A stretch of DNA of 53,463 bases, taken from positions 1 through 53,463 of the forward strand of contig QCQE01000008.1 of NCBI GenBank assembly GCA_003212275.1. The letters are read 5' to 3'. The position numbers and the translations under genes were made by a program. The stretch's first letter is position 1. Each line of letters begins with the position of its first letter. The notes beneath the pieces are model-generated. The model made no database searches and was not told where the DNA came from. It saw only the letters and a list, made by a program, of their open reading frames with translations. Positions 1 through 53,463 of this stretch are shown in pieces. This DNA comes from Pelagibacteraceae bacterium AG-447-N18 (GTDB lineage: Bacteria; Pseudomonadota; Alphaproteobacteria; Pelagibacterales; Pelagibacteraceae).

Positions 1-937
1 CTTGTTCATTCAGTAATAAGTAAAAAAAACCAAGATCAGGCCTAATTGATGAGTTGAGTGAAAAAGCAACAAGTCCTGTAAAACCCATAAAAAAGACAAT
101 TGGCACAATTATCAAAAAAGATAAAATCAAACTTTTTTTTAAAGTTTTATAATCTTTTGCTGCATAAATACGTTGCCAATTGCCTTGGTGAAATAAATTT
201 GTTGCCGCGACAGCTATAAAAAAAGTTAAACCAGAAGTATAGCCAGGTAAATAAGATCCACTTAGAAGTTGTGGATTTTTTTCTTTTACAGAATCAAATG
301 AAAATTTTGATCCAGTTAAAGACAAAATATATATTAAAGAAATCAATAATAAAAAACCAATGACAAACATTTGAATATTGTCAGTTAGTATTGAAGCTTT
401 TAATCCACCATATAGTGTATAAGATAAAGTACATAAAAGGACGATTAAAGCAGTGAACCAAAGATCAGTACCTGAAATATAGTTAATCAAGACTGCAACC
501 GCAGTAACTTCAGCACATAAGAAAATAAACATATAAAAAATTGTCATCAGCAAAATAAGTTTAAATAAGCTTTTACCAAATTTTTTTCTTAAAAATTCAA
601 TTAGTGTGGAACCTTGAGGAAACTCCTTTCTAATTTTTTTTCCAAGAAATATAAAAAAAAACATTGGAAAAGCTGTTCCTAGAGAATATCCAATTACTGC
701 ACCTAATCCTCCCCAGGTTGCAGCTGATGCAGGTCCAAAAAGAATCCATGCACCTAATGCAGATGCTGTCAAACTCGTAGTTAATGAGAGAAATCCAATA
801 TTTCTATTTGCAGTTAAATAGTTTTTTAAACCTTGATAGTTTTTAGAGTAATAAATTCCAAGTGATAAAAAAATTAAACATATTATAGTTACTAAAGATA
901 ATGCAGTTGATTGTGTTAAAAAATATGTTTTATCCAT
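1..937 (-). CDS. thiV: SSS-family sodium:solute symporter, probable HMP (thiamin pyrimidine precursor) transporter ThiV; partial
   Basis: About 312 residues are visible, read from an ATG at 937 and running off the window start, so the C-terminus is missing. The protein begins MDKTYFLTQSTALSLVTIIC and is a chain of hydrophobic segments with SSS-family features: NYQGLKNYLTANRNIG after the first helix, a GxxxG-rich third segment and a long series of further helices. It sits directly behind a TPP riboswitch, and its Shine-Dalgarno (AAAGGGA) overlaps the riboswitch 3' end. In SAR11 an SSS transporter with exactly this riboswitch is known as thiV and is linked to uptake of 4-amino-5-hydroxymethyl-2-methylpyrimidine. 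The family call is secure; the HMP substrate is inferred from the riboswitch and that precedent. Confidence 0.85.
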   Translation of the reverse strand, partial: MDKTYFLTQSTALSLVTIICLIFLSLGIYYSKNYQGLKNYLTANRNIGFLSLTTSLTASALGAWILFGPASAATWGGLGAVIGYSLGTAFPMFFFIFLGKKIRKEFPQGSTLIEFLRKKFGKSLFKLILLMTIFYMFIFLCAEVTAVAVLINYISGTDLWFTALIVLLCTLSYTLYGGLKASILTDNIQMFVIGFLLLISLIYILSLTGSKFSFDSVKEKNPQLLSGSYLPGYTSGLTFFIAVAATNLFHQGNWQRIYAAKDYKTLKKSLILSFLIIVPIVFFMGFTGLVAFSLNSSIRPDLGFFYLLLNEQ

Positions 938-940
938 TGT

Positions 941-1008
941 TCCCTTTCTGAATTACCGGACAGGTTCATAGGGTTTATTCTCAGTCTGTTTAGACACCCC
1001 TTTGAATA
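941..1008 (-). promoter_or_regulatory. TPP riboswitch (THI element)
   Basis: Read on the minus strand, the leader carries the conserved TPP aptamer blocks in order: GGGGTGT, a short GTCT/AGAC hairpin, CTGAGA, ACCC, GAACCTG, then CCGGTAATTC and AGGGA. The last block merges with the Shine-Dalgarno 3 nt before the thiV ATG at 937. Ligand binding would therefore be expected to hide the ribosome site, so control is probably at translation. There is no obvious T-run terminator between aptamer and gene. A TATATT just upstream of the aptamer (around 1007-1012) could be a -10 element. Confidence 0.93.
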
Positions 1009-1071
1009 TATTAATTTATTTTATTGAATTAGAAAAGAACAAATCAAAATTTCGAAATTAATTAAAATTGA

Positions 1072-1656
1072 TTATAGTTTAATTTTATCAATTTGTGCGT
1101 GAGCTTCTTTAATTGATTTTTCATAATCTAGAGCCATTTGATCCGCACTAATTGTCTCAACTTTTTCAATACCAAAGAAATTCAAAATAAATTTCAACCA
1201 AGGAGTTAAAAAATCTTCATTACTATTTAACTTAGTTCCTCCTGATGTAATTACTAAATAGGCTTTTTTATTTTTTAACAAACCTTCTCTTCTACCATTA
1301 GGTTTAAATTTAAATGTTTCTCCAATTCTTGCTGCCAAATCCGACCAAGCTTTTAAAGTTGCAGGAGGACCATAATTATAAATTGGTGCTGAAATAATTA
1401 TAATATCACTCTCTTTAAGTTCTTTTACGAGCTGATTGGAGAGCTCAAACATTTTTTTGTGATTTTCATTTTGATCTTTTTCGTCAATATTCATTCCAGA
1501 TTCTGTTAAACCACTCACAAAAACCATCTCTTCATTTAGATCTCTATATATAATTTCATCTTCAGGTTTTTTAATTTTCTCAAGTAACTTTTTAGCTAAA
1601 GCTCTTGAGGTCGAGCCTTCTTTTCTAGCGCTTGAGTCAATTTGATAAATCTTCAT
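1072..1656 (-). CDS. azoR: FMN-dependent NADH-azoreductase / quinone reductase family flavoprotein
   Basis: The 194-aa protein has the flavodoxin-like fold signature of the AzoR/NQO group. A phosphate-binding loop lies near residues 8-17 (SSARKEGSTS), an FMN-contacting PIYNYGPPATLKAW stretch begins at residue 91, and a TSGG turn lies near 137-140. Family members reduce quinones and azo or nitro compounds with NAD(P)H in the cytoplasm; the physiological substrate cannot be read from sequence. Length is close to the usual 200 aa. It lies 6 bp downstream of ccdA on the same strand, so the two are probably cotranscribed. Confidence 0.8.
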   Translation of the reverse strand: MKIYQIDSSARKEGSTSRALAKKLLEKIKKPEDEIIYRDLNEEMVFVSGLTESGMNIDEKDQNENHKKMFELSNQLVKELKESDIIIISAPIYNYGPPATLKAWSDLAARIGETFKFKPNGRREGLLKNKKAYLVITSGGTKLNSNEDFLTPWLKFILNFFGIEKVETISADQMALDYEKSIKEAHAQIDKIKL

Positions 1657-1662
1657 TATTAA

Positions 1663-2370
1663 TCATCCAAAGTTTTGCAAAAAAGGAAATATATTAAGTA
1701 AATAATAACCTAATGCTTGTAACTGGTTTGTTAAGATTAATATACCGGTAATTAATAATATTACACCACCAATTTTTGAAATTAAATTTATGTTTTTTTT
1801 AAAATTTTTTGAAAAAATCAAAAATTTTTGAATTAAATAACCTGATAAAATAAATGGCAACGCAAGACCTAAAGAATAAAACGATAGAAGTATTATACCT
1901 CTGTTAATACTCTCTTCTGTTGAGGCAAGTGCTAAGATTGATCCAAGAATAGGCCCTATACAAGGTGTCCAACCAAAAGCAAAAGCCATACCAATTAATA
2001 TTGGACTAAAAAAATTGGTGTTACTATTTGTATGAAGTCTTTTTTCATAATTCAAAAATTTTAAATTTATAATTCCAATTAAGTGTAAAGATAAAATACA
2101 GATTACTAATCCAGCACCAATTCTTAATTCATTTGAATTTTGTAATAATACTTGGCCTAAAAAAGTTGAAGCGGCACCAAAAATAATAAAAACAATTGAA
2201 AAACCAATTGTAAAAAGAATGATAGGAATTAAGTTTATATTTTTTTTTTCTATTAACTCATTTAATGAAGTACCAGAAATATAAGAGATATAACCAGGTA
2301 TTAATGGTAATACACATGGAGATAAAAAACTTATCAAACCCGCACCTAAAGCAATAAATATTTCTAACAT
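1663..2370 (-). CDS. ccdA: CcdA-type thiol-disulfide transmembrane reductant conduit
   Basis: The 235-aa integral membrane protein has about six hydrophobic helices. Each half carries one conserved Cys-Pro-type motif: SPCVLPLIPGY with Cys19 and GWTPCIGPILG with Cys137. This pair is the hallmark of CcdA/DsbD-beta proteins, which pass electrons from cytoplasmic thioredoxin to periplasmic thiol partners for cytochrome c maturation or envelope disulfide repair. No periplasmic DsbD-type domain is fused, so it is the short CcdA form. Its position between azoR and an FAH-family gene, 19 bp from the latter, says little about its partner. Confidence 0.9.
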   Translation of the reverse strand: MLEIFIALGAGLISFLSPCVLPLIPGYISYISGTSLNELIEKKNINLIPIILFTIGFSIVFIIFGAASTFLGQVLLQNSNELRIGAGLVICILSLHLIGIINLKFLNYEKRLHTNSNTNFFSPILIGMAFAFGWTPCIGPILGSILALASTEESINRGIILLSFYSLGLALPFILSGYLIQKFLIFSKNFKKNINLISKIGGVILLITGILILTNQLQALGYYLLNIFPFLQNFG

Positions 2371-2389
2371 TTAATAAATAAAATTTATA

Positions 2390-3238
2390 TTATTCTTTGT
2401 AAGGAACAACCTGGTGTTTTTGAGTACCAAGTTTATCTATGCCTAAAACTACTTCTTCCCCGCCTTTTAAAAAATGAGGTGGTTTCATATTCTCTCCAAC
2501 ACCTGGGGGCGTCCCGGTGCAACAAATATCACCAGGGTGTAAACTCATACACGAGCTCATATAAGAAACTAAAGTTTTAACATCAAAAATCATTTTACTT
2601 GTATTTCCAGTTTGCATCCTTTTTCCATTTACATCTAAAAACATGTTTAAATTTTGATAGTCTGGTAATTCATCTGAAGTAATTATGAATGGGCCTATTG
2701 GACCGAAAGTATCAAAACCCTTTCCTTTATCCCAAGTTAAACCTCTATTCTTTTGAAAATCTCTTTCACTAACATCATTAACTAGAAAAAAACCAAGAAC
2801 ATGGTCTAAGGCGTTTTCAATACTGACATTTGTAGCTTTTTTTCCAATTACAAAACCAATTTCAACTTCCCAATCAGTATGATTAGATCCCTTAGGAACA
2901 ATGATAGGATCGTTTGGTCCAGTAATACAACTAGTGAATTTTGAGAAAATAATCGGTTCTTTTGGTATTGGCAAATTTTGTTCTTCGGCATGATCTTTGA
3001 AATTTAAACCAATACCAATAAATTTTGATGGGTTAGAAACGCATGCACCTATTCTAGAACTTGAGTCAAGCTTTGGTAAACTTGAAATATCAGTTTTTTT
3101 TATTTTCTCTAATGTATCAAAATTCAATGTGTCAGGGTTTAAATCATCAATTATTGATGACAAATCTCGGTAATTGTTTTCACTATCTATGATTGCTGGT
3201 TTTTCTTCTCCAACACTACCTATTCTACATAATTTCAT
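2390..3238 (-). CDS. Fumarylacetoacetate hydrolase (FAH) family enzyme
   Basis: The 282-aa protein has the FAH C-terminal catalytic fold. Visible signature elements are GIGLNFKDHAEE (His83), the metal-binding acids in DWEVEIGFV (Glu124 and Glu126) and VNDVSERD (Asp155), followed by the KGFDTFGPIGP segment near residue 173. FAH relatives act on 2-oxo acids as hydrolases, decarboxylases, hydratases or lyases using a divalent metal, and sequence alone does not say which. It is the most downstream gene of a minus-strand group led by iolD, so a role in processing an inositol-derived 2-oxo acid is plausible inference. Confidence 0.85.
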   Translation of the reverse strand: MKLCRIGSVGEEKPAIIDSENNYRDLSSIIDDLNPDTLNFDTLEKIKKTDISSLPKLDSSSRIGACVSNPSKFIGIGLNFKDHAEEQNLPIPKEPIIFSKFTSCITGPNDPIIVPKGSNHTDWEVEIGFVIGKKATNVSIENALDHVLGFFLVNDVSERDFQKNRGLTWDKGKGFDTFGPIGPFIITSDELPDYQNLNMFLDVNGKRMQTGNTSKMIFDVKTLVSYMSSCMSLHPGDICCTGTPPGVGENMKPPHFLKGGEEVVLGIDKLGTQKHQVVPYKE

Positions 3239-3299
3239 ATTTCTCTTCCTAGACTTTAATAATTAGCTCCTTTTGTAGTAAATGAATTTTATTCACTAG

Positions 3300-4202
3300 T
3301 CAATAATTTGTAGTTCTTGCTAGTCGAGCTGCACCTCGAACACCACTTGCATCACCAAATTTAGGTTTTAAAAAAGTCCCCTCAAATTCACCCCCTGCTA
3401 CAAATTTTTTCATTTTTTGTTTGATTTCATCTAAAAAATTTATTTCGTTTGATACCCCACCCCCAAAAACAAACACATCTGGGTCAATAATATTAACAAC
3501 AGTAGCCAAGGACATAGCGAGTTGATCCTTATATTTATCAATTAATTTTTCTGCATCTAAATCAAGTTTTCTATGCATCTCAAATATTTTTTGAGCAGAT
3601 AAATCTTTTTTAAACTCATTTTTGAACGCTTTAGAAATACCTATGCCTGCAACAAAGTTCTCTATTTCCCCAGCTCTTAAATTAGTTTTTTTTATTTGAA
3701 CACCTTCAATACAAGCGCTCGGTATTTGATTATGCCCCCATTCTCCAGTAATCCCATTAGGTCCATTTACAATTCGTTTATCTATAACTAAACCACCCCC
3801 AACACCAGATCCAAGAATTACCCCAAAAACTATTTTGTAATGTTTTCCAGAACCATCTATTGCTTCTGATAAAGCAAAACAGTTTGCATCATTTTCACAA
3901 TATATTTCTTTACCAATCTCACTTCGTAAATCTCTTTGTAAAGGTTTACCATTAATCCAAAAAGAGTTGGGTGCATTCTTAACTAATCCTGTTTGGATAG
4001 AGTGAATACCAGGATGACACACACCCACCGGTAACTCTTTACCAGCTTTACGCTCAAGTTCGATAACTATTTTTTTTATTATAGATAATGTATCTTTATA
4101 ATTTTTTGGAACTTCAGTTCTTTCTCTATGATGTTCATTGCCAACATCATCTAATAATACATACTCTATTTTACTTGCTCCAAGATCAATACCAATCTGC
4201 AT
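3300..4202 (-). CDS. ROK-family sugar kinase with degenerate zinc motif
   Basis: The 300-aa protein begins with the phosphate-binding IGIDLGASKIEYVLLD. It carries the catalytic aspartate in ENDANCFA (Asp105) and the ROK signature GVILGSGVGGGLVIDKRI followed by GEWGHN (Glu154, His157). ROK kinases phosphorylate hexoses or N-acylhexosamines. The usual Cys-x-Cys-Gly-x2-Gly-Cys zinc site after the GH motif is not intact: only Cys164 remains and the expected final GCxE reads GEIENF. This points to a non-zinc variant, and the substrate may not be a standard hexose. It lies 3 bp behind a Gfo/Idh/MocA gene in the iolD operon. Confidence 0.85.
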   Translation of the reverse strand: MQIGIDLGASKIEYVLLDDVGNEHHRERTEVPKNYKDTLSIIKKIVIELERKAGKELPVGVCHPGIHSIQTGLVKNAPNSFWINGKPLQRDLRSEIGKEIYCENDANCFALSEAIDGSGKHYKIVFGVILGSGVGGGLVIDKRIVNGPNGITGEWGHNQIPSACIEGVQIKKTNLRAGEIENFVAGIGISKAFKNEFKKDLSAQKIFEMHRKLDLDAEKLIDKYKDQLAMSLATVVNIIDPDVFVFGGGVSNEINFLDEIKQKMKKFVAGGEFEGTFLKPKFGDASGVRGAARLARTTNY

Positions 4203-4205
4203 ATT

Positions 4206-5366
4206 TTATCTCATTAATTTATTTATTTCTTTATTTATAAAAAGTTTAGGAATTTTACATGATGTACTAAGTCTAATTGGTTTATTTGTTTTAGCAGACT
4301 GCATGGTTGATTGTATCAAATCAAGCACATGCAAAGATACTTCTCCATTACATCTATGGGTTTTTTTTTTATCAATACAATAAGCCATTTCTGCAAGACC
4401 AACTCCTCTGTAATTAGCGTTAGTAGGTGACTCATTTGCTCTAGAACTTTGAGTTCTAATATTGATTTTTCCTAGTGGCATTTGATTTGTTTTAAATTCT
4501 TTCCATGGGCTTCCTAATTTTTTACATACATAAACTGAACCACCAAACATGTTTGGATCTGGCACGATCATTGAACCTTTTGTTCCATAAAGTTCAATAT
4601 GATTTCTTTGATGAGCTATAACATCAAAAGATAAAGTAAGTCTTATTATACTTCCATTTTTAAATATAATTGTTGTAAAATATGTTGTTGGACATTCTAC
4701 CTTTATTTTTTTTCCCTTTTTAGGTCCAATGCCAATTGTTCTAAATCTTGAACCTTTCATTAAACTTGCAGCTTTAACCTCTTTTGCTGGACCCAATAAA
4801 TTTACTAATGCTGTGAGATAATAAGGTCCCATATCAATTACTGGACCACCTTCTTTTTTTGCAAACCATGGTTCTGGGTCAGGATGATAAGATTGAACTC
4901 CAGGAAAAGCAAAAATCGCATTACCTAAATTTACTTTTCCTATATTTTTACTTTCTAATAATTCTTTCGATTTTTGATTGCCACCTCCTAGAAAAGTATC
5001 TGGAGCATTTCCTAAGTATAATTTCTTTTTTTTTGAAAGCTTTAATAATTCTTTTCCATCTTTTAAATTAATTGCTAGTGGTTTTTCTGAGTATACATGT
5101 TTTCCATTTAACAAAGACTTTTTTGCAATTTGGTAATGAACTTTTGGAGGGGTTAGATTTAATATTATTTCAACCTGTTTATCTTTGAGTAAATTACTTA
5201 CCGAAACTGCTTTAATTTTATAAATTTTAGCGCATTTCTTAGCCACTTTTTCTCTAACATCTGCACACTTAATTATTTTAAAATTCTTAAAATATTTGTG
5301 AGCTCTGAAATATGTTTCTGCAATATGACCACAACCAATTAAGCCAACTTTAAATACTTTGCTCAT
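4206..5366 (-). CDS. Gfo/Idh/MocA family NAD(P)-dependent oxidoreductase
   Basis: The 386-aa protein has an N-terminal Rossmann fold (KVGLIGCGHIAETYF), the EKPLAI motif at residues 94-99 that contributes the catalytic lysine region, and a C-terminal Gfo/Idh/MocA alpha/beta domain containing GGPVIDMGPYY near residue 173. Family members oxidise cyclitols, sugars or their amino derivatives at one hydroxyl. It is separate from the clearer IolG at 11929 and lies 5 bp from iolD, so it may act on another inositol isomer or on a later intermediate. The exact substrate is unknown. Confidence 0.88.
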   Translation of the reverse strand: MSKVFKVGLIGCGHIAETYFRAHKYFKNFKIIKCADVREKVAKKCAKIYKIKAVSVSNLLKDKQVEIILNLTPPKVHYQIAKKSLLNGKHVYSEKPLAINLKDGKELLKLSKKKKLYLGNAPDTFLGGGNQKSKELLESKNIGKVNLGNAIFAFPGVQSYHPDPEPWFAKKEGGPVIDMGPYYLTALVNLLGPAKEVKAASLMKGSRFRTIGIGPKKGKKIKVECPTTYFTTIIFKNGSIIRLTLSFDVIAHQRNHIELYGTKGSMIVPDPNMFGGSVYVCKKLGSPWKEFKTNQMPLGKINIRTQSSRANESPTNANYRGVGLAEMAYCIDKKKTHRCNGEVSLHVLDLIQSTMQSAKTNKPIRLSTSCKIPKLFINKEINKLMR

Positions 5367-5371
5367 TAGGG

Positions 5372-7216
5372 CTATACTCCCTGTCTTTGTTTTGCTTTAC
5401 CTTCTTTGTGTAATTTTAGAGCTTTTTCGTTTTCCTTAGTTTTGGGAATTTCTAAAGTTGGACTTTCCCAGTACGCTGATCCTTCAAGCCATTGATATGA
5501 ATGAGTTTTAATTGAAATAACGTAGGTTACTTTTGATTTTTTTGCTCTTTTGAAAGCTTCTTCTAATTCACTAATAGAACTTACTTCTTCAGACTTCGCC
5601 CCCATACTTTCTGCATGTTTTGCAAAATTTACTTTTACTAAATTTGAAACATTTGAGCTCTCAAACAAACAATTAAATTCTTTTCCACCTTTAAATAATT
5701 GAAGTCTATTAATAACAGCGTGACCACCATTATCACAGACAATTACTATTAATTTATTATTAGTTATTACAGATGAATATATATCTGAATTGTAAAGTAA
5801 ATATGATCCATCACCTACAAATGTAATAACTTCTTTGTTTGGATTGGCCATTTTAATTCCCAAAGCTCCAGAAATTTCATAGCTCATACAACTAAAGCCC
5901 CACTCTGTTTCATGGGTATTAAGTTCTCTTGGTCTCCAAATTTGAACAACTTCACCTACCAAACCTCCAGCTGCAGTGACGGCAATATCACTTGGATCAG
6001 AGTTTCTATAAATTGCACCAACTGCATGAGCATAACTTGGAAGTTTTTGGTTAGTTGGTCCACTTTCTTTATCAACATATTCATTCCAAGACTTAAGTTC
6101 ATCTCTGGATTTTTTATGCCATTCCTCGGATGCTTTCCAATCACCTAAAGCTTGTGATAGTTCATTTAGAGAAACTTTTGCATCTCCAATAATTGATTGT
6201 GCCATATGCTTACTAGCATCAAATCTTGCAACATTAATTGATACTAGAGAAAAGTTTGGATTTTCAAAATTGGACCATGACCCAGTTGTGAAATCTCCTA
6301 ACTTAGTTCCAATAGCAATTGCTAAATCAGTTTTTTTTGCAAAGTCGTTTGCTGCTTTTCCTCCTAAACCTCCGATAGGTCCTAAAAAATGAGAATGATC
6401 TCTTTTCATAGAAGAATAACCCATTACAGTTTGTGTTACAGGTATATTATGTTTAATTGCAAAAGTAGAAAGTTCCTCCATTGCATCTGAGTAAAAAACA
6501 CCTCCACCAGAAATTATGATTGGATTTTTTGATTTTTTAATTTTTTCAGCTGCTTCTTTAATTTGAAAATCATCAGGTCTTGGTCTTCGTATATTATGGA
6601 TTTTTTCTTTAAAAAAATCTTCAGGATACTCAAAAATTTCTCCTTGTATATCCTGACATAAAGATATGCATACTGGACCACAATCAGCTGGGTCTAATAA
6701 AACTTGTACAGCTTGGGGAAATGTTTGTAAAATTTGTTCTGGTCTGGTTATTCTATCAAAATATTTTGTAACTGGTTTAAAAGCATCATTTTGAGTAATT
6801 CCTGGATTATTAAAATGTTCTACTTGTTGTAAAACTGGATCAGGCATTCTGTTTGCGTAAGTATCACCTGGAAGAAATAGAATTGGTAGTCTATTACTCA
6901 TCGCAACTGCAGCCGCTGTTACCATATTTGTAGAACCAGGACCTACAGAACTTGTTGCTACAAATACTTGTTTTCTTCTTTTTGCTCTAGCGTAAGCAAT
7001 TCCTGTTAAGGCCATGTTTTGCTCATGATGACCTCTATAAGTTGGAAGTTTATCTTTATTTTCCTCTAAAGCTTGTCCTAAACAAGCTACATTACCATGA
7101 CCAAATATTCCAAAAGCACCAGCGAATAAAGGTTCTTTTTTACCATCGATTAGAATTTTTTGAGAAGTCAGGAACTTTACAATTGCATGAGCACATGTAA
7201 GCTTTATTTTTTTCAT
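5372..7216 (-). CDS. iolD: IolD: 3D-(3,5/4)-trihydroxycyclohexane-1,2-dione acylhydrolase (ThDP-dependent)
   Basis: The 614-aa protein is a ThDP enzyme of the acetolactate-synthase fold with IolD-specific sequence: FGHGNVACLGQAL near residue 38, PTYRGHHEQNMAL with the ThDP-activating Glu65, TSSVGPGSTNMVTAAA, PDPVLQQVEH and NDAFKPVTKYFDRI. The ThDP-metal motif starts at GDG 468-470 and ends at CDNGGHAVINRLQ near 494. IolD opens the ring of the inosose dehydration product to give 5-deoxy-D-glucuronate. It heads a minus-strand operon with a Gfo/Idh/MocA enzyme, a ROK kinase and an FAH protein, and is divergent from the aldehyde dehydrogenase at 7271. Confidence 0.93.
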   Translation of the reverse strand: MKKIKLTCAHAIVKFLTSQKILIDGKKEPLFAGAFGIFGHGNVACLGQALEENKDKLPTYRGHHEQNMALTGIAYARAKRRKQVFVATSSVGPGSTNMVTAAAVAMSNRLPILFLPGDTYANRMPDPVLQQVEHFNNPGITQNDAFKPVTKYFDRITRPEQILQTFPQAVQVLLDPADCGPVCISLCQDIQGEIFEYPEDFFKEKIHNIRRPRPDDFQIKEAAEKIKKSKNPIIISGGGVFYSDAMEELSTFAIKHNIPVTQTVMGYSSMKRDHSHFLGPIGGLGGKAANDFAKKTDLAIAIGTKLGDFTTGSWSNFENPNFSLVSINVARFDASKHMAQSIIGDAKVSLNELSQALGDWKASEEWHKKSRDELKSWNEYVDKESGPTNQKLPSYAHAVGAIYRNSDPSDIAVTAAGGLVGEVVQIWRPRELNTHETEWGFSCMSYEISGALGIKMANPNKEVITFVGDGSYLLYNSDIYSSVITNNKLIVIVCDNGGHAVINRLQLFKGGKEFNCLFESSNVSNLVKVNFAKHAESMGAKSEEVSSISELEEAFKRAKKSKVTYVISIKTHSYQWLEGSAYWESPTLEIPKTKENEKALKLHKEGKAKQRQGV

Positions 7217-7270
7217 AATTGTAGATATATTCTCTTAAAATTTCGCTTAATTAACCATAAAATAAAAATT

Positions 7271-8713
7271 ATGTATAGTAAATTTGGGCAGTTCATTGAT
7301 GGTAAGTGGCAACAAGCGGAAAAAAAAGAAACTTACGATGTTATAAATCCTGCTACAGAAGAAATTATTGGCAAAGCATCTAAAGCATCTTCAGCAGATG
7401 TTCAAAAAGCTCTTAAATCTGCAGAGAAAGGTTTGGAAGTTTGGAAAAACACTTTACCTTGGCAGAGGTCATATATTATCAGAAAAATTGCTGATCTTTT
7501 AAGAGAAAAACAAGATGTTTTAGCAAAATGGTTAACAATTGAAGTTGGAAAACCTTTGGCAGAGGGAATTGGCGAAACTGGTGGGGCTGCTGATATTTTT
7601 GAGTGGAATGCTGAAGAAACAAAAAGAATTTATGGACAAACAGTCGAAAGTCGATTTCCAGATACGAGAGTTCATGTTTATTATCAGCCAGTTGGAGTTG
7701 TAGCAGCTTTAGTGCCATGGAATTTTCCTTTAATTCTAGCAGCAAGAAAAATTTCAACAGCATTAGCTGCCGGGTGTTCAGTAATTTGTAAGCCTGATGT
7801 AATTACTCCAGGAACAGTAATGGAGTTAGTAGATATTTGTAAAGAAGCGGGAGTCCCTCCTGGAGTTGTAAACTTATTATCAGGAGATCCCGAAAGTATT
7901 TCAAATGAGTTGTTAGAGTCTGATATTATTAAAAAGGTTTCAATTACTGGATCAACAAGAGTAGGTAAATTAATCTTAAAAAAGGCCGCAGACAAAGTTC
8001 AAAGAGTCACAATGGAGCTTAGTGGACACTCACCTTTTATAGTTTTTGATGATGTTGATATAAATAAAGTTGCAGATATGGCAATTACTGCAAAATTTAG
8101 AAATAATGGTCAAGTTTGTATTTCACCTAACAGATTTTATATACAAGAAAATAAAAAAGACGAATTCATTAATGCGTTTATTGAAAGAACAAAAAAATTA
8201 AAAATTGGAAATGGTTTAGATGAAGGAGTTCAATTAGGTCCTCTAACAACTGCAAAAAGATTAGGAGAAATCGAAGAATTAGTTGAAACAACTAAAAAGG
8301 AAGGAGCAAAAGTTTTATTGGGTGGAAAAAGACCTCAAGGTTTTAACAAAGGATATTTTTATGAGCCAACAGTTTTTGACAATGTAAAGGACAATTTCAC
8401 AATAATGAAACAAGAACCATTTGGTCCTTTAGTTCCAATGTTATCATTTAAAACTTTTGATGAAGTAGTTGAGAGAGCTAATAATAATGACTTAGGATTA
8501 TGTAGTTATATTTATACAAATTCTATGGATAAAGCTCACAGAGCTTCAGAATTAATGGAAACCGGTACTGTTGCGGTAAATACTCCTGCAGTTGCGATAG
8601 CTGAAGCACCTTTTGGCGGAATTAAACAAACTGGATATGGACGTGAAGGTGGTTCAATGGCAATTAAAGATTATCTTAATATAAAGTACACTCACCTTGG
8701 TTTGAAATCTTAA
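7271..8713 (+). CDS. NAD(P)-dependent aldehyde dehydrogenase (semialdehyde dehydrogenase-like)
   Basis: The start chosen is the ATG at 7271 (MYSKFGQFIDGKWQ, 480 aa). An upstream in-frame extension would run into the divergent iolD gene and lacks ALDH homology. Catalytic features are PWNF at 149-152, general-base Glu249 in MELSGHSPF, nucleophile Cys283 in GQVCISPNRF and a C-terminal PFGGIKQTGYGREGG. The length and MELSGHSPFIVFDD wording resemble succinate- or 2-oxoglutarate-semialdehyde dehydrogenases. Because it is divergent from iolD and followed by an aldolase 2 bp on, it may oxidise an aldehyde made by either enzyme; this is inference. Confidence 0.9.
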   Translation: MYSKFGQFIDGKWQQAEKKETYDVINPATEEIIGKASKASSADVQKALKSAEKGLEVWKNTLPWQRSYIIRKIADLLREKQDVLAKWLTIEVGKPLAEGIGETGGAADIFEWNAEETKRIYGQTVESRFPDTRVHVYYQPVGVVAALVPWNFPLILAARKISTALAAGCSVICKPDVITPGTVMELVDICKEAGVPPGVVNLLSGDPESISNELLESDIIKKVSITGSTRVGKLILKKAADKVQRVTMELSGHSPFIVFDDVDINKVADMAITAKFRNNGQVCISPNRFYIQENKKDEFINAFIERTKKLKIGNGLDEGVQLGPLTTAKRLGEIEELVETTKKEGAKVLLGGKRPQGFNKGYFYEPTVFDNVKDNFTIMKQEPFGPLVPMLSFKTFDEVVERANNNDLGLCSYIYTNSMDKAHRASELMETGTVAVNTPAVAIAEAPFGGIKQTGYGREGGSMAIKDYLNIKYTHLGLKS

Positions 8714-8714
8714 A

Positions 8715-9506
8715 ATGAGACCAAATAAAATAAAAAAGATGATGAGAGACGGTCAGCAAATAATTAATGGCTGGTTACAAATTCCTAGCTCTTTTTCAGC
8801 GGAGGTAATGTCTCATCAAGGTTGGGACTCGCTTACAATTGATATGCAACATGGTGTTATAGATTATCCAAATGCATTACAAATGCTGCAATCAATTTCA
8901 TCAACGGATGTTACTCCTTTAGCAAGAGTAAATTGGAACGAGCCAGGACAAATAATGAAAATTTTAGATGCTGGATGCTACGGTATAATTTGTCCAATGG
9001 TTAGTAACAAATCTGAAGCAGAAAAATTTGTTCAAGCATGCATGTACCCCCCTAAAGGTTATAGAAGTTTTGGACCAATTAGAGGATTAATTTATGGAGG
9101 TTCAGATTATGGAGATTTTGCAAATGATGAGATTTTAAAAATGGCAATGATAGAGACAAAAGAGGCCTTGGATAAATTAGATGAAATTATGAGTACACCT
9201 GGAATAGATGGAATTTACATTGGACCTGCTGATTTAAGTCTGGCTATAGGTCAAAAACCAGCTTTTGATAATCCTGAAGGAAGCCCAACTTATGAAAAGA
9301 TTTTGAATATCTTAGAACATGCAAAAAAAAATAAAATTTTCGCGGGTGTACATAATGCTACTCCAGAGTATGCTAAGAAAATGCTTAATCTAGGATTTAA
9401 TTTAGTAACTATAGGATCCGATCAAAGGTATATAAGTGCAGGTGCGAAAGATGCTGTATCTAAATTAAAATCAATTAAATCAAAACAAGACTCTAAAGCT
9501 TACTAA
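8715..9506 (+). CDS. HpcH/HpaI family class II 2-oxo-acid aldolase
   Basis: The 263-aa TIM-barrel protein carries the HpcH/HpaI catalytic set: His46 in DMQHG, Arg71 in LARVNW, metal ligands Glu147 in AMIETKEAL and Asp173 in GPADLSLAIG. Relatives reversibly split 4-hydroxy-2-oxo acids into pyruvate and an aldehyde (4-hydroxy-2-oxoheptanedioate, 2-keto-3-deoxy-glucarate and -rhamnonate types). The gene follows the aldehyde dehydrogenase by 1 bp and precedes a hydroxyacid dehydrogenase by 6 bp, so the three form one operon. A 4-hydroxy-2-oxoadipate substrate would fit inositol catabolism but is speculation. Confidence 0.9.
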   Translation: MRPNKIKKMMRDGQQIINGWLQIPSSFSAEVMSHQGWDSLTIDMQHGVIDYPNALQMLQSISSTDVTPLARVNWNEPGQIMKILDAGCYGIICPMVSNKSEAEKFVQACMYPPKGYRSFGPIRGLIYGGSDYGDFANDEILKMAMIETKEALDKLDEIMSTPGIDGIYIGPADLSLAIGQKPAFDNPEGSPTYEKILNILEHAKKNKIFAGVHNATPEYAKKMLNLGFNLVTIGSDQRYISAGAKDAVSKLKSIKSKQDSKAY

Positions 9507-9512
9507 ATTTAA

Positions 9513-10478
9513 GTGTCAGATAAAAAAAAAATTTTAATAATTCAAGCTATTCATAAAGCGGGGATAGATCTTATAAAGAATAACCCAAATTATGATTATG
9601 AGATTATTGAAAACATAGATGACAAAGATATTAAACAAAAAATTTTGGAGTGTGATGGTTTGTCAATTAGAACAGCAAATTTATCTAGTGAATTAATTAA
9701 TATATCAAAAAAACTTAAAATTATATCTCGCCACGGCGTTGGGTACGACAATATTGACCTCAAGTCTTCTAAAGAAAAAAATATCACCTTGGCAATTACG
9801 GCTACAGCAAATGCTGTTGCGGTGGCAGAGCATGTTATGTTTATGTTGCTCAATATATCGAAGAGAAAAAACATGTATGATGAGGCTGTTAAATCAGGAA
9901 ATTTTTCTAACAGAAACAAACTTCCAAAAACAATTGAACTTTGGAAAAAAAATATTTTAATTGCTGGATTTGGAAGAATAGGTCAATCTTTAATTAGAAG
10001 ATGTGAAGGATTTGAAATGAATGTTTTTGTTTATGATCCATTTGTTTCAAAAGATATTATTGAGGAATTTGGTGGAAAAAAAGTTGAAGATCTTACAGAA
10101 GCAGTAAAATCTATGGATGCCATTTCTTTACATATGCCTCTTAATGAAAAAACGAAAAATATTATTAATTATGACTTACTTAAAACAATGAGGAAAAATT
10201 GTATAATCATTAATGCTGCAAGAGGTGGAATGATAAATGAGAATGACTTAGATAAAGCATTAAATGAAAGTCTTATATTTGGTGCAGGTTTAGATGTTTT
10301 TGAAACAGAACCACCTAAAGAAGATAATCCTTTGCTAAAAAACAATAAAGTTTTTTTAAGTCCTCACACTGCTGCATTTACTGAGGAATGCATGATAAGA
10401 ATGGGAAAAGAAACAATACAAAATATAATTGATTTTTTTGAAAAAAAATTACACAAATCAAAAATTATTAAATTTTAA
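9513..10478 (+). CDS. D-2-hydroxyacid dehydrogenase (SerA/glyoxylate reductase-like)
   Basis: The 321-aa protein starts at a GTG. It has the D-isomer hydroxyacid dehydrogenase layout: an N-terminal half-domain ending in SRHGVGYDNID, an NAD Rossmann motif GFGRIG at 152-157, and catalytic Arg237 (NAARGGM), Glu266 (FETEPP) and His285 (SPHTAAF). It lacks the ACT domain of full-length SerA. Such enzymes interconvert 2-oxo and D-2-hydroxy acids. Placement behind the HpcH/HpaI aldolase suggests handling of a short hydroxy- or oxo-acid product of the island rather than serine synthesis. Confidence 0.88.
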   Translation: MSDKKKILIIQAIHKAGIDLIKNNPNYDYEIIENIDDKDIKQKILECDGLSIRTANLSSELINISKKLKIISRHGVGYDNIDLKSSKEKNITLAITATANAVAVAEHVMFMLLNISKRKNMYDEAVKSGNFSNRNKLPKTIELWKKNILIAGFGRIGQSLIRRCEGFEMNVFVYDPFVSKDIIEEFGGKKVEDLTEAVKSMDAISLHMPLNEKTKNIINYDLLKTMRKNCIIINAARGGMINENDLDKALNESLIFGAGLDVFETEPPKEDNPLLKNNKVFLSPHTAAFTEECMIRMGKETIQNIIDFFEKKLHKSKIIKF

Positions 10479-10480
10479 TT

Positions 10481-10981
10481 ATGCGAATAAATTTCAAAAA
10501 TTTTGGACTATTAGAGACATTAGTGTTGTTATCGTTGGTATATGTGGTTGGGATGTTGATTTGGACTGCGAGTACAAGGCCCGCAGTTGAAGCAAAAGCT
10601 AACTTAGTTAAAGAAAATCATAAGAAAGTAGTCGATTTTATTAATGGAGAAATAAATAATTGTGGGAATAATGATGAAGGTAAATTAACTGTTTGGGGTG
10701 ATCCCTGCAATGGCGAATGGTCTTCATCTAAAGTTGTGAATTATATAAACAAAAATCTTAATATAGAGAATCCTTTTTCAGAGGATACTAAAGTAAAAAC
10801 TGATCCTGATCCTAGAATTAAAGCAGAAGGTAAAGCAGGGCAATCAGTTGAGATGGGTGTTATATTTGTGATGTCATCAAATTTTTTACCTGATCCTGGA
10901 TCTGAATGGGTTGTGGGTACTTGTTTTAAATCTCCATGTGTTGCTGCTGGAAATAATGAACTAACTTCACTCTATAGATAG
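10481..10981 (+). CDS. Uncharacterised protein with one N-terminal membrane anchor
   Basis: The 166-aa protein is not recognised. It has a short basic start, one hydrophobic helix at about residues 10-29 with an embedded acid (GLLETLVLLSLVYVVGML), and a polar, probably periplasmic domain with four cysteines (61, 76, 148, 153) that could form two disulfides. The helix with an early glutamate recalls type IV pilin-like proteins, but the glutamate is at +3, not +5, from the only candidate cleavage glycine. It begins 2 bp after the hydroxyacid dehydrogenase and its stop abuts the convergent iolE stop, so it is probably the last gene of that operon. Confidence 0.75.
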   Translation: MRINFKNFGLLETLVLLSLVYVVGMLIWTASTRPAVEAKANLVKENHKKVVDFINGEINNCGNNDEGKLTVWGDPCNGEWSSSKVVNYINKNLNIENPFSEDTKVKTDPDPRIKAEGKAGQSVEMGVIFVMSSNFLPDPGSEWVVGTCFKSPCVAAGNNELTSLYR

Positions 10982-11884
10982 TCAATTTTTATAAATTTCA
11001 ATTTCAGATTTTTTTAATGTATCTGTAAGATATTTATAACCAATTTTTGCATACTCTAACGGATTTGCTTTTGCCGGATCCTGCTCTGCCTCAACCACCA
11101 ACCATCCTGAATAATTATTATTTTTTAATACATTAAATAAAGGTTGATAATCAATACAGCCATCTCCTGGTACTGTAAACGCACCCTCTAAAAAAGCACC
11201 TCTAAAACTTAAATCCTCTTTTAAAGATTTTTCCAGAACTTGTTTTCTTATATCTTTACAATGGACGTGCAAAATTCTTTCATGATAATTTTGTAATATG
11301 TATTTTGAGTCCCCTTTTGCAAATAACATGTGTCCTGTATCTAATGTTAATTTTACACTTTCATGGGTATTTTCTATAAGTCTTTCAGTATCTTTTTGGG
11401 TTTCAATTATTGTTCCCATATGATGATGATATGCTAAAGGCATCCCTTCATCCTCTAAATATTTTCCTAGTTCAGAAATTTTTTCACAAAACTTCTGCCA
11501 CTCATCCTTTTCCATTTGAGGCCGAGTTGATAATTTCCTGTTGGGATCTCCTTGTATAGAACCAGAAACTTCCGCGAAAACTATACAAGGTGCATCACAA
11601 TCTTTAAATAAATCTAGTTGTTCTTGAATAGATTTTTTTTCTTCCTCAACAGAATTTTTTCTTAAATTTGCGCCATACCATCCTGAGCAAAGTTTAAGAT
11701 TAAATTGATCTAATTTTGGAATTAATTCAGAAGATTTCTTTGGAAATTTTCCACCAGACTCTATGCCTATATAGCCTGCTTCATTGGCTTCTTTTAAACA
11801 TTGTTCTAATGTAGTTTCACCACCTAACTCAGGCATGTCATCATTACTCCATGCAATGGGTGCAACTCCTAATTTTACTGACAT
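10982..11884 (-). CDS. iolE: IolE: myo-inosose-2 dehydratase
   Basis: The 300-aa TIM-barrel protein of the xylose-isomerase-like group matches IolE closely: KLGVAPIAWSNDDMPELGG at the start, GWYGANL near residue 68, a metal/active-site HHHMGT at 153-158, LDTGHMLFAKGD at 181-192, HVHCKD at 206-211 and GDGCIDYQPLF. IolE removes water from scyllo-inosose to give 3D-(3,5/4)-trihydroxycyclohexane-1,2-dione, the substrate of IolD. It is a single gene on the minus strand between two plus-strand units and is divergent from iolG with a 44-bp gap. Confidence 0.93.
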   Translation of the reverse strand: MSVKLGVAPIAWSNDDMPELGGETTLEQCLKEANEAGYIGIESGGKFPKKSSELIPKLDQFNLKLCSGWYGANLRKNSVEEEKKSIQEQLDLFKDCDAPCIVFAEVSGSIQGDPNRKLSTRPQMEKDEWQKFCEKISELGKYLEDEGMPLAYHHHMGTIIETQKDTERLIENTHESVKLTLDTGHMLFAKGDSKYILQNYHERILHVHCKDIRKQVLEKSLKEDLSFRGAFLEGAFTVPGDGCIDYQPLFNVLKNNNYSGWLVVEAEQDPAKANPLEYAKIGYKYLTDTLKKSEIEIYKN

Positions 11885-11928
11885 AAGAAATTTTTTTAGT
11901 TAAGTTATTATTTTAATACAAATTTTAA

Positions 11929-12930
11929 ATGATTGATATAGCTTTATTTGGACTTGGTAGAATTGGTATTATGCATGGAAAAAATTTAATGCGTAGTAAA
12001 GATTTTAATCTTAAATATATTTATGACATTGAACAAAAATTATCAAAAAAATATTCAAAAACATTAAAAACAAAAGCTATTAACAATCCATCTGTGGCTT
12101 ATAAAGATAAAGATATAAAAGCTATTTTTATTGCCTCAACAACATCGACACATATTAGATTTATTTTAGATGGTGTTAAAAATAGAAAAATTATCTTTTG
12201 TGAAAAACCACTGGATTTAAGTATTAAAAAAATTGAGTCCTGTAAAAAAAAAATTAATAAATTAAATCCAAAAATACAATTAGGTTTTAATAGACGATAT
12301 GATCCAACACACAATAATTTAAGAAAACAATTATTTAGTGGAAAAATAGGTAAATTAGAAAAAATTATTATCACTAGTCGTGATCCTGCCCCACCAACTA
12401 TGAAATATCTAAAAGAATCTGGTGGTATTTTTAGAGATATGATGATCCATGATTTTGATCTTGTTAGATTCTACCTTGGTAATGATGAGCCTGTAAAAAT
12501 AATAGCTTCTGGTAGCAACATATCAGACAAAAGATTTAATAAAATAAAAGATTTTGAATTAGCATCTACCATAATTAGATCTAGAGCTGGTGTTCAGTGC
12601 ATAATTACTAATTCCAGACATTGTAGTTTCGGTTATGATCAAAGAATAGAATTATTTGGATCAAAAGGTATGTTAATTTCAGAAAATAAAAGACAAAACG
12701 AGACATCTTTATATTCTGCGCAATCAACTTCGAACAAATCTCCTTTGCTTAATTTTTTTATTGAGAGGTATAAAGATGCTTATAAAAATCAATTAAAGGA
12801 TTTTGCGAAATATATAAGAAAGAAAATTCAACCTCTTGCAGGATTTGAAGAGGGAAGAAAAGCTCTAATAATTGCGAATGCAGCTCAAAAATCTTTACGA
12901 TCAAAAAAGTTTGAAAAACTTAATCTTTAA
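11929..12930 (+). CDS. iolG: IolG: inositol 2-dehydrogenase
   Basis: The 333-aa Gfo/Idh/MocA protein has a Rossmann motif GLGRIG at 8-13, CEKPLDLS starting at residue 91 and the IolG-type catalytic stretch GGIFRDMMIHDFDLVRF with Asp170 and His174. IolG oxidises myo-inositol to scyllo-inosose with NAD+, the first step of catabolism. The gene lies directly upstream of the ABC importer and divergent from iolE, which supports the assignment. No separate inositol regulator gene is present next to it. Confidence 0.9.
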   Translation: MIDIALFGLGRIGIMHGKNLMRSKDFNLKYIYDIEQKLSKKYSKTLKTKAINNPSVAYKDKDIKAIFIASTTSTHIRFILDGVKNRKIIFCEKPLDLSIKKIESCKKKINKLNPKIQLGFNRRYDPTHNNLRKQLFSGKIGKLEKIIITSRDPAPPTMKYLKESGGIFRDMMIHDFDLVRFYLGNDEPVKIIASGSNISDKRFNKIKDFELASTIIRSRAGVQCIITNSRHCSFGYDQRIELFGSKGMLISENKRQNETSLYSAQSTSNKSPLLNFFIERYKDAYKNQLKDFAKYIRKKIQPLAGFEEGRKALIIANAAQKSLRSKKFEKLNL

Positions 12931-12965
12931 TTGAATCAACCCTAAGTAGAATACAACCTGTCTGC

Positions 12966-12994
12966 TTTACAACTAAATGATATTTTGATTAGAT
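12966..12994 (+). promoter_or_regulatory. Possible promoter of the solute-binding protein gene
   Basis: In the 101-bp gap before the binding-protein gene, TTTACA (12966-12971) and TTAGAT (12989-12994) are separated by 17 bp, followed by an AAAGGGG ribosome site just before the ATG at 13032. The -10 match is weak and the region is AT-rich, so this is only a candidate. Confidence 0.3.
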
Positions 12995-13031
12995 TTTATT
13001 TTTAAAAGTTAACTTTAATTAAAGGGGAATA

Positions 13032-13955
13032 ATGAAAACAATAAAAAACTTTATATTAGCTTTAGCAGCATGGGCAATGATGTCTGTTTCTGCTTTAGCT
13101 GTGGATATAATTGTGGTTTCTCATGGTCAAGCAAACGATCCTTTCTGGTCAGTTGCTAAAAATGGAGTTGATGCTGGATGTAAAGACATGGGAGTGTCTT
13201 GTAAATACACAGCACCAGCAACTTTTGACATGGTAGAAATGGCAAAATTAATTGATAATGCTGTATCGCAAAAACCAAAAGGTATTGTGATCACATTACC
13301 AGATGCTGCTGCTTTAGGAAAATCGGTTAAAGCTGCGATTGCTGCTGGTATTCCTGTAATATCAATGAACTCTGGATCTGATGATTATGCATCTTTAGGA
13401 ATTAGTGCACACGTTGGACAAACTGAGTTTGAAGCAGGTGTAGGTGGTGGACAAAAAATGAAAGCCGCTGGTGGAAAAAAAGCATTATGCGTTAACCATG
13501 AGGTAGGAAACGTTGCACTTGATAGAAGATGTGCTGGTTTCAAAAAAGGTTTTGGTGGATCTGTTGATATTTTAGGTACATCAAATGACCCAACGGAAAT
13601 TCAAAAAGCTGTTGCTGCAAAATTAGGTGGTGGCTATGATACTATTCTAACTTTAGGTGCTGGATTATCTGGTGAAGCAGCTTTGAAAGCACTCGAGTCT
13701 GCTGGAAAAGTTGGTTCTGTAAGATTAGGAACATTTGATATGTCTCCAAATATGTTAAAAGCTGCTGCTGCAGGAAAAGTGGAGTTTTTAATTGACCAAC
13801 AGCAATATCTACAAGGATATTTACCAATAGCTATCTTTGGACAATATATGAGATGGGGAACAATGCCAGCGGGTGTAGTGATGACTGGACCTGGGTTTGT
13901 TACTCCTGACAATGCGTCTAAAGTAATTAAATGGGCAGCTCAAGGTTATAGATAA
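13032..13955 (+). CDS. Sugar/cyclitol ABC transporter periplasmic substrate-binding protein
   Basis: The 307-aa protein has a signal peptide (basic MKTIKN, hydrophobic core, cleavage expected after ALA at about residue 23). The mature protein is of the ribose/galactose periplasmic-binding type I fold: VVSHGQANDPFW at its start, KPKGIVITLPDA and GIPVISMNSG in the hinge-side strands. Six to seven other members of this class bind ribose, inositol or fructose. Placement next to iolG makes inositol the likely ligand, by context only. A strong terminator follows immediately, which would favour excess binding protein over membrane components. Confidence 0.9.
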   Translation: MKTIKNFILALAAWAMMSVSALAVDIIVVSHGQANDPFWSVAKNGVDAGCKDMGVSCKYTAPATFDMVEMAKLIDNAVSQKPKGIVITLPDAAALGKSVKAAIAAGIPVISMNSGSDDYASLGISAHVGQTEFEAGVGGGQKMKAAGGKKALCVNHEVGNVALDRRCAGFKKGFGGSVDILGTSNDPTEIQKAVAAKLGGGYDTILTLGAGLSGEAALKALESAGKVGSVRLGTFDMSPNMLKAAAAGKVEFLIDQQQYLQGYLPIAIFGQYMRWGTMPAGVVMTGPGFVTPDNASKVIKWAAQGYR

Positions 13956-13965
13956 AATATGAATT

Positions 13966-13995
13966 AAAGGCCTGACTAATGTTAGTCAGGCCTTT
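13966..13995 (+). terminator. Intra-operon Rho-independent terminator
   Basis: AAAGGCCTGACTAA (13966-13979) is exactly complementary to TTAGTCAGGCCTTT (13982-13995), giving up to 14 bp with a minimal TG loop, followed by more T residues to 14000. It lies 10 bp after the binding-protein stop and 30 bp before the permease start. Partial read-through would give high binding-protein and low permease/ATPase expression. Confidence 0.9.
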
Positions 13996-14025
13996 TTTTT
14001 AATCATCTTTAAATTATAATTTTTT

Positions 14026-15153
14026 ATGTCTGTAAAATCAGAGAGTATTCAATCTAAAAAAGATAGTGGACAAGATGAAAGACTTAAAAAAATTTCACCT
14101 CTTAGAGTTTTATTAAACAGACCAGAGCTTGGTGCTTTGGGTGGCTCAATTTTAGTTTTTATTTTTTTTGGAATAGTTGCTGGTGACACTGGAATGTTTA
14201 GCGCTTATGGGACATTAAATTTTTTAGATGTTTCAGCTAATTTAGGAATTATTGCTATTGCTGCTGCAATGTTAATGATCGGTGGAGAGTTTGATTTATC
14301 AATTGGTTCAATGATTGGTTTTGCAGGAATCTGTATCGCTATACCTGCAATTTATTGGGGCTGGCCTTTATGGACGAGTATTATTTTTGCTTTTGCCATG
14401 GCAGTACTAATTGGTTATTTCAATGGTATAATGGTAGTAAAAACTGGTCTACCATCCTTTATAGTAACACTAGCAATGTTGTTCATTTTAAGGGGGGCAA
14501 CTTTGGCTATTACGAGATTAATTACAGGAAGAACTCAAGTGCCAGGATTAAGAGTTTTAATAGAGGATGATCCAATCGCTTGGTTGTTTGCAACAGATAC
14601 TTTTCAATGGTTATTCACATGGCTTGGATCGATGAAATTAATTGCACTGAGAACTGACGGTACACCATTAGCTACAGGTATTCCACCATCAGTAATATGG
14701 TTTATTGCTCTTACATTATTTGCAACTTGGATACTTATGAAAACTAGATATGGAAATTGGATATTTGCATCAGGTGGAGATAAAGTTGGTGCTACAAATG
14801 TTGGTGTACCTGTTGGAAGAGTAAAAATAAGTCTATTTATTGGAACAGCTGTAGCATCGACAATATTTGCTTGTATTCAAGTTTTAGATGCAGGTTCTGC
14901 AGATACTATGAGAGGAACTTTAAAAGAATTGGAAGCAATAGCAGCTGCCGTGGTTGGCGGGTGTCTTTTGACTGGAGGTTATGGCTCTGCCATTGGAGCA
15001 GCATTGGGTGCTATTATTTTTGGCACTGTTTCAATGGGAATTTTTTATACAGATGTTGATACTGATTGGTTTAAGGTTTTTTTAGGTGCAATGATGTTAA
15101 TTGCAGTAGTATTCAATAATTATATTAGAAAAAAAGTTACGGAGACTAAGTGA
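14026..15153 (+). CDS. Sugar/cyclitol ABC transporter permease (RbsC-like)
   Basis: The 375-aa inner-membrane protein has a polar 35-residue N-terminal stretch followed by roughly ten hydrophobic segments. RbsC-family motifs include [36 protein letters not shown] and [19 protein letters not shown] near the C-terminus. It forms the translocation channel with the ATPase encoded immediately downstream, whose start overlaps this stop (TGATG). It is separated from its binding protein only by a terminator hairpin. Confidence 0.92.
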
Positions 15154-15947
15154 TGTCTGAATATTTAGTTCAATTCAATAATATAAGTAAATTTTTTGGT
15201 AAAGTAATTGCTTTGAAAGATGTCACTATGAAACTAAAAAAAGGTGAAATAATGTGCTTACTTGGTGACAATGGAGCTGGAAAATCTACTTTGATAAAAA
15301 CTTTAGCAGGGGTTCATAAACCTGATGAAGGTGAAATTATTTTTGAGGATCAAAAAATAGTTTTTGACTCACCACGAGATGCTTTGGATATTGGGATAGG
15401 TACTGTTTATCAAGATTTAGCATTAGTTTCTCTTATGAGTGTAACTAGAAATTTTTTTATGGGCAGAGAGCCACAAAAAGGTTTACCTTTTTTCAGAACT
15501 TTTGATATTGAAAAAGCAAACATTATAGCTGCAGAAAGAATGGGACAAATAGGTATCGATGTGAGAGACCCGTCACAAGCTGTAGGCACGATGTCTGGGG
15601 GTGAAAGACAATGTCTCGCAATTTCTAGAGCAATTTATTTTGGAGCAAAAGTTTTGGTATTAGATGAACCAACGTCAGCACTAGGTGTACACCAAGCTTC
15701 TATGGTTTTGAAATATATTGTTAAAGCTGCATCACAAGGTTTAGCTGTAATTTTAATTACACACAACGTTCATCATGCTTATCCTGTTGGAAATAGTTTT
15801 ACAGTTTTAAATCGAGGTAAAAGCATGGGAACATTTCAAAAAAAAGATATATCTAGAGAAAAACTTTTAAGCATGATGGCAGGTGGTGAGGAATTAGATA
15901 AGTTAGAAGTCGAACTTAAAGAAATGGACCGAATAGGAAATAATTAG
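15153..15947 (+). CDS. Sugar/cyclitol ABC transporter ATP-binding protein
   Basis: The start is taken as the ATG at 15153 (264 aa), which overlaps the permease stop as TGATG and has GGAGA 7 bp upstream; a GTG one codon earlier is possible. Walker A is GDNGAGKST, the signature is MSGGERQ, and Walker B is [11 protein letters not shown] followed by [11 protein letters not shown]. Unlike RbsA it has one ATPase domain, so it must work as a homodimer, as in FrcA-type importers. It energises uptake by the adjacent permease. Confidence 0.92.
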
Positions 15948-15981
15948 ACAAAGATACCACTTCTACATACATAAATTTTGC

Positions 15982-15987
15982 TATAAT
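15982..15987 (+). promoter_or_regulatory. Probable -10 element before the GYD-domain gene
   Basis: A perfect TATAAT sits 30 bp before the ATG at 16018, with a GAAGGG ribosome site at 16005-16010. No good -35 match is visible at the expected spacing, so the gene may have its own weak or activator-dependent promoter downstream of the transporter. Confidence 0.5.
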
Positions 15988-16017
15988 ATTTTTTTAAAAA
16001 AAAAGAAGGGATAACAT

Positions 16018-16344
16018 ATGAAAGCATATATAATGGGAAACTACACTGAAAAAGCTTTTCAAGGTTTTTTAAAAGATCCTAAAAGTGATAGAAAAGCAGT
16101 AGTTGAACAATTAACAAAAGCTATGGGTGGAACAATGCATAGTATGGATATAGTGAGAGGTCCATATGACTTTATAGTTGTAAATGAACTTACAACATTT
16201 GAAGACTTTGCAGCAGTAAAACTTGTAGTAGAAGCATCAGGAGCAGTTAAAAATTTAACAATGTTAGAAGCCATTGATTTTAATAAAGCTACTGTTAAAG
16301 CAAGTGAAGTTGCATCAGGTGCATACAAAGCGCCAGGACAATAA
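16018..16344 (+). CDS. GYD-domain protein
   Basis: The 108-aa soluble protein fits the GYD domain family, small alpha/beta proteins with a ferredoxin-like fold of unknown role. The family feature is seen in MHSMDIVRGPYDFIVVNEL (residues 40-58), where the usual G(x)YD motif is GPYD, followed by a short alternating helix/strand tail ending GAYKAPGQ. It has its own TATAAT box and strong ribosome site, and a hairpin after the stop, so it may be transcribed separately from the ABC importer 70 bp upstream. No function is assigned. Confidence 0.8.
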   Translation: MKAYIMGNYTEKAFQGFLKDPKSDRKAVVEQLTKAMGGTMHSMDIVRGPYDFIVVNELTTFEDFAAVKLVVEASGAVKNLTMLEAIDFNKATVKASEVASGAYKAPGQ

Positions 16345-16352
16345 ATAGATTA

Positions 16353-16380
16353 TTACTTCCAGTACGCGGGCTGGAAGTAA
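16353..16380. terminator. Hairpin between convergent genes, probable bidirectional terminator
   Basis: TTACTTCCAG (16353-16362) pairs perfectly with CTGGAAGTAA (16371-16380) around the 8-base loop TACGCGGG. It begins 8 bp after the GYD stop and ends 6 bp before the thioesterase stop. The T-run on either side is poor, so termination efficiency is uncertain. Confidence 0.6.
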
Positions 16381-16386
16381 ATTTAT

Positions 16387-16857
16387 TTACTTTTTCAATT
16401 TAGAGGAAAACTTAAGGTTTGTATTATCAAAATTTTCTTTATTGTTTTTAATATAATTATCCATAATTTCTAATTTATCTCCTTCGAATTCTGAGACTTT
16501 TCGATTATTTAAATCAACATATAATGCAAGGACTTCAATCGTTGATGCTAAATATTGCTTTTGCTTATGGATCATTTCCATCTTATATTGCAACCTTTTT
16601 TTATCGTGATCAAAAAAAACTAAATTTACATCTACCTCATCATTCATCTTGAGTTCTTGATTATATGTAATATGAGACTCAACAATCATTGTACTTTTTC
16701 CGGTAGTCCTTGCTGAATGCTCACCCATTTTGAAGGTGTCATTTAATATATCCGCCCCATATTTATCAAAGATCAAAAGATAATAAGAAACATTCATATG
16801 ATTATTATAATCAATCCAATCCTTCACAATTTTTTGTGAACTTAAAAAAATCGGCAT
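16387..16857 (-). CDS. Hotdog-fold acyl-CoA thioesterase (4HBT/YbgC-like)
   Basis: The 156-aa protein carries the 4-hydroxybenzoyl-CoA thioesterase family signature VKDWIDYNNHMNVSYYL near residues 11-27, where the Asp/Asn-His-Met-Asn region forms the active-site turn of the hotdog helix, followed by the beta-sheet segments ESHITYNQEL and RLQYKMEMIH. Relatives hydrolyse acyl-CoA or acyl-carrier thioesters in the cytoplasm; the acyl group is unknown. It is 12 bp downstream of the DUF779 gene and probably in the same unit as the aldehyde dehydrogenase. Confidence 0.8.
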   Translation of the reverse strand: MPIFLSSQKIVKDWIDYNNHMNVSYYLLIFDKYGADILNDTFKMGEHSARTTGKSTMIVESHITYNQELKMNDEVDVNLVFFDHDKKRLQYKMEMIHKQKQYLASTIEVLALYVDLNNRKVSEFEGDKLEIMDNYIKNNKENFDNTNLKFSSKLKK

Positions 16858-16869
16858 TGTTAAATAAAT

Positions 16870-17223
16870 TTAATGATTTGGATTATCGTTATCCACTACG
16901 AGACATATTTCAGATTTAGTTAAAAATCTTCTTCCAGTTCCATTATCTAATGAAAACATTCCACCAATTCCTTTTACGGCATCTATCGTAAGATCAGTAT
17001 GTTTCCATTTTTCATATTGATCACCATTCATATAAAATGGAACACCACCTATTTCTCCAAGTTTAATGTCATTGTCTCCCAATGGAAATTCACCCTCTTG
17101 GAAACACATAGGTGCACTCCCATCACAACATCCACCTGATTGATGAAACATTAACTTTTCACCATATTTTTCTTTAAGTTCAGATAGTAAACTAAGTGCC
17201 GAATGTGTTGCAGATACTTTCAT
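16870..17223 (-). CDS. DUF779 family protein, aldehyde dehydrogenase partner
   Basis: The start is placed at the ATG at 17223 (MKVSATHSALSLL, 117 aa), because the upstream in-frame ATG at 17241 lies inside a strong hairpin and the family begins with this segment. The core motif is MFHQSGGCCDGSAPMC with three cysteines, typical of DUF779. This family is nearly always next to an acetaldehyde-type aldehyde dehydrogenase, as here, and its biochemical role is not established. The cysteine-rich motif could suggest metal binding, but that is inference. Confidence 0.85.
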   Translation of the reverse strand: MKVSATHSALSLLSELKEKYGEKLMFHQSGGCCDGSAPMCFQEGEFPLGDNDIKLGEIGGVPFYMNGDQYEKWKHTDLTIDAVKGIGGMFSLDNGTGRRFLTKSEICLVVDNDNPNH

Positions 17224-17232
17224 ATTTTTTCT

Positions 17233-17261
17233 CTGGCCCATGATATCGAATCATGGACCAG
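17233..17261 (-). promoter_or_regulatory. Intercistronic hairpin between aldehyde dehydrogenase and DUF779 genes
   Basis: Positions 17233-17244 and 17250-17261 form a 12-bp stem with one mismatch around a 5-base loop (CTGGCCCATGAT and ATCATGGACCAG on the plus strand). It begins 14 bp after the dehydrogenase stop and ends 9 bp before the DUF779 ATG. No T-run follows on the minus strand, so a processing or transcript-stability element fits better than a terminator. Confidence 0.6.
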
Positions 17262-17275
17262 TATATATTATTTGA

Positions 17276-18820
17276 TTAAAAGAAGCCTAATTTTTTCTCA
17301 GCATAAGAAACATGAAGATTCTTATTCTGTCTGTAATGATTAAGCATCATTTTGTGAGTTTCTCTACCAACTCCAGATTGTTTGTATCCACCAAATGGTG
17401 AGTGAGCTGGGTAAGCATGATAACAATTAGTCCATACTATTCCTGCTTGTATCGCTCTACCCATTCTGTGAGCTATATTACCATTTCTAGTCCATACAGC
17501 TGCTCCTAAACCATAAAGAGTATCATTAGCAATTTTCAATGCCTCTGCTTCATCTTTAAATTTAATCACAGATACAACTGGTCCGAAGATCTCTTCTTGA
17601 GAAATTCGCATGTCATTTTTTGCCTCAAAAACAGTTGGCTGAATGTAATTACCTTTTTCCAATCCGCTGTTAAGTTTAGCGACACTTCCACCTGTTAGAA
17701 CTTTAGCACCTTCTTTTTTTCCAAGCTCAAGATAAGATTTTATCTTTTCCATCTGCTCTACTGATGCCTGTGCTCCAATCATGGTTTCCATTTTCAAAGG
17801 ATTGTCTTGAACAACAGCTTTTGTTCTAGCTATAGCTCTTTCCATGAATTTATCATAGATTGACTCTTGAACTAAAGCTCTACTTGGACAAGTACAAACC
17901 TCACCTTGGTTTAGATTGAACATTACAAAACCTTCAATACATTTATCAAAGAAATCATCATCTTTATCCATGATATCTTCAAAGAAAATGTTTGGAGATT
18001 TTCCACCTAACTCCAAAGTAATTGGAATTATGTTTTGTGCAGCATACTGCATAATCAATCTTCCTGTTGTAGTTTCACCAGTAAATGCAACTTTAGCAAC
18101 TCTTTTTGATGATGCTAAAGGCTTACCTGCCTCTAATCCAAAACCACTAACAATGTTGACAACTCCTGGAGGTAATAAATCTCCAATAAGTTCCATCATA
18201 ACCATAATCGATGCAGGCGTTTGCTCTGCAGGTTTTAAAACTGAGCAATTTCCTGCTGCTAAAGCTGGAGCTAATTTCCATGTCGCCATTAATAATGGGA
18301 AATTCCACGGAACTATCTGACCAACTACACCTAATGGTTCATGAAAATTGTATGAGTATTGATTATTTGCTATTTCAGCGATTGAACCTTCTTCTGCTCT
18401 AATCACACCAGCAAAATATCTCCAATGATCAATAACCAAAGGTAAATCTGCTGCCATACACTCTCTTATTGGTTTTCCATTATCTAAACATTCAGCTGTA
18501 GCTAATAAATTTAGATTTTTTTCCAACACATCAGCGATTTTGTACAATATATTTGATCGCGTAGTGATATCTGTTTTTCCCCACTCAGGGAAAGCTGCGT
18601 GAGCCGCATCTAATGCTGCTTCTACGTCTTTTTCGTCTGATCGTGCAACTGAACAGATTTTCTCATTTGAGATCGGGCTAACATTATCAAAATACTTGCC
18701 TGATTTTGGTTCTACAAATTTTCCATTAATGTAGTTTCCATATTTTGCTTTGAACGGAAATTTAACCTTTAAATGAGAAGTATCTAATACAGATGACACT
18801 TTCATTGCTTCTGCACTCAT
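17276..18820 (-). CDS. Acetaldehyde-type aldehyde dehydrogenase (ExaC/AldB/AcoD-like)
   Basis: The 514-aa protein has the full ALDH fold. Visible motifs are [12 protein letters not shown], the NAD-loop FTGETTTGR, the general-base Glu in [15 protein letters not shown] and the nucleophile Cys in [15 protein letters not shown], with [15 protein letters not shown] at the C-terminus. The CTCPSR wording and the adjacent DUF779 gene are characteristic of acetaldehyde dehydrogenases such as ExaC and AcoD. It would convert acetaldehyde or a similar short aldehyde to the acid with NAD+. A strong ribosome site (AGAGGAG) precedes the ATG, suggesting high expression. Confidence 0.92.
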
Positions 18821-18912
18821 TTTTTTCTCCTCTTGTTATTTATATAAGTTTATTAAAGACCTTTTTGGGAATGATGTAAATGGGTCAATAATGTTTTCAA
18901 CTAAGAATTGTA

Positions 18913-19812
18913 TTAATCGAGCTTTATATTATTAATTTTATTGTCTGCTTTTCTCACAAAATAAATTCCTACTGATACTGCAATCAGAGATATCAAAACT
19001 TTGAAAGTGATCAATTCCTTGAGGAAAATATAACTCAAGATAGTTCCAAAAATTGGAATTAAATATGAAACTTGTGACTGAAATATCAGTCCATTATTAA
19101 CTAAAATTCTAAATCTCAATAACCATGCAATTCCAGTAGAAACTAAGCCAAGATATATCACGGATATTGTAGAATCTAACCTAGGCGAGACATTCCATGG
19201 TTGTTCAACAATACTTACAATAGGTATCAAAATCAAAACTGCCCAAACCAGTATTGAGCCAGTTACATTTTCATTTTTTTTCTTACTAATTTTTAATGTT
19301 AGAACACCACCTATTACATAACAAGTTGAGCCTAAAAGAATTAGTATTGCGGAAAAAAAATTATTTTCATTAATCAAAATATTATCAGAAAATAAGTAAA
19401 GTATTCCAGAAAAACCAATTAAGATTCCTATTGTTTTGATAAAATTGAATTTCTCATTCTTTGTATAAAAATGACCAAGCACAGTTGAACTTAATGGTGT
19501 AGTTGACATCAATATCGCAGCCAAATTACTTTGAACTGATTGTACTCCGTACGCAATTAAAAAAAAAGGAGCTACTAGATTTATAAATCCTATCATTGCG
19601 AACCAATACCAATCTTTTGAAAAAGCTTCGATCTTTATCTTTTTATAATAACAAAGCAACAAAACTGGTATTGCTCCAAAAAACACTCTTAAAAATGCAA
19701 TAGTAATTGGTCCAAATGAATAGGTTGCAATTTTGATATTAAAAAAAGCTGATGCCCATATTAAGGCTAACAAAATTAATAAAAGATAATCAAATAGTTT
19801 TGGTTGTCTCAT
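18913..19812 (-). CDS. EamA/DMT-superfamily transporter
   Basis: The 299-aa membrane protein has ten hydrophobic segments formed by two EamA repeats. The first opens with LALIWASAFFNIKIA and FLRVFFGAIPVL, and the second with VSTGIAWLLRF and QVSYLIPIFGTILSYIFLKE. DMT proteins of this kind export small metabolites or amino acids; nothing in the sequence fixes the substrate. Its ATG overlaps the stop of the upstream ybaK-like gene by 4 bp (ATGA), indicating cotranscription. Confidence 0.85.
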   Translation of the reverse strand: MRQPKLFDYLLLILLALIWASAFFNIKIATYSFGPITIAFLRVFFGAIPVLLLCYYKKIKIEAFSKDWYWFAMIGFINLVAPFFLIAYGVQSVQSNLAAILMSTTPLSSTVLGHFYTKNEKFNFIKTIGILIGFSGILYLFSDNILINENNFFSAILILLGSTCYVIGGVLTLKISKKKNENVTGSILVWAVLILIPIVSIVEQPWNVSPRLDSTISVIYLGLVSTGIAWLLRFRILVNNGLIFQSQVSYLIPIFGTILSYIFLKELITFKVLISLIAVSVGIYFVRKADNKINNIKLD

Positions 19813-20288
19813 TCAGTAATATCTTCAATTTTTCCTTTTGTAATTTTCTTTAAATCTGAGAAATTGATTTTAAATATACAATTTGGGTGACCTGCGGCAG
19901 CAAATAAAAAATCAAACCTATCTAAAGAATTATCTATGTAAATATCAACATTTTCTAAATGGCCTACTGGTGAAACACCGCCAATAGTATAACCAGTAAT
20001 GTTTTTTACATCTTCAGCAGTAGCCATAGAAACATCATCAAATTTAATATTTTTCTTAATTTTTCTTAGTGAAGCTTTCTTATCTCCAGCAACCAAAAAT
20101 AAAGTAAACTTATTATCTGTCTTAAAAAGTAAGCTTTTAACAATTGCTCCTACCTCACATCCTAAAGAAGATGCGGCTTCTAAAGCAGTTCTAGCAGAAG
20201 TTTCTAAAACACTAACACATAAATTTTGATCAAATTCTTTTATAATTTTACCAACCCTTTGAACTGGTTCTTTATCAAGTAATGTCAT
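19809..20288 (-). CDS. YbaK/EbsC-family aminoacyl-tRNA deacylase
   Basis: The 159-aa protein matches the YbaK/ProX editing-domain family: CEVGAIVKSLLFK with the conserved lysine, KASLRKIKK, and YTIGGVSPVGH in the substrate pocket region. These stand-alone domains hydrolyse mischarged tRNAs such as Cys- or Ala-tRNA(Pro). The gene is divergent from glnA across a 140-bp gap and overlaps the following DMT gene. Confidence 0.85.
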   Translation of the reverse strand: MTLLDKEPVQRVGKIIKEFDQNLCVSVLETSARTALEAASSLGCEVGAIVKSLLFKTDNKFTLFLVAGDKKASLRKIKKNIKFDDVSMATAEDVKNITGYTIGGVSPVGHLENVDIYIDNSLDRFDFLFAAAGHPNCIFKINFSDLKKITKGKIEDITE

Positions 20289-20330
20289 TATTCAACTCTG
20301 AATTGTTAGTATTTTTAGTCTTTAAGTTAT

Positions 20331-20357
20331 ACACTTATGTAAAAAATGCATAGGTGT
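20331..20357 (+). promoter_or_regulatory. Hairpin in the leader region of glnA
   Basis: ACACTTATG (20331-20339) can pair with CATAGGTGT (20349-20357), 9 bp including one G-U pair, around a 9-base A-rich loop. It lies 72 bp before the glnA ATG in the ybaK/glnA divergent gap. It could be an RNA structure or a DNA operator; no known riboswitch consensus was recognised. Confidence 0.4.
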
Positions 20358-20428
20358 TATTAAGTAAAAGAGGATTATTTATCAGTCTTTATTTGGTATC
20401 ACAACCCACTGAATTACAGAGGAGATAT

Positions 20429-21835
20429 ATGAGCGCAAAAAATGTTTTAAAAGTTATAAAAGACAAAGAGATTGATTACGTTGATCTAAGATTCACTGAC
20501 CCTAGAGGCAAACTTCAACACGTCACGATGGATACTAAGGTAGTTGACGAAGATATGTTAAACGATGGAATTTTCTTTGATGGCTCCTCAATTGCAGGTT
20601 GGAAAGCTATTAATGAATCTGACATGATTTTAAAGCCTGATTTAAGCAGAACTGTGGTTGATCCGTTTACGTCTCATAATACATTAAACATTTTTTGTGA
20701 TATTTTGGATGCAATAAAAAAAGATCCTTACGAAAGAGATCCTCGAGGAACAGCAAAAAAAGCTGAGGCATATTTAAAAAAATCTGGAATTGGTGACAAA
20801 GCATTTTTTGGTCCAGAAGCTGAATTTTTTGTATTCGATGATGTAAGATTTAAAAATGACATGAATGAAACTGGCTTCAAAATCGATAGTACTGAAGGCC
20901 CTTACAACACTGGAAAAAAATATGAAAACGGAAATATGGGACACAGACCTGGTATCAAAGGTGGTTACTTCCCAGTTCCTCCTGTTGATAGTGCACAAGA
21001 TATGAGAAGTGAGTATTTAAAAGCAATGAAAGACATGGGTATTAAAGTTGAGAAACATCACCATGAAGTTGCTCCAAGTCAGCATGAACTTGGAATGTAT
21101 TTTGGAACTTTAGTTGATCAAGCAGATAACTTGCAATTATATAAGTATGCGGTTCATATGGTTTCACATTCATTTGGAAAAACTGCAACTTTTATGCCTA
21201 AACCAGTAAAAGGTGATAATGGATCAGGTATGCACGTGCACCAATCAATTTGGAAAGGAAATACAGCATTATTTTCAGGAGATAAATATGCTGGCTTATC
21301 CGATTTAGCTTTACACTATATTGGTGGAATTTTAAAACATGCAAAAGCTATAAACGCTTTTTCAAACGCAACAACCAATAGTTACAAAAGATTGATCCCA
21401 GGATTTGAAGCACCAGTGTTATTAGCGTACTCAGCGAGAAACAGGTCAGCTTCATGTAGGATCCCTATCACTCTAAGTAAAAAAGCTGCGAGATGTGAAA
21501 TTAGATTTGGTGATGCAGCTGGAAACCCATACTTAACTTTTGCAGCAATGCTTATGGCTGGACTAGATGGTATTAAAAATAAAATTGATCCAGGTAAATC
21601 TTTCGATAAAGATCTTTATGCTTTATCTGAAAATGAAGTTAAAAAAATACCTACCGTTTGTGGCTCATTAAGAGAAGCAATGGAAAGTTTGGATAAGGAC
21701 AGAGATTTTTTAAAACAAGGTAACGTATTCACTGATGATCAGATAGATGCTTACATTGCTTTAAAATTTGAGGAAATACATAATTTCGAACACACACCAC
21801 ACCCAATAGAGTTCGACATGTATTATAGTTGTTAA
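20429..21835 (+). CDS. glnA: Glutamine synthetase type I
   Basis: The start is the ATG at 20429 ([20 protein letters not shown], 468 aa), with GGAG 8 bp upstream; an in-frame extension to 20354 has no homology. Bacterial GSI motifs are present: [26 protein letters not shown], the metal-binding [19 protein letters not shown] and [14 protein letters not shown]. The adenylylation tyrosine is at residue 397 (DKDLYALSE), matching the regulated enzyme of enterobacteria. It makes glutamine from glutamate, ammonia and ATP. No glnB lies next to it. Confidence 0.97.
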
Positions 21836-21838
21836 AAA

Positions 21839-22009
21839 TTATTGTTTAGTAGTGGCAATCTTGTTTTTGCCAGGACCTTTTTTAACAACGTAATCTTGAG
21901 TTCCATTAGCTCCTGTTTCAACAGATTTGATCAAAGATCTTTGTAAGCTTTTTCTTTTTTCTTTTCTGTCTTCAGACGCTAATAAATTTCTAAATTCAAA
22001 AACGTTCAT
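21839..22009 (-). CDS. Small basic protein, 56 aa, uncharacterised
   Basis: An ATG at 22009 opens a 56-codon frame beginning MNVFEFRNLLASEDRKEKRK and ending with the lysine-rich tail VVKKGPGKNKIATTKQ. It is strongly basic and has no hydrophobic segment. It is convergent with glnA, its stop lying 3 bp past the glnA stop. A promoter with TTGCTT, 17 bp and TATAAT sits so close that transcription would begin at or near the ATG. The well-formed promoter and composition favour a real gene; function is unknown. Confidence 0.6.
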   Translation of the reverse strand: MNVFEFRNLLASEDRKEKRKSLQRSLIKSVETGANGTQDYVVKKGPGKNKIATTKQ

Positions 22010-22015
22010 GTAATA

Positions 22016-22044
22016 ATTATATACTAGATATGCATTTTAAGCAA
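22016..22044 (-). promoter_or_regulatory. Promoter of the 56-aa gene, predicted leaderless start
   Basis: On the minus strand TTGCTT (22039-22044) and TATAAT (22016-22021) are spaced by 17 bp. Only six bases (TATTAC) separate the -10 from the ATG at 22009, so the expected first transcribed base is the A of the start codon or very near it. Confidence 0.55.
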
Positions 22045-22075
22045 TACAGCTATGCAACTTATGGGATACTAAATT

Positions 22076-22411
22076 TTATTCTACTTTAAAGGACTCCCCG
22101 CACCCACATCTCTCTGTTTCATTGGGATTATTGAACACAAAAGTTGAGGAAAAATCCTCTTTTTTGTAATCCATTTCAGTACCTAATAAATACATCACTG
22201 CAGCAGAATCTATAAAAACCTTAACTCCCTTGTCCTCGATTACCTCATCATTCGGGTTAAGTTCTTTAGAATATTCCATTACATATGACATGCCTGCGCA
22301 TCCTCCAGATTTAACTGAAACTCTCACTCCTAAAGCATCTTTTTCGGCACTAGACATGATTTCTTTAATTCTGTTTGCTGCATTTTCACTTAATTTAATT
22401 ATAGGATTCAT
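22076..22411 (-). CDS. sufA: A-type Fe-S carrier (SufA/IscA/ErpA family)
   Basis: The 111-aa protein has the three invariant cysteines of A-type carriers: Cys38 in SGGCAGMSY and the C-terminal pair Cys102 and Cys104 in RCGCGESF. These bind iron or a [2Fe-2S]/[4Fe-4S] cluster for delivery to apoproteins. It is the last gene of the suf operon and shares one base with the preceding sufT stop. Whether it acts as SufA or ErpA cannot be separated here; operon position favours SufA. Confidence 0.92.
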   Translation of the reverse strand: MNPIIKLSENAANRIKEIMSSAEKDALGVRVSVKSGGCAGMSYVMEYSKELNPNDEVIEDKGVKVFIDSAAVMYLLGTEMDYKKEDFSSTFVFNNPNETERCGCGESFKVE

Positions 22412-22707
22412 TACAAATTTAACTCCAACTTAGCAGCATCTGACATCATATCTTTGTTCCAAGGTGGGTCCCAAACTAGTTGAAGATCAACATCATCAAT
22501 TTCTTCAACTTGCATAGCTCCTTCTTTTACTTCTTTTGGTAAACTCTCTGCAACAGGACAATTTGGTGTGGTTAAGGTCATTTTAATTTCAGCTTTTTTT
22601 CCTTTTACTTGAATATCATAAATTAAACCAAGTTCATAAATATTAACTGGTAACTCAGGATCATAAATTTTTCTAATTTCGTTTATAATTTTTTCTTTTA
22701 TTTCCAT
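22411..22707 (-). CDS. sufT: SufT / MIP18-family (DUF59) Fe-S maturation protein
   Basis: The 98-aa MIP18-like protein shows YDPELPVNIYELGLIY at residues 15-30, TLTTPNCPVAESLP with the conserved Cys50 and the C-terminal VDLQLVWDPPWNKDMMSDAAK. The DPExPVxIxxLGL and WxPPW elements are hallmarks of this family, which helps load clusters onto target enzymes. It lies between sufU and sufA, in the usual SUF arrangement. Confidence 0.92.
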   Translation of the reverse strand: MEIKEKIINEIRKIYDPELPVNIYELGLIYDIQVKGKKAEIKMTLTTPNCPVAESLPKEVKEGAMQVEEIDDVDLQLVWDPPWNKDMMSDAAKLELNL

Positions 22708-22711
22708 AATA

Positions 22712-23176
22712 TTAATCTTCTGTGCTCACTTGCTTTCCGTCATCTTCCATTGCAGAAATCAAAGTATGCCATGATAAAGTAGCACATTTTACTCTCATAG
22801 GATATTGTTTTACTCCGGATAAACACATTAGTTTTGTTTTATCATCTTCCTCTAAAATCGTAGACTTTAATTCAGGATTTTCTTTTATCATTCCAAGAAA
22901 ATCATCTATGATCTCCTTTGCTTCATTGTCACTTTTGCCTTTAATCAAATCTGTCATTATTGAAGCTGAGGCCATTGATATTGCGCAACCACTTCCTTCA
23001 AAAGAAATATCTTCAACTTTTCTTTGATTATTCAATTTTAGATAAACATGGACATTGTCACCACATAAAGGATTATTCCCTTTCGCATCTTTATTAAAAT
23101 TCTCAGTCTTCCTCAAATTCCTTGGATTTTTTCCATGTTCTAAAATTATTTCTTGATATAATTCTTTTAAATTCAT
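22712..23176 (-). CDS. sufU: SufU-type Fe-S assembly / sulfur-acceptor protein
   Basis: The 154-aa NifU N-terminal-like protein keeps the three cysteines and the aspartate of SufU: NPLCGDNVHVY (Cys38, Asp40), GSGCAIS (Cys64) and VKCATLSWHTL (Cys131). An insertion before the last cysteine, around residues 98-128, separates it from IscU and matches SufU proteins, which accept persulfide from SufS with the help of bound zinc. No sufE is seen in the operon. It overlaps sufS by 4 bp. Confidence 0.9.
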   Translation of the reverse strand: MNLKELYQEIILEHGKNPRNLRKTENFNKDAKGNNPLCGDNVHVYLKLNNQRKVEDISFEGSGCAISMASASIMTDLIKGKSDNEAKEIIDDFLGMIKENPELKSTILEEDDKTKLMCLSGVKQYPMRVKCATLSWHTLISAMEDDGKQVSTED

Positions 23177-24393
23177 TTTAAATCAAAAATTTTTTTACAT
23201 TTGTTTATAGACTCATTTAATTGATCAAAATCACTTTTAGTATTATAGACACCTACTGATGCTCTTGCACTTGCAGGTATTTCAAGTTTGTCGTGTAAAA
23301 TTTGACAGCAATGGTGTCCAGCTCTAATAGCTACACCATCTTCGTCAAGTATTGTCGCGATGTCATGTGGATGTACCCCTTCAATCGTAAACGATATTAC
23401 ACCGCCTTTATTTTTTGGATTGCCAATTATTTTTACTGAATTATTCTTTTTTAAAATTTCTTGACCATATTCTATTAATTCTTTTTCATGTTTAATTATA
23501 TTTTCAATTCCAATACTTTCTAAAAATTTGATAGACTTATCAAAAGCTATCACCTGTGCAGTGGCCATAGTGCCTGCTTCATACTTATTTGGAAGATCAC
23601 CATAAGTAATACGATCTTTTTTAACTTCTTTAATCATACCACCACCACCTTGATAAGGTGGTAATTCTTCAAGCCATTTTTTTTTTCCATACAAAATTCC
23701 AAGTCCAGTCGGTCCATACATTTTATGACAAGAAATTGCATAAAAATCACAGTCCAGATCTTGCACATCAAGTTTCAAATGTGGTGCACCTTGACATCCA
23801 TCTACAACAACAATTATGTCTTTTGCGTGTGCAAGCTCAGTAATCTCTTTGATTGGTAGGATTGCGCCAGTGACATTCGATAGATGATTAATGGCAATCA
23901 CCTTTGTTTTTGGCGTAATTTTTTTTTCAATATTTTCAATTGGAATTTCTCCCTCTTCATTTATTTCAGCAAAATTAATCTTTATATTTTTTGATTTTCT
24001 CAAATAGTGCCATGGTACATAATTTGAATGATGCTCTAACTCAGTGAGTAAAATTTCGTCACCTTCATTCAAATACTTTTGGCCAAGTGTATTAGCAACT
24101 AAATTAAGGGCTTCAGTTGCACCCTTAGTAAATACAATCTCATTTTTATCTTTTGCATTAATATATTTTTGGACAGAAGATCGTGTATTTTCGTATAAAT
24201 TTGTAGCTGCCACTGCCAAATAATGAATACTTCTGCCCACATTTGAAAATTCTTTGGTATAGAATTCGTTTATTCTATCAATAACAACTTTAGGTTTTTG
24301 AGAAGAATTAGCACTGTCCAAATAAACTAGATCATTGTTTTGTATCTTTTCATCAAAGATAGGAAACTCTTTTTTAATGTTTTCTATGTTCAT
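23173..24393 (-). CDS. sufS: SufS cysteine desulfurase
   Basis: The 406-aa class V aminotransferase-fold PLP enzyme has the Schiff-base Lys224 in AISCHKMYGPTG and a persulfide-carrying cysteine at 362-363 in RAGHHCCQI, within the short active-site loop of group II (SufS/CsdA) enzymes. It also has ELEHHSNYVPW and NHLSNVTGAI in the cofactor region. It takes sulfur from cysteine and passes it to SufU. It overlaps sufD and sufU by 4 bp each. Confidence 0.95.
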   Translation of the reverse strand: MNIENIKKEFPIFDEKIQNNDLVYLDSANSSQKPKVVIDRINEFYTKEFSNVGRSIHYLAVAATNLYENTRSSVQKYINAKDKNEIVFTKGATEALNLVANTLGQKYLNEGDEILLTELEHHSNYVPWHYLRKSKNIKINFAEINEEGEIPIENIEKKITPKTKVIAINHLSNVTGAILPIKEITELAHAKDIIVVVDGCQGAPHLKLDVQDLDCDFYAISCHKMYGPTGLGILYGKKKWLEELPPYQGGGGMIKEVKKDRITYGDLPNKYEAGTMATAQVIAFDKSIKFLESIGIENIIKHEKELIEYGQEILKKNNSVKIIGNPKNKGGVISFTIEGVHPHDIATILDEDGVAIRAGHHCCQILHDKLEIPASARASVGVYNTKSDFDQLNESINKCKKIFDLK

Positions 24394-25637
24394 TTTTTTA
24401 AACCAATCATTTTTTTTAATAAATCTTTAATTTCAGCATCAGTAATCTTTTCGATTACATCAAGCAAAAAACCATTTATCAATAGTCCTTTAGCTTGTTT
24501 ATAATTTAGTCCTCTAGACATTAAATAAAAAATTGAATTATCATCAAGACTACCAGATGCTGATCCATGAGAACATTTAACATCATCAGCATAAATTTCT
24601 AATTCAGGTTTTGCGTTAAACTCTGAGGTTTCGTCTAACAAAATTGCTTTACTTAATTGATATCCATCTGTTTTCTGAGCCTTTGAGTCTACATATATTC
24701 TTCCTTGATAAGCAGACTTTGTATTTTTTCCAAGCACACTTTTAATTAACTGATAGCTTTTTGTATTTTCAACCAAATGATTTATAGTAGTTCTTATTTC
24801 GTGCTGTTTATTATCATCTAACGAAAAAATACCATTTATAAATGCTGAAGAATATTCGCCTTTTAGATTACAATTTATCTCATTTTTGAAATAATCTGAA
24901 CCTGCAGAAAAAACAAAAGTTTCAGAAATACTATTTTGTTTTTGATCTATATTATTAAATGAATATTTTAGATTTTTATTCAACGACTTATCAATTTTAT
25001 AATTTTTAAGAATCGCATCTCTATCTAAATTAAAATTGTAAAAAATATTCATAAAATTTTTTTCACTGTAATCACTAAAGAAATCTATTAATTTTAGTGA
25101 GCTGTTTTGTTCAAGCTCAAAATCTAACCTTAAATTAATATTCTTTGATTTCATTTTCTCATTGGACAAATGATAAATGATTAAAGGTTTTTTTAATGAG
25201 TAGCCTTTTTTAATTAAAATTTTAAAATGTTTATTACTTAAAGCAATATTCAAATCAATTAATGAATTGTTGTTTTCAGATTTATCAATTGTGTAAGAGT
25301 CCTCAATTATTTCAATCTGTTTTTTATCCTCATAACTAAAGTCAATTTTTTCAACTCTTCCATTAATAAAAATAATTTTATTATGTTCTAAATCATCAAT
25401 AAAAATTGATGGATCAATCTTATTTTCAATTGAATAATCATTATAAAAGCTCAAATCTGAAATATTATTACTAATTATTTGATTTATATCTAAAAACTTC
25501 CAATTTTCTTGTTTTCTATTTGGGAAACCATTTTCAATAAATTTATTAAGGTAAGACTTTTTTATCTCAATATCTCTATTAGAAAAATTAGAAACTTCTT
25601 GAATTTTGTTAAAATCTATTTTTAATTGTTCCTTCAT
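24390..25637 (-). CDS. sufD: SufD, scaffold subunit of SufBCD
   Basis: The 415-aa protein is divergent at its N-terminus but has the SufBD beta-helix core and the conserved C-terminal segment SAYQGRIYVDSKAQKTDGYQ, followed by ADDVKCSHGSASGSLDDNSIFYLMSRG, where Cys and His are near the SufB-SufD interface. With SufB and SufC it forms the scaffold on which clusters are built. It abuts sufC with no spacer. Confidence 0.93.
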   Translation of the reverse strand: MKEQLKIDFNKIQEVSNFSNRDIEIKKSYLNKFIENGFPNRKQENWKFLDINQIISNNISDLSFYNDYSIENKIDPSIFIDDLEHNKIIFINGRVEKIDFSYEDKKQIEIIEDSYTIDKSENNNSLIDLNIALSNKHFKILIKKGYSLKKPLIIYHLSNEKMKSKNINLRLDFELEQNSSLKLIDFFSDYSEKNFMNIFYNFNLDRDAILKNYKIDKSLNKNLKYSFNNIDQKQNSISETFVFSAGSDYFKNEINCNLKGEYSSAFINGIFSLDDNKQHEIRTTINHLVENTKSYQLIKSVLGKNTKSAYQGRIYVDSKAQKTDGYQLSKAILLDETSEFNAKPELEIYADDVKCSHGSASGSLDDNSIFYLMSRGLNYKQAKGLLINGFLLDVIEKITDAEIKDLLKKMIGLKK

Positions 25638-26372
25638 CTAATTAAAACTCTCATATCCTTTTTTTTCTAATTCTTCTGCAAGTTCAGGTCCACCTGATTT
25701 AATAATCCTTCCATTCATTAAAACGTGAACGAAATCTGGCTTAATATAATCTAATAGTCTTTGATAATGAGTAATGATTAAAAAAGAATTTTCATTATTC
25801 CTTAATGTGTTTACACCATCTGCAACTATTTTTAGAGCATCTATATCTAAACCTGAGTCTGTTTCATCTAAAATTGAAAGTTTTGGCGCCAGCATTGACA
25901 TTTGTAGAATTTCGTTTTTCTTTTTTTCTCCACCAGAGAAGCCTACATTTAATTGCCTATTAAGTTTTTCTTCATCAAATTTAAGTTCCTTAGCTTTTTC
26001 TTTAACAAGTTTTAAAAACTCGATAGCATCAAGTTCTTTTTGTCCACGAGCTTTTCTAATTGCATTTAGAGAAGTCTTTAAAAAAATATTAGTGTTTACC
26101 CCAGGAATTTCTAAAGGGTATTGGAAGGCTAAAAATATACCTTTGTGCGCTCTTTCCTCAGTTTCAAGTTCAAATAAATTTTTATTTTCAAATAATATTT
26201 CTCCAGATACCTCGTAACCTTTTTTTCCCGATAAAATATTAGATAAAGTACTTTTTCCAGAGCCATTAGGGCCCATTATTGCATGAACTTCACCTGGGTT
26301 TATATTTAGTGAAAATCCTTTTAAAATTGACTTATTTTCAACATTTGCGTTTAAGTTATTAATTTTCAGCAT
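25638..26372 (-). CDS. sufC: SufC, ABC-type ATPase of the SUF complex
   Basis: The 244-aa ATPase has Walker A at residues 34-41 (GPNGSGKS), signature FSGGEKKKNEILQM and Walker B LSILDETDSGLDIDALK, the DE-x-DSGLD variant typical of SufC. It lacks membrane partners and is a soluble cytoplasmic ATPase that drives conformational change in SufBD. It shares one base with the sufB stop. Confidence 0.95.
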   Translation of the reverse strand: MLKINNLNANVENKSILKGFSLNINPGEVHAIMGPNGSGKSTLSNILSGKKGYEVSGEILFENKNLFELETEERAHKGIFLAFQYPLEIPGVNTNIFLKTSLNAIRKARGQKELDAIEFLKLVKEKAKELKFDEEKLNRQLNVGFSGGEKKKNEILQMSMLAPKLSILDETDSGLDIDALKIVADGVNTLRNNENSFLIITHYQRLLDYIKPDFVHVLMNGRIIKSGGPELAEELEKKGYESFN

Positions 26373-27814
26373 TAACCCACGCTCCCTTCAAGACTAATTC
26401 CAACAAGTTTTTGTGCCTCTACAGCAAACTCCATTGGTAATTGCTGAAGAACTTCTTTACAAAATCCATTAACGATTAACCCAACAGCTTCCTCAGGATT
26501 TAATCCTCTTTGTTGACAATAGTGCAATTGCTCTTCACTTATTTTTGACGTTGTTGCTTCATGAGCAACATTTGAGTCAAAATTTTTGTTCTTTATGTAA
26601 GGAACAGTGTGTGCTCCACATTTATTTCCCATTAAAAGAGAGTCACATTGAGTATAGTTACTAGAATTTTTTGCTTTTGAATTTATATCTACTAATCCTC
26701 TATAGGTCATATCAGAAAATCCAGCACTAATACCTTTGGAAATTATTTTACTTTTAGTATTTTTACCAAGGTGGATCATCTTTGTCCCAGTATCTGCTTT
26801 TTGATGATTATTTGTAATTGCTATTGAATAAAATTCTCCAATTGAGTTATCACCCTTTAAAATACAACTAGGGTATTTCCAAGTTATAGCAGAACCTGTC
26901 TCTACCTGTGTCCAAGAAATCTTAGAATTTTTTCCCTTACATAGTCCTCTTTTAGTTACAAAATTATAAATTCCCCCTTTTCCATTTTCATCTCCCGGGT
27001 ACCAGTTTTGAACAGTTGAATATTTAATCTCTGCATCATCAAGAGCTATTAGTTCAACGTTAGCAGCGTGTAATTGATTTTCATCTCTCATCGGCGCAGT
27101 ACATCCCTCTAAATAACTCACATAACTTCCTTTATCAGCAATGATTAAAGTTCTTTCAAATTGACCAGTTTCTGATGCGTTAATTCTGAAATAAGTCGAG
27201 AGCTCCATTGGACACTTTACACCTTCGGGAATATAAACAAATGATCCATCGGTAAAAACTGCGGAGTTTAATGTCGCAAAAAAATGATCTGTTGTTGGAA
27301 TTACTGTTCCTAAATATTTTTTTACTAAATCAGGATGTTTTTGTATTGCTTCTGACATTGAACAAAAAATGATTCCATGTTTTGTTAATTCACCCTTAAA
27401 TGTTGTGGCTACTGAAACAGAATCAAATACTGCATCTACAGCTATTCCATTTAATCTTGCTTGCTCTTGAAGTGGAATTCCTAATTTATTATAAGTTTCT
27501 AAAAGTTTAGGATCTAATTCATCTAAACTCTTAGGTTTATCCTTCATACTTTTCGGAGCCGAATAGTAATATAAATCTTGATAATCAATTTTAGGATACT
27601 TAGGTTTTTGCCAGTCAGGTTCTTTGAGAAGCTTAAATCTCTCAAATGCTTTTAATCTAAAATCCAACATCCATTTAGGTTCTTTTTTAATATTTGAAAT
27701 AAACTTAATTACATTTTCATTTAGACCTTTTGGTGCTTTAATATTTTCAATATCAGTTGTAAAACCGTATTTATAATCTTTTAAATTTTCTATATCTTTT
27801 TCTCTAGTATCCAT
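26372..27814 (-). CDS. sufB: SufB, cluster-building scaffold subunit
   Basis: The start is taken as the ATG at 27814 ([18 protein letters not shown], 480 aa), which has an AGAAGA ribosome site; a TTG six codons earlier lies inside the regulator gene. SufB motifs include [48 protein letters not shown] and [23 protein letters not shown] near the C-terminus. It binds the nascent Fe-S cluster with SufC and SufD. It lies directly after the Rrf2 regulator. Confidence 0.95.
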
Positions 27815-27815
27815 T

Positions 27816-28241
27816 TTATAATCTTCTTTCAAAGTTTTCTTTAACTAAGTCGTCTAAACTTTTTTTATCAAAAAAATTATTGATGTGGTTTTCAAGTTCA
27901 TCCCAAAGATTGTGAGTTAAACATTTTGTAGATTTACCATTACATCCCTTTTTTGACTCTTTTTTACACTGGACAGTTTTTACTTTTTCGTCTACTGCAT
28001 CAAAAATATTTGTTAATTTTATTTCTTTAGCTTTCCTATTTAAAATATATCCACCTTGAGTTCCTCTAACGCTTTGAACAATTTCTTTTTTTCTCAATTT
28101 TGAAAAAATTTGTTCTAAATAATCTAACGAAATGCCTTGTCTTAAAGATATATCCCTTAGAGAAACTGGATTAATTCCATCAAATCTAGCCAGATCCACT
28201 AAAGCCATTACCGCATATCTGCCTTTAGAAGTAAGTCTCAT
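27816..28241 (-). CDS. iscR: Rrf2-family Fe-S-sensing regulator (IscR-like)
   Basis: The 141-aa winged-helix protein ([43 protein letters not shown]) has the three cluster ligands Cys92, Cys100 and Cys107, plus His110 in [10 protein letters not shown] as in IscR. Cysteine spacing is x7/x6, longer than in E. coli IscR. It is the first gene of the suf operon and is preceded by an IscR type-1-like palindrome over its own promoter, which strongly suggests feedback control by cluster supply. Confidence 0.92.
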
Positions 28242-28261
28242 AATTCCTTATTTTACAGGGG

Positions 28262-28289
28262 TATATATAAACCTGACCAAAATAGTCAA
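28262..28289 (-). promoter_or_regulatory. Promoter of the iscR-suf operon
   Basis: On the minus strand TTGACT (28284-28289) and TATATA (28262-28267) are spaced by 16 bp, with the regulator ATG 20 bp further on at 28241. The -35 and spacer are covered by an IscR-like palindrome, which is the expected layout for repression. Confidence 0.7.
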
Positions 28290-28293
28290 GTAT
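28267..28293 (-). promoter_or_regulatory. IscR type-1-like operator
   Basis: Read on the minus strand, the 27-bp site has half-sites ATACTTGACTA and GGTCAGG...TTAT separated by TTTT. It follows the enterobacterial type-1 pattern ATASYYGACTR-WWWY-AGTCRRSTAT with only a few mismatches. It overlaps the -35 and spacer of the suf promoter, so bound regulator would block RNA polymerase. The match was judged by eye. Confidence 0.65.
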
Positions 28294-28375
28294 CATGAGT
28301 AAAAAAAAACTAACATTTTGTCACGCAGTTGTGATAAACCTAATTTTTTTTTGAGAATAATAATCAATAACAATT

Positions 28376-29032
28376 ATGGAAAATAAAATATTAGAAATAT
28401 TTATTCCAGGACCTGCAGGTAGACTTGAAGCCAAATATTATAAGAGTAAAAAAAATACTTCACCAATAGCTTTAGTTTTACAACCACATCCTCAGTATGG
28501 AGGGACAATGAATAATAAAGTTGTTGTGGAAACTTTTCATACTTTCATGGAAAATGATTTTTCAGTTTGCAGAGTAAATTTTAGAGGTGTAGGAAAGAGT
28601 GACGGAGAATTTGACAATGGCCAAGGTGAATTAGCAGATGCTGCAGCTGCTCTTGATTGGTTAGAGAGAGAAAATTTTGATAATTCTCAGTGTTGGGTTT
28701 CAGGTTTTTCTTTTGGGTCATTGATTGCTATGCAACTTTTAATGAGGAGACCAGAGATAAATAGATTTGTTGCAATCTCTCCCCAACCAAATGTTTATGA
28801 TTTTTCATTTTTGTCTCCATGTCCAACTTCTGGGATAATGATTTATGGAAAAAAAGATGAATTGGTACCTGTTGAACATATTAATGAACTAAATAAAAGA
28901 TTAAGTGCACAAAAAGGTATTAAAGTTGAATTTCAGTCAATCTCAGAAGCAAATCATTTTTTTTCAAAAAATGAGAACGCACTTTCAAAATCTCTTGATA
29001 AATACATAAAAAAAGAAACAGCTTTGTATTAA
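28376..29032 (+). CDS. Alpha/beta-hydrolase family protein
   Basis: The 218-aa single-domain alpha/beta-hydrolase has HPQYGGTMNNKVV in the oxyanion region near residue 38, FRGVGKSDGEFDNGQGE, nucleophile Ser112 in GFSFGS, a probable acid in YGKKDELVPVEH and the catalytic His in SEANHFFS. Members of this short group lack a signal peptide and are cytoplasmic; substrate is unknown. It is divergent from the suf operon and overlaps the convergent anmK by 4 bp. Confidence 0.85.
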   Translation: MENKILEIFIPGPAGRLEAKYYKSKKNTSPIALVLQPHPQYGGTMNNKVVVETFHTFMENDFSVCRVNFRGVGKSDGEFDNGQGELADAAAALDWLERENFDNSQCWVSGFSFGSLIAMQLLMRRPEINRFVAISPQPNVYDFSFLSPCPTSGIMIYGKKDELVPVEHINELNKRLSAQKGIKVEFQSISEANHFFSKNENALSKSLDKYIKKETALY

Positions 29033-30174
29033 AAATTTTTAACTAAAACTCCACCAGTTACCGATTTTTTACATCTAGTTGTATTTGGAAATGAAATAGG
29101 CATACCTTTTAGCGATCTTATCGCTAAAAAAGCAAAAGCTTGAGACTCGATAAAATCTCCGTCTAATTCATATTGATCAATTGGATTAAGATTTATATCA
29201 TCAAAATTATTTTTTATACTTTCTAAGAGATATTTATTTTTTCTTCCTCCACCACATACTAACCATTTACTTTTTTGAGAATTATTCTTATTGTGAATAA
29301 AATTCATTCCATTGGAAATTAATTTAGCGGTGAAATCAGTAATAGTTGCAGCACCATCCTCTAATGAAAGTCCTTTTGCAAAAAAAATATCAAAATTTTT
29401 AATATCTAAAGATTTTTCAAAATTAGATTGTTCAGTAAAATTGTCCAAAGCCTGATTTAAAATTAATTTGTCTGTTTTTCCAGATCTTGCTACTAAACCT
29501 TCTTTGTCATACCCTTTTTTTGAATTTTTTCTCATCCATTCGTCTATCAAGCAATTGCCAGGTCCAATATCACAAGCATAAATTTTTTCTTCTAAACCCA
29601 AATTATTGTATTCTATTGTAGAGGTAACATTAGAAATACCTCCAATATTAAGAATATTCATTGGAAAACCTAAATTAAATTTTTTATTTAATTTATTAGC
29701 TAGAGCATTATGAAAGATTGGTGCTAGAGGAGCACCCTGCCCCTCATTTTCTAAATCATTTTGTCTAAAATTATAAATAACTTTCTTTTTCGTTAATTGA
29801 GATAGTAGCAATCCGTCACCCAATTGTTTTGTAATTTTTTTTTCTGGAGCGTGAAATATTGTTTGACCATGGAAACCAATTAAATCAACATCAGTTTTTG
29901 ATAGTTCAAGGCATTTATTAACAGCCTTAAAATGAAATAAAGTTATTTCTCTTTCTAAATCTTTGATCTCAACTTGATATTTGGTTAAATCATCTGGATT
30001 TAAGATTTTATCCCTAATTTTAAGTATTTTTTGAGTTAATTCTTCATCATATTGAAAGTATTTATCGATTAATATTGAAAATTCTTGATTACCATCTGAC
30101 TTAATTATGGATACATCTACTCCATCCGATGAGGTACCACTCATTAAACCCATTGCTGTATAAATCTCATCCAT
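29029..30174 (-). CDS. anmK: AnmK: anhydro-N-acetylmuramic acid kinase
   Basis: The 381-aa protein has the AnmK hexokinase-fold signatures: GLMSGTSSDGVDVSII at residues 9-24 for ATP and sugar binding, IGFHGQTIFHAP, NIGGISNVT and CDIGPGNCLIDEWM, and VCGGGRKN in the C-terminal half. It phosphorylates 1,6-anhydroMurNAc to MurNAc-6-P during cell-wall recycling. The gene is divergent from tyrS with only 47 bp between the starts. Confidence 0.93.
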   Translation of the reverse strand: MDEIYTAMGLMSGTSSDGVDVSIIKSDGNQEFSILIDKYFQYDEELTQKILKIRDKILNPDDLTKYQVEIKDLEREITLFHFKAVNKCLELSKTDVDLIGFHGQTIFHAPEKKITKQLGDGLLLSQLTKKKVIYNFRQNDLENEGQGAPLAPIFHNALANKLNKKFNLGFPMNILNIGGISNVTSTIEYNNLGLEEKIYACDIGPGNCLIDEWMRKNSKKGYDKEGLVARSGKTDKLILNQALDNFTEQSNFEKSLDIKNFDIFFAKGLSLEDGAATITDFTAKLISNGMNFIHNKNNSQKSKWLVCGGGRKNKYLLESIKNNFDDINLNPIDQYELDGDFIESQAFAFLAIRSLKGMPISFPNTTRCKKSVTGGVLVKNF

Positions 30175-30221
30175 TCTTATTTTTTTTTATTAAATAATGT
30201 ATATTGTGGAACTATAGACTT

Positions 30222-31451
30222 ATGGATAAATTTTTAAAAGAATTTAAAGATAGAGGTTACTTATATCAATGCACGAATGAAAATGAATTATCCAAATTAA
30301 TAAATAAAGAAAAAATTAAAGGTTACATAGGTTTTGATTGTACTGCTGAAAGTCTTCATGTTGGAAGCTTACTTCAAATCATGTGTCTTAGACTTCTTCA
30401 AAAATATGGTCACAGACCGATTGTCTTATTAGGTGGAGGGACTACCAGAATTGGAGATCCTTCGGGTAAAGACAAAACAAGGAGAATTTTAACTGAAAAA
30501 GAAATAGATAAAAATACAAAAAATATTGAAAAAATATTAAAAAAATTTTTAAATAATAACGATCCAAAAACAAAACCTATTTTTGTAAATAATTATTCCT
30601 GGCTTAAAAATTTAAATTATATTTCATTTTTAAGAGAAATAGGAAAACATTTTACAATTAATAAAATGCTTACTTTCGAAAGTGTTAAATCTAGATTGGA
30701 TAGAGAGCAATCTTTAAGTTATATGGAATTTAATTATATGATTTTGCAAGCTTATGATTTCTTAGAGCTAAATAAAAAAGAGAATTGTTCCTTACAAATA
30801 GGAGGTTCTGATCAATGGGGAAACATTGTCAATGGAACAGAGCTTATAAAAAGGTATTCCAGTAAACAAGCTTATGGTTTAACTACCCCTCTCATTACAT
30901 TATCCTCAGGAGCAAAAATGGGAAAAACTGAGTCAGGTGCTATTTGGTTAGATGAAAAATTATTATCATCATATGACTATTGGCAATTTTGGAGAAATAT
31001 CGATGACAGAGATGTAATAAAATTTTTAAAAATGTTCACAGATTTAGATATTAAAGAAATTGATAAAATGAAGGATGAAGACATTAATAAACTAAAAATT
31101 AAGCTAGCTAACGAGACAACTACTATGCTTCATGGTTTAAAAGCTGCTAAAAGTTCAGAGCAAGCGGCAAAAGAAGCTTTCTCAGGAACTTCGCTTGGTT
31201 CAAATTTACCTTCAATTAAAATTAAGAAAACTGATATTGAAAATAAAATTAGTATTATAGATCTCGTGATCTTATCTAAATTAGAAAATTCAAAAAGTGA
31301 AATCAGACGTCTTATTAAAGGAAATGCAATAAAACTGAATGATGAAATTATATCTCAAGAAAATCTGATTATTTCTTATGAATTATTCAGACAAAATTAT
31401 TTAAAACTTTCTGTGGGAAAAAAAAGACATTTAAAAATTGAGTTGATTTAA
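30222..31451 (+). CDS. tyrS: Tyrosyl-tRNA synthetase
   Basis: The start is the ATG at 30222 (MDKFLKEFKDRGYLYQCTNE, 409 aa) preceded by GTGGA; a TTG 18 bp upstream is less likely. It is a class I synthetase with HVGS at residues 46-49, GGGTTRIGDPSGKD, the tyrosine-binding YMILQAYDF and GSDQWGNI, and KMGKT as the KMSKS loop. A C-terminal S4-type RNA-binding domain begins with KSEIRRLIKGNAIKLNDE. Its last 4 bp overlap the convergent AsmA-like gene. Confidence 0.95.
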   Translation: MDKFLKEFKDRGYLYQCTNENELSKLINKEKIKGYIGFDCTAESLHVGSLLQIMCLRLLQKYGHRPIVLLGGGTTRIGDPSGKDKTRRILTEKEIDKNTKNIEKILKKFLNNNDPKTKPIFVNNYSWLKNLNYISFLREIGKHFTINKMLTFESVKSRLDREQSLSYMEFNYMILQAYDFLELNKKENCSLQIGGSDQWGNIVNGTELIKRYSSKQAYGLTTPLITLSSGAKMGKTESGAIWLDEKLLSSYDYWQFWRNIDDRDVIKFLKMFTDLDIKEIDKMKDEDINKLKIKLANETTTMLHGLKAAKSSEQAAKEAFSGTSLGSNLPSIKIKKTDIENKISIIDLVILSKLENSKSEIRRLIKGNAIKLNDEIISQENLIISYELFRQNYLKLSVGKKRHLKIELI

Positions 31452-33634
31452 TTCTTTTTAATTTTTTCCAATGTTCTTGTAATAAATCTGGGTGTTAAAG
31501 TTTTGACAGGATTTACTGAAGTTTTTAAATTTTTTGGAGGACCTTTGATCTTAAAACTTACTCCAAACACTCCCTCACCAGTTTTTTTTCCAACTAATAT
31601 TTCACCTAGCATAGGTAATGAACCAATAAAATTATTAATTGTTGTGGCTGGCACCAATGTGCCCTTTAAACTAATTAATTTGTTTTTTTCAACATAGCCC
31701 TCCATTAAAATAGATATTGCAGGACCAATCGCATAAATTTCTTCTATGGTCATTAAATCACCCTCATTTTTAAAATTCATTTCGAATTCCGTAAAACGTA
31801 TACCTTCTCCAGATAAAATATCCGCAATACCTTGTAAGGATGCTAACGTGAGAATCTTTGTCAATATAGGTAGTTCTTTTAATTTAAAATCATAAATTTT
31901 TATTTGTGAAACAGATTTTTTTGATTTTTTTGAACTAAAGAAATCCAGTGATCCTTCATCAAAACCTTTTATAAATTTATATCTTTTTACGATAGGTTTT
32001 GCCTCATCAACAAACAAGGTGGTAATTTTATTATTATTATCTCTATTTATTGTGAGTTTTAGTTTTTTATTTTTTGAAAAGCTTCCAATTAAGTCAGCTT
32101 TATATATTTCTTTATTTTTGATTAAAATATCTCCTTTGAAATTTGATAAATAATACTCGCTATCTAAAAAAATTTTTTTTACATCAATTTTCAAATTACT
32201 ATTAATATCTATAATTTTAATATCTTTATCGTCATCTGATAACAAATTCTCAATTAAATTATCAGCATTAAAACTAGACCCAGTTAAAAAATATTTTTTT
32301 TTATTTCTTTTTAATCTAATTGAGTTTTTTTGTTTATCATCATCAATATAATCTAAATTTACTTCATCTAATCTAGAAATTTGAAATTTTTCATTAAAGA
32401 CTAGATCTTTTATCTTAATATAGTTTTCATCTTCTTTGAGATTAAAAGTTTCAATTACAAGTTCATTATTTCTATTATTAGATCCTTTAAAATTTAAAAT
32501 AACCTCATTTTTTTCCTTTTTTTTGTAATTCAAATAATCAACTTTAAAAGGATTGTCTTTTATTTCTAGAGTTATTTCAAAATTTTCAGTTTTATTCTTA
32601 TTTGAAAAAAAATACTCTATATCATCATTTTCATTTTGATAATTTAAATTTCCATTTCCCTCAATAGTAAAATTATTTTTTTCATATTGTAATTTTATTT
32701 TTTGATCTAAGAGAGAAATTGTTTTTTTTTGTTTGGGAAAAAATTTTTTTAATTTAAAATTATTAGGTATTATTAATTCATGAACTAGTATTTCTGAGTT
32801 AATTTTGTAATTTTCAAATTTAAATCCTTTTTGTATTTCAAAAGAAAAATTATTATTAGAAGTTAATGAAATTTTTTCTATTTCAAAATTTGGTAAAAAT
32901 GGTTTGACTAATAAATCTATATTTCTTTTATCTAAATCAGACTTTTTATGAGCAAAAGTACCCTCTATAATAAAATCATCATTCCTTTTTTTTATAGATA
33001 CTTTTTCTGAGGAAAATCCTATTTTATTAAATTTAAAATTAATATCTTTAACTAAAAAATTATTTCTATTATAGTCAAAAATTAAGTCTAATTTGCGTAA
33101 ATTGTATTTTTTTAATACATTTAATTCAACATCTTTTACAAGACCATTGATCTCATAATTGCTTTTAATATTTCCATTTGAATCAAACTCTAACTTTACA
33201 TCAGCAATCAAATATCCTTTTTTAATGGCTTTTTCCATTATGAATAGTTCAGGAGTATTTTTAAATGATCTTAAAAAAGAAATTAAATTTTTTAACTCAA
33301 GAGATTTTGATGAAATCTCTAAATTTTCAATTGAAAACTTATCTTCTATTAAGGACTTTAACGAAAGTTGTGTTTTTATATTTTCAATTTCTATTTTTTT
33401 ACTTTGATTAATTAAATTTGTACCAATTGTTTTGGCTTGAAGTTTAAATTGAAATGGGTCCAAAATTAATTTTATTTCTTTTAATTCAACATCTAAATTT
33501 TTATCAAATTTTCGAATTTTTTCTGTTATTTGATTATTAAATTTATCAGTCTCAACTCCAAAAATACTTAGGTACGTTAAAGTAATAAATATTATAAATA
33601 ATATAGTTATAAAAAGTTTAAAAAATATTTTCAT
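31448..33634 (-). CDS. AsmA-like / YhdP-type envelope protein
   Basis: The 728-aa protein starts with a signal-anchor helix (residues 4-26) and continues as a long repetitive beta-rich region of lysine and asparagine-rich strands. Its C-terminal segment resembles the AsmA-like_C/YhdP family: LPILTKILTLASLQGIADIL, EMNFKNEGDLMTIEEIYAIGPAISILMEGYV and LPMLGEILVGKKTGEGVFGVSF. Such proteins are thought to bridge inner and outer membranes for lipid transfer. It shares one base with the prfB stop. The assignment rests mainly on the C-terminus. Confidence 0.75.
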   Translation of the reverse strand: MKIFFKLFITILFIIFITLTYLSIFGVETDKFNNQITEKIRKFDKNLDVELKEIKLILDPFQFKLQAKTIGTNLINQSKKIEIENIKTQLSLKSLIEDKFSIENLEISSKSLELKNLISFLRSFKNTPELFIMEKAIKKGYLIADVKLEFDSNGNIKSNYEINGLVKDVELNVLKKYNLRKLDLIFDYNRNNFLVKDINFKFNKIGFSSEKVSIKKRNDDFIIEGTFAHKKSDLDKRNIDLLVKPFLPNFEIEKISLTSNNNFSFEIQKGFKFENYKINSEILVHELIIPNNFKLKKFFPKQKKTISLLDQKIKLQYEKNNFTIEGNGNLNYQNENDDIEYFFSNKNKTENFEITLEIKDNPFKVDYLNYKKKEKNEVILNFKGSNNRNNELVIETFNLKEDENYIKIKDLVFNEKFQISRLDEVNLDYIDDDKQKNSIRLKRNKKKYFLTGSSFNADNLIENLLSDDDKDIKIIDINSNLKIDVKKIFLDSEYYLSNFKGDILIKNKEIYKADLIGSFSKNKKLKLTINRDNNNKITTLFVDEAKPIVKRYKFIKGFDEGSLDFFSSKKSKKSVSQIKIYDFKLKELPILTKILTLASLQGIADILSGEGIRFTEFEMNFKNEGDLMTIEEIYAIGPAISILMEGYVEKNKLISLKGTLVPATTINNFIGSLPMLGEILVGKKTGEGVFGVSFKIKGPPKNLKTSVNPVKTLTPRFITRTLEKIKKN

Positions 33635-34726
33635 TATGTTTGATACATTGATTGTTCTAAAAATTCATCAATTTCTCCATCTAAAATCTTATCTGGATTA
33701 GAGCTTTCAAAATTCGATCTATTATCTTTTACTAATCTATATGGTTGTAAAACATAAGATCTTATTTGATGTCCCCAACCTATTTCAGATTTTGATGACT
33801 CAGTATTTTCATTTTCTTTTTCTTTTTTTTTTATCTCAAAATCATAGAGTCTTGCTCTAAGCATGTTCATGCATGTCTCTTTATTTTTATGTTGAGATCT
33901 TTCATTTTGACATTGAACTACAATTTTAGATGGTAAATGTGTAATTCTAACTGCACTATCAGTTGTATTAACATGTTGACCACCAGCACCACTAGATCGA
34001 TAAGTGTCAATTCTTAAATCTTTATCTTGAATTTCAATATTAATATTTTCATCCACAACTGGATAAACCCAAATACTAGCAAAACTAGTATGGCGTCTTG
34101 CACCTGAGTCAAATGGCGAAATTCTTACTAACCTGTGAATTCCAGACTCTTTTTTTAACCAACCAAATACATAATCACCTTCAATTTTAATTATTGAGGA
34201 TTTTATACCTGCCTCATCACCCTTATGTTCACTTATTAATGTCGATTTATAATTTTTATTATCAGACCATTTTAGATACATTCTTCTCAACATATCTGCC
34301 CAATCTTGGCTCTCAGTACCTCCTGCGCCAGCATGAATTTCTATGTAACAATCAAAAGAGTCAGACTCATTTGATAAAAAACAATTAATTTCATTTTTTT
34401 TCGCTAATTTTCTTAAATTCTTGATACTTTCTAAAACTTCATTTTGTATGCTGGTATTATTTTCCTCTACAGCTAGTTCATACAAATCCCCTAAGTCTTT
34501 TAATTGATTTAAGGAACTTTTGTAAGAACTAACCAAATCCTCATACAATTTTTTTTCTTTAAGTATTTTTTTTGAGTTAGACTTATCTTGCCAAAAATTA
34601 GGATCAAGAATTATTTTATTGTGACTTTGTAATTTTAAATCTATCTTATTTTTATCAAAGATACTCCTTAACTCTTTGATTTATTTTTTCTATCTCTTTC
34701 TTATAATCTGTATATTTATGATCCAT
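33634..34726 (-). CDS. prfB: Peptide chain release factor 2, with programmed +1 frameshift
   Basis: The gene opens at ATG 34726 (MDHKYTDYKKEIEKINQRVK) and meets an in-frame TGA at codon 24 (34657-34655). Shifting +1 after CTT continues without a stop to 33634, giving 363 aa, close to the 365 of E. coli RF2. The codon-recognition SPF tripeptide is at residues 203-205 and the peptidyl-hydrolysis GGQ at 248-250. RF2 releases chains at UGA and UAA. The start ATG overlaps the stop of the PBP1A gene as TAATG. Confidence 0.95.
34655..34669 (-). promoter_or_regulatory. RF2 autoregulatory +1 frameshift site
   Basis: On the minus strand AAGGAG, TAT, CTT, TGA form the canonical arrangement: an internal Shine-Dalgarno-like hexamer 3 nt before a slippery CTT-T and the UGA stop at codon 24. 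Low RF2 would slow termination and promote slippage to CTT-(T)-GAT, restoring the full protein. Confidence 0.95.
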
Positions 34727-37062
34727 TAGTAAAACTTTAATATATTATTCGTATCTAATCTATTATTATTTGAATATAGCACTTTGCCATCAATTACATT
34801 CTTGCTTTTATATGCTTCTAAAATTGTATCTTTAGATGAAAATTTTGCTTTTTGACCTGTCGTCGGGTCAACTACCATCATTGTAATTCCATCAGCAACT
34901 TTAAATGGTCGAGCGTCAGATTTTCTAATAGCTGATTCGATAAATTCCTTAAAAATTGGTAATGCTGTTTTTGAACCAGTTTCAAATTTTCCTAAGGGTT
35001 GAGGATTATCCATCCCCACATAAACTCCAATAACATAATTTGAGGTGAACCCAATAAACCATGCGTCAGTGTTTTTATTAGTTGTTCCTGTTTTGCCTGC
35101 GAGATTCAAATTTAGATCTCTCAATTTTTTTCCTGTACCTCTTTTTACGACACCTTCTAACAAAGAGGTAATTTGATAGGCTGTTTGTGGAGAAAATACC
35201 TGTTTAAAATTATTACCTACATCAGGAAAATCTTTACCGGTATATGATAGTTTATCACAATTTAAGCATAATCTATTTTCATTATTTAAAATTGTGTTTC
35301 CCTCACTATCTTGGACACGATCAATCAAAATTGGTGAAACTAATTTTCCTCCATTTACAAAAGCTGAATATGCAGAAGTGAGTTTTAACAAAGTTGTTTC
35401 AGCAGAACCCAGAGAAATAGATAAAAGCTCATCAGGATTTTCATAAATGCCAAGATCTTTAGAAAATTTGGCAACTTTATCTACACCTAAATTCTGCGCA
35501 ATTCTTACTGTCATTAAATTTCGTGACTTTTCCAAACCAATTCTCAAAGTTGAAGGTCCATAGAATTTTTTTCCATAATTTTCTGGCTTCCACATTTTTA
35601 AATCAGTTCCTTGATCTAAAACTAACGGTGCGTCTAAAACTAATGAAGAGGGTGTATAATTATTTTCAAGAGCTAAGGCGTAAACAAATGGTTTAAATGC
35701 TGAACCTGGTTGCCGTAAAGCTTGTGAAGCTCTATTAAACTCACTATTTTTAAAACTAAATCCACCGTTAAGAGCAATGACTCTACCTGTGTAAGGATCC
35801 ATTACAACTATACCACCATTTATTTTTGGTAATTGTTTAAGATTAAATTTATTATTTCTTATGTTTTGAACATATATTATATCTCCCACTCTGAAAAGTT
35901 CATCTATTTCTTTTTTAGTCCAAGAAATATTATTGTAATCAATAATACCATCAATTTGATCTTTTGTTTCTATTTCTATAGAAAATTTAGAAATCTTTTT
36001 TATTATTGCAATTTTCCAATTAATTGAATTCTCTAAATCATATTTATCTAAACCAACAGACCAATTTTTAGAATATGATTTATTTAACAATGGACCACGC
36101 CAACCTTTGCGTTGATCATATTTAATTAATCCATTTCTTAAGGAGTTTGTTGCTATTTTTTGTAATTCTAGATTTATTGGAGTATTTATATTAAAGCCCT
36201 GATTATAAACTTTATCATATGAAAAAATTTCAATGATATTTTTTCTTACATCTTCAATATAATATTGAGCATCCTCTAGATAAATTCTTTTAGTTTTTTT
36301 TAATTGAATATTTTTTTTCTTTAAATTTTGATAATGTTTTTTTGTTATAAAGTTATTATCTAATAAATTTTTTAAAACCAAATCCCTTCTAAATTTTGCT
36401 AAGTCAATATTTCTATAGGGGTTATATTTACTAGGGGCTTTAGGTAGTGCGGCCAATAAAGCTGCTTCTTCATAATCGAGTTCTTTTATCGATTTGTCGA
36501 AATATTCTAAACTTGCTGCAGCAACTCCGTAAGCCCCACTACCGAGGTAAATTTGATTTAAATATAATTCGAGTATTCTCTCTTTTGATAGTGCTCTTTC
36601 AATTCTAAAAGCCAATATAGCCTCTTTAATTTTTCTATTTAAACTTACTTCATTTGTTAAAAGAAAGTTTTTTGCTACCTGTTGAGTTATTGTTGAGGCA
36701 CCTTCTAATCTTTTTGAAGTAAGAACATTTTTAATATTGTTTACAATCGCTCGTAAAATTCCTTTAGCATCAACCCCAGGATGAGAAAAAAAATTTTTAT
36801 CTTCAGCAGATAAGAAGGCATTAATTACATTTTGAGGTATTGTTTCATAAGGAACAAAAATTCTCTTCTCTTTAGAAAAGTCTGCAACTAAATCACCATT
36901 GCCAGAGTAAACCTTGCTTGAGACAGGAGGTTTGTAATTTTTTAAAAATTTGTAATCAGGTATATTGTTTGAAAAATTCCATAAAACACCTAAAACAATT
37001 ATTGATGAAATTAATAAAAAACTAATAAAACCAATAAATAAATTCTTTAAAATTTTGCTCAT
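34726..37062 (-). CDS. mrcA: Penicillin-binding protein 1A, bifunctional transglycosylase/transpeptidase
   Basis: The 778-aa protein has an N-terminal anchor helix (about residues 9-29). A GT51 transglycosylase domain shows AEDKNFFSHPGVD, GASTITQQVAKNF, KIKEAILAFRIER and LNQIYLGSGAYGVAAAS. The transpeptidase domain carries RQPGSAFKPFVY (SxxK), KSRNLMTVR (SxN) and LAGKTGTTNKNTDAWF (KTG). It polymerises and crosslinks peptidoglycan in the periplasm. It has an insert between the domains like other proteobacterial PBP1A. Confidence 0.95.
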   Translation of the reverse strand: MSKILKNLFIGFISFLLISSIIVLGVLWNFSNNIPDYKFLKNYKPPVSSKVYSGNGDLVADFSKEKRIFVPYETIPQNVINAFLSAEDKNFFSHPGVDAKGILRAIVNNIKNVLTSKRLEGASTITQQVAKNFLLTNEVSLNRKIKEAILAFRIERALSKERILELYLNQIYLGSGAYGVAAASLEYFDKSIKELDYEEAALLAALPKAPSKYNPYRNIDLAKFRRDLVLKNLLDNNFITKKHYQNLKKKNIQLKKTKRIYLEDAQYYIEDVRKNIIEIFSYDKVYNQGFNINTPINLELQKIATNSLRNGLIKYDQRKGWRGPLLNKSYSKNWSVGLDKYDLENSINWKIAIIKKISKFSIEIETKDQIDGIIDYNNISWTKKEIDELFRVGDIIYVQNIRNNKFNLKQLPKINGGIVVMDPYTGRVIALNGGFSFKNSEFNRASQALRQPGSAFKPFVYALALENNYTPSSLVLDAPLVLDQGTDLKMWKPENYGKKFYGPSTLRIGLEKSRNLMTVRIAQNLGVDKVAKFSKDLGIYENPDELLSISLGSAETTLLKLTSAYSAFVNGGKLVSPILIDRVQDSEGNTILNNENRLCLNCDKLSYTGKDFPDVGNNFKQVFSPQTAYQITSLLEGVVKRGTGKKLRDLNLNLAGKTGTTNKNTDAWFIGFTSNYVIGVYVGMDNPQPLGKFETGSKTALPIFKEFIESAIRKSDARPFKVADGITMMVVDPTTGQKAKFSSKDTILEAYKSKNVIDGKVLYSNNNRLDTNNILKFY

Positions 37063-37155
37063 TTTGTTTCCATTATATAAGGGAATTTGTTAAAGATAAG
37101 GCATAAGAATACAAACAAAATTTTAATAACTTATGAATCAATCAAAAAAAATGTT

Positions 37156-38949
37156 ATGGAAAAAAATTTATATATCGATGCTTCGCATCCAAACGAGATT
37201 AGAATTGTACTCAAATCAGGCGAAAAAATTGAAGATTATGAGTATGAAGGTATAAAAAATAATCTAATAAAAAATAATATCTATTTAGGTAAAGTAAGTC
37301 GTATAGAACCATCGTTGCAAGCAGCGTTTGTTGATTTCGGGAGGGAACGTCATGGCTTTTTATCCTTCAACGATATTCAATCTGATTATTATCAAATTCC
37401 GCAAAGTGATTTAGAAAAAATAAAACAAGAGGAAGAAAGAGTCCGAGAGGAACTATCAAAAAAGGTTGAGGCTAAAGAGGAAGAAAATTTAGCTGAAGGC
37501 AAATTAGAAATTGAGGATCCTTTGGAAAAAAAAGATCCAATAGAAAAAAAAGATCCAGAGGAAAAGGAAAATTCAGAAAATGAGAAAGAAAAAAAATATG
37601 AAAGTAAATTTAGATTCAAAAGATACAAAATCCAAGAGGTAATAAAGCCCAATCAAGTAATTTTAGTTCAGGTTATAAAAGATGAGCGTGGTCAAAAAGG
37701 TGCTGCTTTAAGTACGTTTATTTCTATTGCAGGCAAATATATAGTTTTAATGCCTAACACTCCTAAAGGTGGAGGAATTTCGAGAAAAATTTTTAATCCT
37801 GCAGATCGGAAAAAAATAAGAAGTATTTTAAATGAAATTGAAATCCCAAAAGAAATGGGACTTATAGTAAGAACTGCTGGAAGTAACAAAACTAAAAATG
37901 AAATTAATCATGATTTAGATACACTTATTAATAACTGGAATCAAATTAAAGAAAATGCCTTAAGCTCTATAGCACCTTCATTAATTCATCAAGAAAGTGA
38001 AATAATTAAAAGAACTTTAAGAGATATGTATGATGAAAATACAAAAAATATAATTATTGAAGGTAATGAAGGTTATAAAAAAGCTCAAAATTTTATGAAA
38101 ATGATGATGCCTTCTCACGTAAAAAAAATAAAAAAATACAGAGGAAAAAAACCTTTATTTATTGAAGAAGGTATTGAGCAGAAATTAAATCAAATATTTG
38201 AAAGTGAAATAAAATTGAACTCAGGTGGTTACTTGGTAATTAATCCTACAGAGGCCTTAGTTTCCATTGATATTAACTCTGGAAGTTCAATAAAACAAAA
38301 AAATGTGGAGAGCACTGCTTTAGATACAAATCTTGAAGCAGCAGATGAAATAGCAAGACAAATTAAAATAAGAGATTTGTCAGGACTTATTATTATAGAT
38401 TTTATTGATATGCTTAGTTATGGTAATCGAAGATTAGTAGAAAGAAGACTAAAAGAAAAGTGTAGATCTGATCGAGCCAGAATTCAAATTGGAAGAATAT
38501 CAAATTTTGGTCTTTTAGAAATGTCTCGTCAGAGATTAAGAGAAAGTGCAGTCAAATGGAATATCAAACTAACAGATGAGTCTTTTGCGCTAAAAATTCT
38601 TAAATTAGTTGAATTAAAAGCAGTTTTAAATAAAGCTAAATTTGTAGATTTAAAGGTTTGTAAAAAAATTTCCGATTTTCTAAAAGAAAATTTTATAGAA
38701 GATCTTACTTACTTTGAAAAAAAAAATAAAATGAAAATTGACATAATATCTGATAATAGTTTAATAATTCCTGAATATATAATTGATATTAAAAATAAAT
38801 CTAAAAAAACTATAGAGCTAATTGAACATTTTGAAAAATTAAAAAATCTTGAAGAGCAAAAAATTAACAACGTCATTGAATTAAAAGACAAAAAGAAATT
38901 TAAAAAGAAAACTTTTAGAAAAAAAAAATTTTATAAGAAAGCTAGATAA
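37156..38949 (+). CDS. rne: Ribonuclease E/G family endoribonuclease
   Basis: The start is taken as the ATG at 37156 (MEKNLYIDASHPNEIRIVL, 597 aa), matching where alphaproteobacterial RNase E begins; an in-frame TTG at 37087 would add 23 residues. The S1 domain is split by a Glu/Lys-rich insertion (about residues 95-175) holding three near-repeats of EKKDP. The catalytic core has SIDINSGSS, DLSGLIIIDFIDM and FGLLEMSRQRLR. The C-terminus ends in a short basic tail, without the long degradosome scaffold of E. coli RNase E. Confidence 0.9.
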   Translation: MEKNLYIDASHPNEIRIVLKSGEKIEDYEYEGIKNNLIKNNIYLGKVSRIEPSLQAAFVDFGRERHGFLSFNDIQSDYYQIPQSDLEKIKQEEERVREELSKKVEAKEEENLAEGKLEIEDPLEKKDPIEKKDPEEKENSENEKEKKYESKFRFKRYKIQEVIKPNQVILVQVIKDERGQKGAALSTFISIAGKYIVLMPNTPKGGGISRKIFNPADRKKIRSILNEIEIPKEMGLIVRTAGSNKTKNEINHDLDTLINNWNQIKENALSSIAPSLIHQESEIIKRTLRDMYDENTKNIIIEGNEGYKKAQNFMKMMMPSHVKKIKKYRGKKPLFIEEGIEQKLNQIFESEIKLNSGGYLVINPTEALVSIDINSGSSIKQKNVESTALDTNLEAADEIARQIKIRDLSGLIIIDFIDMLSYGNRRLVERRLKEKCRSDRARIQIGRISNFGLLEMSRQRLRESAVKWNIKLTDESFALKILKLVELKAVLNKAKFVDLKVCKKISDFLKENFIEDLTYFEKKNKMKIDIISDNSLIIPEYIIDIKNKSKKTIELIEHFEKLKNLEEQKINNVIELKDKKKFKKKTFRKKKFYKKAR

Positions 38950-39715
38950 TTCCTGACTTTGGAGAAGATGGATTTCCGTATAATGTTTTTTTTATCCTAC
39001 CAGATAAGTATGATTGGCGACCAGCAATAACCGCATTTTTAAATGCTAAAGCCATTTGAAATGGTTTTTTTGCTTTTGCAATCGCAGTATTTACTAAAAC
39101 CCCATCACAACCTAATTCCATGGCTATAGTAGCATCTGAAGCTTGGCCTAATCCGGCATCAATAATTAATGGTAATTTTGTTTGCTTCCTAATTATCCTG
39201 ATATTTATTTCATTGATAATACCTAAGCCTGAACCTATTGGAGCGGCTAGAGGCATAATTGCACAAGCACCTGCATTCTCCAATCTTTTTGCCATCAAAG
39301 GATCGTCATTACAATAGACCATCACTTTAAATCCCTCCTTAGTTAATAGTTCAGTTGATTTAAGTGTTTCAATCATTTCTGGGAACAAGTTTTTTTTATC
39401 TCCTAAAACTTCTAGTTTAACTAATTTCCACCCACCTATCTCTCGTGCTAATCTTAAAGTTCTTAATGCATCCTTTGAATTAAAACAGCCAGCAGTGTTA
39501 GGAAGGTAGGTAATTTTTTTAGGATCAATGTAATCCATTAACAATGGTTTTTTTTTATCAATAATATTTACTCTTCGAACAGCAACTGTGACTATGTCTG
39601 CCCCAGATAAATTGATTGCTTTAGCACACTCCTGCATACTTTTATACTTACCAGTTCCAACAATTAGTCTAGAGCTAAAATTTTTCTTAGAAATAATAAA
39701 TTTGTCTTTTTTCAA
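38942..39715 (-). CDS. thiG: ThiG: thiazole synthase
   Basis: The 257-aa TIM-barrel protein has ThiG motifs: SRLIVGTGKYKSMQECAKAI, DYIDPKKITYLPNTAGCF, WKLVKLEVLGDKKNL with the Schiff-base lysine, GACAIMPLAAPIGSGLGI and DAGLGQASDATIAMELGCDGVLVNTAIAKAK. It makes the thiazole phosphate moiety of thiamin from DXP, glycine-derived imine and ThiS thiocarboxylate. It follows thiS by 2 bp and overlaps the 3' end of the convergent RNase E gene by 8 bp. Confidence 0.96.
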   Translation of the reverse strand: MKKDKFIISKKNFSSRLIVGTGKYKSMQECAKAINLSGADIVTVAVRRVNIIDKKKPLLMDYIDPKKITYLPNTAGCFNSKDALRTLRLAREIGGWKLVKLEVLGDKKNLFPEMIETLKSTELLTKEGFKVMVYCNDDPLMAKRLENAGACAIMPLAAPIGSGLGIINEINIRIIRKQTKLPLIIDAGLGQASDATIAMELGCDGVLVNTAIAKAKKPFQMALAFKNAVIAGRQSYLSGRIKKTLYGNPSSPKSGII

Positions 39716-39717
39716 TT

Positions 39718-39930
39718 TTAACCACCTCCAATGAAATGAACTATTTCTATTTTATCATTATTTTTAAGGTTGATGTTTTTTATTTTTTTTTTATCCACTA
39801 TTTCTTGATTTAATTCAATAGCTACTTTCGTTAATGGAATTTTGTTTATTTTAATAATATTGAATAATGTTGAATTATTATTAATAGTTTTTAATTTTCC
39901 ATTTAATTTTATTTTTATTTTTTTTTTCAT
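39718..39930 (-). CDS. thiS: ThiS: sulfur-carrier protein for thiazole synthesis
   Basis: The start is the ATG at 39930 (MKKKIKIKLNGKLKTINNNS, 70 aa); an in-frame extension to 40038 runs into aroQ and is rejected. The small ubiquitin-like protein ends with the required Gly-Gly tail (NDKIEIVHFIGGG), which is adenylated and converted to thiocarboxylate. Only 16 bp separate its start from the divergent aroQ start, so its promoter must lie within aroQ. No TPP riboswitch fits in that gap. Confidence 0.92.
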   Translation of the reverse strand: MKKKIKIKLNGKLKTINNNSTLFNIIKINKIPLTKVAIELNQEIVDKKKIKNINLKNNDKIEIVHFIGGG

Positions 39931-39946
39931 CGTATATAAAAGCTGA

Positions 39947-40396
39947 ATGAATAATAAAATAATTATTATTAATGGTCCAAATATTAATCTATTAGGTGAA
40001 AGAGAACAATCACAATATGGATCGATTACTTTTGACAAACTTAAGGAAGAATGCTTAGCGAAATCAAAAGAATTGGGGCTTTCGACTGAATTTGCACAAT
40101 CAAATGTAGAGGGTGAATTGGTTAATATAATACAAAATGCTAGAAAAAAATTTGATGGGATAATAATTAATGCTGCTGCATTTACTCACACCTCAATTGC
40201 AATTAGAGATGCTTTAGAAATTTTTAAAAAACCTATTATTGAAGTACATATTTCAAATATCTATAAACGTGAGGAATTTAGAAAAAAATCTTTAATAAGT
40301 GACGTAGTTACTGGTGGAATATTTGGTCTTAATGCTGATGGTTATATTTTAGCCATAATTTCAATGCAAAAGCTAATCCAAAATGAAAATAGATAA
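39947..40396 (+). CDS. aroQ: AroQ: type II 3-dehydroquinate dehydratase
   Basis: The 149-aa protein starts with IIIINGPNINLLGEREQSQYG (catalytic tyrosine in the last motif) and has NAAAFTHTSIAIRDAL, EVHISNIYKREEFRKKS with the active-site His, and VVTGGIFGLNADGYILAI. It is the dodecameric class II enzyme of the shikimate pathway, converting 3-dehydroquinate to 3-dehydroshikimate. The usual NPG of the THTS loop is NAA here. It overlaps accB by 14 bp, so the three genes aroQ-accB-accC form an operon. Confidence 0.94.
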   Translation: MNNKIIIINGPNINLLGEREQSQYGSITFDKLKEECLAKSKELGLSTEFAQSNVEGELVNIIQNARKKFDGIIINAAAFTHTSIAIRDALEIFKKPIIEVHISNIYKREEFRKKSLISDVVTGGIFGLNADGYILAIISMQKLIQNENR

Positions 40397-40814
40397 AAAA
40401 ATAATAAAAGAGTTAAGTGATTATTTGGATGAATTTAATCTTACTGAACTGGAATACACTGAAAAAGATACCAAAATAAAAGTTTCAAAAAATAATATTT
40501 CAATTAATAATCAAACAAATCAAACTTTATCTAAAGAAATAAACTCAGTTAAAAATAAAGAAAATCAAAATAATATAACTGGTATTGAAGTTACATCGCC
40601 AATTATTGGTACTGCTTACCATGCACCTGAACCTGGAGCTAAAAAATTCGTAGAGGTTGGAAAGAAAATAAAAAAAGGCGACACTATTATGATTGTAGAG
40701 GCTATGAAAACTATGAATCATGTACCCTCAAGTTCTGATGGAACAGTAAAAAAGATACTTGTAGCTGATGGTCAACCTGTTGAGTTTGGTCAAACTCTTA
40801 TTATTCTAGAATAA
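40383..40814 (+). CDS. accB: AccB: biotin carboxyl carrier protein
   Basis: The 143-aa protein has a short N-terminal helix, a flexible Asn/Gln/Lys-rich linker at about residues 40-65, and a biotinyl domain with VTSPIIGTAYHAPEPGAKKFVEVG, the biotinylated Lys109 in VEAMKTMNHV and a C-terminal GQPVEFGQTLIILE. It carries CO2 on biotin between AccC and carboxyltransferase in acetyl-CoA carboxylase. Its stop and the accC start overlap as TAATG. Confidence 0.95.
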   Translation: MKIDKKIIKELSDYLDEFNLTELEYTEKDTKIKVSKNNISINNQTNQTLSKEINSVKNKENQNNITGIEVTSPIIGTAYHAPEPGAKKFVEVGKKIKKGDTIMIVEAMKTMNHVPSSSDGTVKKILVADGQPVEFGQTLIILE

Positions 40815-42151
40815 TGTTTAAAAAAATTTTGATTGCAAATCGTGGGGAAATTGCAGTTAGAATTATCAGAGCCTGTAAAGAATGGGGAATTTCCACTGTT
40901 GCTGTTCATTCTGACGTAGATAGAGAAAGTATGCATGTTAAATTAGCAGATGAAAGTGTTTGTATAGGCTCTCATCAACCGGCTAATAGTTATTTAAATA
41001 TTCCTGCACTTTTATCAGCTATAGATTTAACTAATGCTGAGGCAGTTCACCCCGGTTATGGTTTTTTATCTGAAAATGCAAACTTCGCAAAAATACTTGA
41101 AGAGAATAAAATCAAATTTATTGGTGCTTCTGCAAAACATATAGAAATGATGGGAGATAAAATTCAAGCAAAAAAAATTGCAAAAGAAAATGGATTACCT
41201 GTTATAGAGGGGTCTGAGGGTGGTGTTCAGGATGTGGCTACAGCAAAAGAGTTGTGTAAAAAAATTGGTTTCCCGGTCTTAATTAAAGCCTCTGGCGGTG
41301 GAGGAGGTAAAGGTATGAAAATTGTTCAAAAAGAGGAGGATTTTGAGACACTATTTTCTACAGCAAAATCTGAGGCAAAAAAATATTTTGGTAATGATGA
41401 AGTTTATATCGAGAAATTTTTTCAAAATCCAAGACATATAGAAGTTCAAATTTTAGCTGGAAAAAATGCAACAATTCATTTGCATGAGAGAGATTGTTCT
41501 GTTCAGAGAAGACATCAAAAATTAATTGAAGAGACCCCAAGTCCAGTTTTAAATGATGAAATAAGGAAAGATTTATTCAATAAAACTGTAAATATGGTTA
41601 GAAAAATTGGTTATCAAGGAGCTGGTACAGTAGAATTCATATATGAAGATGGAAAATTTTATTTTTTAGAAATGAATACAAGAGTTCAGGTCGAACATCC
41701 TGTCACAGAAATGGTCACAGGAATAGATATAATTAAAGAACAAATATGGATTGCTTTTACTGGTGAAACAGCGCTTAAACAATCAGATATAAATCCTAGA
41801 GGCCATGCCATTGAATGTAGAATAAATGCTGAAGATCCTAAAAAAAATTTCCAGCCATCACCAGGTACTATTGGTATGTGTCATCAACCATCAGGTTTTA
41901 GAACAAGAGTAGATGGAGCAATTTTTCAAGGTTACAAAGTAACTCCCTATTATGACAGTATGATATGTAAATTAATTTGTCATGGTAGAAATAGAAGTGA
42001 AGCAATTCAAAGAATGAATAGATCATTGGATGAATTTGTTATTGAGGGCATTACAACAACTATTCCTTTACATAAAAAACTTCTAAATCATCAAAAATTT
42101 ATTAATTCTGACTTTAATGTGAGTTGGCTTGATAATGAAAAGTTAGTTTAA
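40814..42151 (+). CDS. accC: AccC: biotin carboxylase
   Basis: The 445-aa ATP-grasp protein has the full biotin carboxylase signature: ILIANRGEIAVRIIRACKEWG, HPGYGFLSENANFA, KASGGGGGKGMKIV for ATP, ERDCSVQRRHQKLIEETPSP and EMNTRVQVEHPVTEMVTGID with the catalytic Arg and Glu. It carboxylates biotin on AccB with bicarbonate and ATP for fatty-acid synthesis. Length matches the free-standing bacterial enzyme. Its last 4 bp overlap the convergent DUF2155 gene. Confidence 0.97.
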   Translation: MFKKILIANRGEIAVRIIRACKEWGISTVAVHSDVDRESMHVKLADESVCIGSHQPANSYLNIPALLSAIDLTNAEAVHPGYGFLSENANFAKILEENKIKFIGASAKHIEMMGDKIQAKKIAKENGLPVIEGSEGGVQDVATAKELCKKIGFPVLIKASGGGGGKGMKIVQKEEDFETLFSTAKSEAKKYFGNDEVYIEKFFQNPRHIEVQILAGKNATIHLHERDCSVQRRHQKLIEETPSPVLNDEIRKDLFNKTVNMVRKIGYQGAGTVEFIYEDGKFYFLEMNTRVQVEHPVTEMVTGIDIIKEQIWIAFTGETALKQSDINPRGHAIECRINAEDPKKNFQPSPGTIGMCHQPSGFRTRVDGAIFQGYKVTPYYDSMICKLICHGRNRSEAIQRMNRSLDEFVIEGITTTIPLHKKLLNHQKFINSDFNVSWLDNEKLV

Positions 42152-42546
42152 TAACAACTTACCAAACGAATATCATACACAGGGTGATCAAATGGAGTTA
42201 TAGATGGACTTGATGAAAACATCCAGTTGTTAAAAACAAATACATCATCTTTATTTTTATTAGTAAGATCCCTTACTTGTATATAGGCTGTAATTTCTGG
42301 GTTATCATCAAATTCAGCGTTTTTACATTTCATGCTTTTAATAAGAAGATCTTTATGTCTTTTTACTTCTCCATTTTTAAGTTTTACTAAAATATTTTTT
42401 GAAGAAATTTTATCTAAAATTTTTATATTAGTGTAATTACCCTCCAAATTTTGCTCAGAATACACAAAAAAAGGAAGGATAAAAAATAAAAAAATTAATA
42501 AATTTAATTTAGTCCTTCCACGACTTATATTTTTTTTGAATAGCAT
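42148..42546 (-). CDS. DUF2155 family exported protein
   Basis: The 132-aa protein has an N-terminal signal peptide (basic start, then LLIFLFFILPFFVYS) and a mature domain that fits DUF2155: NIKILDKISSKNILVKLKNGEVKRHKDLLI, SMKCKNAEFDDNPEITAYIQV, and VFNNWMFSSSPSITPFDHPVYDIRLVSCY with two cysteines. This family is common in Alphaproteobacteria next to complex I or accessory genes and its function is unknown. It overlaps the upstream NDUFA12-like gene by 38 bp. Confidence 0.82.
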   Translation of the reverse strand: MLFKKNISRGRTKLNLLIFLFFILPFFVYSEQNLEGNYTNIKILDKISSKNILVKLKNGEVKRHKDLLIKSMKCKNAEFDDNPEITAYIQVRDLTNKNKDDVFVFNNWMFSSSPSITPFDHPVYDIRLVSCY

Positions 42547-42868
42547 TTTTATTTTTATTTGGATAATAGGCTGAGTCTGTACCAGTTAAATTCTCTTGAT
42601 GAGGTTTTTGCCAATCATATTTTTTTAGTTCGTGATTATTTTCTATTTTATTATGAGTGAAATGCATCCAAGAATACCACTCAACAGGTATTTTTGATGC
42701 GTCAATTTCTGAAGCATAAATCACCCATCTTTTTCCATTTTTGGACTCATAATATTTATTTCCTAAATGATCTGTTCCTGCTAATTTACCAAATAAGATT
42801 GTTTTCAGTCTGGTTCCAAAAGTGTCTCGATTCCACCAGGTAAAAATTTTTTTTATAAATGTCAACAT
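42509..42868 (-). CDS. NDUFA12/B17.2-like complex I accessory protein
   Basis: The 119-aa protein matches the NDUFA12 family: FTWWNRDTFGTRLKTILFGKLAGTDHLGNKYYESKNGKRWVIYASEIDASKIPVEWYSWMHFT is the characteristic N-terminal run, here described in part as WWNRDTFGTRL (residues 11-21), GTDHLGNKYYE and IPVEWYSWMHFT. This supernumerary NADH:ubiquinone oxidoreductase subunit is shared by mitochondria and Alphaproteobacteria, and so supports the taxonomic placement. It is divergent from the TSCPD-type gene at 42987. Confidence 0.92.
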   Translation of the reverse strand: MLTFIKKIFTWWNRDTFGTRLKTILFGKLAGTDHLGNKYYESKNGKRWVIYASEIDASKIPVEWYSWMHFTHNKIENNHELKKYDWQKPHQENLTGTDSAYYPNKNKNAIQKKYKSWKD

Positions 42869-42986
42869 ATTAAATTTTTTATTTTCAATTTCAAATTGTA
42901 TAAATTAAATTAGACTAAAATTTGTTTTTGTATATAAATAAATTGATTCATTATTCAAATAAAATTTAAAATATAATTGAGGTTCA

Positions 42987-43811
42987 ATGGCGAAATATTT
43001 AGTTGAAACATATTACACTTGTACTTTTAAAGTAAATCATTATTTAGACGACATTAATGAAACTGAGCTTAAAAATTTAGAAAAACGTGACGATGGTAAA
43101 TTTGAAGTCCTGGACGTAAAACTTGATAATAGAAAAACCAAAAGCTTAGATCCAAATAATAAAAAAATTGTTGAAAATAAGAAAATTGATGTTGTTGCCA
43201 CAAATAGCCAACCATCATCAAAAAGTTTAGAGAATATAATCAAGTCAAATAATAATAATTCAGATAAATCAGGAAAAAGATTTAGTATGCCAGATAGAAG
43301 AAAAGGCTACATCCAAAAAGCAACTATCGGTGATCATAAAGTTTATTTACACACTGGTGAATACGAAGACGGAAAAATTGGAGAAATTTTTATTGATACA
43401 AGCAAAGAGGGTGAATTAGTTAAAGCCCTGATGAACAATTTTGCTATAGCAGTGTCCTTAGGTCTACAGTATGGAGTTCCACTGGATGAATTTATAAGTG
43501 CTTTTGTTGGTACAAAATTTGAACCTTCAGGTAAAGTTCATGGAAATGATAGAATTTTAACTGCATCATCAATTCTAGATTATATTTTTAGAGAATTAGC
43601 GATTTCTTATCAAAATAGAGAAGATTTAGCTCATACACCTTCAATTGGTAATTCAGATATTTCAAATATTGATGAGCAAAACTCAGATGATCAAAATCAA
43701 CTTTTGAAAATAGTAAAAGATATTACTAGTAAAGGTTTTGTAAGAAATAACTATAAGAAAAATTTAGTGGATTTATCAGATGTAAAGATAAATCTTAAAG
43801 GTAAAAAATAA
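42987..43811 (+). CDS. Stand-alone TSCPD-type domain protein resembling the C-terminus of class II ribonucleotide reductase
   Basis: The 274-aa protein has an N-terminal segment, an Asn/Lys-rich linker and a conserved domain from about residue 100 to 210. That domain reads like the C-terminal region of Nrd[13 protein letters not shown] at 101, [40 protein letters not shown] and [14 protein letters not shown]. It contains only one cysteine (Cys12), so the C-terminal redox pair of NrdJ is absent, as is the catalytic barrel. It may be a regulatory or vestigial relative; function is unknown. Confidence 0.8.
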
Positions 43812-43812
43812 T

Positions 43813-45591
43813 CTATTTTTTTATTTTGAGAGCTAGATTAAGCTCCTTTAATTGTTTCTCATCTATTGATGAAGGAGCATTCATCATTAGATCTTGTGCA
43901 TTTTGATTCATGGGAAACATAGTTACTTCCCTAATATTTTTTTCGTTTGCCAAAAGCATTATTATTCTATCAATTCCAGGAGCAATTCCCCCATGCGGTG
44001 GTGCACCATAGCTTAAAGCATTAATCATTCCACTAAATTTTTCGTCAACTTGATCTTTATCATAACCAGCAATAGCAAATAATTTATACATTAGTTCGGG
44101 AATATGATTTCTTATAGCACCAGATGAAAGTTCAATCCCATTACATACTATATCATACTGATAGGCTAACATATCCAAAGGTTTTTCAAAATTAAGATTT
44201 TTAATATCTCCTTGCGGCATTGAAAAAGGATTGTGACTAAATTCAATTTTATTTATTTGATCGTTCTTTTCAAACATTGGATAATCAACTACCCAACAAA
44301 ATGCAAAAACATTATCATCTATCAAATTTAAGTCTTTTGCAATTTTGTCTCTAGCCAAACTAGTTATTCGCTCTAAATCCTTTTTTTTACTACAAGCCAT
44401 AAATATACTATCTCCAATTTTTGCGCCTGTTTTTTTCATGATTTCCTCTAAAGATTCTTTTGGAAAAAATTTACCCACCGGTCCTTTTGCAGAAATCCCA
44501 TTTTCAATAGTGAAATAAGCTAGACCAGAAGCTCCCTCATCTTTGGCCCATCTATCAATATTATCAAAAAAGCTTCTTGGTTTATCTTTCGTATTCTGAG
44601 TAACAATACATCTTACTTTTGAGCCAGACTTGACAAGTTTTTTAAAGATATCAAAAGAAACATCCTCTCTTGTAAAAGTTTCTGTTATGTCCTCAATTAT
44701 CAGTGGATTTCTAAGATCAGGTTTATCACTTCCATACTTTAAAAGGGCATCTTTGTAAGTAATTCTTGGAAATTTTTCTGTCATAATTTTTTTTTTTGAG
44801 AATTTTTTAAATGTGTTAACTAATAATTGTTCAACGACTTTAAAAATATCCTCTTGCTCAACAAAAGACATCTCTAAATCTAATTGATAAAACTCTCCTG
44901 GACTTCGATCGGCACGAGCATCTTCGTCTCTAAAACACGGGGCGATTTGAAAATATTTATCAAAACCTGAAACCATTATGAGTTGTTTAAATTGTTGAGG
45001 TGCCTGTGGCAAAGCATAAAACTTACCTGGATTCAATCTACTCGGCACAAGAAAATCTCTTGCTCCCTCAGGACTTGATGAAGTGAGTATTGGTGTTTGA
45101 AATTCCAAAAAACCAAATTTATTCATTTCATTTCTGATAAACGAAATAACTTTTGATCTCAAAATAATATTTTCATGAATTTTTTTTCTTCTTAAATCTA
45201 AATATCTATATTTTAATCTGATTTCTTCTGAATATTCTTGATCACTAAAAACAGGCATTGGCAATTCTTTGCACTTACCTAAAACAACAAAATTTTCGAT
45301 AGTGACTTCAATCTCACCTGTTTCTATCTCTTTATTGATTGTGTCAGTTGATCTATCAACTACTTTACCCTCTACATTAATAACTGTTTCAAGTTGTAAT
45401 TTTTCTAAATCTTTAAAGTTTTTATTTTCTTTATCTACTATACACTGTGTGATGCCATAGTTATCACGTAAATCTAAAAATAAGAGATTTCCATGATCAC
45501 GCTTCTTATTAATCCAACCCGAAAGTAAAATATTACTCCCAACATTTTTTTTTCTAAGTTCGTTACAATTGTGACTTCTATATTTATTCAA
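43813..45591 (-). CDS. aspS: Aspartyl-tRNA synthetase
   Basis: The 592-aa class IIb enzyme has an N-terminal OB fold (GWINKKRDHGNLLFLDLRD), motif 2 FRDEDARADRSPGEFYQLDLEMSF (the start FRDEDARADR is visible near residue 216), the bacterial GAD insert, and motif 3 GIAPGIDRIIMLL. His33 in KKRDHGN matches the residue found in non-discriminating AspRS of bacteria that make Asn-tRNA by transamidation, which is suggestive only. It is 1 bp from the hda stop and probably cotranscribed. Confidence 0.95.
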   Translation of the reverse strand: MNKYRSHNCNELRKKNVGSNILLSGWINKKRDHGNLLFLDLRDNYGITQCIVDKENKNFKDLEKLQLETVINVEGKVVDRSTDTINKEIETGEIEVTIENFVVLGKCKELPMPVFSDQEYSEEIRLKYRYLDLRRKKIHENIILRSKVISFIRNEMNKFGFLEFQTPILTSSSPEGARDFLVPSRLNPGKFYALPQAPQQFKQLIMVSGFDKYFQIAPCFRDEDARADRSPGEFYQLDLEMSFVEQEDIFKVVEQLLVNTFKKFSKKKIMTEKFPRITYKDALLKYGSDKPDLRNPLIIEDITETFTREDVSFDIFKKLVKSGSKVRCIVTQNTKDKPRSFFDNIDRWAKDEGASGLAYFTIENGISAKGPVGKFFPKESLEEIMKKTGAKIGDSIFMACSKKKDLERITSLARDKIAKDLNLIDDNVFAFCWVVDYPMFEKNDQINKIEFSHNPFSMPQGDIKNLNFEKPLDMLAYQYDIVCNGIELSSGAIRNHIPELMYKLFAIAGYDKDQVDEKFSGMINALSYGAPPHGGIAPGIDRIIMLLANEKNIREVTMFPMNQNAQDLMMNAPSSIDEKQLKELNLALKIKK

Positions 45592-46254
45592 TTATTCTCC
45601 CAATACCTCTTTAATTGTACTTAAATTTATAGATCTTTTTTTTTTTAAACTTACTTCGTCGATTTTATATATAAAATCAACTATTTTTCCATATGATCTA
45701 TCAATTCTTTTAATAATATAGTCAATTAATTTTTTATCTATTGATATTTGACGATCGGATAAATTTTTTAAAATTAGAGCGAATAAAAGTTCATCATCAG
45801 GTTTATCAATATTTTGAAGTAAAAAATTTTTTGATCTTGATTTTAAATCATTCAACTTAAAATCAATATTAACAATGGAATTTTCAGAAGTAACTATTAA
45901 ATATTTGTTATCTTGTTCAACTATATTACACAGAGTAAAAAATAAATTTTCATTTACCTTCTCAGACACATTTTCTAAAATAATATTTTGAAAGATTTTT
46001 ATTTTTTTAAAATCATTATCACACAATAAATTAGCTTCAATTTTGGTTCCTTTATATTTTTTTAAAAAAATATTAACTAAATGTGTCTTTCCAGAAAATT
46101 TTTCACCACTAATATTGAGAAAATTTTTTTCCCATTTAGGCCATTCGTTTAATAAATCAAATATTTGCTTATTACTTTTTGATACATAAAAATCATCTTC
46201 ATTAAAATTACCATCATAATTAAATTTGATAATTTCTTGATCTATATCTTTCAT
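45592..46254 (-). CDS. hda: DnaA-related regulatory ATPase (Hda/HdaA-like)
   Basis: The start is taken as the ATG at 46254 (MKDIDQEIIKF, 220 aa), which overlaps the upstream stop as ATGA; an ATG four codons earlier is possible. The protein has the DnaA AAA+ N-terminal pattern (FLNISGEKFSGKTHLVNIF with a modified Walker A), a helical lid and DRSYGKIVDFIYKIDE near the C-terminus, but no DnaA DNA-binding domain. Such proteins stimulate hydrolysis of DnaA-ATP after initiation. The sequence is divergent, so the call depends partly on its placement next to DUF2066 and purM. Confidence 0.8.
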   Translation of the reverse strand: MKDIDQEIIKFNYDGNFNEDDFYVSKSNKQIFDLLNEWPKWEKNFLNISGEKFSGKTHLVNIFLKKYKGTKIEANLLCDNDFKKIKIFQNIILENVSEKVNENLFFTLCNIVEQDNKYLIVTSENSIVNIDFKLNDLKSRSKNFLLQNIDKPDDELLFALILKNLSDRQISIDKKLIDYIIKRIDRSYGKIVDFIYKIDEVSLKKKRSINLSTIKEVLGE

Positions 46255-47327
46255 TGTAAAGTCCATGTCTTATTCTGAGTACGAAAAACAAAATTTTTAT
46301 CTTTCATTAATTTTAAAAATATATTTGGGGTACCATTAAAAATAATTTGATAATAGATATGATTTCTATTAAATTTTAAAACAAAATAATCATATACTAA
46401 ATTTATTTCATTTATTGTTTTTTCAAAATTTGAAACTTTCAAATTATCATCAGCATCTAATTTGACAAATATTGGTAATTTAATTGAGGTATTAATTCTA
46501 TTGAATATTTTCCAGTGATCTTCGTAAACTATTTTTAATTTATCAATTAAATTTATAATATCATCTTCATCATCGAAATTAATGTCAGAAAATGAAAGAT
46601 TTTTTAAAACTACTTTGTCCTCGATTGTTATTCTTGATAAAATTCTTACATTATTATTATTTTTAAAAACTAAAGTTACAATTGAGTCATCTAAATTATA
46701 TTTCCTAGTAATCTCTTCAAAATTATATTTTTCAATTGACTCGTAATTTTTTTTTATGAGATTTAAATCTTCTAGATCTTCGGTTGGCAAAAGATAATCG
46801 AGAAGATGTGATTTTTTATTATACTTATTCCAATTGTTAAATAAGTTATTTTCTGAAAAGGTTATTAAATTGTCATTTTTTTCCTCTATAATAATTGGAA
46901 AAAATAAGAATTTTTTTCTATTTGGGACTGATGGGAACACATTTTTATTTTCTAAGTAATTGAAAATTTTTTTTTTATTAAAAGCGACACCCAAATTTAC
47001 ATAATAAGTCTCATCAATAAACTTTTCCTCTTTTACAGAAAAAGACTCTATCATTCCTTTTATCTCAGCTAATTTTATTCCTTTAATTATTTCTTGATCT
47101 GAGGAAACTGTGATAGTTGAGATTAATCTAGAAAAAGCTTTAATAAAACCATCATCTATAACCTTATTTTTATCAAAATTTATTTCAAACGGCTTTGAAA
47201 TTTCAATATTATTTACATCGAAAGATTTTGCCTTAACTTTATCTGTGGAAAAAAAAAATATATTTAAAGATAGAAATGCAAAAAAAATATATAAAAAATG
47301 TGTAAAATTTTTAAATCTAATTATCAT
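46251..47327 (-). CDS. DUF2066 family exported protein
   Basis: The 358-aa protein has an N-terminal hydrophobic signal segment at about residues 8-28, then a region resembling DUF2066: DDGFIKAFSRLISTITV near residue 57, and YYVNLGVAFNKKKIFNYLENKNV near 107, followed by the FLFFPIIIEEK strand. The family is found in front of hda and purM in many Proteobacteria, as here; its function is not known. It is divergent from purM with an 11-bp gap. Confidence 0.75.
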   Translation of the reverse strand: MIIRFKNFTHFLYIFFAFLSLNIFFFSTDKVKAKSFDVNNIEISKPFEINFDKNKVIDDGFIKAFSRLISTITVSSDQEIIKGIKLAEIKGMIESFSVKEEKFIDETYYVNLGVAFNKKKIFNYLENKNVFPSVPNRKKFLFFPIIIEEKNDNLITFSENNLFNNWNKYNKKSHLLDYLLPTEDLEDLNLIKKNYESIEKYNFEEITRKYNLDDSIVTLVFKNNNNVRILSRITIEDKVVLKNLSFSDINFDDEDDIINLIDKLKIVYEDHWKIFNRINTSIKLPIFVKLDADDNLKVSNFEKTINEINLVYDYFVLKFNRNHIYYQIIFNGTPNIFLKLMKDKNFVFRTQNKTWTLQ

Positions 47328-47338
47328 ACTTTATAATA

Positions 47339-48367
47339 ATGAATAAAAATCTATTAACATACAAAAAAAGTGGAGTTGATATTAAGGCTGCAGATAAGTT
47401 TATAAAGTTCATATCTTTGATTTCATCAAAAAAAAAGGGCAAAAAAAAGTTTAATAATATAGGTGGTTTTGGTTCTATAACAAACATTCCCAAAAATTTA
47501 AAAAATCCAAAAATTGTAGCATGCACTGATGGGGTTGGCACCAAAATAGAAATAGCAAATCTTTTAAAAAAATTTGATACTATTGGTATCGATTTAGTTG
47601 CGATGAGTGTAAATGATTTGATAGTTCAAGGTGCAACTCCTTTTTTTTTCTTAGATTATATTTCGATAAACAAAATTAATTTACCAAAGTTAAAATCAAT
47701 TATTAAAGGAATTGTCAAAGGGTGTAATATATCCGGTTGTGATTTAGTTGGTGGTGAAACAGCTGAGATGCCTGGTACATATGAAAAAAATAAATTTGAT
47801 ATTGCCGGTTTTGCAGTTGGATTAGTCGAACAAAAAAAAATTTTAAACAAAAATGATGTTAAAGAGAATAACCTGATTTTAGCAATTCCATCAAGTGGCT
47901 TACATTCAAATGGTTACTCATTAGTTAGAGATGTTATTAAAAGAAAAAACATAAGAGTAAATAAAAATTTTTTTTTAAAAAAAGAGTTACTAAAACCAAC
48001 AAAGATTTATGTTAAAGAAATTTTAAGTCTCATTAACAAGAAACTAATAAATAGTTGTGCAAATATTACTGGTGGAGGTTTACCAGACAATATCAAAAGA
48101 GTTATCCCAAATAATCTTTGTGCAGAAATTGATTTAGAAAAGGTAAAGCCTCTTAAAATCTTTAGATGGTTAAAAAAAAATGATGTAAATGACTTAGAAA
48201 TGTTAAAAACTTTTAATTGTGGTGTTGGTTTTTGTATAATTATAAATCCAAGAAATTTAAAAAAAATTAATAAATATTTTTCTAAAGATTATAAACCTTA
48301 TGTGATAGGCAAAATATCAAAAAATTCAAAAAAAATAAAATTGAATGGTAAAATTAATTGGTCCTAA
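47339..48367 (+). CDS. purM: PurM: phosphoribosylformylglycinamidine cyclo-ligase (AIR synthetase)
   Basis: The 342-aa protein has PurM motifs YKKSGVDIKAADKFIKFI, ACTDGVGTKIEIAN, IGIDLVAMSVNDLIVQGATPFFFLDYI, GCDLVGGETAEMPGTY and SSGLHSNGYSLVR. It forms aminoimidazole ribotide from FGAM with ATP in purine synthesis. Its 3' end overlaps purN by 23 bp, so translation of the two is probably coupled. Confidence 0.96.
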   Translation: MNKNLLTYKKSGVDIKAADKFIKFISLISSKKKGKKKFNNIGGFGSITNIPKNLKNPKIVACTDGVGTKIEIANLLKKFDTIGIDLVAMSVNDLIVQGATPFFFLDYISINKINLPKLKSIIKGIVKGCNISGCDLVGGETAEMPGTYEKNKFDIAGFAVGLVEQKKILNKNDVKENNLILAIPSSGLHSNGYSLVRDVIKRKNIRVNKNFFLKKELLKPTKIYVKEILSLINKKLINSCANITGGGLPDNIKRVIPNNLCAEIDLEKVKPLKIFRWLKKNDVNDLEMLKTFNCGVGFCIIINPRNLKKINKYFSKDYKPYVIGKISKNSKKIKLNGKINWS

Positions 48368-48929
48368 AAAAATAAGAACTGCGGTTTTTATTTCTGGCAC
48401 AGGAAGTAACTTAAAAAGTCTAATAAAATTTTCATTAAAAAAAGTTTCTCCAATCGAAATAAATTTAATTGTTTCAAACAACGTAAAAGCAAAAGGACTT
48501 AAATTTGCAAAACTGTATAAAATTAAAAAAAAAGTTTATAATTATAATAAAAAAAAAAGCTCAGAAAAAAAAATATTAAAAGACCTAAAGTCAAATGACA
48601 TTAAACTAATATGTCTCGCGGGATTTATGGAAATTTTATCTAAAAATTTTATAAGGAAATTTAGAGGAAAAATTTTGAACATACATCCTTCTTTATTACC
48701 AAAATACAAAGGATTAAACACACACCATAGAGCAATTCAAAATAAAGAAAAATACTCAGGATGTACAGTGCATTTAGTAAACTCAAAACTTGACTCAGGA
48801 AAAATAATTCTTCAAAAAAAAATTAAATTATCAAAAAAAGAAACTCCCTCATCTCTTCAAAAGAAAATATTAAAACATGAACATATTTTATATCCAAGAG
48901 CTATAAGCAAGATATTTGTTAGTCTTTAA
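48345..48929 (+). CDS. purN: PurN: phosphoribosylglycinamide formyltransferase
   Basis: The 194-aa protein has the formyltransferase motifs FISGTGSNLKSLIKF for GAR binding, CLAGFMEILS, the catalytic NIHPSLLPKYKGLNTHHRAI with Asn and His, and CTVHLVNSKLDSGKII with the active-site Asp. It uses 10-formyl-THF, the folate-dependent alternative to PurT. It starts inside purM and its last 11 bp overlap the convergent ndk. Confidence 0.95.
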   Translation: MVKLIGPKKIRTAVFISGTGSNLKSLIKFSLKKVSPIEINLIVSNNVKAKGLKFAKLYKIKKKVYNYNKKKSSEKKILKDLKSNDIKLICLAGFMEILSKNFIRKFRGKILNIHPSLLPKYKGLNTHHRAIQNKEKYSGCTVHLVNSKLDSGKIILQKKIKLSKKETPSSLQKKILKHEHILYPRAISKIFVSL

Positions 48930-49329
48930 AGAAAAAATCTATTTCAATTTTTGCATTTTCAACACTATCAGAACCATGTACTGAATTTTTATCTATTGAA
49001 ATTCCATATTTTTTTCTGATTGTTCCTTCCTCAGCATCTTTAGGGTTAGTTGCCCCCATTAATTTTCTATTGTCAGCCACAGCATTCTCTTTCTCAAGTA
49101 TCATTGCAATTATTGGGCCTGATGAAAGATATGAACATAAATCATTATAAAATGGTTTTGTCTCATGAATTTTATAAAATTTTTCAGCCTCTGATTTTTC
49201 TATCTGAATTTTTTTTTCTTTAAATATATTAAATCCGTTTTTTATAAACATTTGTTTAATTTCATTATCTAGGTTTCTTTCTACTGCATCTGGTTTAATA
49301 ATTGATAAAGTTTGTTCAATGTTACTCAT
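48919..49329 (-). CDS. ndk: Nucleoside diphosphate kinase
   Basis: The start is the ATG at 49329 (MSNIEQTLSIIKPDAVERN, 136 aa). The phosphohistidine is His118 in NSVHGSDS, and the substrate site is in LMGATNPKDAEEGTIRKKYG. It balances NTP and dNTP pools. The start overlaps the 3' end of pepA by 8 bp, so the two are cotranscribed, and the stop overlaps convergent purN. Confidence 0.97.
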   Translation of the reverse strand: MSNIEQTLSIIKPDAVERNLDNEIKQMFIKNGFNIFKEKKIQIEKSEAEKFYKIHETKPFYNDLCSYLSSGPIIAMILEKENAVADNRKLMGATNPKDAEEGTIRKKYGISIDKNSVHGSDSVENAKIEIDFFFKD

Positions 49330-50791
49330 AATAATCTTCAATTAATTGATTTAATAATCTGACTCCAAATCCAGTTGCACCCTCAGAGTTTAAAGCACCT
49401 CCATATTTTGAAAATGCCATACCTGCAATATCTAAATGTGCCCAAGGAGTTTTATTAAGAATGAATCTCTGTAAAAATTGTGCTGCGGTGGTTGAGCCAG
49501 CTCCCCCAACATAATTAATATTTTGCATATCAGCATTTTTAGAATTAATTAACTTGTCATAATTTCTATCAAGTGGCATTCTCCATACCCTCTCTCCAAC
49601 TTTCTGACCCACGTCAAACAATTGTTTAGACAACTTATCATTATTTGAAAAAAGTCCTGCAAATTCAGAGCCCAAAGAAACTATGATTGCTCCTGTTAAA
49701 GTTGCTAAATCAACAATAAATTCAGGCTTGTATTTTTTTTCTGTATAAGTAAGCGCATCGGCTAAAACTAATCTTCCTTCAGCATCTGTATTTAAAATCT
49801 CGATTGTCTTACCACTATAAGATTTAACTATATCACCAGGTCTTTGAGCATTACCACCTGGCATATTTTCTACTAAACCAACAACTCCAATTGCATTTAT
49901 TTTTGCTTTCCTTAATGCAAGATTTTTCATTAAACCTACTACAACAGCAGAACCAGCCATATCATAAGTCATATCTTCCATAAATTTTGCAGGCTTAAGA
50001 GAAATACCACCTGTATCAAAACAAACTCCTTTTCCAACAAATGCTAAAGGTTTCTTTCTTGCTCCTGCACCTTTCCACTCTAAAGTAACTAGATAAGACC
50101 CTCTTATACTACCTTGTCCTACGCCCAGAAGCGCATTCATACCTAACTTTTTTAATTTCTTTTTGTCAAATACGTTTACTTTAAGACCAAATTTTCTTAG
50201 CTGTAATAATCTTTTTGCATATTCATCTGGATTAAGAATATTTCCTGGTTCTGAAACGAGATCTTTTGTTAAATTTATACCTTCAATTAGAGATCTATAC
50301 TTCTTATTTCTATTAAATTGGAAATTTTTGTTTTTGTTTAAGACCTCTATATCGAATTTTTTTTCTTTACTTTTAGATTTATATTTATTGAATTCGTATG
50401 ATTTTAATTGAAGGCCTTGTGCAAATTGATCAAAAAAGAATTTATTTTTAGGAAAAGTGCTCCTTATATTTTGTTCATAAAAGGTTGTTTTTAAATACGA
50501 ATTTGATTTTAAATACACATAAAATTCAGCTCCAATTTTTTCAATGTCAAATGGAGATTGACTATCTTTAATTTTTATCAAAATAACTCTTTGCGAAGCA
50601 TTTATATCTAATGATAAAAAATTTTTATCATTTAATTCATTTGAGCTAAGTGACTGATTTATAAAACTAGAAAATTTAGATATTGGAAGTTTTCCTAGTT
50701 CATTTATTTTGAAATTTTTATTGGTAAAAAAAACATGATTTTTTACTGATTTTTGATTTAAACTATTTTTAATACTTATTTTTATTGACAT
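49322..50791 (-). CDS. pepA: Leucyl aminopeptidase (cytosol aminopeptidase, M17)
   Basis: The 489-aa protein has a variable N-terminal domain and the M17 catalytic domain with VGKGVCFDTGGISLKPAKFMEDMTYDMAGSA (metal-binding Lys and Asp near VGKGVCFDTGG), NTDAEGRLVLADALTY as the family signature, and a C-terminal GATGFGVRLLNQLI. It uses two divalent metal ions to remove N-terminal residues from peptides. The divergent gap to lptF is 82 bp. Confidence 0.95.
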   Translation of the reverse strand: MSIKISIKNSLNQKSVKNHVFFTNKNFKINELGKLPISKFSSFINQSLSSNELNDKNFLSLDINASQRVILIKIKDSQSPFDIEKIGAEFYVYLKSNSYLKTTFYEQNIRSTFPKNKFFFDQFAQGLQLKSYEFNKYKSKSKEKKFDIEVLNKNKNFQFNRNKKYRSLIEGINLTKDLVSEPGNILNPDEYAKRLLQLRKFGLKVNVFDKKKLKKLGMNALLGVGQGSIRGSYLVTLEWKGAGARKKPLAFVGKGVCFDTGGISLKPAKFMEDMTYDMAGSAVVVGLMKNLALRKAKINAIGVVGLVENMPGGNAQRPGDIVKSYSGKTIEILNTDAEGRLVLADALTYTEKKYKPEFIVDLATLTGAIIVSLGSEFAGLFSNNDKLSKQLFDVGQKVGERVWRMPLDRNYDKLINSKNADMQNINYVGGAGSTTAAQFLQRFILNKTPWAHLDIAGMAFSKYGGALNSEGATGFGVRLLNQLIEDYYE

Positions 50792-50873
50792 TTTTTATAT
50801 ATATGTACTTTGAGTTGAATTTAAATTGTAAACTAATAGTTGAAAATATATAAATGTATTTTGATAGATTTCA

Positions 50874-52010
50874 ATGAAAAAAATATTATTTCGAAAACTT
50901 CTTTTTGATTGTTTAATATTTTTTACGATAACTCTTTTTTCTTCAAGCCTAATAATATGGGTATTTCAGGCCGTTAATTTTCTGGATATAATAGTTGAAG
51001 ATGGACGAAATTATTTAGTTTATTTGAATTTTTCGCTATTAAATTTTCCAAAAGTAATAACTAAATTGGTTCCATTTATATTATTTTTAAGCTTTCTTTA
51101 TATCATTGGGAAATATGAATTAAAAAATGAGTTAATTATTTTTTGGAACTTTGGCATAAATAAAATTGAACTTATAAATTTTTTTATAAAATTTGCTTTT
51201 TTCATAATGTTGTTTCAAATATTTCTTACAGCTGTTGTTGTACCAAAAAGTCAAGACCTAGCTAGATCATTCTTAAGATCATCATCAATTAATTATTTGG
51301 AAAATTTTATCAAACCAAGGATATTTAATGACGCTGTAAAAGATTTAACAATTTATAGTAATTCAAAAGATGAATTTGGAAATTTAAAAGAAATTTATCT
51401 CAAAAAAGGATCTGGAGAAAATTTTCAAATAACTTTTGCAAAAGAGGGGAGATTTAAACAGATAGGTAAAAATCAATTTTTAGAATTAAATTTTGGAGAG
51501 ACAATTAGTGTAATAAACGACAAAATTACGAATTTTAAATTTAAAAAAACTGATTTTAATTTAAATAATTTTGACGATAATTTAACTACATACAAAAAAA
51601 CCCAAGAAGTAGCCACAATTGATCTTATTAAATGTTATCATAACTTAATGAATTTTAGTATTCTTAAAATTGATAAAAATTTTAAAGTTGAAAATTGTAG
51701 GGTTGATAATATTGATAACATAATTAAGGAGTTATATAAAAGATTAATAATCCCATTATATATTCCTGTATTAATACTTGTTTCTTTGTTACTAATATTT
51801 AAATCCAAAGAGAATACAAATTATTCAAGATACAGAATTTTAATTTTTTTGATCGGTTTTAGCACAATTATTCTTTCAGAAATGACAATAAGATTAATTA
51901 ATGCAGATTTTATAAAAAATATTAAATTTTTTATTATACCTATAATTTTACTCATAAGTCTTTATTCAAACTACTTAATGCAATTTAAGAATATAAAAAA
52001 TACAAAATGA
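50874..52010 (+). CDS. lptF: LptF: LPS export permease subunit
   Basis: The 378-aa protein has the LptF/LptG topology: two N-terminal helices plus a third near residue 95, a large periplasmic beta-jellyroll region (about residues 130-275), then three C-terminal helices. LFSSSLIIWVFQAVNFLDIIVEDG and VVVPKSQDLARSFLR match LptF. With LptG and LptB it extracts lipopolysaccharide from the inner membrane. Its stop overlaps lptG as ATGA. Confidence 0.92.
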   Translation: MKKILFRKLLFDCLIFFTITLFSSSLIIWVFQAVNFLDIIVEDGRNYLVYLNFSLLNFPKVITKLVPFILFLSFLYIIGKYELKNELIIFWNFGINKIELINFFIKFAFFIMLFQIFLTAVVVPKSQDLARSFLRSSSINYLENFIKPRIFNDAVKDLTIYSNSKDEFGNLKEIYLKKGSGENFQITFAKEGRFKQIGKNQFLELNFGETISVINDKITNFKFKKTDFNLNNFDDNLTTYKKTQEVATIDLIKCYHNLMNFSILKIDKNFKVENCRVDNIDNIIKELYKRLIIPLYIPVLILVSLLLIFKSKENTNYSRYRILIFLIGFSTIILSEMTIRLINADFIKNIKFFIIPIILLISLYSNYLMQFKNIKNTK

Positions 52011-53080
52011 ATACATACACGAAATTCTTAGTTAGAACATATATAATGTCTTTCTTAAATGTTTTTTTTATCTTTTTTTGTCTTATATATATACTTAATC
52101 TGCTAACAGAGTTGGAATTTTTTAAACAGTTTGATGTTAATGCTTATTTTCCACTTTATCTATCCCTTATAAATACACCAATGTTTGTTTTTGAGATGTT
52201 TCCGTTTATTTTTTTAATATCGACACAATTTTTTTTTAATACTCTTTTTACAGATAATGAGATGAATATTTTTAAATACTCTGGGCTAAAAAATACAAAA
52301 ATATTTTCTATCCTAGCTGTAACAATATTTTTTATAGGTATTATAATAGTCTCTATTTTTTATAATTTATCCTCTAATTTAAAAAATTTATATTTAGGAT
52401 TAAAATCAAATTATACTGAGGATAAAAAATATCTGGCAGTGATCACTAACAATGGTTTATGGATTAAAGACATATATGAAGAGAATATATTAATGATAAA
52501 TGCTAGCTCATTTAATAATAATGAACTTGTTAATACTTATATTTCCGAATTTGATAAAGATTTCAAAATTATAAGAAATATTAAAAGTCAAAAAGTTGAT
52601 ATTACTAACAAGGAATGGATAATAAAAGATGCTGAAATTTATATTCAAAATAGTAAAGAAACTGTTAAAAACCTCAAATTTAGAACTAATTTTGATTATA
52701 AATTAATACAAAACCTATTTTCAAATATGTCCTCATTATCATTCATAGAATTACTTGAAATGAGAAAAAATTACAAAAAACTTAATTATTCCTTAACGGA
52801 AATAGATCAACAGTTATTTAAATTGATCTCTTTTCCTTTTTATTTCATTCTGATGTTTGTTTTTGCTGCAATAATTATGATGAATACAAAAACTTTTAAA
52901 AGCAAAAGTCTAAAAATAACTATTGGCCTTTTTTTGTCAGTAATAATTTACTATATCAATAATTTTTTTTATATCCTGGGTACTTCTGAAAAAATAAATG
53001 TACTAAGTTCTATCATAATACCACTAATAATTCTAACAAGTATAAATTTTTTGTTCATGAGAAATATAAATGAAAAATAA
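52007..53080 (+). CDS. lptG: LptG: LPS export permease subunit
   Basis: The 357-aa protein has the same six-helix layout with a periplasmic domain of about residues 130-265. Family features include EMFPFIFLISTQFFFNTLFTDNE with the coupling-helix region, NEMNIFKYSGLKNTKIF, and a C-terminal helix pair. It pairs with LptF. The start overlaps lptF by 4 bp and the end overlaps lptD by 11 bp. Confidence 0.92.
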   Translation: MNTYTKFLVRTYIMSFLNVFFIFFCLIYILNLLTELEFFKQFDVNAYFPLYLSLINTPMFVFEMFPFIFLISTQFFFNTLFTDNEMNIFKYSGLKNTKIFSILAVTIFFIGIIIVSIFYNLSSNLKNLYLGLKSNYTEDKKYLAVITNNGLWIKDIYEENILMINASSFNNNELVNTYISEFDKDFKIIRNIKSQKVDITNKEWIIKDAEIYIQNSKETVKNLKFRTNFDYKLIQNLFSNMSSLSFIELLEMRKNYKKLNYSLTEIDQQLFKLISFPFYFILMFVFAAIIMMNTKTFKSKSLKITIGLFLSVIIYYINNFFYILGTSEKINVLSSIIIPLIILTSINFLFMRNINEK

Positions 53081-53463
53081 AACTTTAATATTCTTCTCAA
53101 TTTTATTTCATTTAATTTCATTTAATCTTTATGGGAACGAGCAACTTAGTTTTGATGTGACTGAAATAGAAATTTTGGATGGAGGGGATAGAATAATTGG
53201 TAAAAATAGAGGTGTCATAAAATCTGATGATGGAATAGTTATTGAAGCAGATGAATTTGAATATAACAAAATCAAAAATATTCTTCAGGCTAAAGGAAAT
53301 ATATTAATTAAAGACGAAATAAATAAATACAATTTTTCAGCACAAAATATCATATATAATATAAATGAGGAGAGGATAGAGCTTAGAGGAAAAGCAGAAG
53401 CATCGATTGATACTAATTATAAATTCAGCTCTCAAAATATCATTATTCTGAGAAATGACATGA
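53070..53463 (+). CDS. lptD: LptD/OstA outer-membrane LPS assembly protein, N-terminal part
   Basis: The 131 visible codons start at the ATG at 53070 (MKNKTLIFFSILFHLISFNL), a signal peptide, and continue into an OstA-like periplasmic domain with repeating beta-strands: VIKSDDGIVIEADEFEYNKIKN, ILQAKGNILI and EERIELRGKAEA. The frame is open to the window end. The order lptF-lptG-lptD is the standard alphaproteobacterial arrangement, which supports LptD over the shorter LptA. Confidence 0.85.
   Translation, partial: MKNKTLIFFSILFHLISFNLYGNEQLSFDVTEIEILDGGDRIIGKNRGVIKSDDGIVIEADEFEYNKIKNILQAKGNILIKDEINKYNFSAQNIIYNINEERIELRGKAEASIDTNYKFSSQNIIILRNDM

Follow-up and report, generated by a model that had tools for sequence, protein, structure and literature searches.

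The inositol island of Pelagibacteraceae bacterium AG-447-N18, a member of SAR11, raises the question of how 5-deoxyglucuronate might be degraded when the iolB, iolC and iolJ genes are not seen next to iolD. SAR11 ranks among the ocean's most abundant groups of bacteria. The window is the whole analysed stretch of 53,463 nucleotides (GCA_003212275.1, contig QCQE01000008.1, positions 1–53,463 of the forward strand), and the island occupies positions 2390–15947. The first-pass annotation had listed in it iolG, iolE, iolD and a sugar-type ABC importer; a trio divergent from iolD, namely the genes for an aldehyde dehydrogenase (ALDH), an HpcH/HpaI aldolase and a D-2-hydroxyacid dehydrogenase (D2HDH); and an iolD-led group with a second Gfo/Idh/MocA enzyme, a ROK kinase and an FAH-family protein. 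Profiles and open reading frames place all of these genes where it had put them.

The iolD gene (5372–7216, minus strand) encodes 3D-(3,5/4)-trihydroxycyclohexane-1,2-dione hydrolase, which makes 5-deoxyglucuronate. The iolE gene (10982–11884, minus strand) encodes inosose dehydratase, and iolG (11929–12930, plus strand) encodes inositol 2-dehydrogenase. All three exceed the curated cut-offs: IolD with 804.7 bits (TIGR04377, cut-off 715), IolE with 412.5 bits (TIGR04379, cut-off 290) and IolG, barely, with 356.9 bits (TIGR04380, cut-off 355). The importer consists of a sugar-type substrate-binding protein (13032–13955), closest to the rhizopine-binding family NF052284 but below its cut-off (316.5 bits of 420), and of a permease (14026–15153) and an ATPase (15150–15947) assigned by eye from the reading frames, all on the plus strand. 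For comparison we used 80 SAR11 loci (L031–L110), restricting each count to the loci with sufficient flank; the importer genes are kept in 53 of 54.

In the canonical pathway of Bacillus, Salmonella and Rhizobium (IolG-E-D-B-C-J-A), 5-deoxyglucuronate is isomerised, phosphorylated and cleaved by IolJ. The island shares with it IolG, IolE, IolD, a sugar-type ABC importer and a methylmalonate-semialdehyde-type dehydrogenase (MMSDH) for malonate semialdehyde, but neither IolB nor IolC is detected in its host. As had been noted earlier, no iolB, iolC, iolJ or iolA is recognised by eye among the window's reading frames of at least 120 aa. The genome search that had been suggested agrees for the first two genes: the IolB/KduI family PF04962 has no match in the AG-447-N18 genome, and neither the IolB profile TIGR04378 nor, above its cut-off, the IolC profile TIGR04382 matches in any of 197 genomes of the order, 72 of which have IolD. 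Weaker PfkB-type matches to TIGR04382 occur in 188 of the 197, the best in AG-447-N18 having an E-value of 4.1e-20, below the cut-off. The absence of iolA, on the other hand, holds for the window only, since an IolA/MMSDH gene is present elsewhere in the genome (G000:C1:117806–119221, 690.2 bits, cut-off 448.5). MMSDH was found in 28 of 30 SAR11 genomes, and it also adjoins the Klebsiella aerogenes island described below. A published survey, as described in an excerpt of PMC9430895, set a minimum of three out of iolB, iolC, iolD and iolE; by that rule it would miss these islands, which have just two of them, iolD and iolE.

The ALDH gene (7271–8713, plus strand; we set the start at the first ATG, 7271) encodes a protein similar to succinate-semialdehyde dehydrogenase, whose best family is TIGR01780 with 486.4 bits, below the cut-off of 646.35. 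The catalytic Cys, Glu and Asn are identical across 12 aligned rows. The aldolase gene (8715–9506, plus strand) encodes a class II HpcH/HpaI enzyme (PF03328, 113.8 bits, cut-off 25) with the active-site His, Arg, Glu and Asp aligned in the 12 rows shown. The D2HDH gene (9513–10478, plus strand) encodes an NAD-type family member: PF00389 and PF02826, the Arg/Glu/His triad and the NAD-type Asp are all present, with R237, E266 and H285 identical in 24 of 24 aligned rows and Asp175 in 22.

The trio consistently accompanies iolD. Among SAR11 loci with enough flank for the gene in question, ALDH is present in all 76, the aldolase in all 75 and D2HDH in 71 of 72; the co-occurrence check proposed with the original annotation thus supports the link. 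At the level of genomes of the order, a close aldolase was found in 71 of 72 with IolD versus 4 of 125 without it. In the one IolD genome lacking the aldolase (G064) the contig ends; of the four converse cases, three (G078, G118, G148) are likewise situated at the end of a contig, and in the fourth, G192, the island has decayed. A second genus has rearranged islands that retain the set. In G034 and G126 the aldolase lies outside the island and adjoins a beta-hydroxyacid dehydrogenase gene.

The same arrangement recurs outside SAR11. In all ten iol-linked plasmid islands that we read, the trio is situated near iolD and its members adjoin one another. Among the matches listed, which covered 40 of 64 aldolase records and 60 of 195 IolD records, 22 of the 27 top-ranked plasmid IolDs are encoded no more than 15 kb from a listed aldolase, versus none of the 33 others. 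Aldolase plasmid matches without iolD, in galactarate, other or unannotated contexts (L195–L198, L200), were not counted as iol-linked. Two D2HDH–aldolase–D2HDH groups (L213 in G544, L215 in G373) were left out as well, since their neighbours, inspected by eye, are not iol genes. At L160 and L184 no ALDH was found next to the aldolase, and at L184 no D2HDH either. That these three genes recur near iolD on plasmids from several genera suggests that the cassette travels. In 54 other alphaproteobacterial genomes with IolD, a close aldolase was seen in 15 of 23 without IolB versus 7 of 31 with IolB (p=0.0023, uncorrected for relatedness); G226, G356 and G530 have an IolB-like gene below the cut-off elsewhere in the genome. 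Since the aldolase tracks IolD and the trio is near iolD in ten of ten plasmid islands, the trio is very probably part of inositol catabolism.

What would the three enzymes do? The first-pass annotation had proposed that ALDH oxidises 5-deoxyglucuronate, that the FAH protein possibly dehydrates the product, and that the aldolase releases pyruvate and malonate semialdehyde, bypassing the DKG-phosphate route. The bypass is still the best reading, as IolB and IolC are not found, the trio tracks iolD in SAR11, and it recurs in unrelated bacteria. We also retain, as proposals from sequence, the ALDH step and the release of malonate semialdehyde by the aldolase. That scheme gives the conserved D2HDH no role.

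Dehydration by the FAH protein (2390–3238, minus strand) is not supported, and we rejected it. Its gene is variable: among the 64 SAR11 loci whose flank on that side reaches 3.3 kb or more, it occurs in 41 and was not seen in 23, and it was present in 35 and not seen in 21 of the 56 loci with 9 kb. Its presence thus does not follow that of the pathway throughout. No FAH relatives were found in the ten plasmid stretches either, and the protein resembles a hydrolase, its best family being 2,4-didehydro-3-deoxy-L-rhamnonate hydrolase (NF053535, 389.8 bits, cut-off 500). In longer relatives of the locus, genes for an aldo-keto reductase, a ribokinase and a sugar mutarotase line up with FAH. The ROK-family sugar kinase gene (3300–4202, minus strand; PF00480) is found in 43 of 67 loci with a 2.3 kb flank and in 37 of 56 with 9 kb. 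FAH and ROK are accessory and form part of a swappable, variable neighbouring sugar module.

Instead, we propose that the island forms a complete unit for myo-inositol catabolism whose lower branch is oxidative and needs no kinase, in which the trio replaces IolB, IolC and IolJ and hydroxypyruvate is the product; judged from sequence, this has a nearly even chance of being correct. The importer, IolG, IolE and IolD would work as usual, yielding 5-deoxy-D-glucuronate by known chemistry assigned by family. ALDH would oxidise C1 to give 5-deoxy-D-glucarate, D2HDH would oxidise the C2 hydroxyl with NAD+ to give 2-oxo-3,4-dihydroxyadipate, and the aldolase would, without the help of a dehydratase, cut this between C3 and C4 into hydroxypyruvate and malonate semialdehyde. 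The MMSDH encoded outside the window would then turn malonate semialdehyde into acetyl-CoA. ALDH, D2HDH and the aldolase would be a one-for-one swap for IolB, IolC and IolJ, with hydroxypyruvate instead of dihydroxyacetone phosphate, no ATP spent and two extra NADH. The vague annotation is thereby resolved into three assayable predicted activities: 5-deoxyglucuronate dehydrogenase, 5-deoxyglucarate 2-dehydrogenase and a retro-aldolase releasing malonate semialdehyde.

According to our derivation, C2 of 5-deoxy-D-glucarate is R, that is, of the D series of the D2HDH family, and the 2-oxo acid is S-configured at C3. The S configuration at C3 is called exclusive for the HpcH/HpaI aldolase family in a passage of PMC7610986. 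The solved sequences closest to the aldolase are the hydroxyketoacid aldolase SwHKA of Sphingomonas wittichii, also of the HpcH/HpaI family (184.8 bits), HpaI (138.4) and GarL (116.4); the HpaI and GarL equivalog profiles score below cut-off (TIGR02311, 163.1 of 368.8; TIGR03239, 137.8 of 406.75). The island aldolase shares the MQH, RSFG and MIET motifs with SwHKA, which accepts hydroxypyruvate according to an excerpt of PMC10099721. At the site of SwHKA Phe210, which we placed from the alignment, it has His in place of a conserved Leu; E. coli GarL has Leu there and motifs unlike those of the island enzyme. We considered this His as a marker of hydroxypyruvate use and rejected it as not diagnostic, because two galactarate clusters (L195, L196) encode aldolases that have His there too.

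The galactarate/glucarate pathway (GarD, GarL, GarR) is similar in that an oxidised sugar acid is cut by an HpcH-family aldolase into a 2-oxo acid and a semialdehyde. An alternative that we regard as unlikely keeps the first-pass chemistry but with another dehydratase: ALDH would form 5-deoxyglucarate, a dehydratase of the enolase superfamily (MR_MLE) or of PF04295 would convert it to 4-hydroxy-2-oxoadipate, and the aldolase would yield pyruvate and malonate semialdehyde, with D2HDH secondary. A dehydratase is available to most SAR11, since both families are widespread there: MR_MLE scores above the cut-off in 18 of 23 tested genomes with IolD (including G034, with only 30.7 bits) versus 3 of 7 without, and PF04295 is found in 21 of 23 and 7 of 7, respectively (28 of 30). 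Of the 56 loci with a 9 kb flank, 18 have MR_MLE no farther than about 10 kb from iolD. Relatives of the aldolase with 54% identity are found together with garD in galactarate clusters, in which pyruvate is the donor half, and a pyruvate carboxylase gene within the P. ferrooxidans island and ppsA adjoining that of K. aerogenes also point to pyruvate. However, the genome of the window (94.8% complete) has neither MR_MLE above the cut-off nor PF04295, only one IlvD, and MR_MLE is near iolD in none of the 17 loci of close kin. In L080 the MR_MLE gene is parted from iolD by an importer, a mutarotase-like gene and a ribokinase, and the MR_MLE near iolD scores best against the L-rhamnonate dehydratase family (229 bits, cut-off 393). 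Moreover, FAH is not conserved, no relatives of GarD, GudD or KdgD were found in the ten plasmid stretches, and D2HDH would be left unexplained.

The trio might also serve another branch (for example another inositol isomer, a rhizopine-like amino- or O-methyl-inositol, or the fate of malonate semialdehyde), while 5-deoxyglucuronate passes through an isomerase that escaped recognition and through a sugar kinase. The rhizopine-like, though below cut-off, binding protein and a MocE-type ferredoxin gene near the Jiella island are in line with this, and both Paracoccus islands have iolB and iolC besides the trio, so that the trio may add a substrate and not replace the pathway. Yet no protein of the KduI/IolB fold was found in the AG-447-N18 genome. 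ROK as a substitute for IolC is weakened, as 24 of 67 loci do not show it and no isomerase precedes it; a PfkB kinase near iolD, seen in 28 of 56 SAR11 loci and absent from the window's kin, was rejected as IolC, the tested copy being a ribokinase (310.9 bits, cut-off 299.65). We consider such a separate branch quite unlikely. It is improbable, finally, that ALDH acts on malonate semialdehyde and D2HDH reduces hydroxypyruvate to D-glycerate, C1 or C2 being oxidised by the second Gfo/Idh/MocA enzyme in SAR11 or by an SDR in the others. The former is present in 74 of 74 SAR11 loci with flank, an SDR gene follows iolD/iolE in several plasmid islands, and relatives of D2HDH include hydroxypyruvate reductases, with scores below the cut-off. 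Against this, a separate MMSDH exists, and the Gfo/Idh/MocA and SDR proteins belong to different families.

A broader prediction goes beyond the oxidative route in SAR11: a widespread further way of degrading inositol, free of phosphorylated intermediates, by C1/C2 oxidation and retro-aldol cleavage to hydroxypyruvate and malonate semialdehyde, where in SAR11 the hydroxypyruvate could be transaminated to serine. Taken as a whole, this is unlikely. SAR11 needs external glycine or serine; if the prediction were true, inositol would, by way of this transamination, supply carbon and the missing amino acid together. A route free of phosphate and ATP would also suit an oligotroph. A literature search, with subscription journals and preprints outside its coverage, yielded no paper recognised as describing the oxidative route and none linking hydroxypyruvate to the glycine/serine need of SAR11.

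Two further genes are conserved. The second Gfo/Idh/MocA oxidoreductase (4206–5366, minus strand; PF01408/PF22725), directly downstream of iolD, is a candidate for another inositol isomer or for an extra redox step. The small protein encoded between D2HDH and iolE (10481–10981, plus strand) has an N-terminal hydrophobic helix and no match to a Pfam family, and the structure prediction for this 166-aa protein is a low-confidence model (mean pLDDT 54.9). It is conserved in 69 of 71 SAR11 loci and adjoins D2HDH in five rearranged islands, those whose stretch includes D2HDH.

The three genes transcribed divergently from iolD in the window, encoding an aldehyde dehydrogenase (ALDH), an HpcH/HpaI aldolase and a D-2-hydroxyacid dehydrogenase (D2HDH), were linked to inositol catabolism in the first-pass annotation, and this association holds across SAR11. 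IolD is present in 72 of the 197 genomes of the order; a close aldolase (relatives 27–37% identical were left out) is found in 71 of these versus four of the 125 IolD-negative genomes. In the one exception among the former, G064, a contig end truncates IolD, and in three of the latter (G078, G118, G148) the aldolase is accompanied by an ALDH that is likewise truncated by a contig end. The last of the four, G192, retains a decayed island on contig C14 (locus L242), where ALDH, ROK and FAH genes accompany an aldolase interrupted by an internal stop, and no IolD is present on the contig.

Among the 80 SAR11 iolD loci (L031–L110), counting for each gene those with enough flank, ALDH is present in 76 of 76, the aldolase in 75 of 75, D2HDH in 71 of 72, the second Gfo/Idh/MocA gene in 74 of 74, IolE in 64 of 65, IolG in 53 of 56, and each of the importer genes in 53 of 54. 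In L088 the D2HDH position is held by another D2HDH, 33% identical. Seven islands of two other genera have a different gene order: three are complete, G034 and G126 are short of the aldolase only, and for the remaining two D2HDH was not seen within the stretch. The aldolase of G034 and G126 lies on another contig, outside the island, divergent from a beta-hydroxyacid dehydrogenase that is 98% identical in the two genomes and looks, by eye, GarR/GlxR-like (L247, 9507 onward, and L248, 7694–8560, respectively). The trio probably constitutes the lower inositol pathway of SAR11.

The genome carrying the window (1.12 Mb, 36 contigs) is 94.8% complete, and those near-identical contigs that bear a name come from Pelagibacteraceae (SAR11). 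In profile comparisons, IolD, IolE and IolG of the window pass curated family cut-offs, while each member of the trio is below the cut-off of its own best family: SSADH for ALDH (486.4 bits, cut-off 646.35), HpaI for the aldolase (163.1, cut-off 368.8), and PGDH for D2HDH (265.2, cut-off 454). The iolD and ALDH starts, the latter being our choice, are 54 bp apart, and the aldolase and D2HDH genes share the ALDH direction. A 166-aa protein without a Pfam family is encoded between D2HDH and iolE (10481–10981) and keeps this place, being present in 69 of 71 SAR11 loci with enough flank. Its N-terminal hydrophobic helix begins with FGLLE, as in a type IV pilin; in a low-confidence predicted structure this end forms a long helix and the C-terminal part forms strands.

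The trio could act by an oxidative route. ALDH would convert the aldehyde, 5-deoxyglucuronate, to a 2-hydroxy acid, 5-deoxyglucarate; D2HDH would oxidise it to a 2-oxo acid hydroxylated at both C3 and C4; and the aldolase would split the latter into hydroxypyruvate and malonate semialdehyde. In favour of this route, the product class of each enzyme is the substrate class of the next, and D2HDH keeps the R/E/H triad (24 of 24 aligned rows) and the NAD-type Asp (22 of 24). Moreover, among solved sequences the aldolase is nearest to SwHKA, which is reported to use hydroxypyruvate (PMC10099721); a screen of 571 class II aldolases reports 19 accepting this compound (PMC7610986). The aldolase has His at the SwHKA Phe site; that this residue is non-diagnostic counts against the route. 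The derived stereochemistry fits.

The alternative, yielding pyruvate, would involve a dehydratase, possibly of the MR_MLE (enolase superfamily) or PF04295 (sugar-acid dehydratase) families. The genome of the window has no MR_MLE protein over the cut-off (one match, 22.7 bits), lacks PF04295 and holds only one IlvD, which argues for the oxidative route. Against it, MR_MLE proteins over the cut-off occur in 18 of 23 IolD-positive and three of seven IolD-negative SAR11 genomes tested, a gene of this family lies close to iolD in 18 of 56 loci, and PF04295 occurs in 21 of 23 and seven of seven, respectively; thus, a candidate dehydratase is available in most of these genomes. Two islands have pyruvate carboxylase or ppsA beside them, and Paracoccus keeps both routes; both points also count against it. 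On balance, we give the oxidative route as the lower branch slightly less than an even chance.

Beyond the second Gfo/Idh/MocA gene the SAR11 islands diverge. Among 56 loci with 9 kb on that side, 26 have, of the genes looked for, ROK and FAH alone, the pattern of the window and of 17 loci closely related to it. Another 28 (L074–L076, L078–L080 and others) have a swappable sugar module inserted to the right of iolD. This comprises another importer, a ribokinase and a mutarotase-like gene; in eight loci aldo-keto reductase, ROK and FAH come next, and in 17 MR_MLE and PdxA-like genes do. L088 has ROK, MR_MLE and PdxA-like genes, and L063 FAH alone. In the one copy tested of each, the ribokinase scores 310.9 bits (cut-off 299.65), the MR_MLE protein is closest to L-rhamnonate dehydratase (229.1, cut-off 393), and the mutarotase to L-fucose mutarotase (92.8, cut-off 141). 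ROK is present in 43 of 67 SAR11 loci with enough flank; FAH, earlier suggested as a pathway dehydratase, in 41 of 64 and in none of ten plasmid island stretches, where relatives of GarD, GudD and KdgD were not found either. We read ROK and FAH as the remainder of such a module, not as inositol genes. Between L033 and the window, FAH is 61% identical, the ccdA-like and flavodoxin-like neighbours 83–86%, and the iol core 96–100%, as if the FAH-side edge had been swapped by recombination.

The absence of iolB and iolC, noted initially in the window, extends further. PF04962 has no matches in the genome carrying the window, and TIGR04378, which gave a signal in three of 14 control genomes, has none in the 197 genomes of the order, of which 149 reach 90% completeness with contamination no higher than 5%; IolC over the cut-off is likewise found in none of the 197, with weaker PfkB relatives in 188. 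The reported lack of iolA is true of the window only: IolA/MMSDH is encoded elsewhere in this genome, and 28 of the 30 SAR11 genomes tested have it.

Out of 385 genomes of the class Alphaproteobacteria, 56 have IolD, two of them SAR11. Among the other 54, IolB is present at any score in 33 and over the cut-off in 20. Of the 23 genomes where IolB stays below 80 bits, 15 have a close aldolase (220 bits or more), versus seven of the 31 where it scores higher (Fisher's p=0.0023; 0.0041, 0.024 and 0.027 at the other three cut-off pairs, all ignoring kinship). The aldolase is beside or near IolD in L155, L160 and L184; in G226 and G530 it is with IolG and IolE, and D2HDH with IolD. Eight loci have IolD in genomes where IolB was not found (L163, L165–L168, L171, L174, L178); a close aldolase was found in one of these genomes, G252, and not in G323, G283, G317, G322 (only 74% complete), G395, G486 and G563. 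In the IolD tree (60 rows) SAR11 groups with L145–L147 (support 100/100), and the label "aldolase in the locus" requires five changes versus 15.7 in shuffles.

The open-access literature searched contained no description that we recognised of this inositol route, which is predicted from genomes alone. A large iol survey requires three or more of iolB, iolC, iolD and iolE for a cluster (PMC9430895), so islands of the SAR11 type would be passed over.

Plasmid records include 64 with an aldolase relative and 195 with IolD. Among the matches listed (40 and 60, respectively), 22 pairs are at most 15 kb apart, all within the 27 top-ranked IolDs. In all ten iol-linked islands read, the trio genes adjoin one another near iolD; in Shinella they are about 7 kb from it, with an importer between, and in Jiella the matches to IolD and to ALDH are each split in two. 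iolE was not found in the Shinella stretch, nor an iolG orthologue in that of R. leguminosarum. Within the island stretches, iolB and iolC are present in two of ten, both Paracoccus. The trio and iolD are seen on Klebsiella plasmids typed as conjugative (L203, L240, L211), from a clinical sample and bovine mastitis milk.
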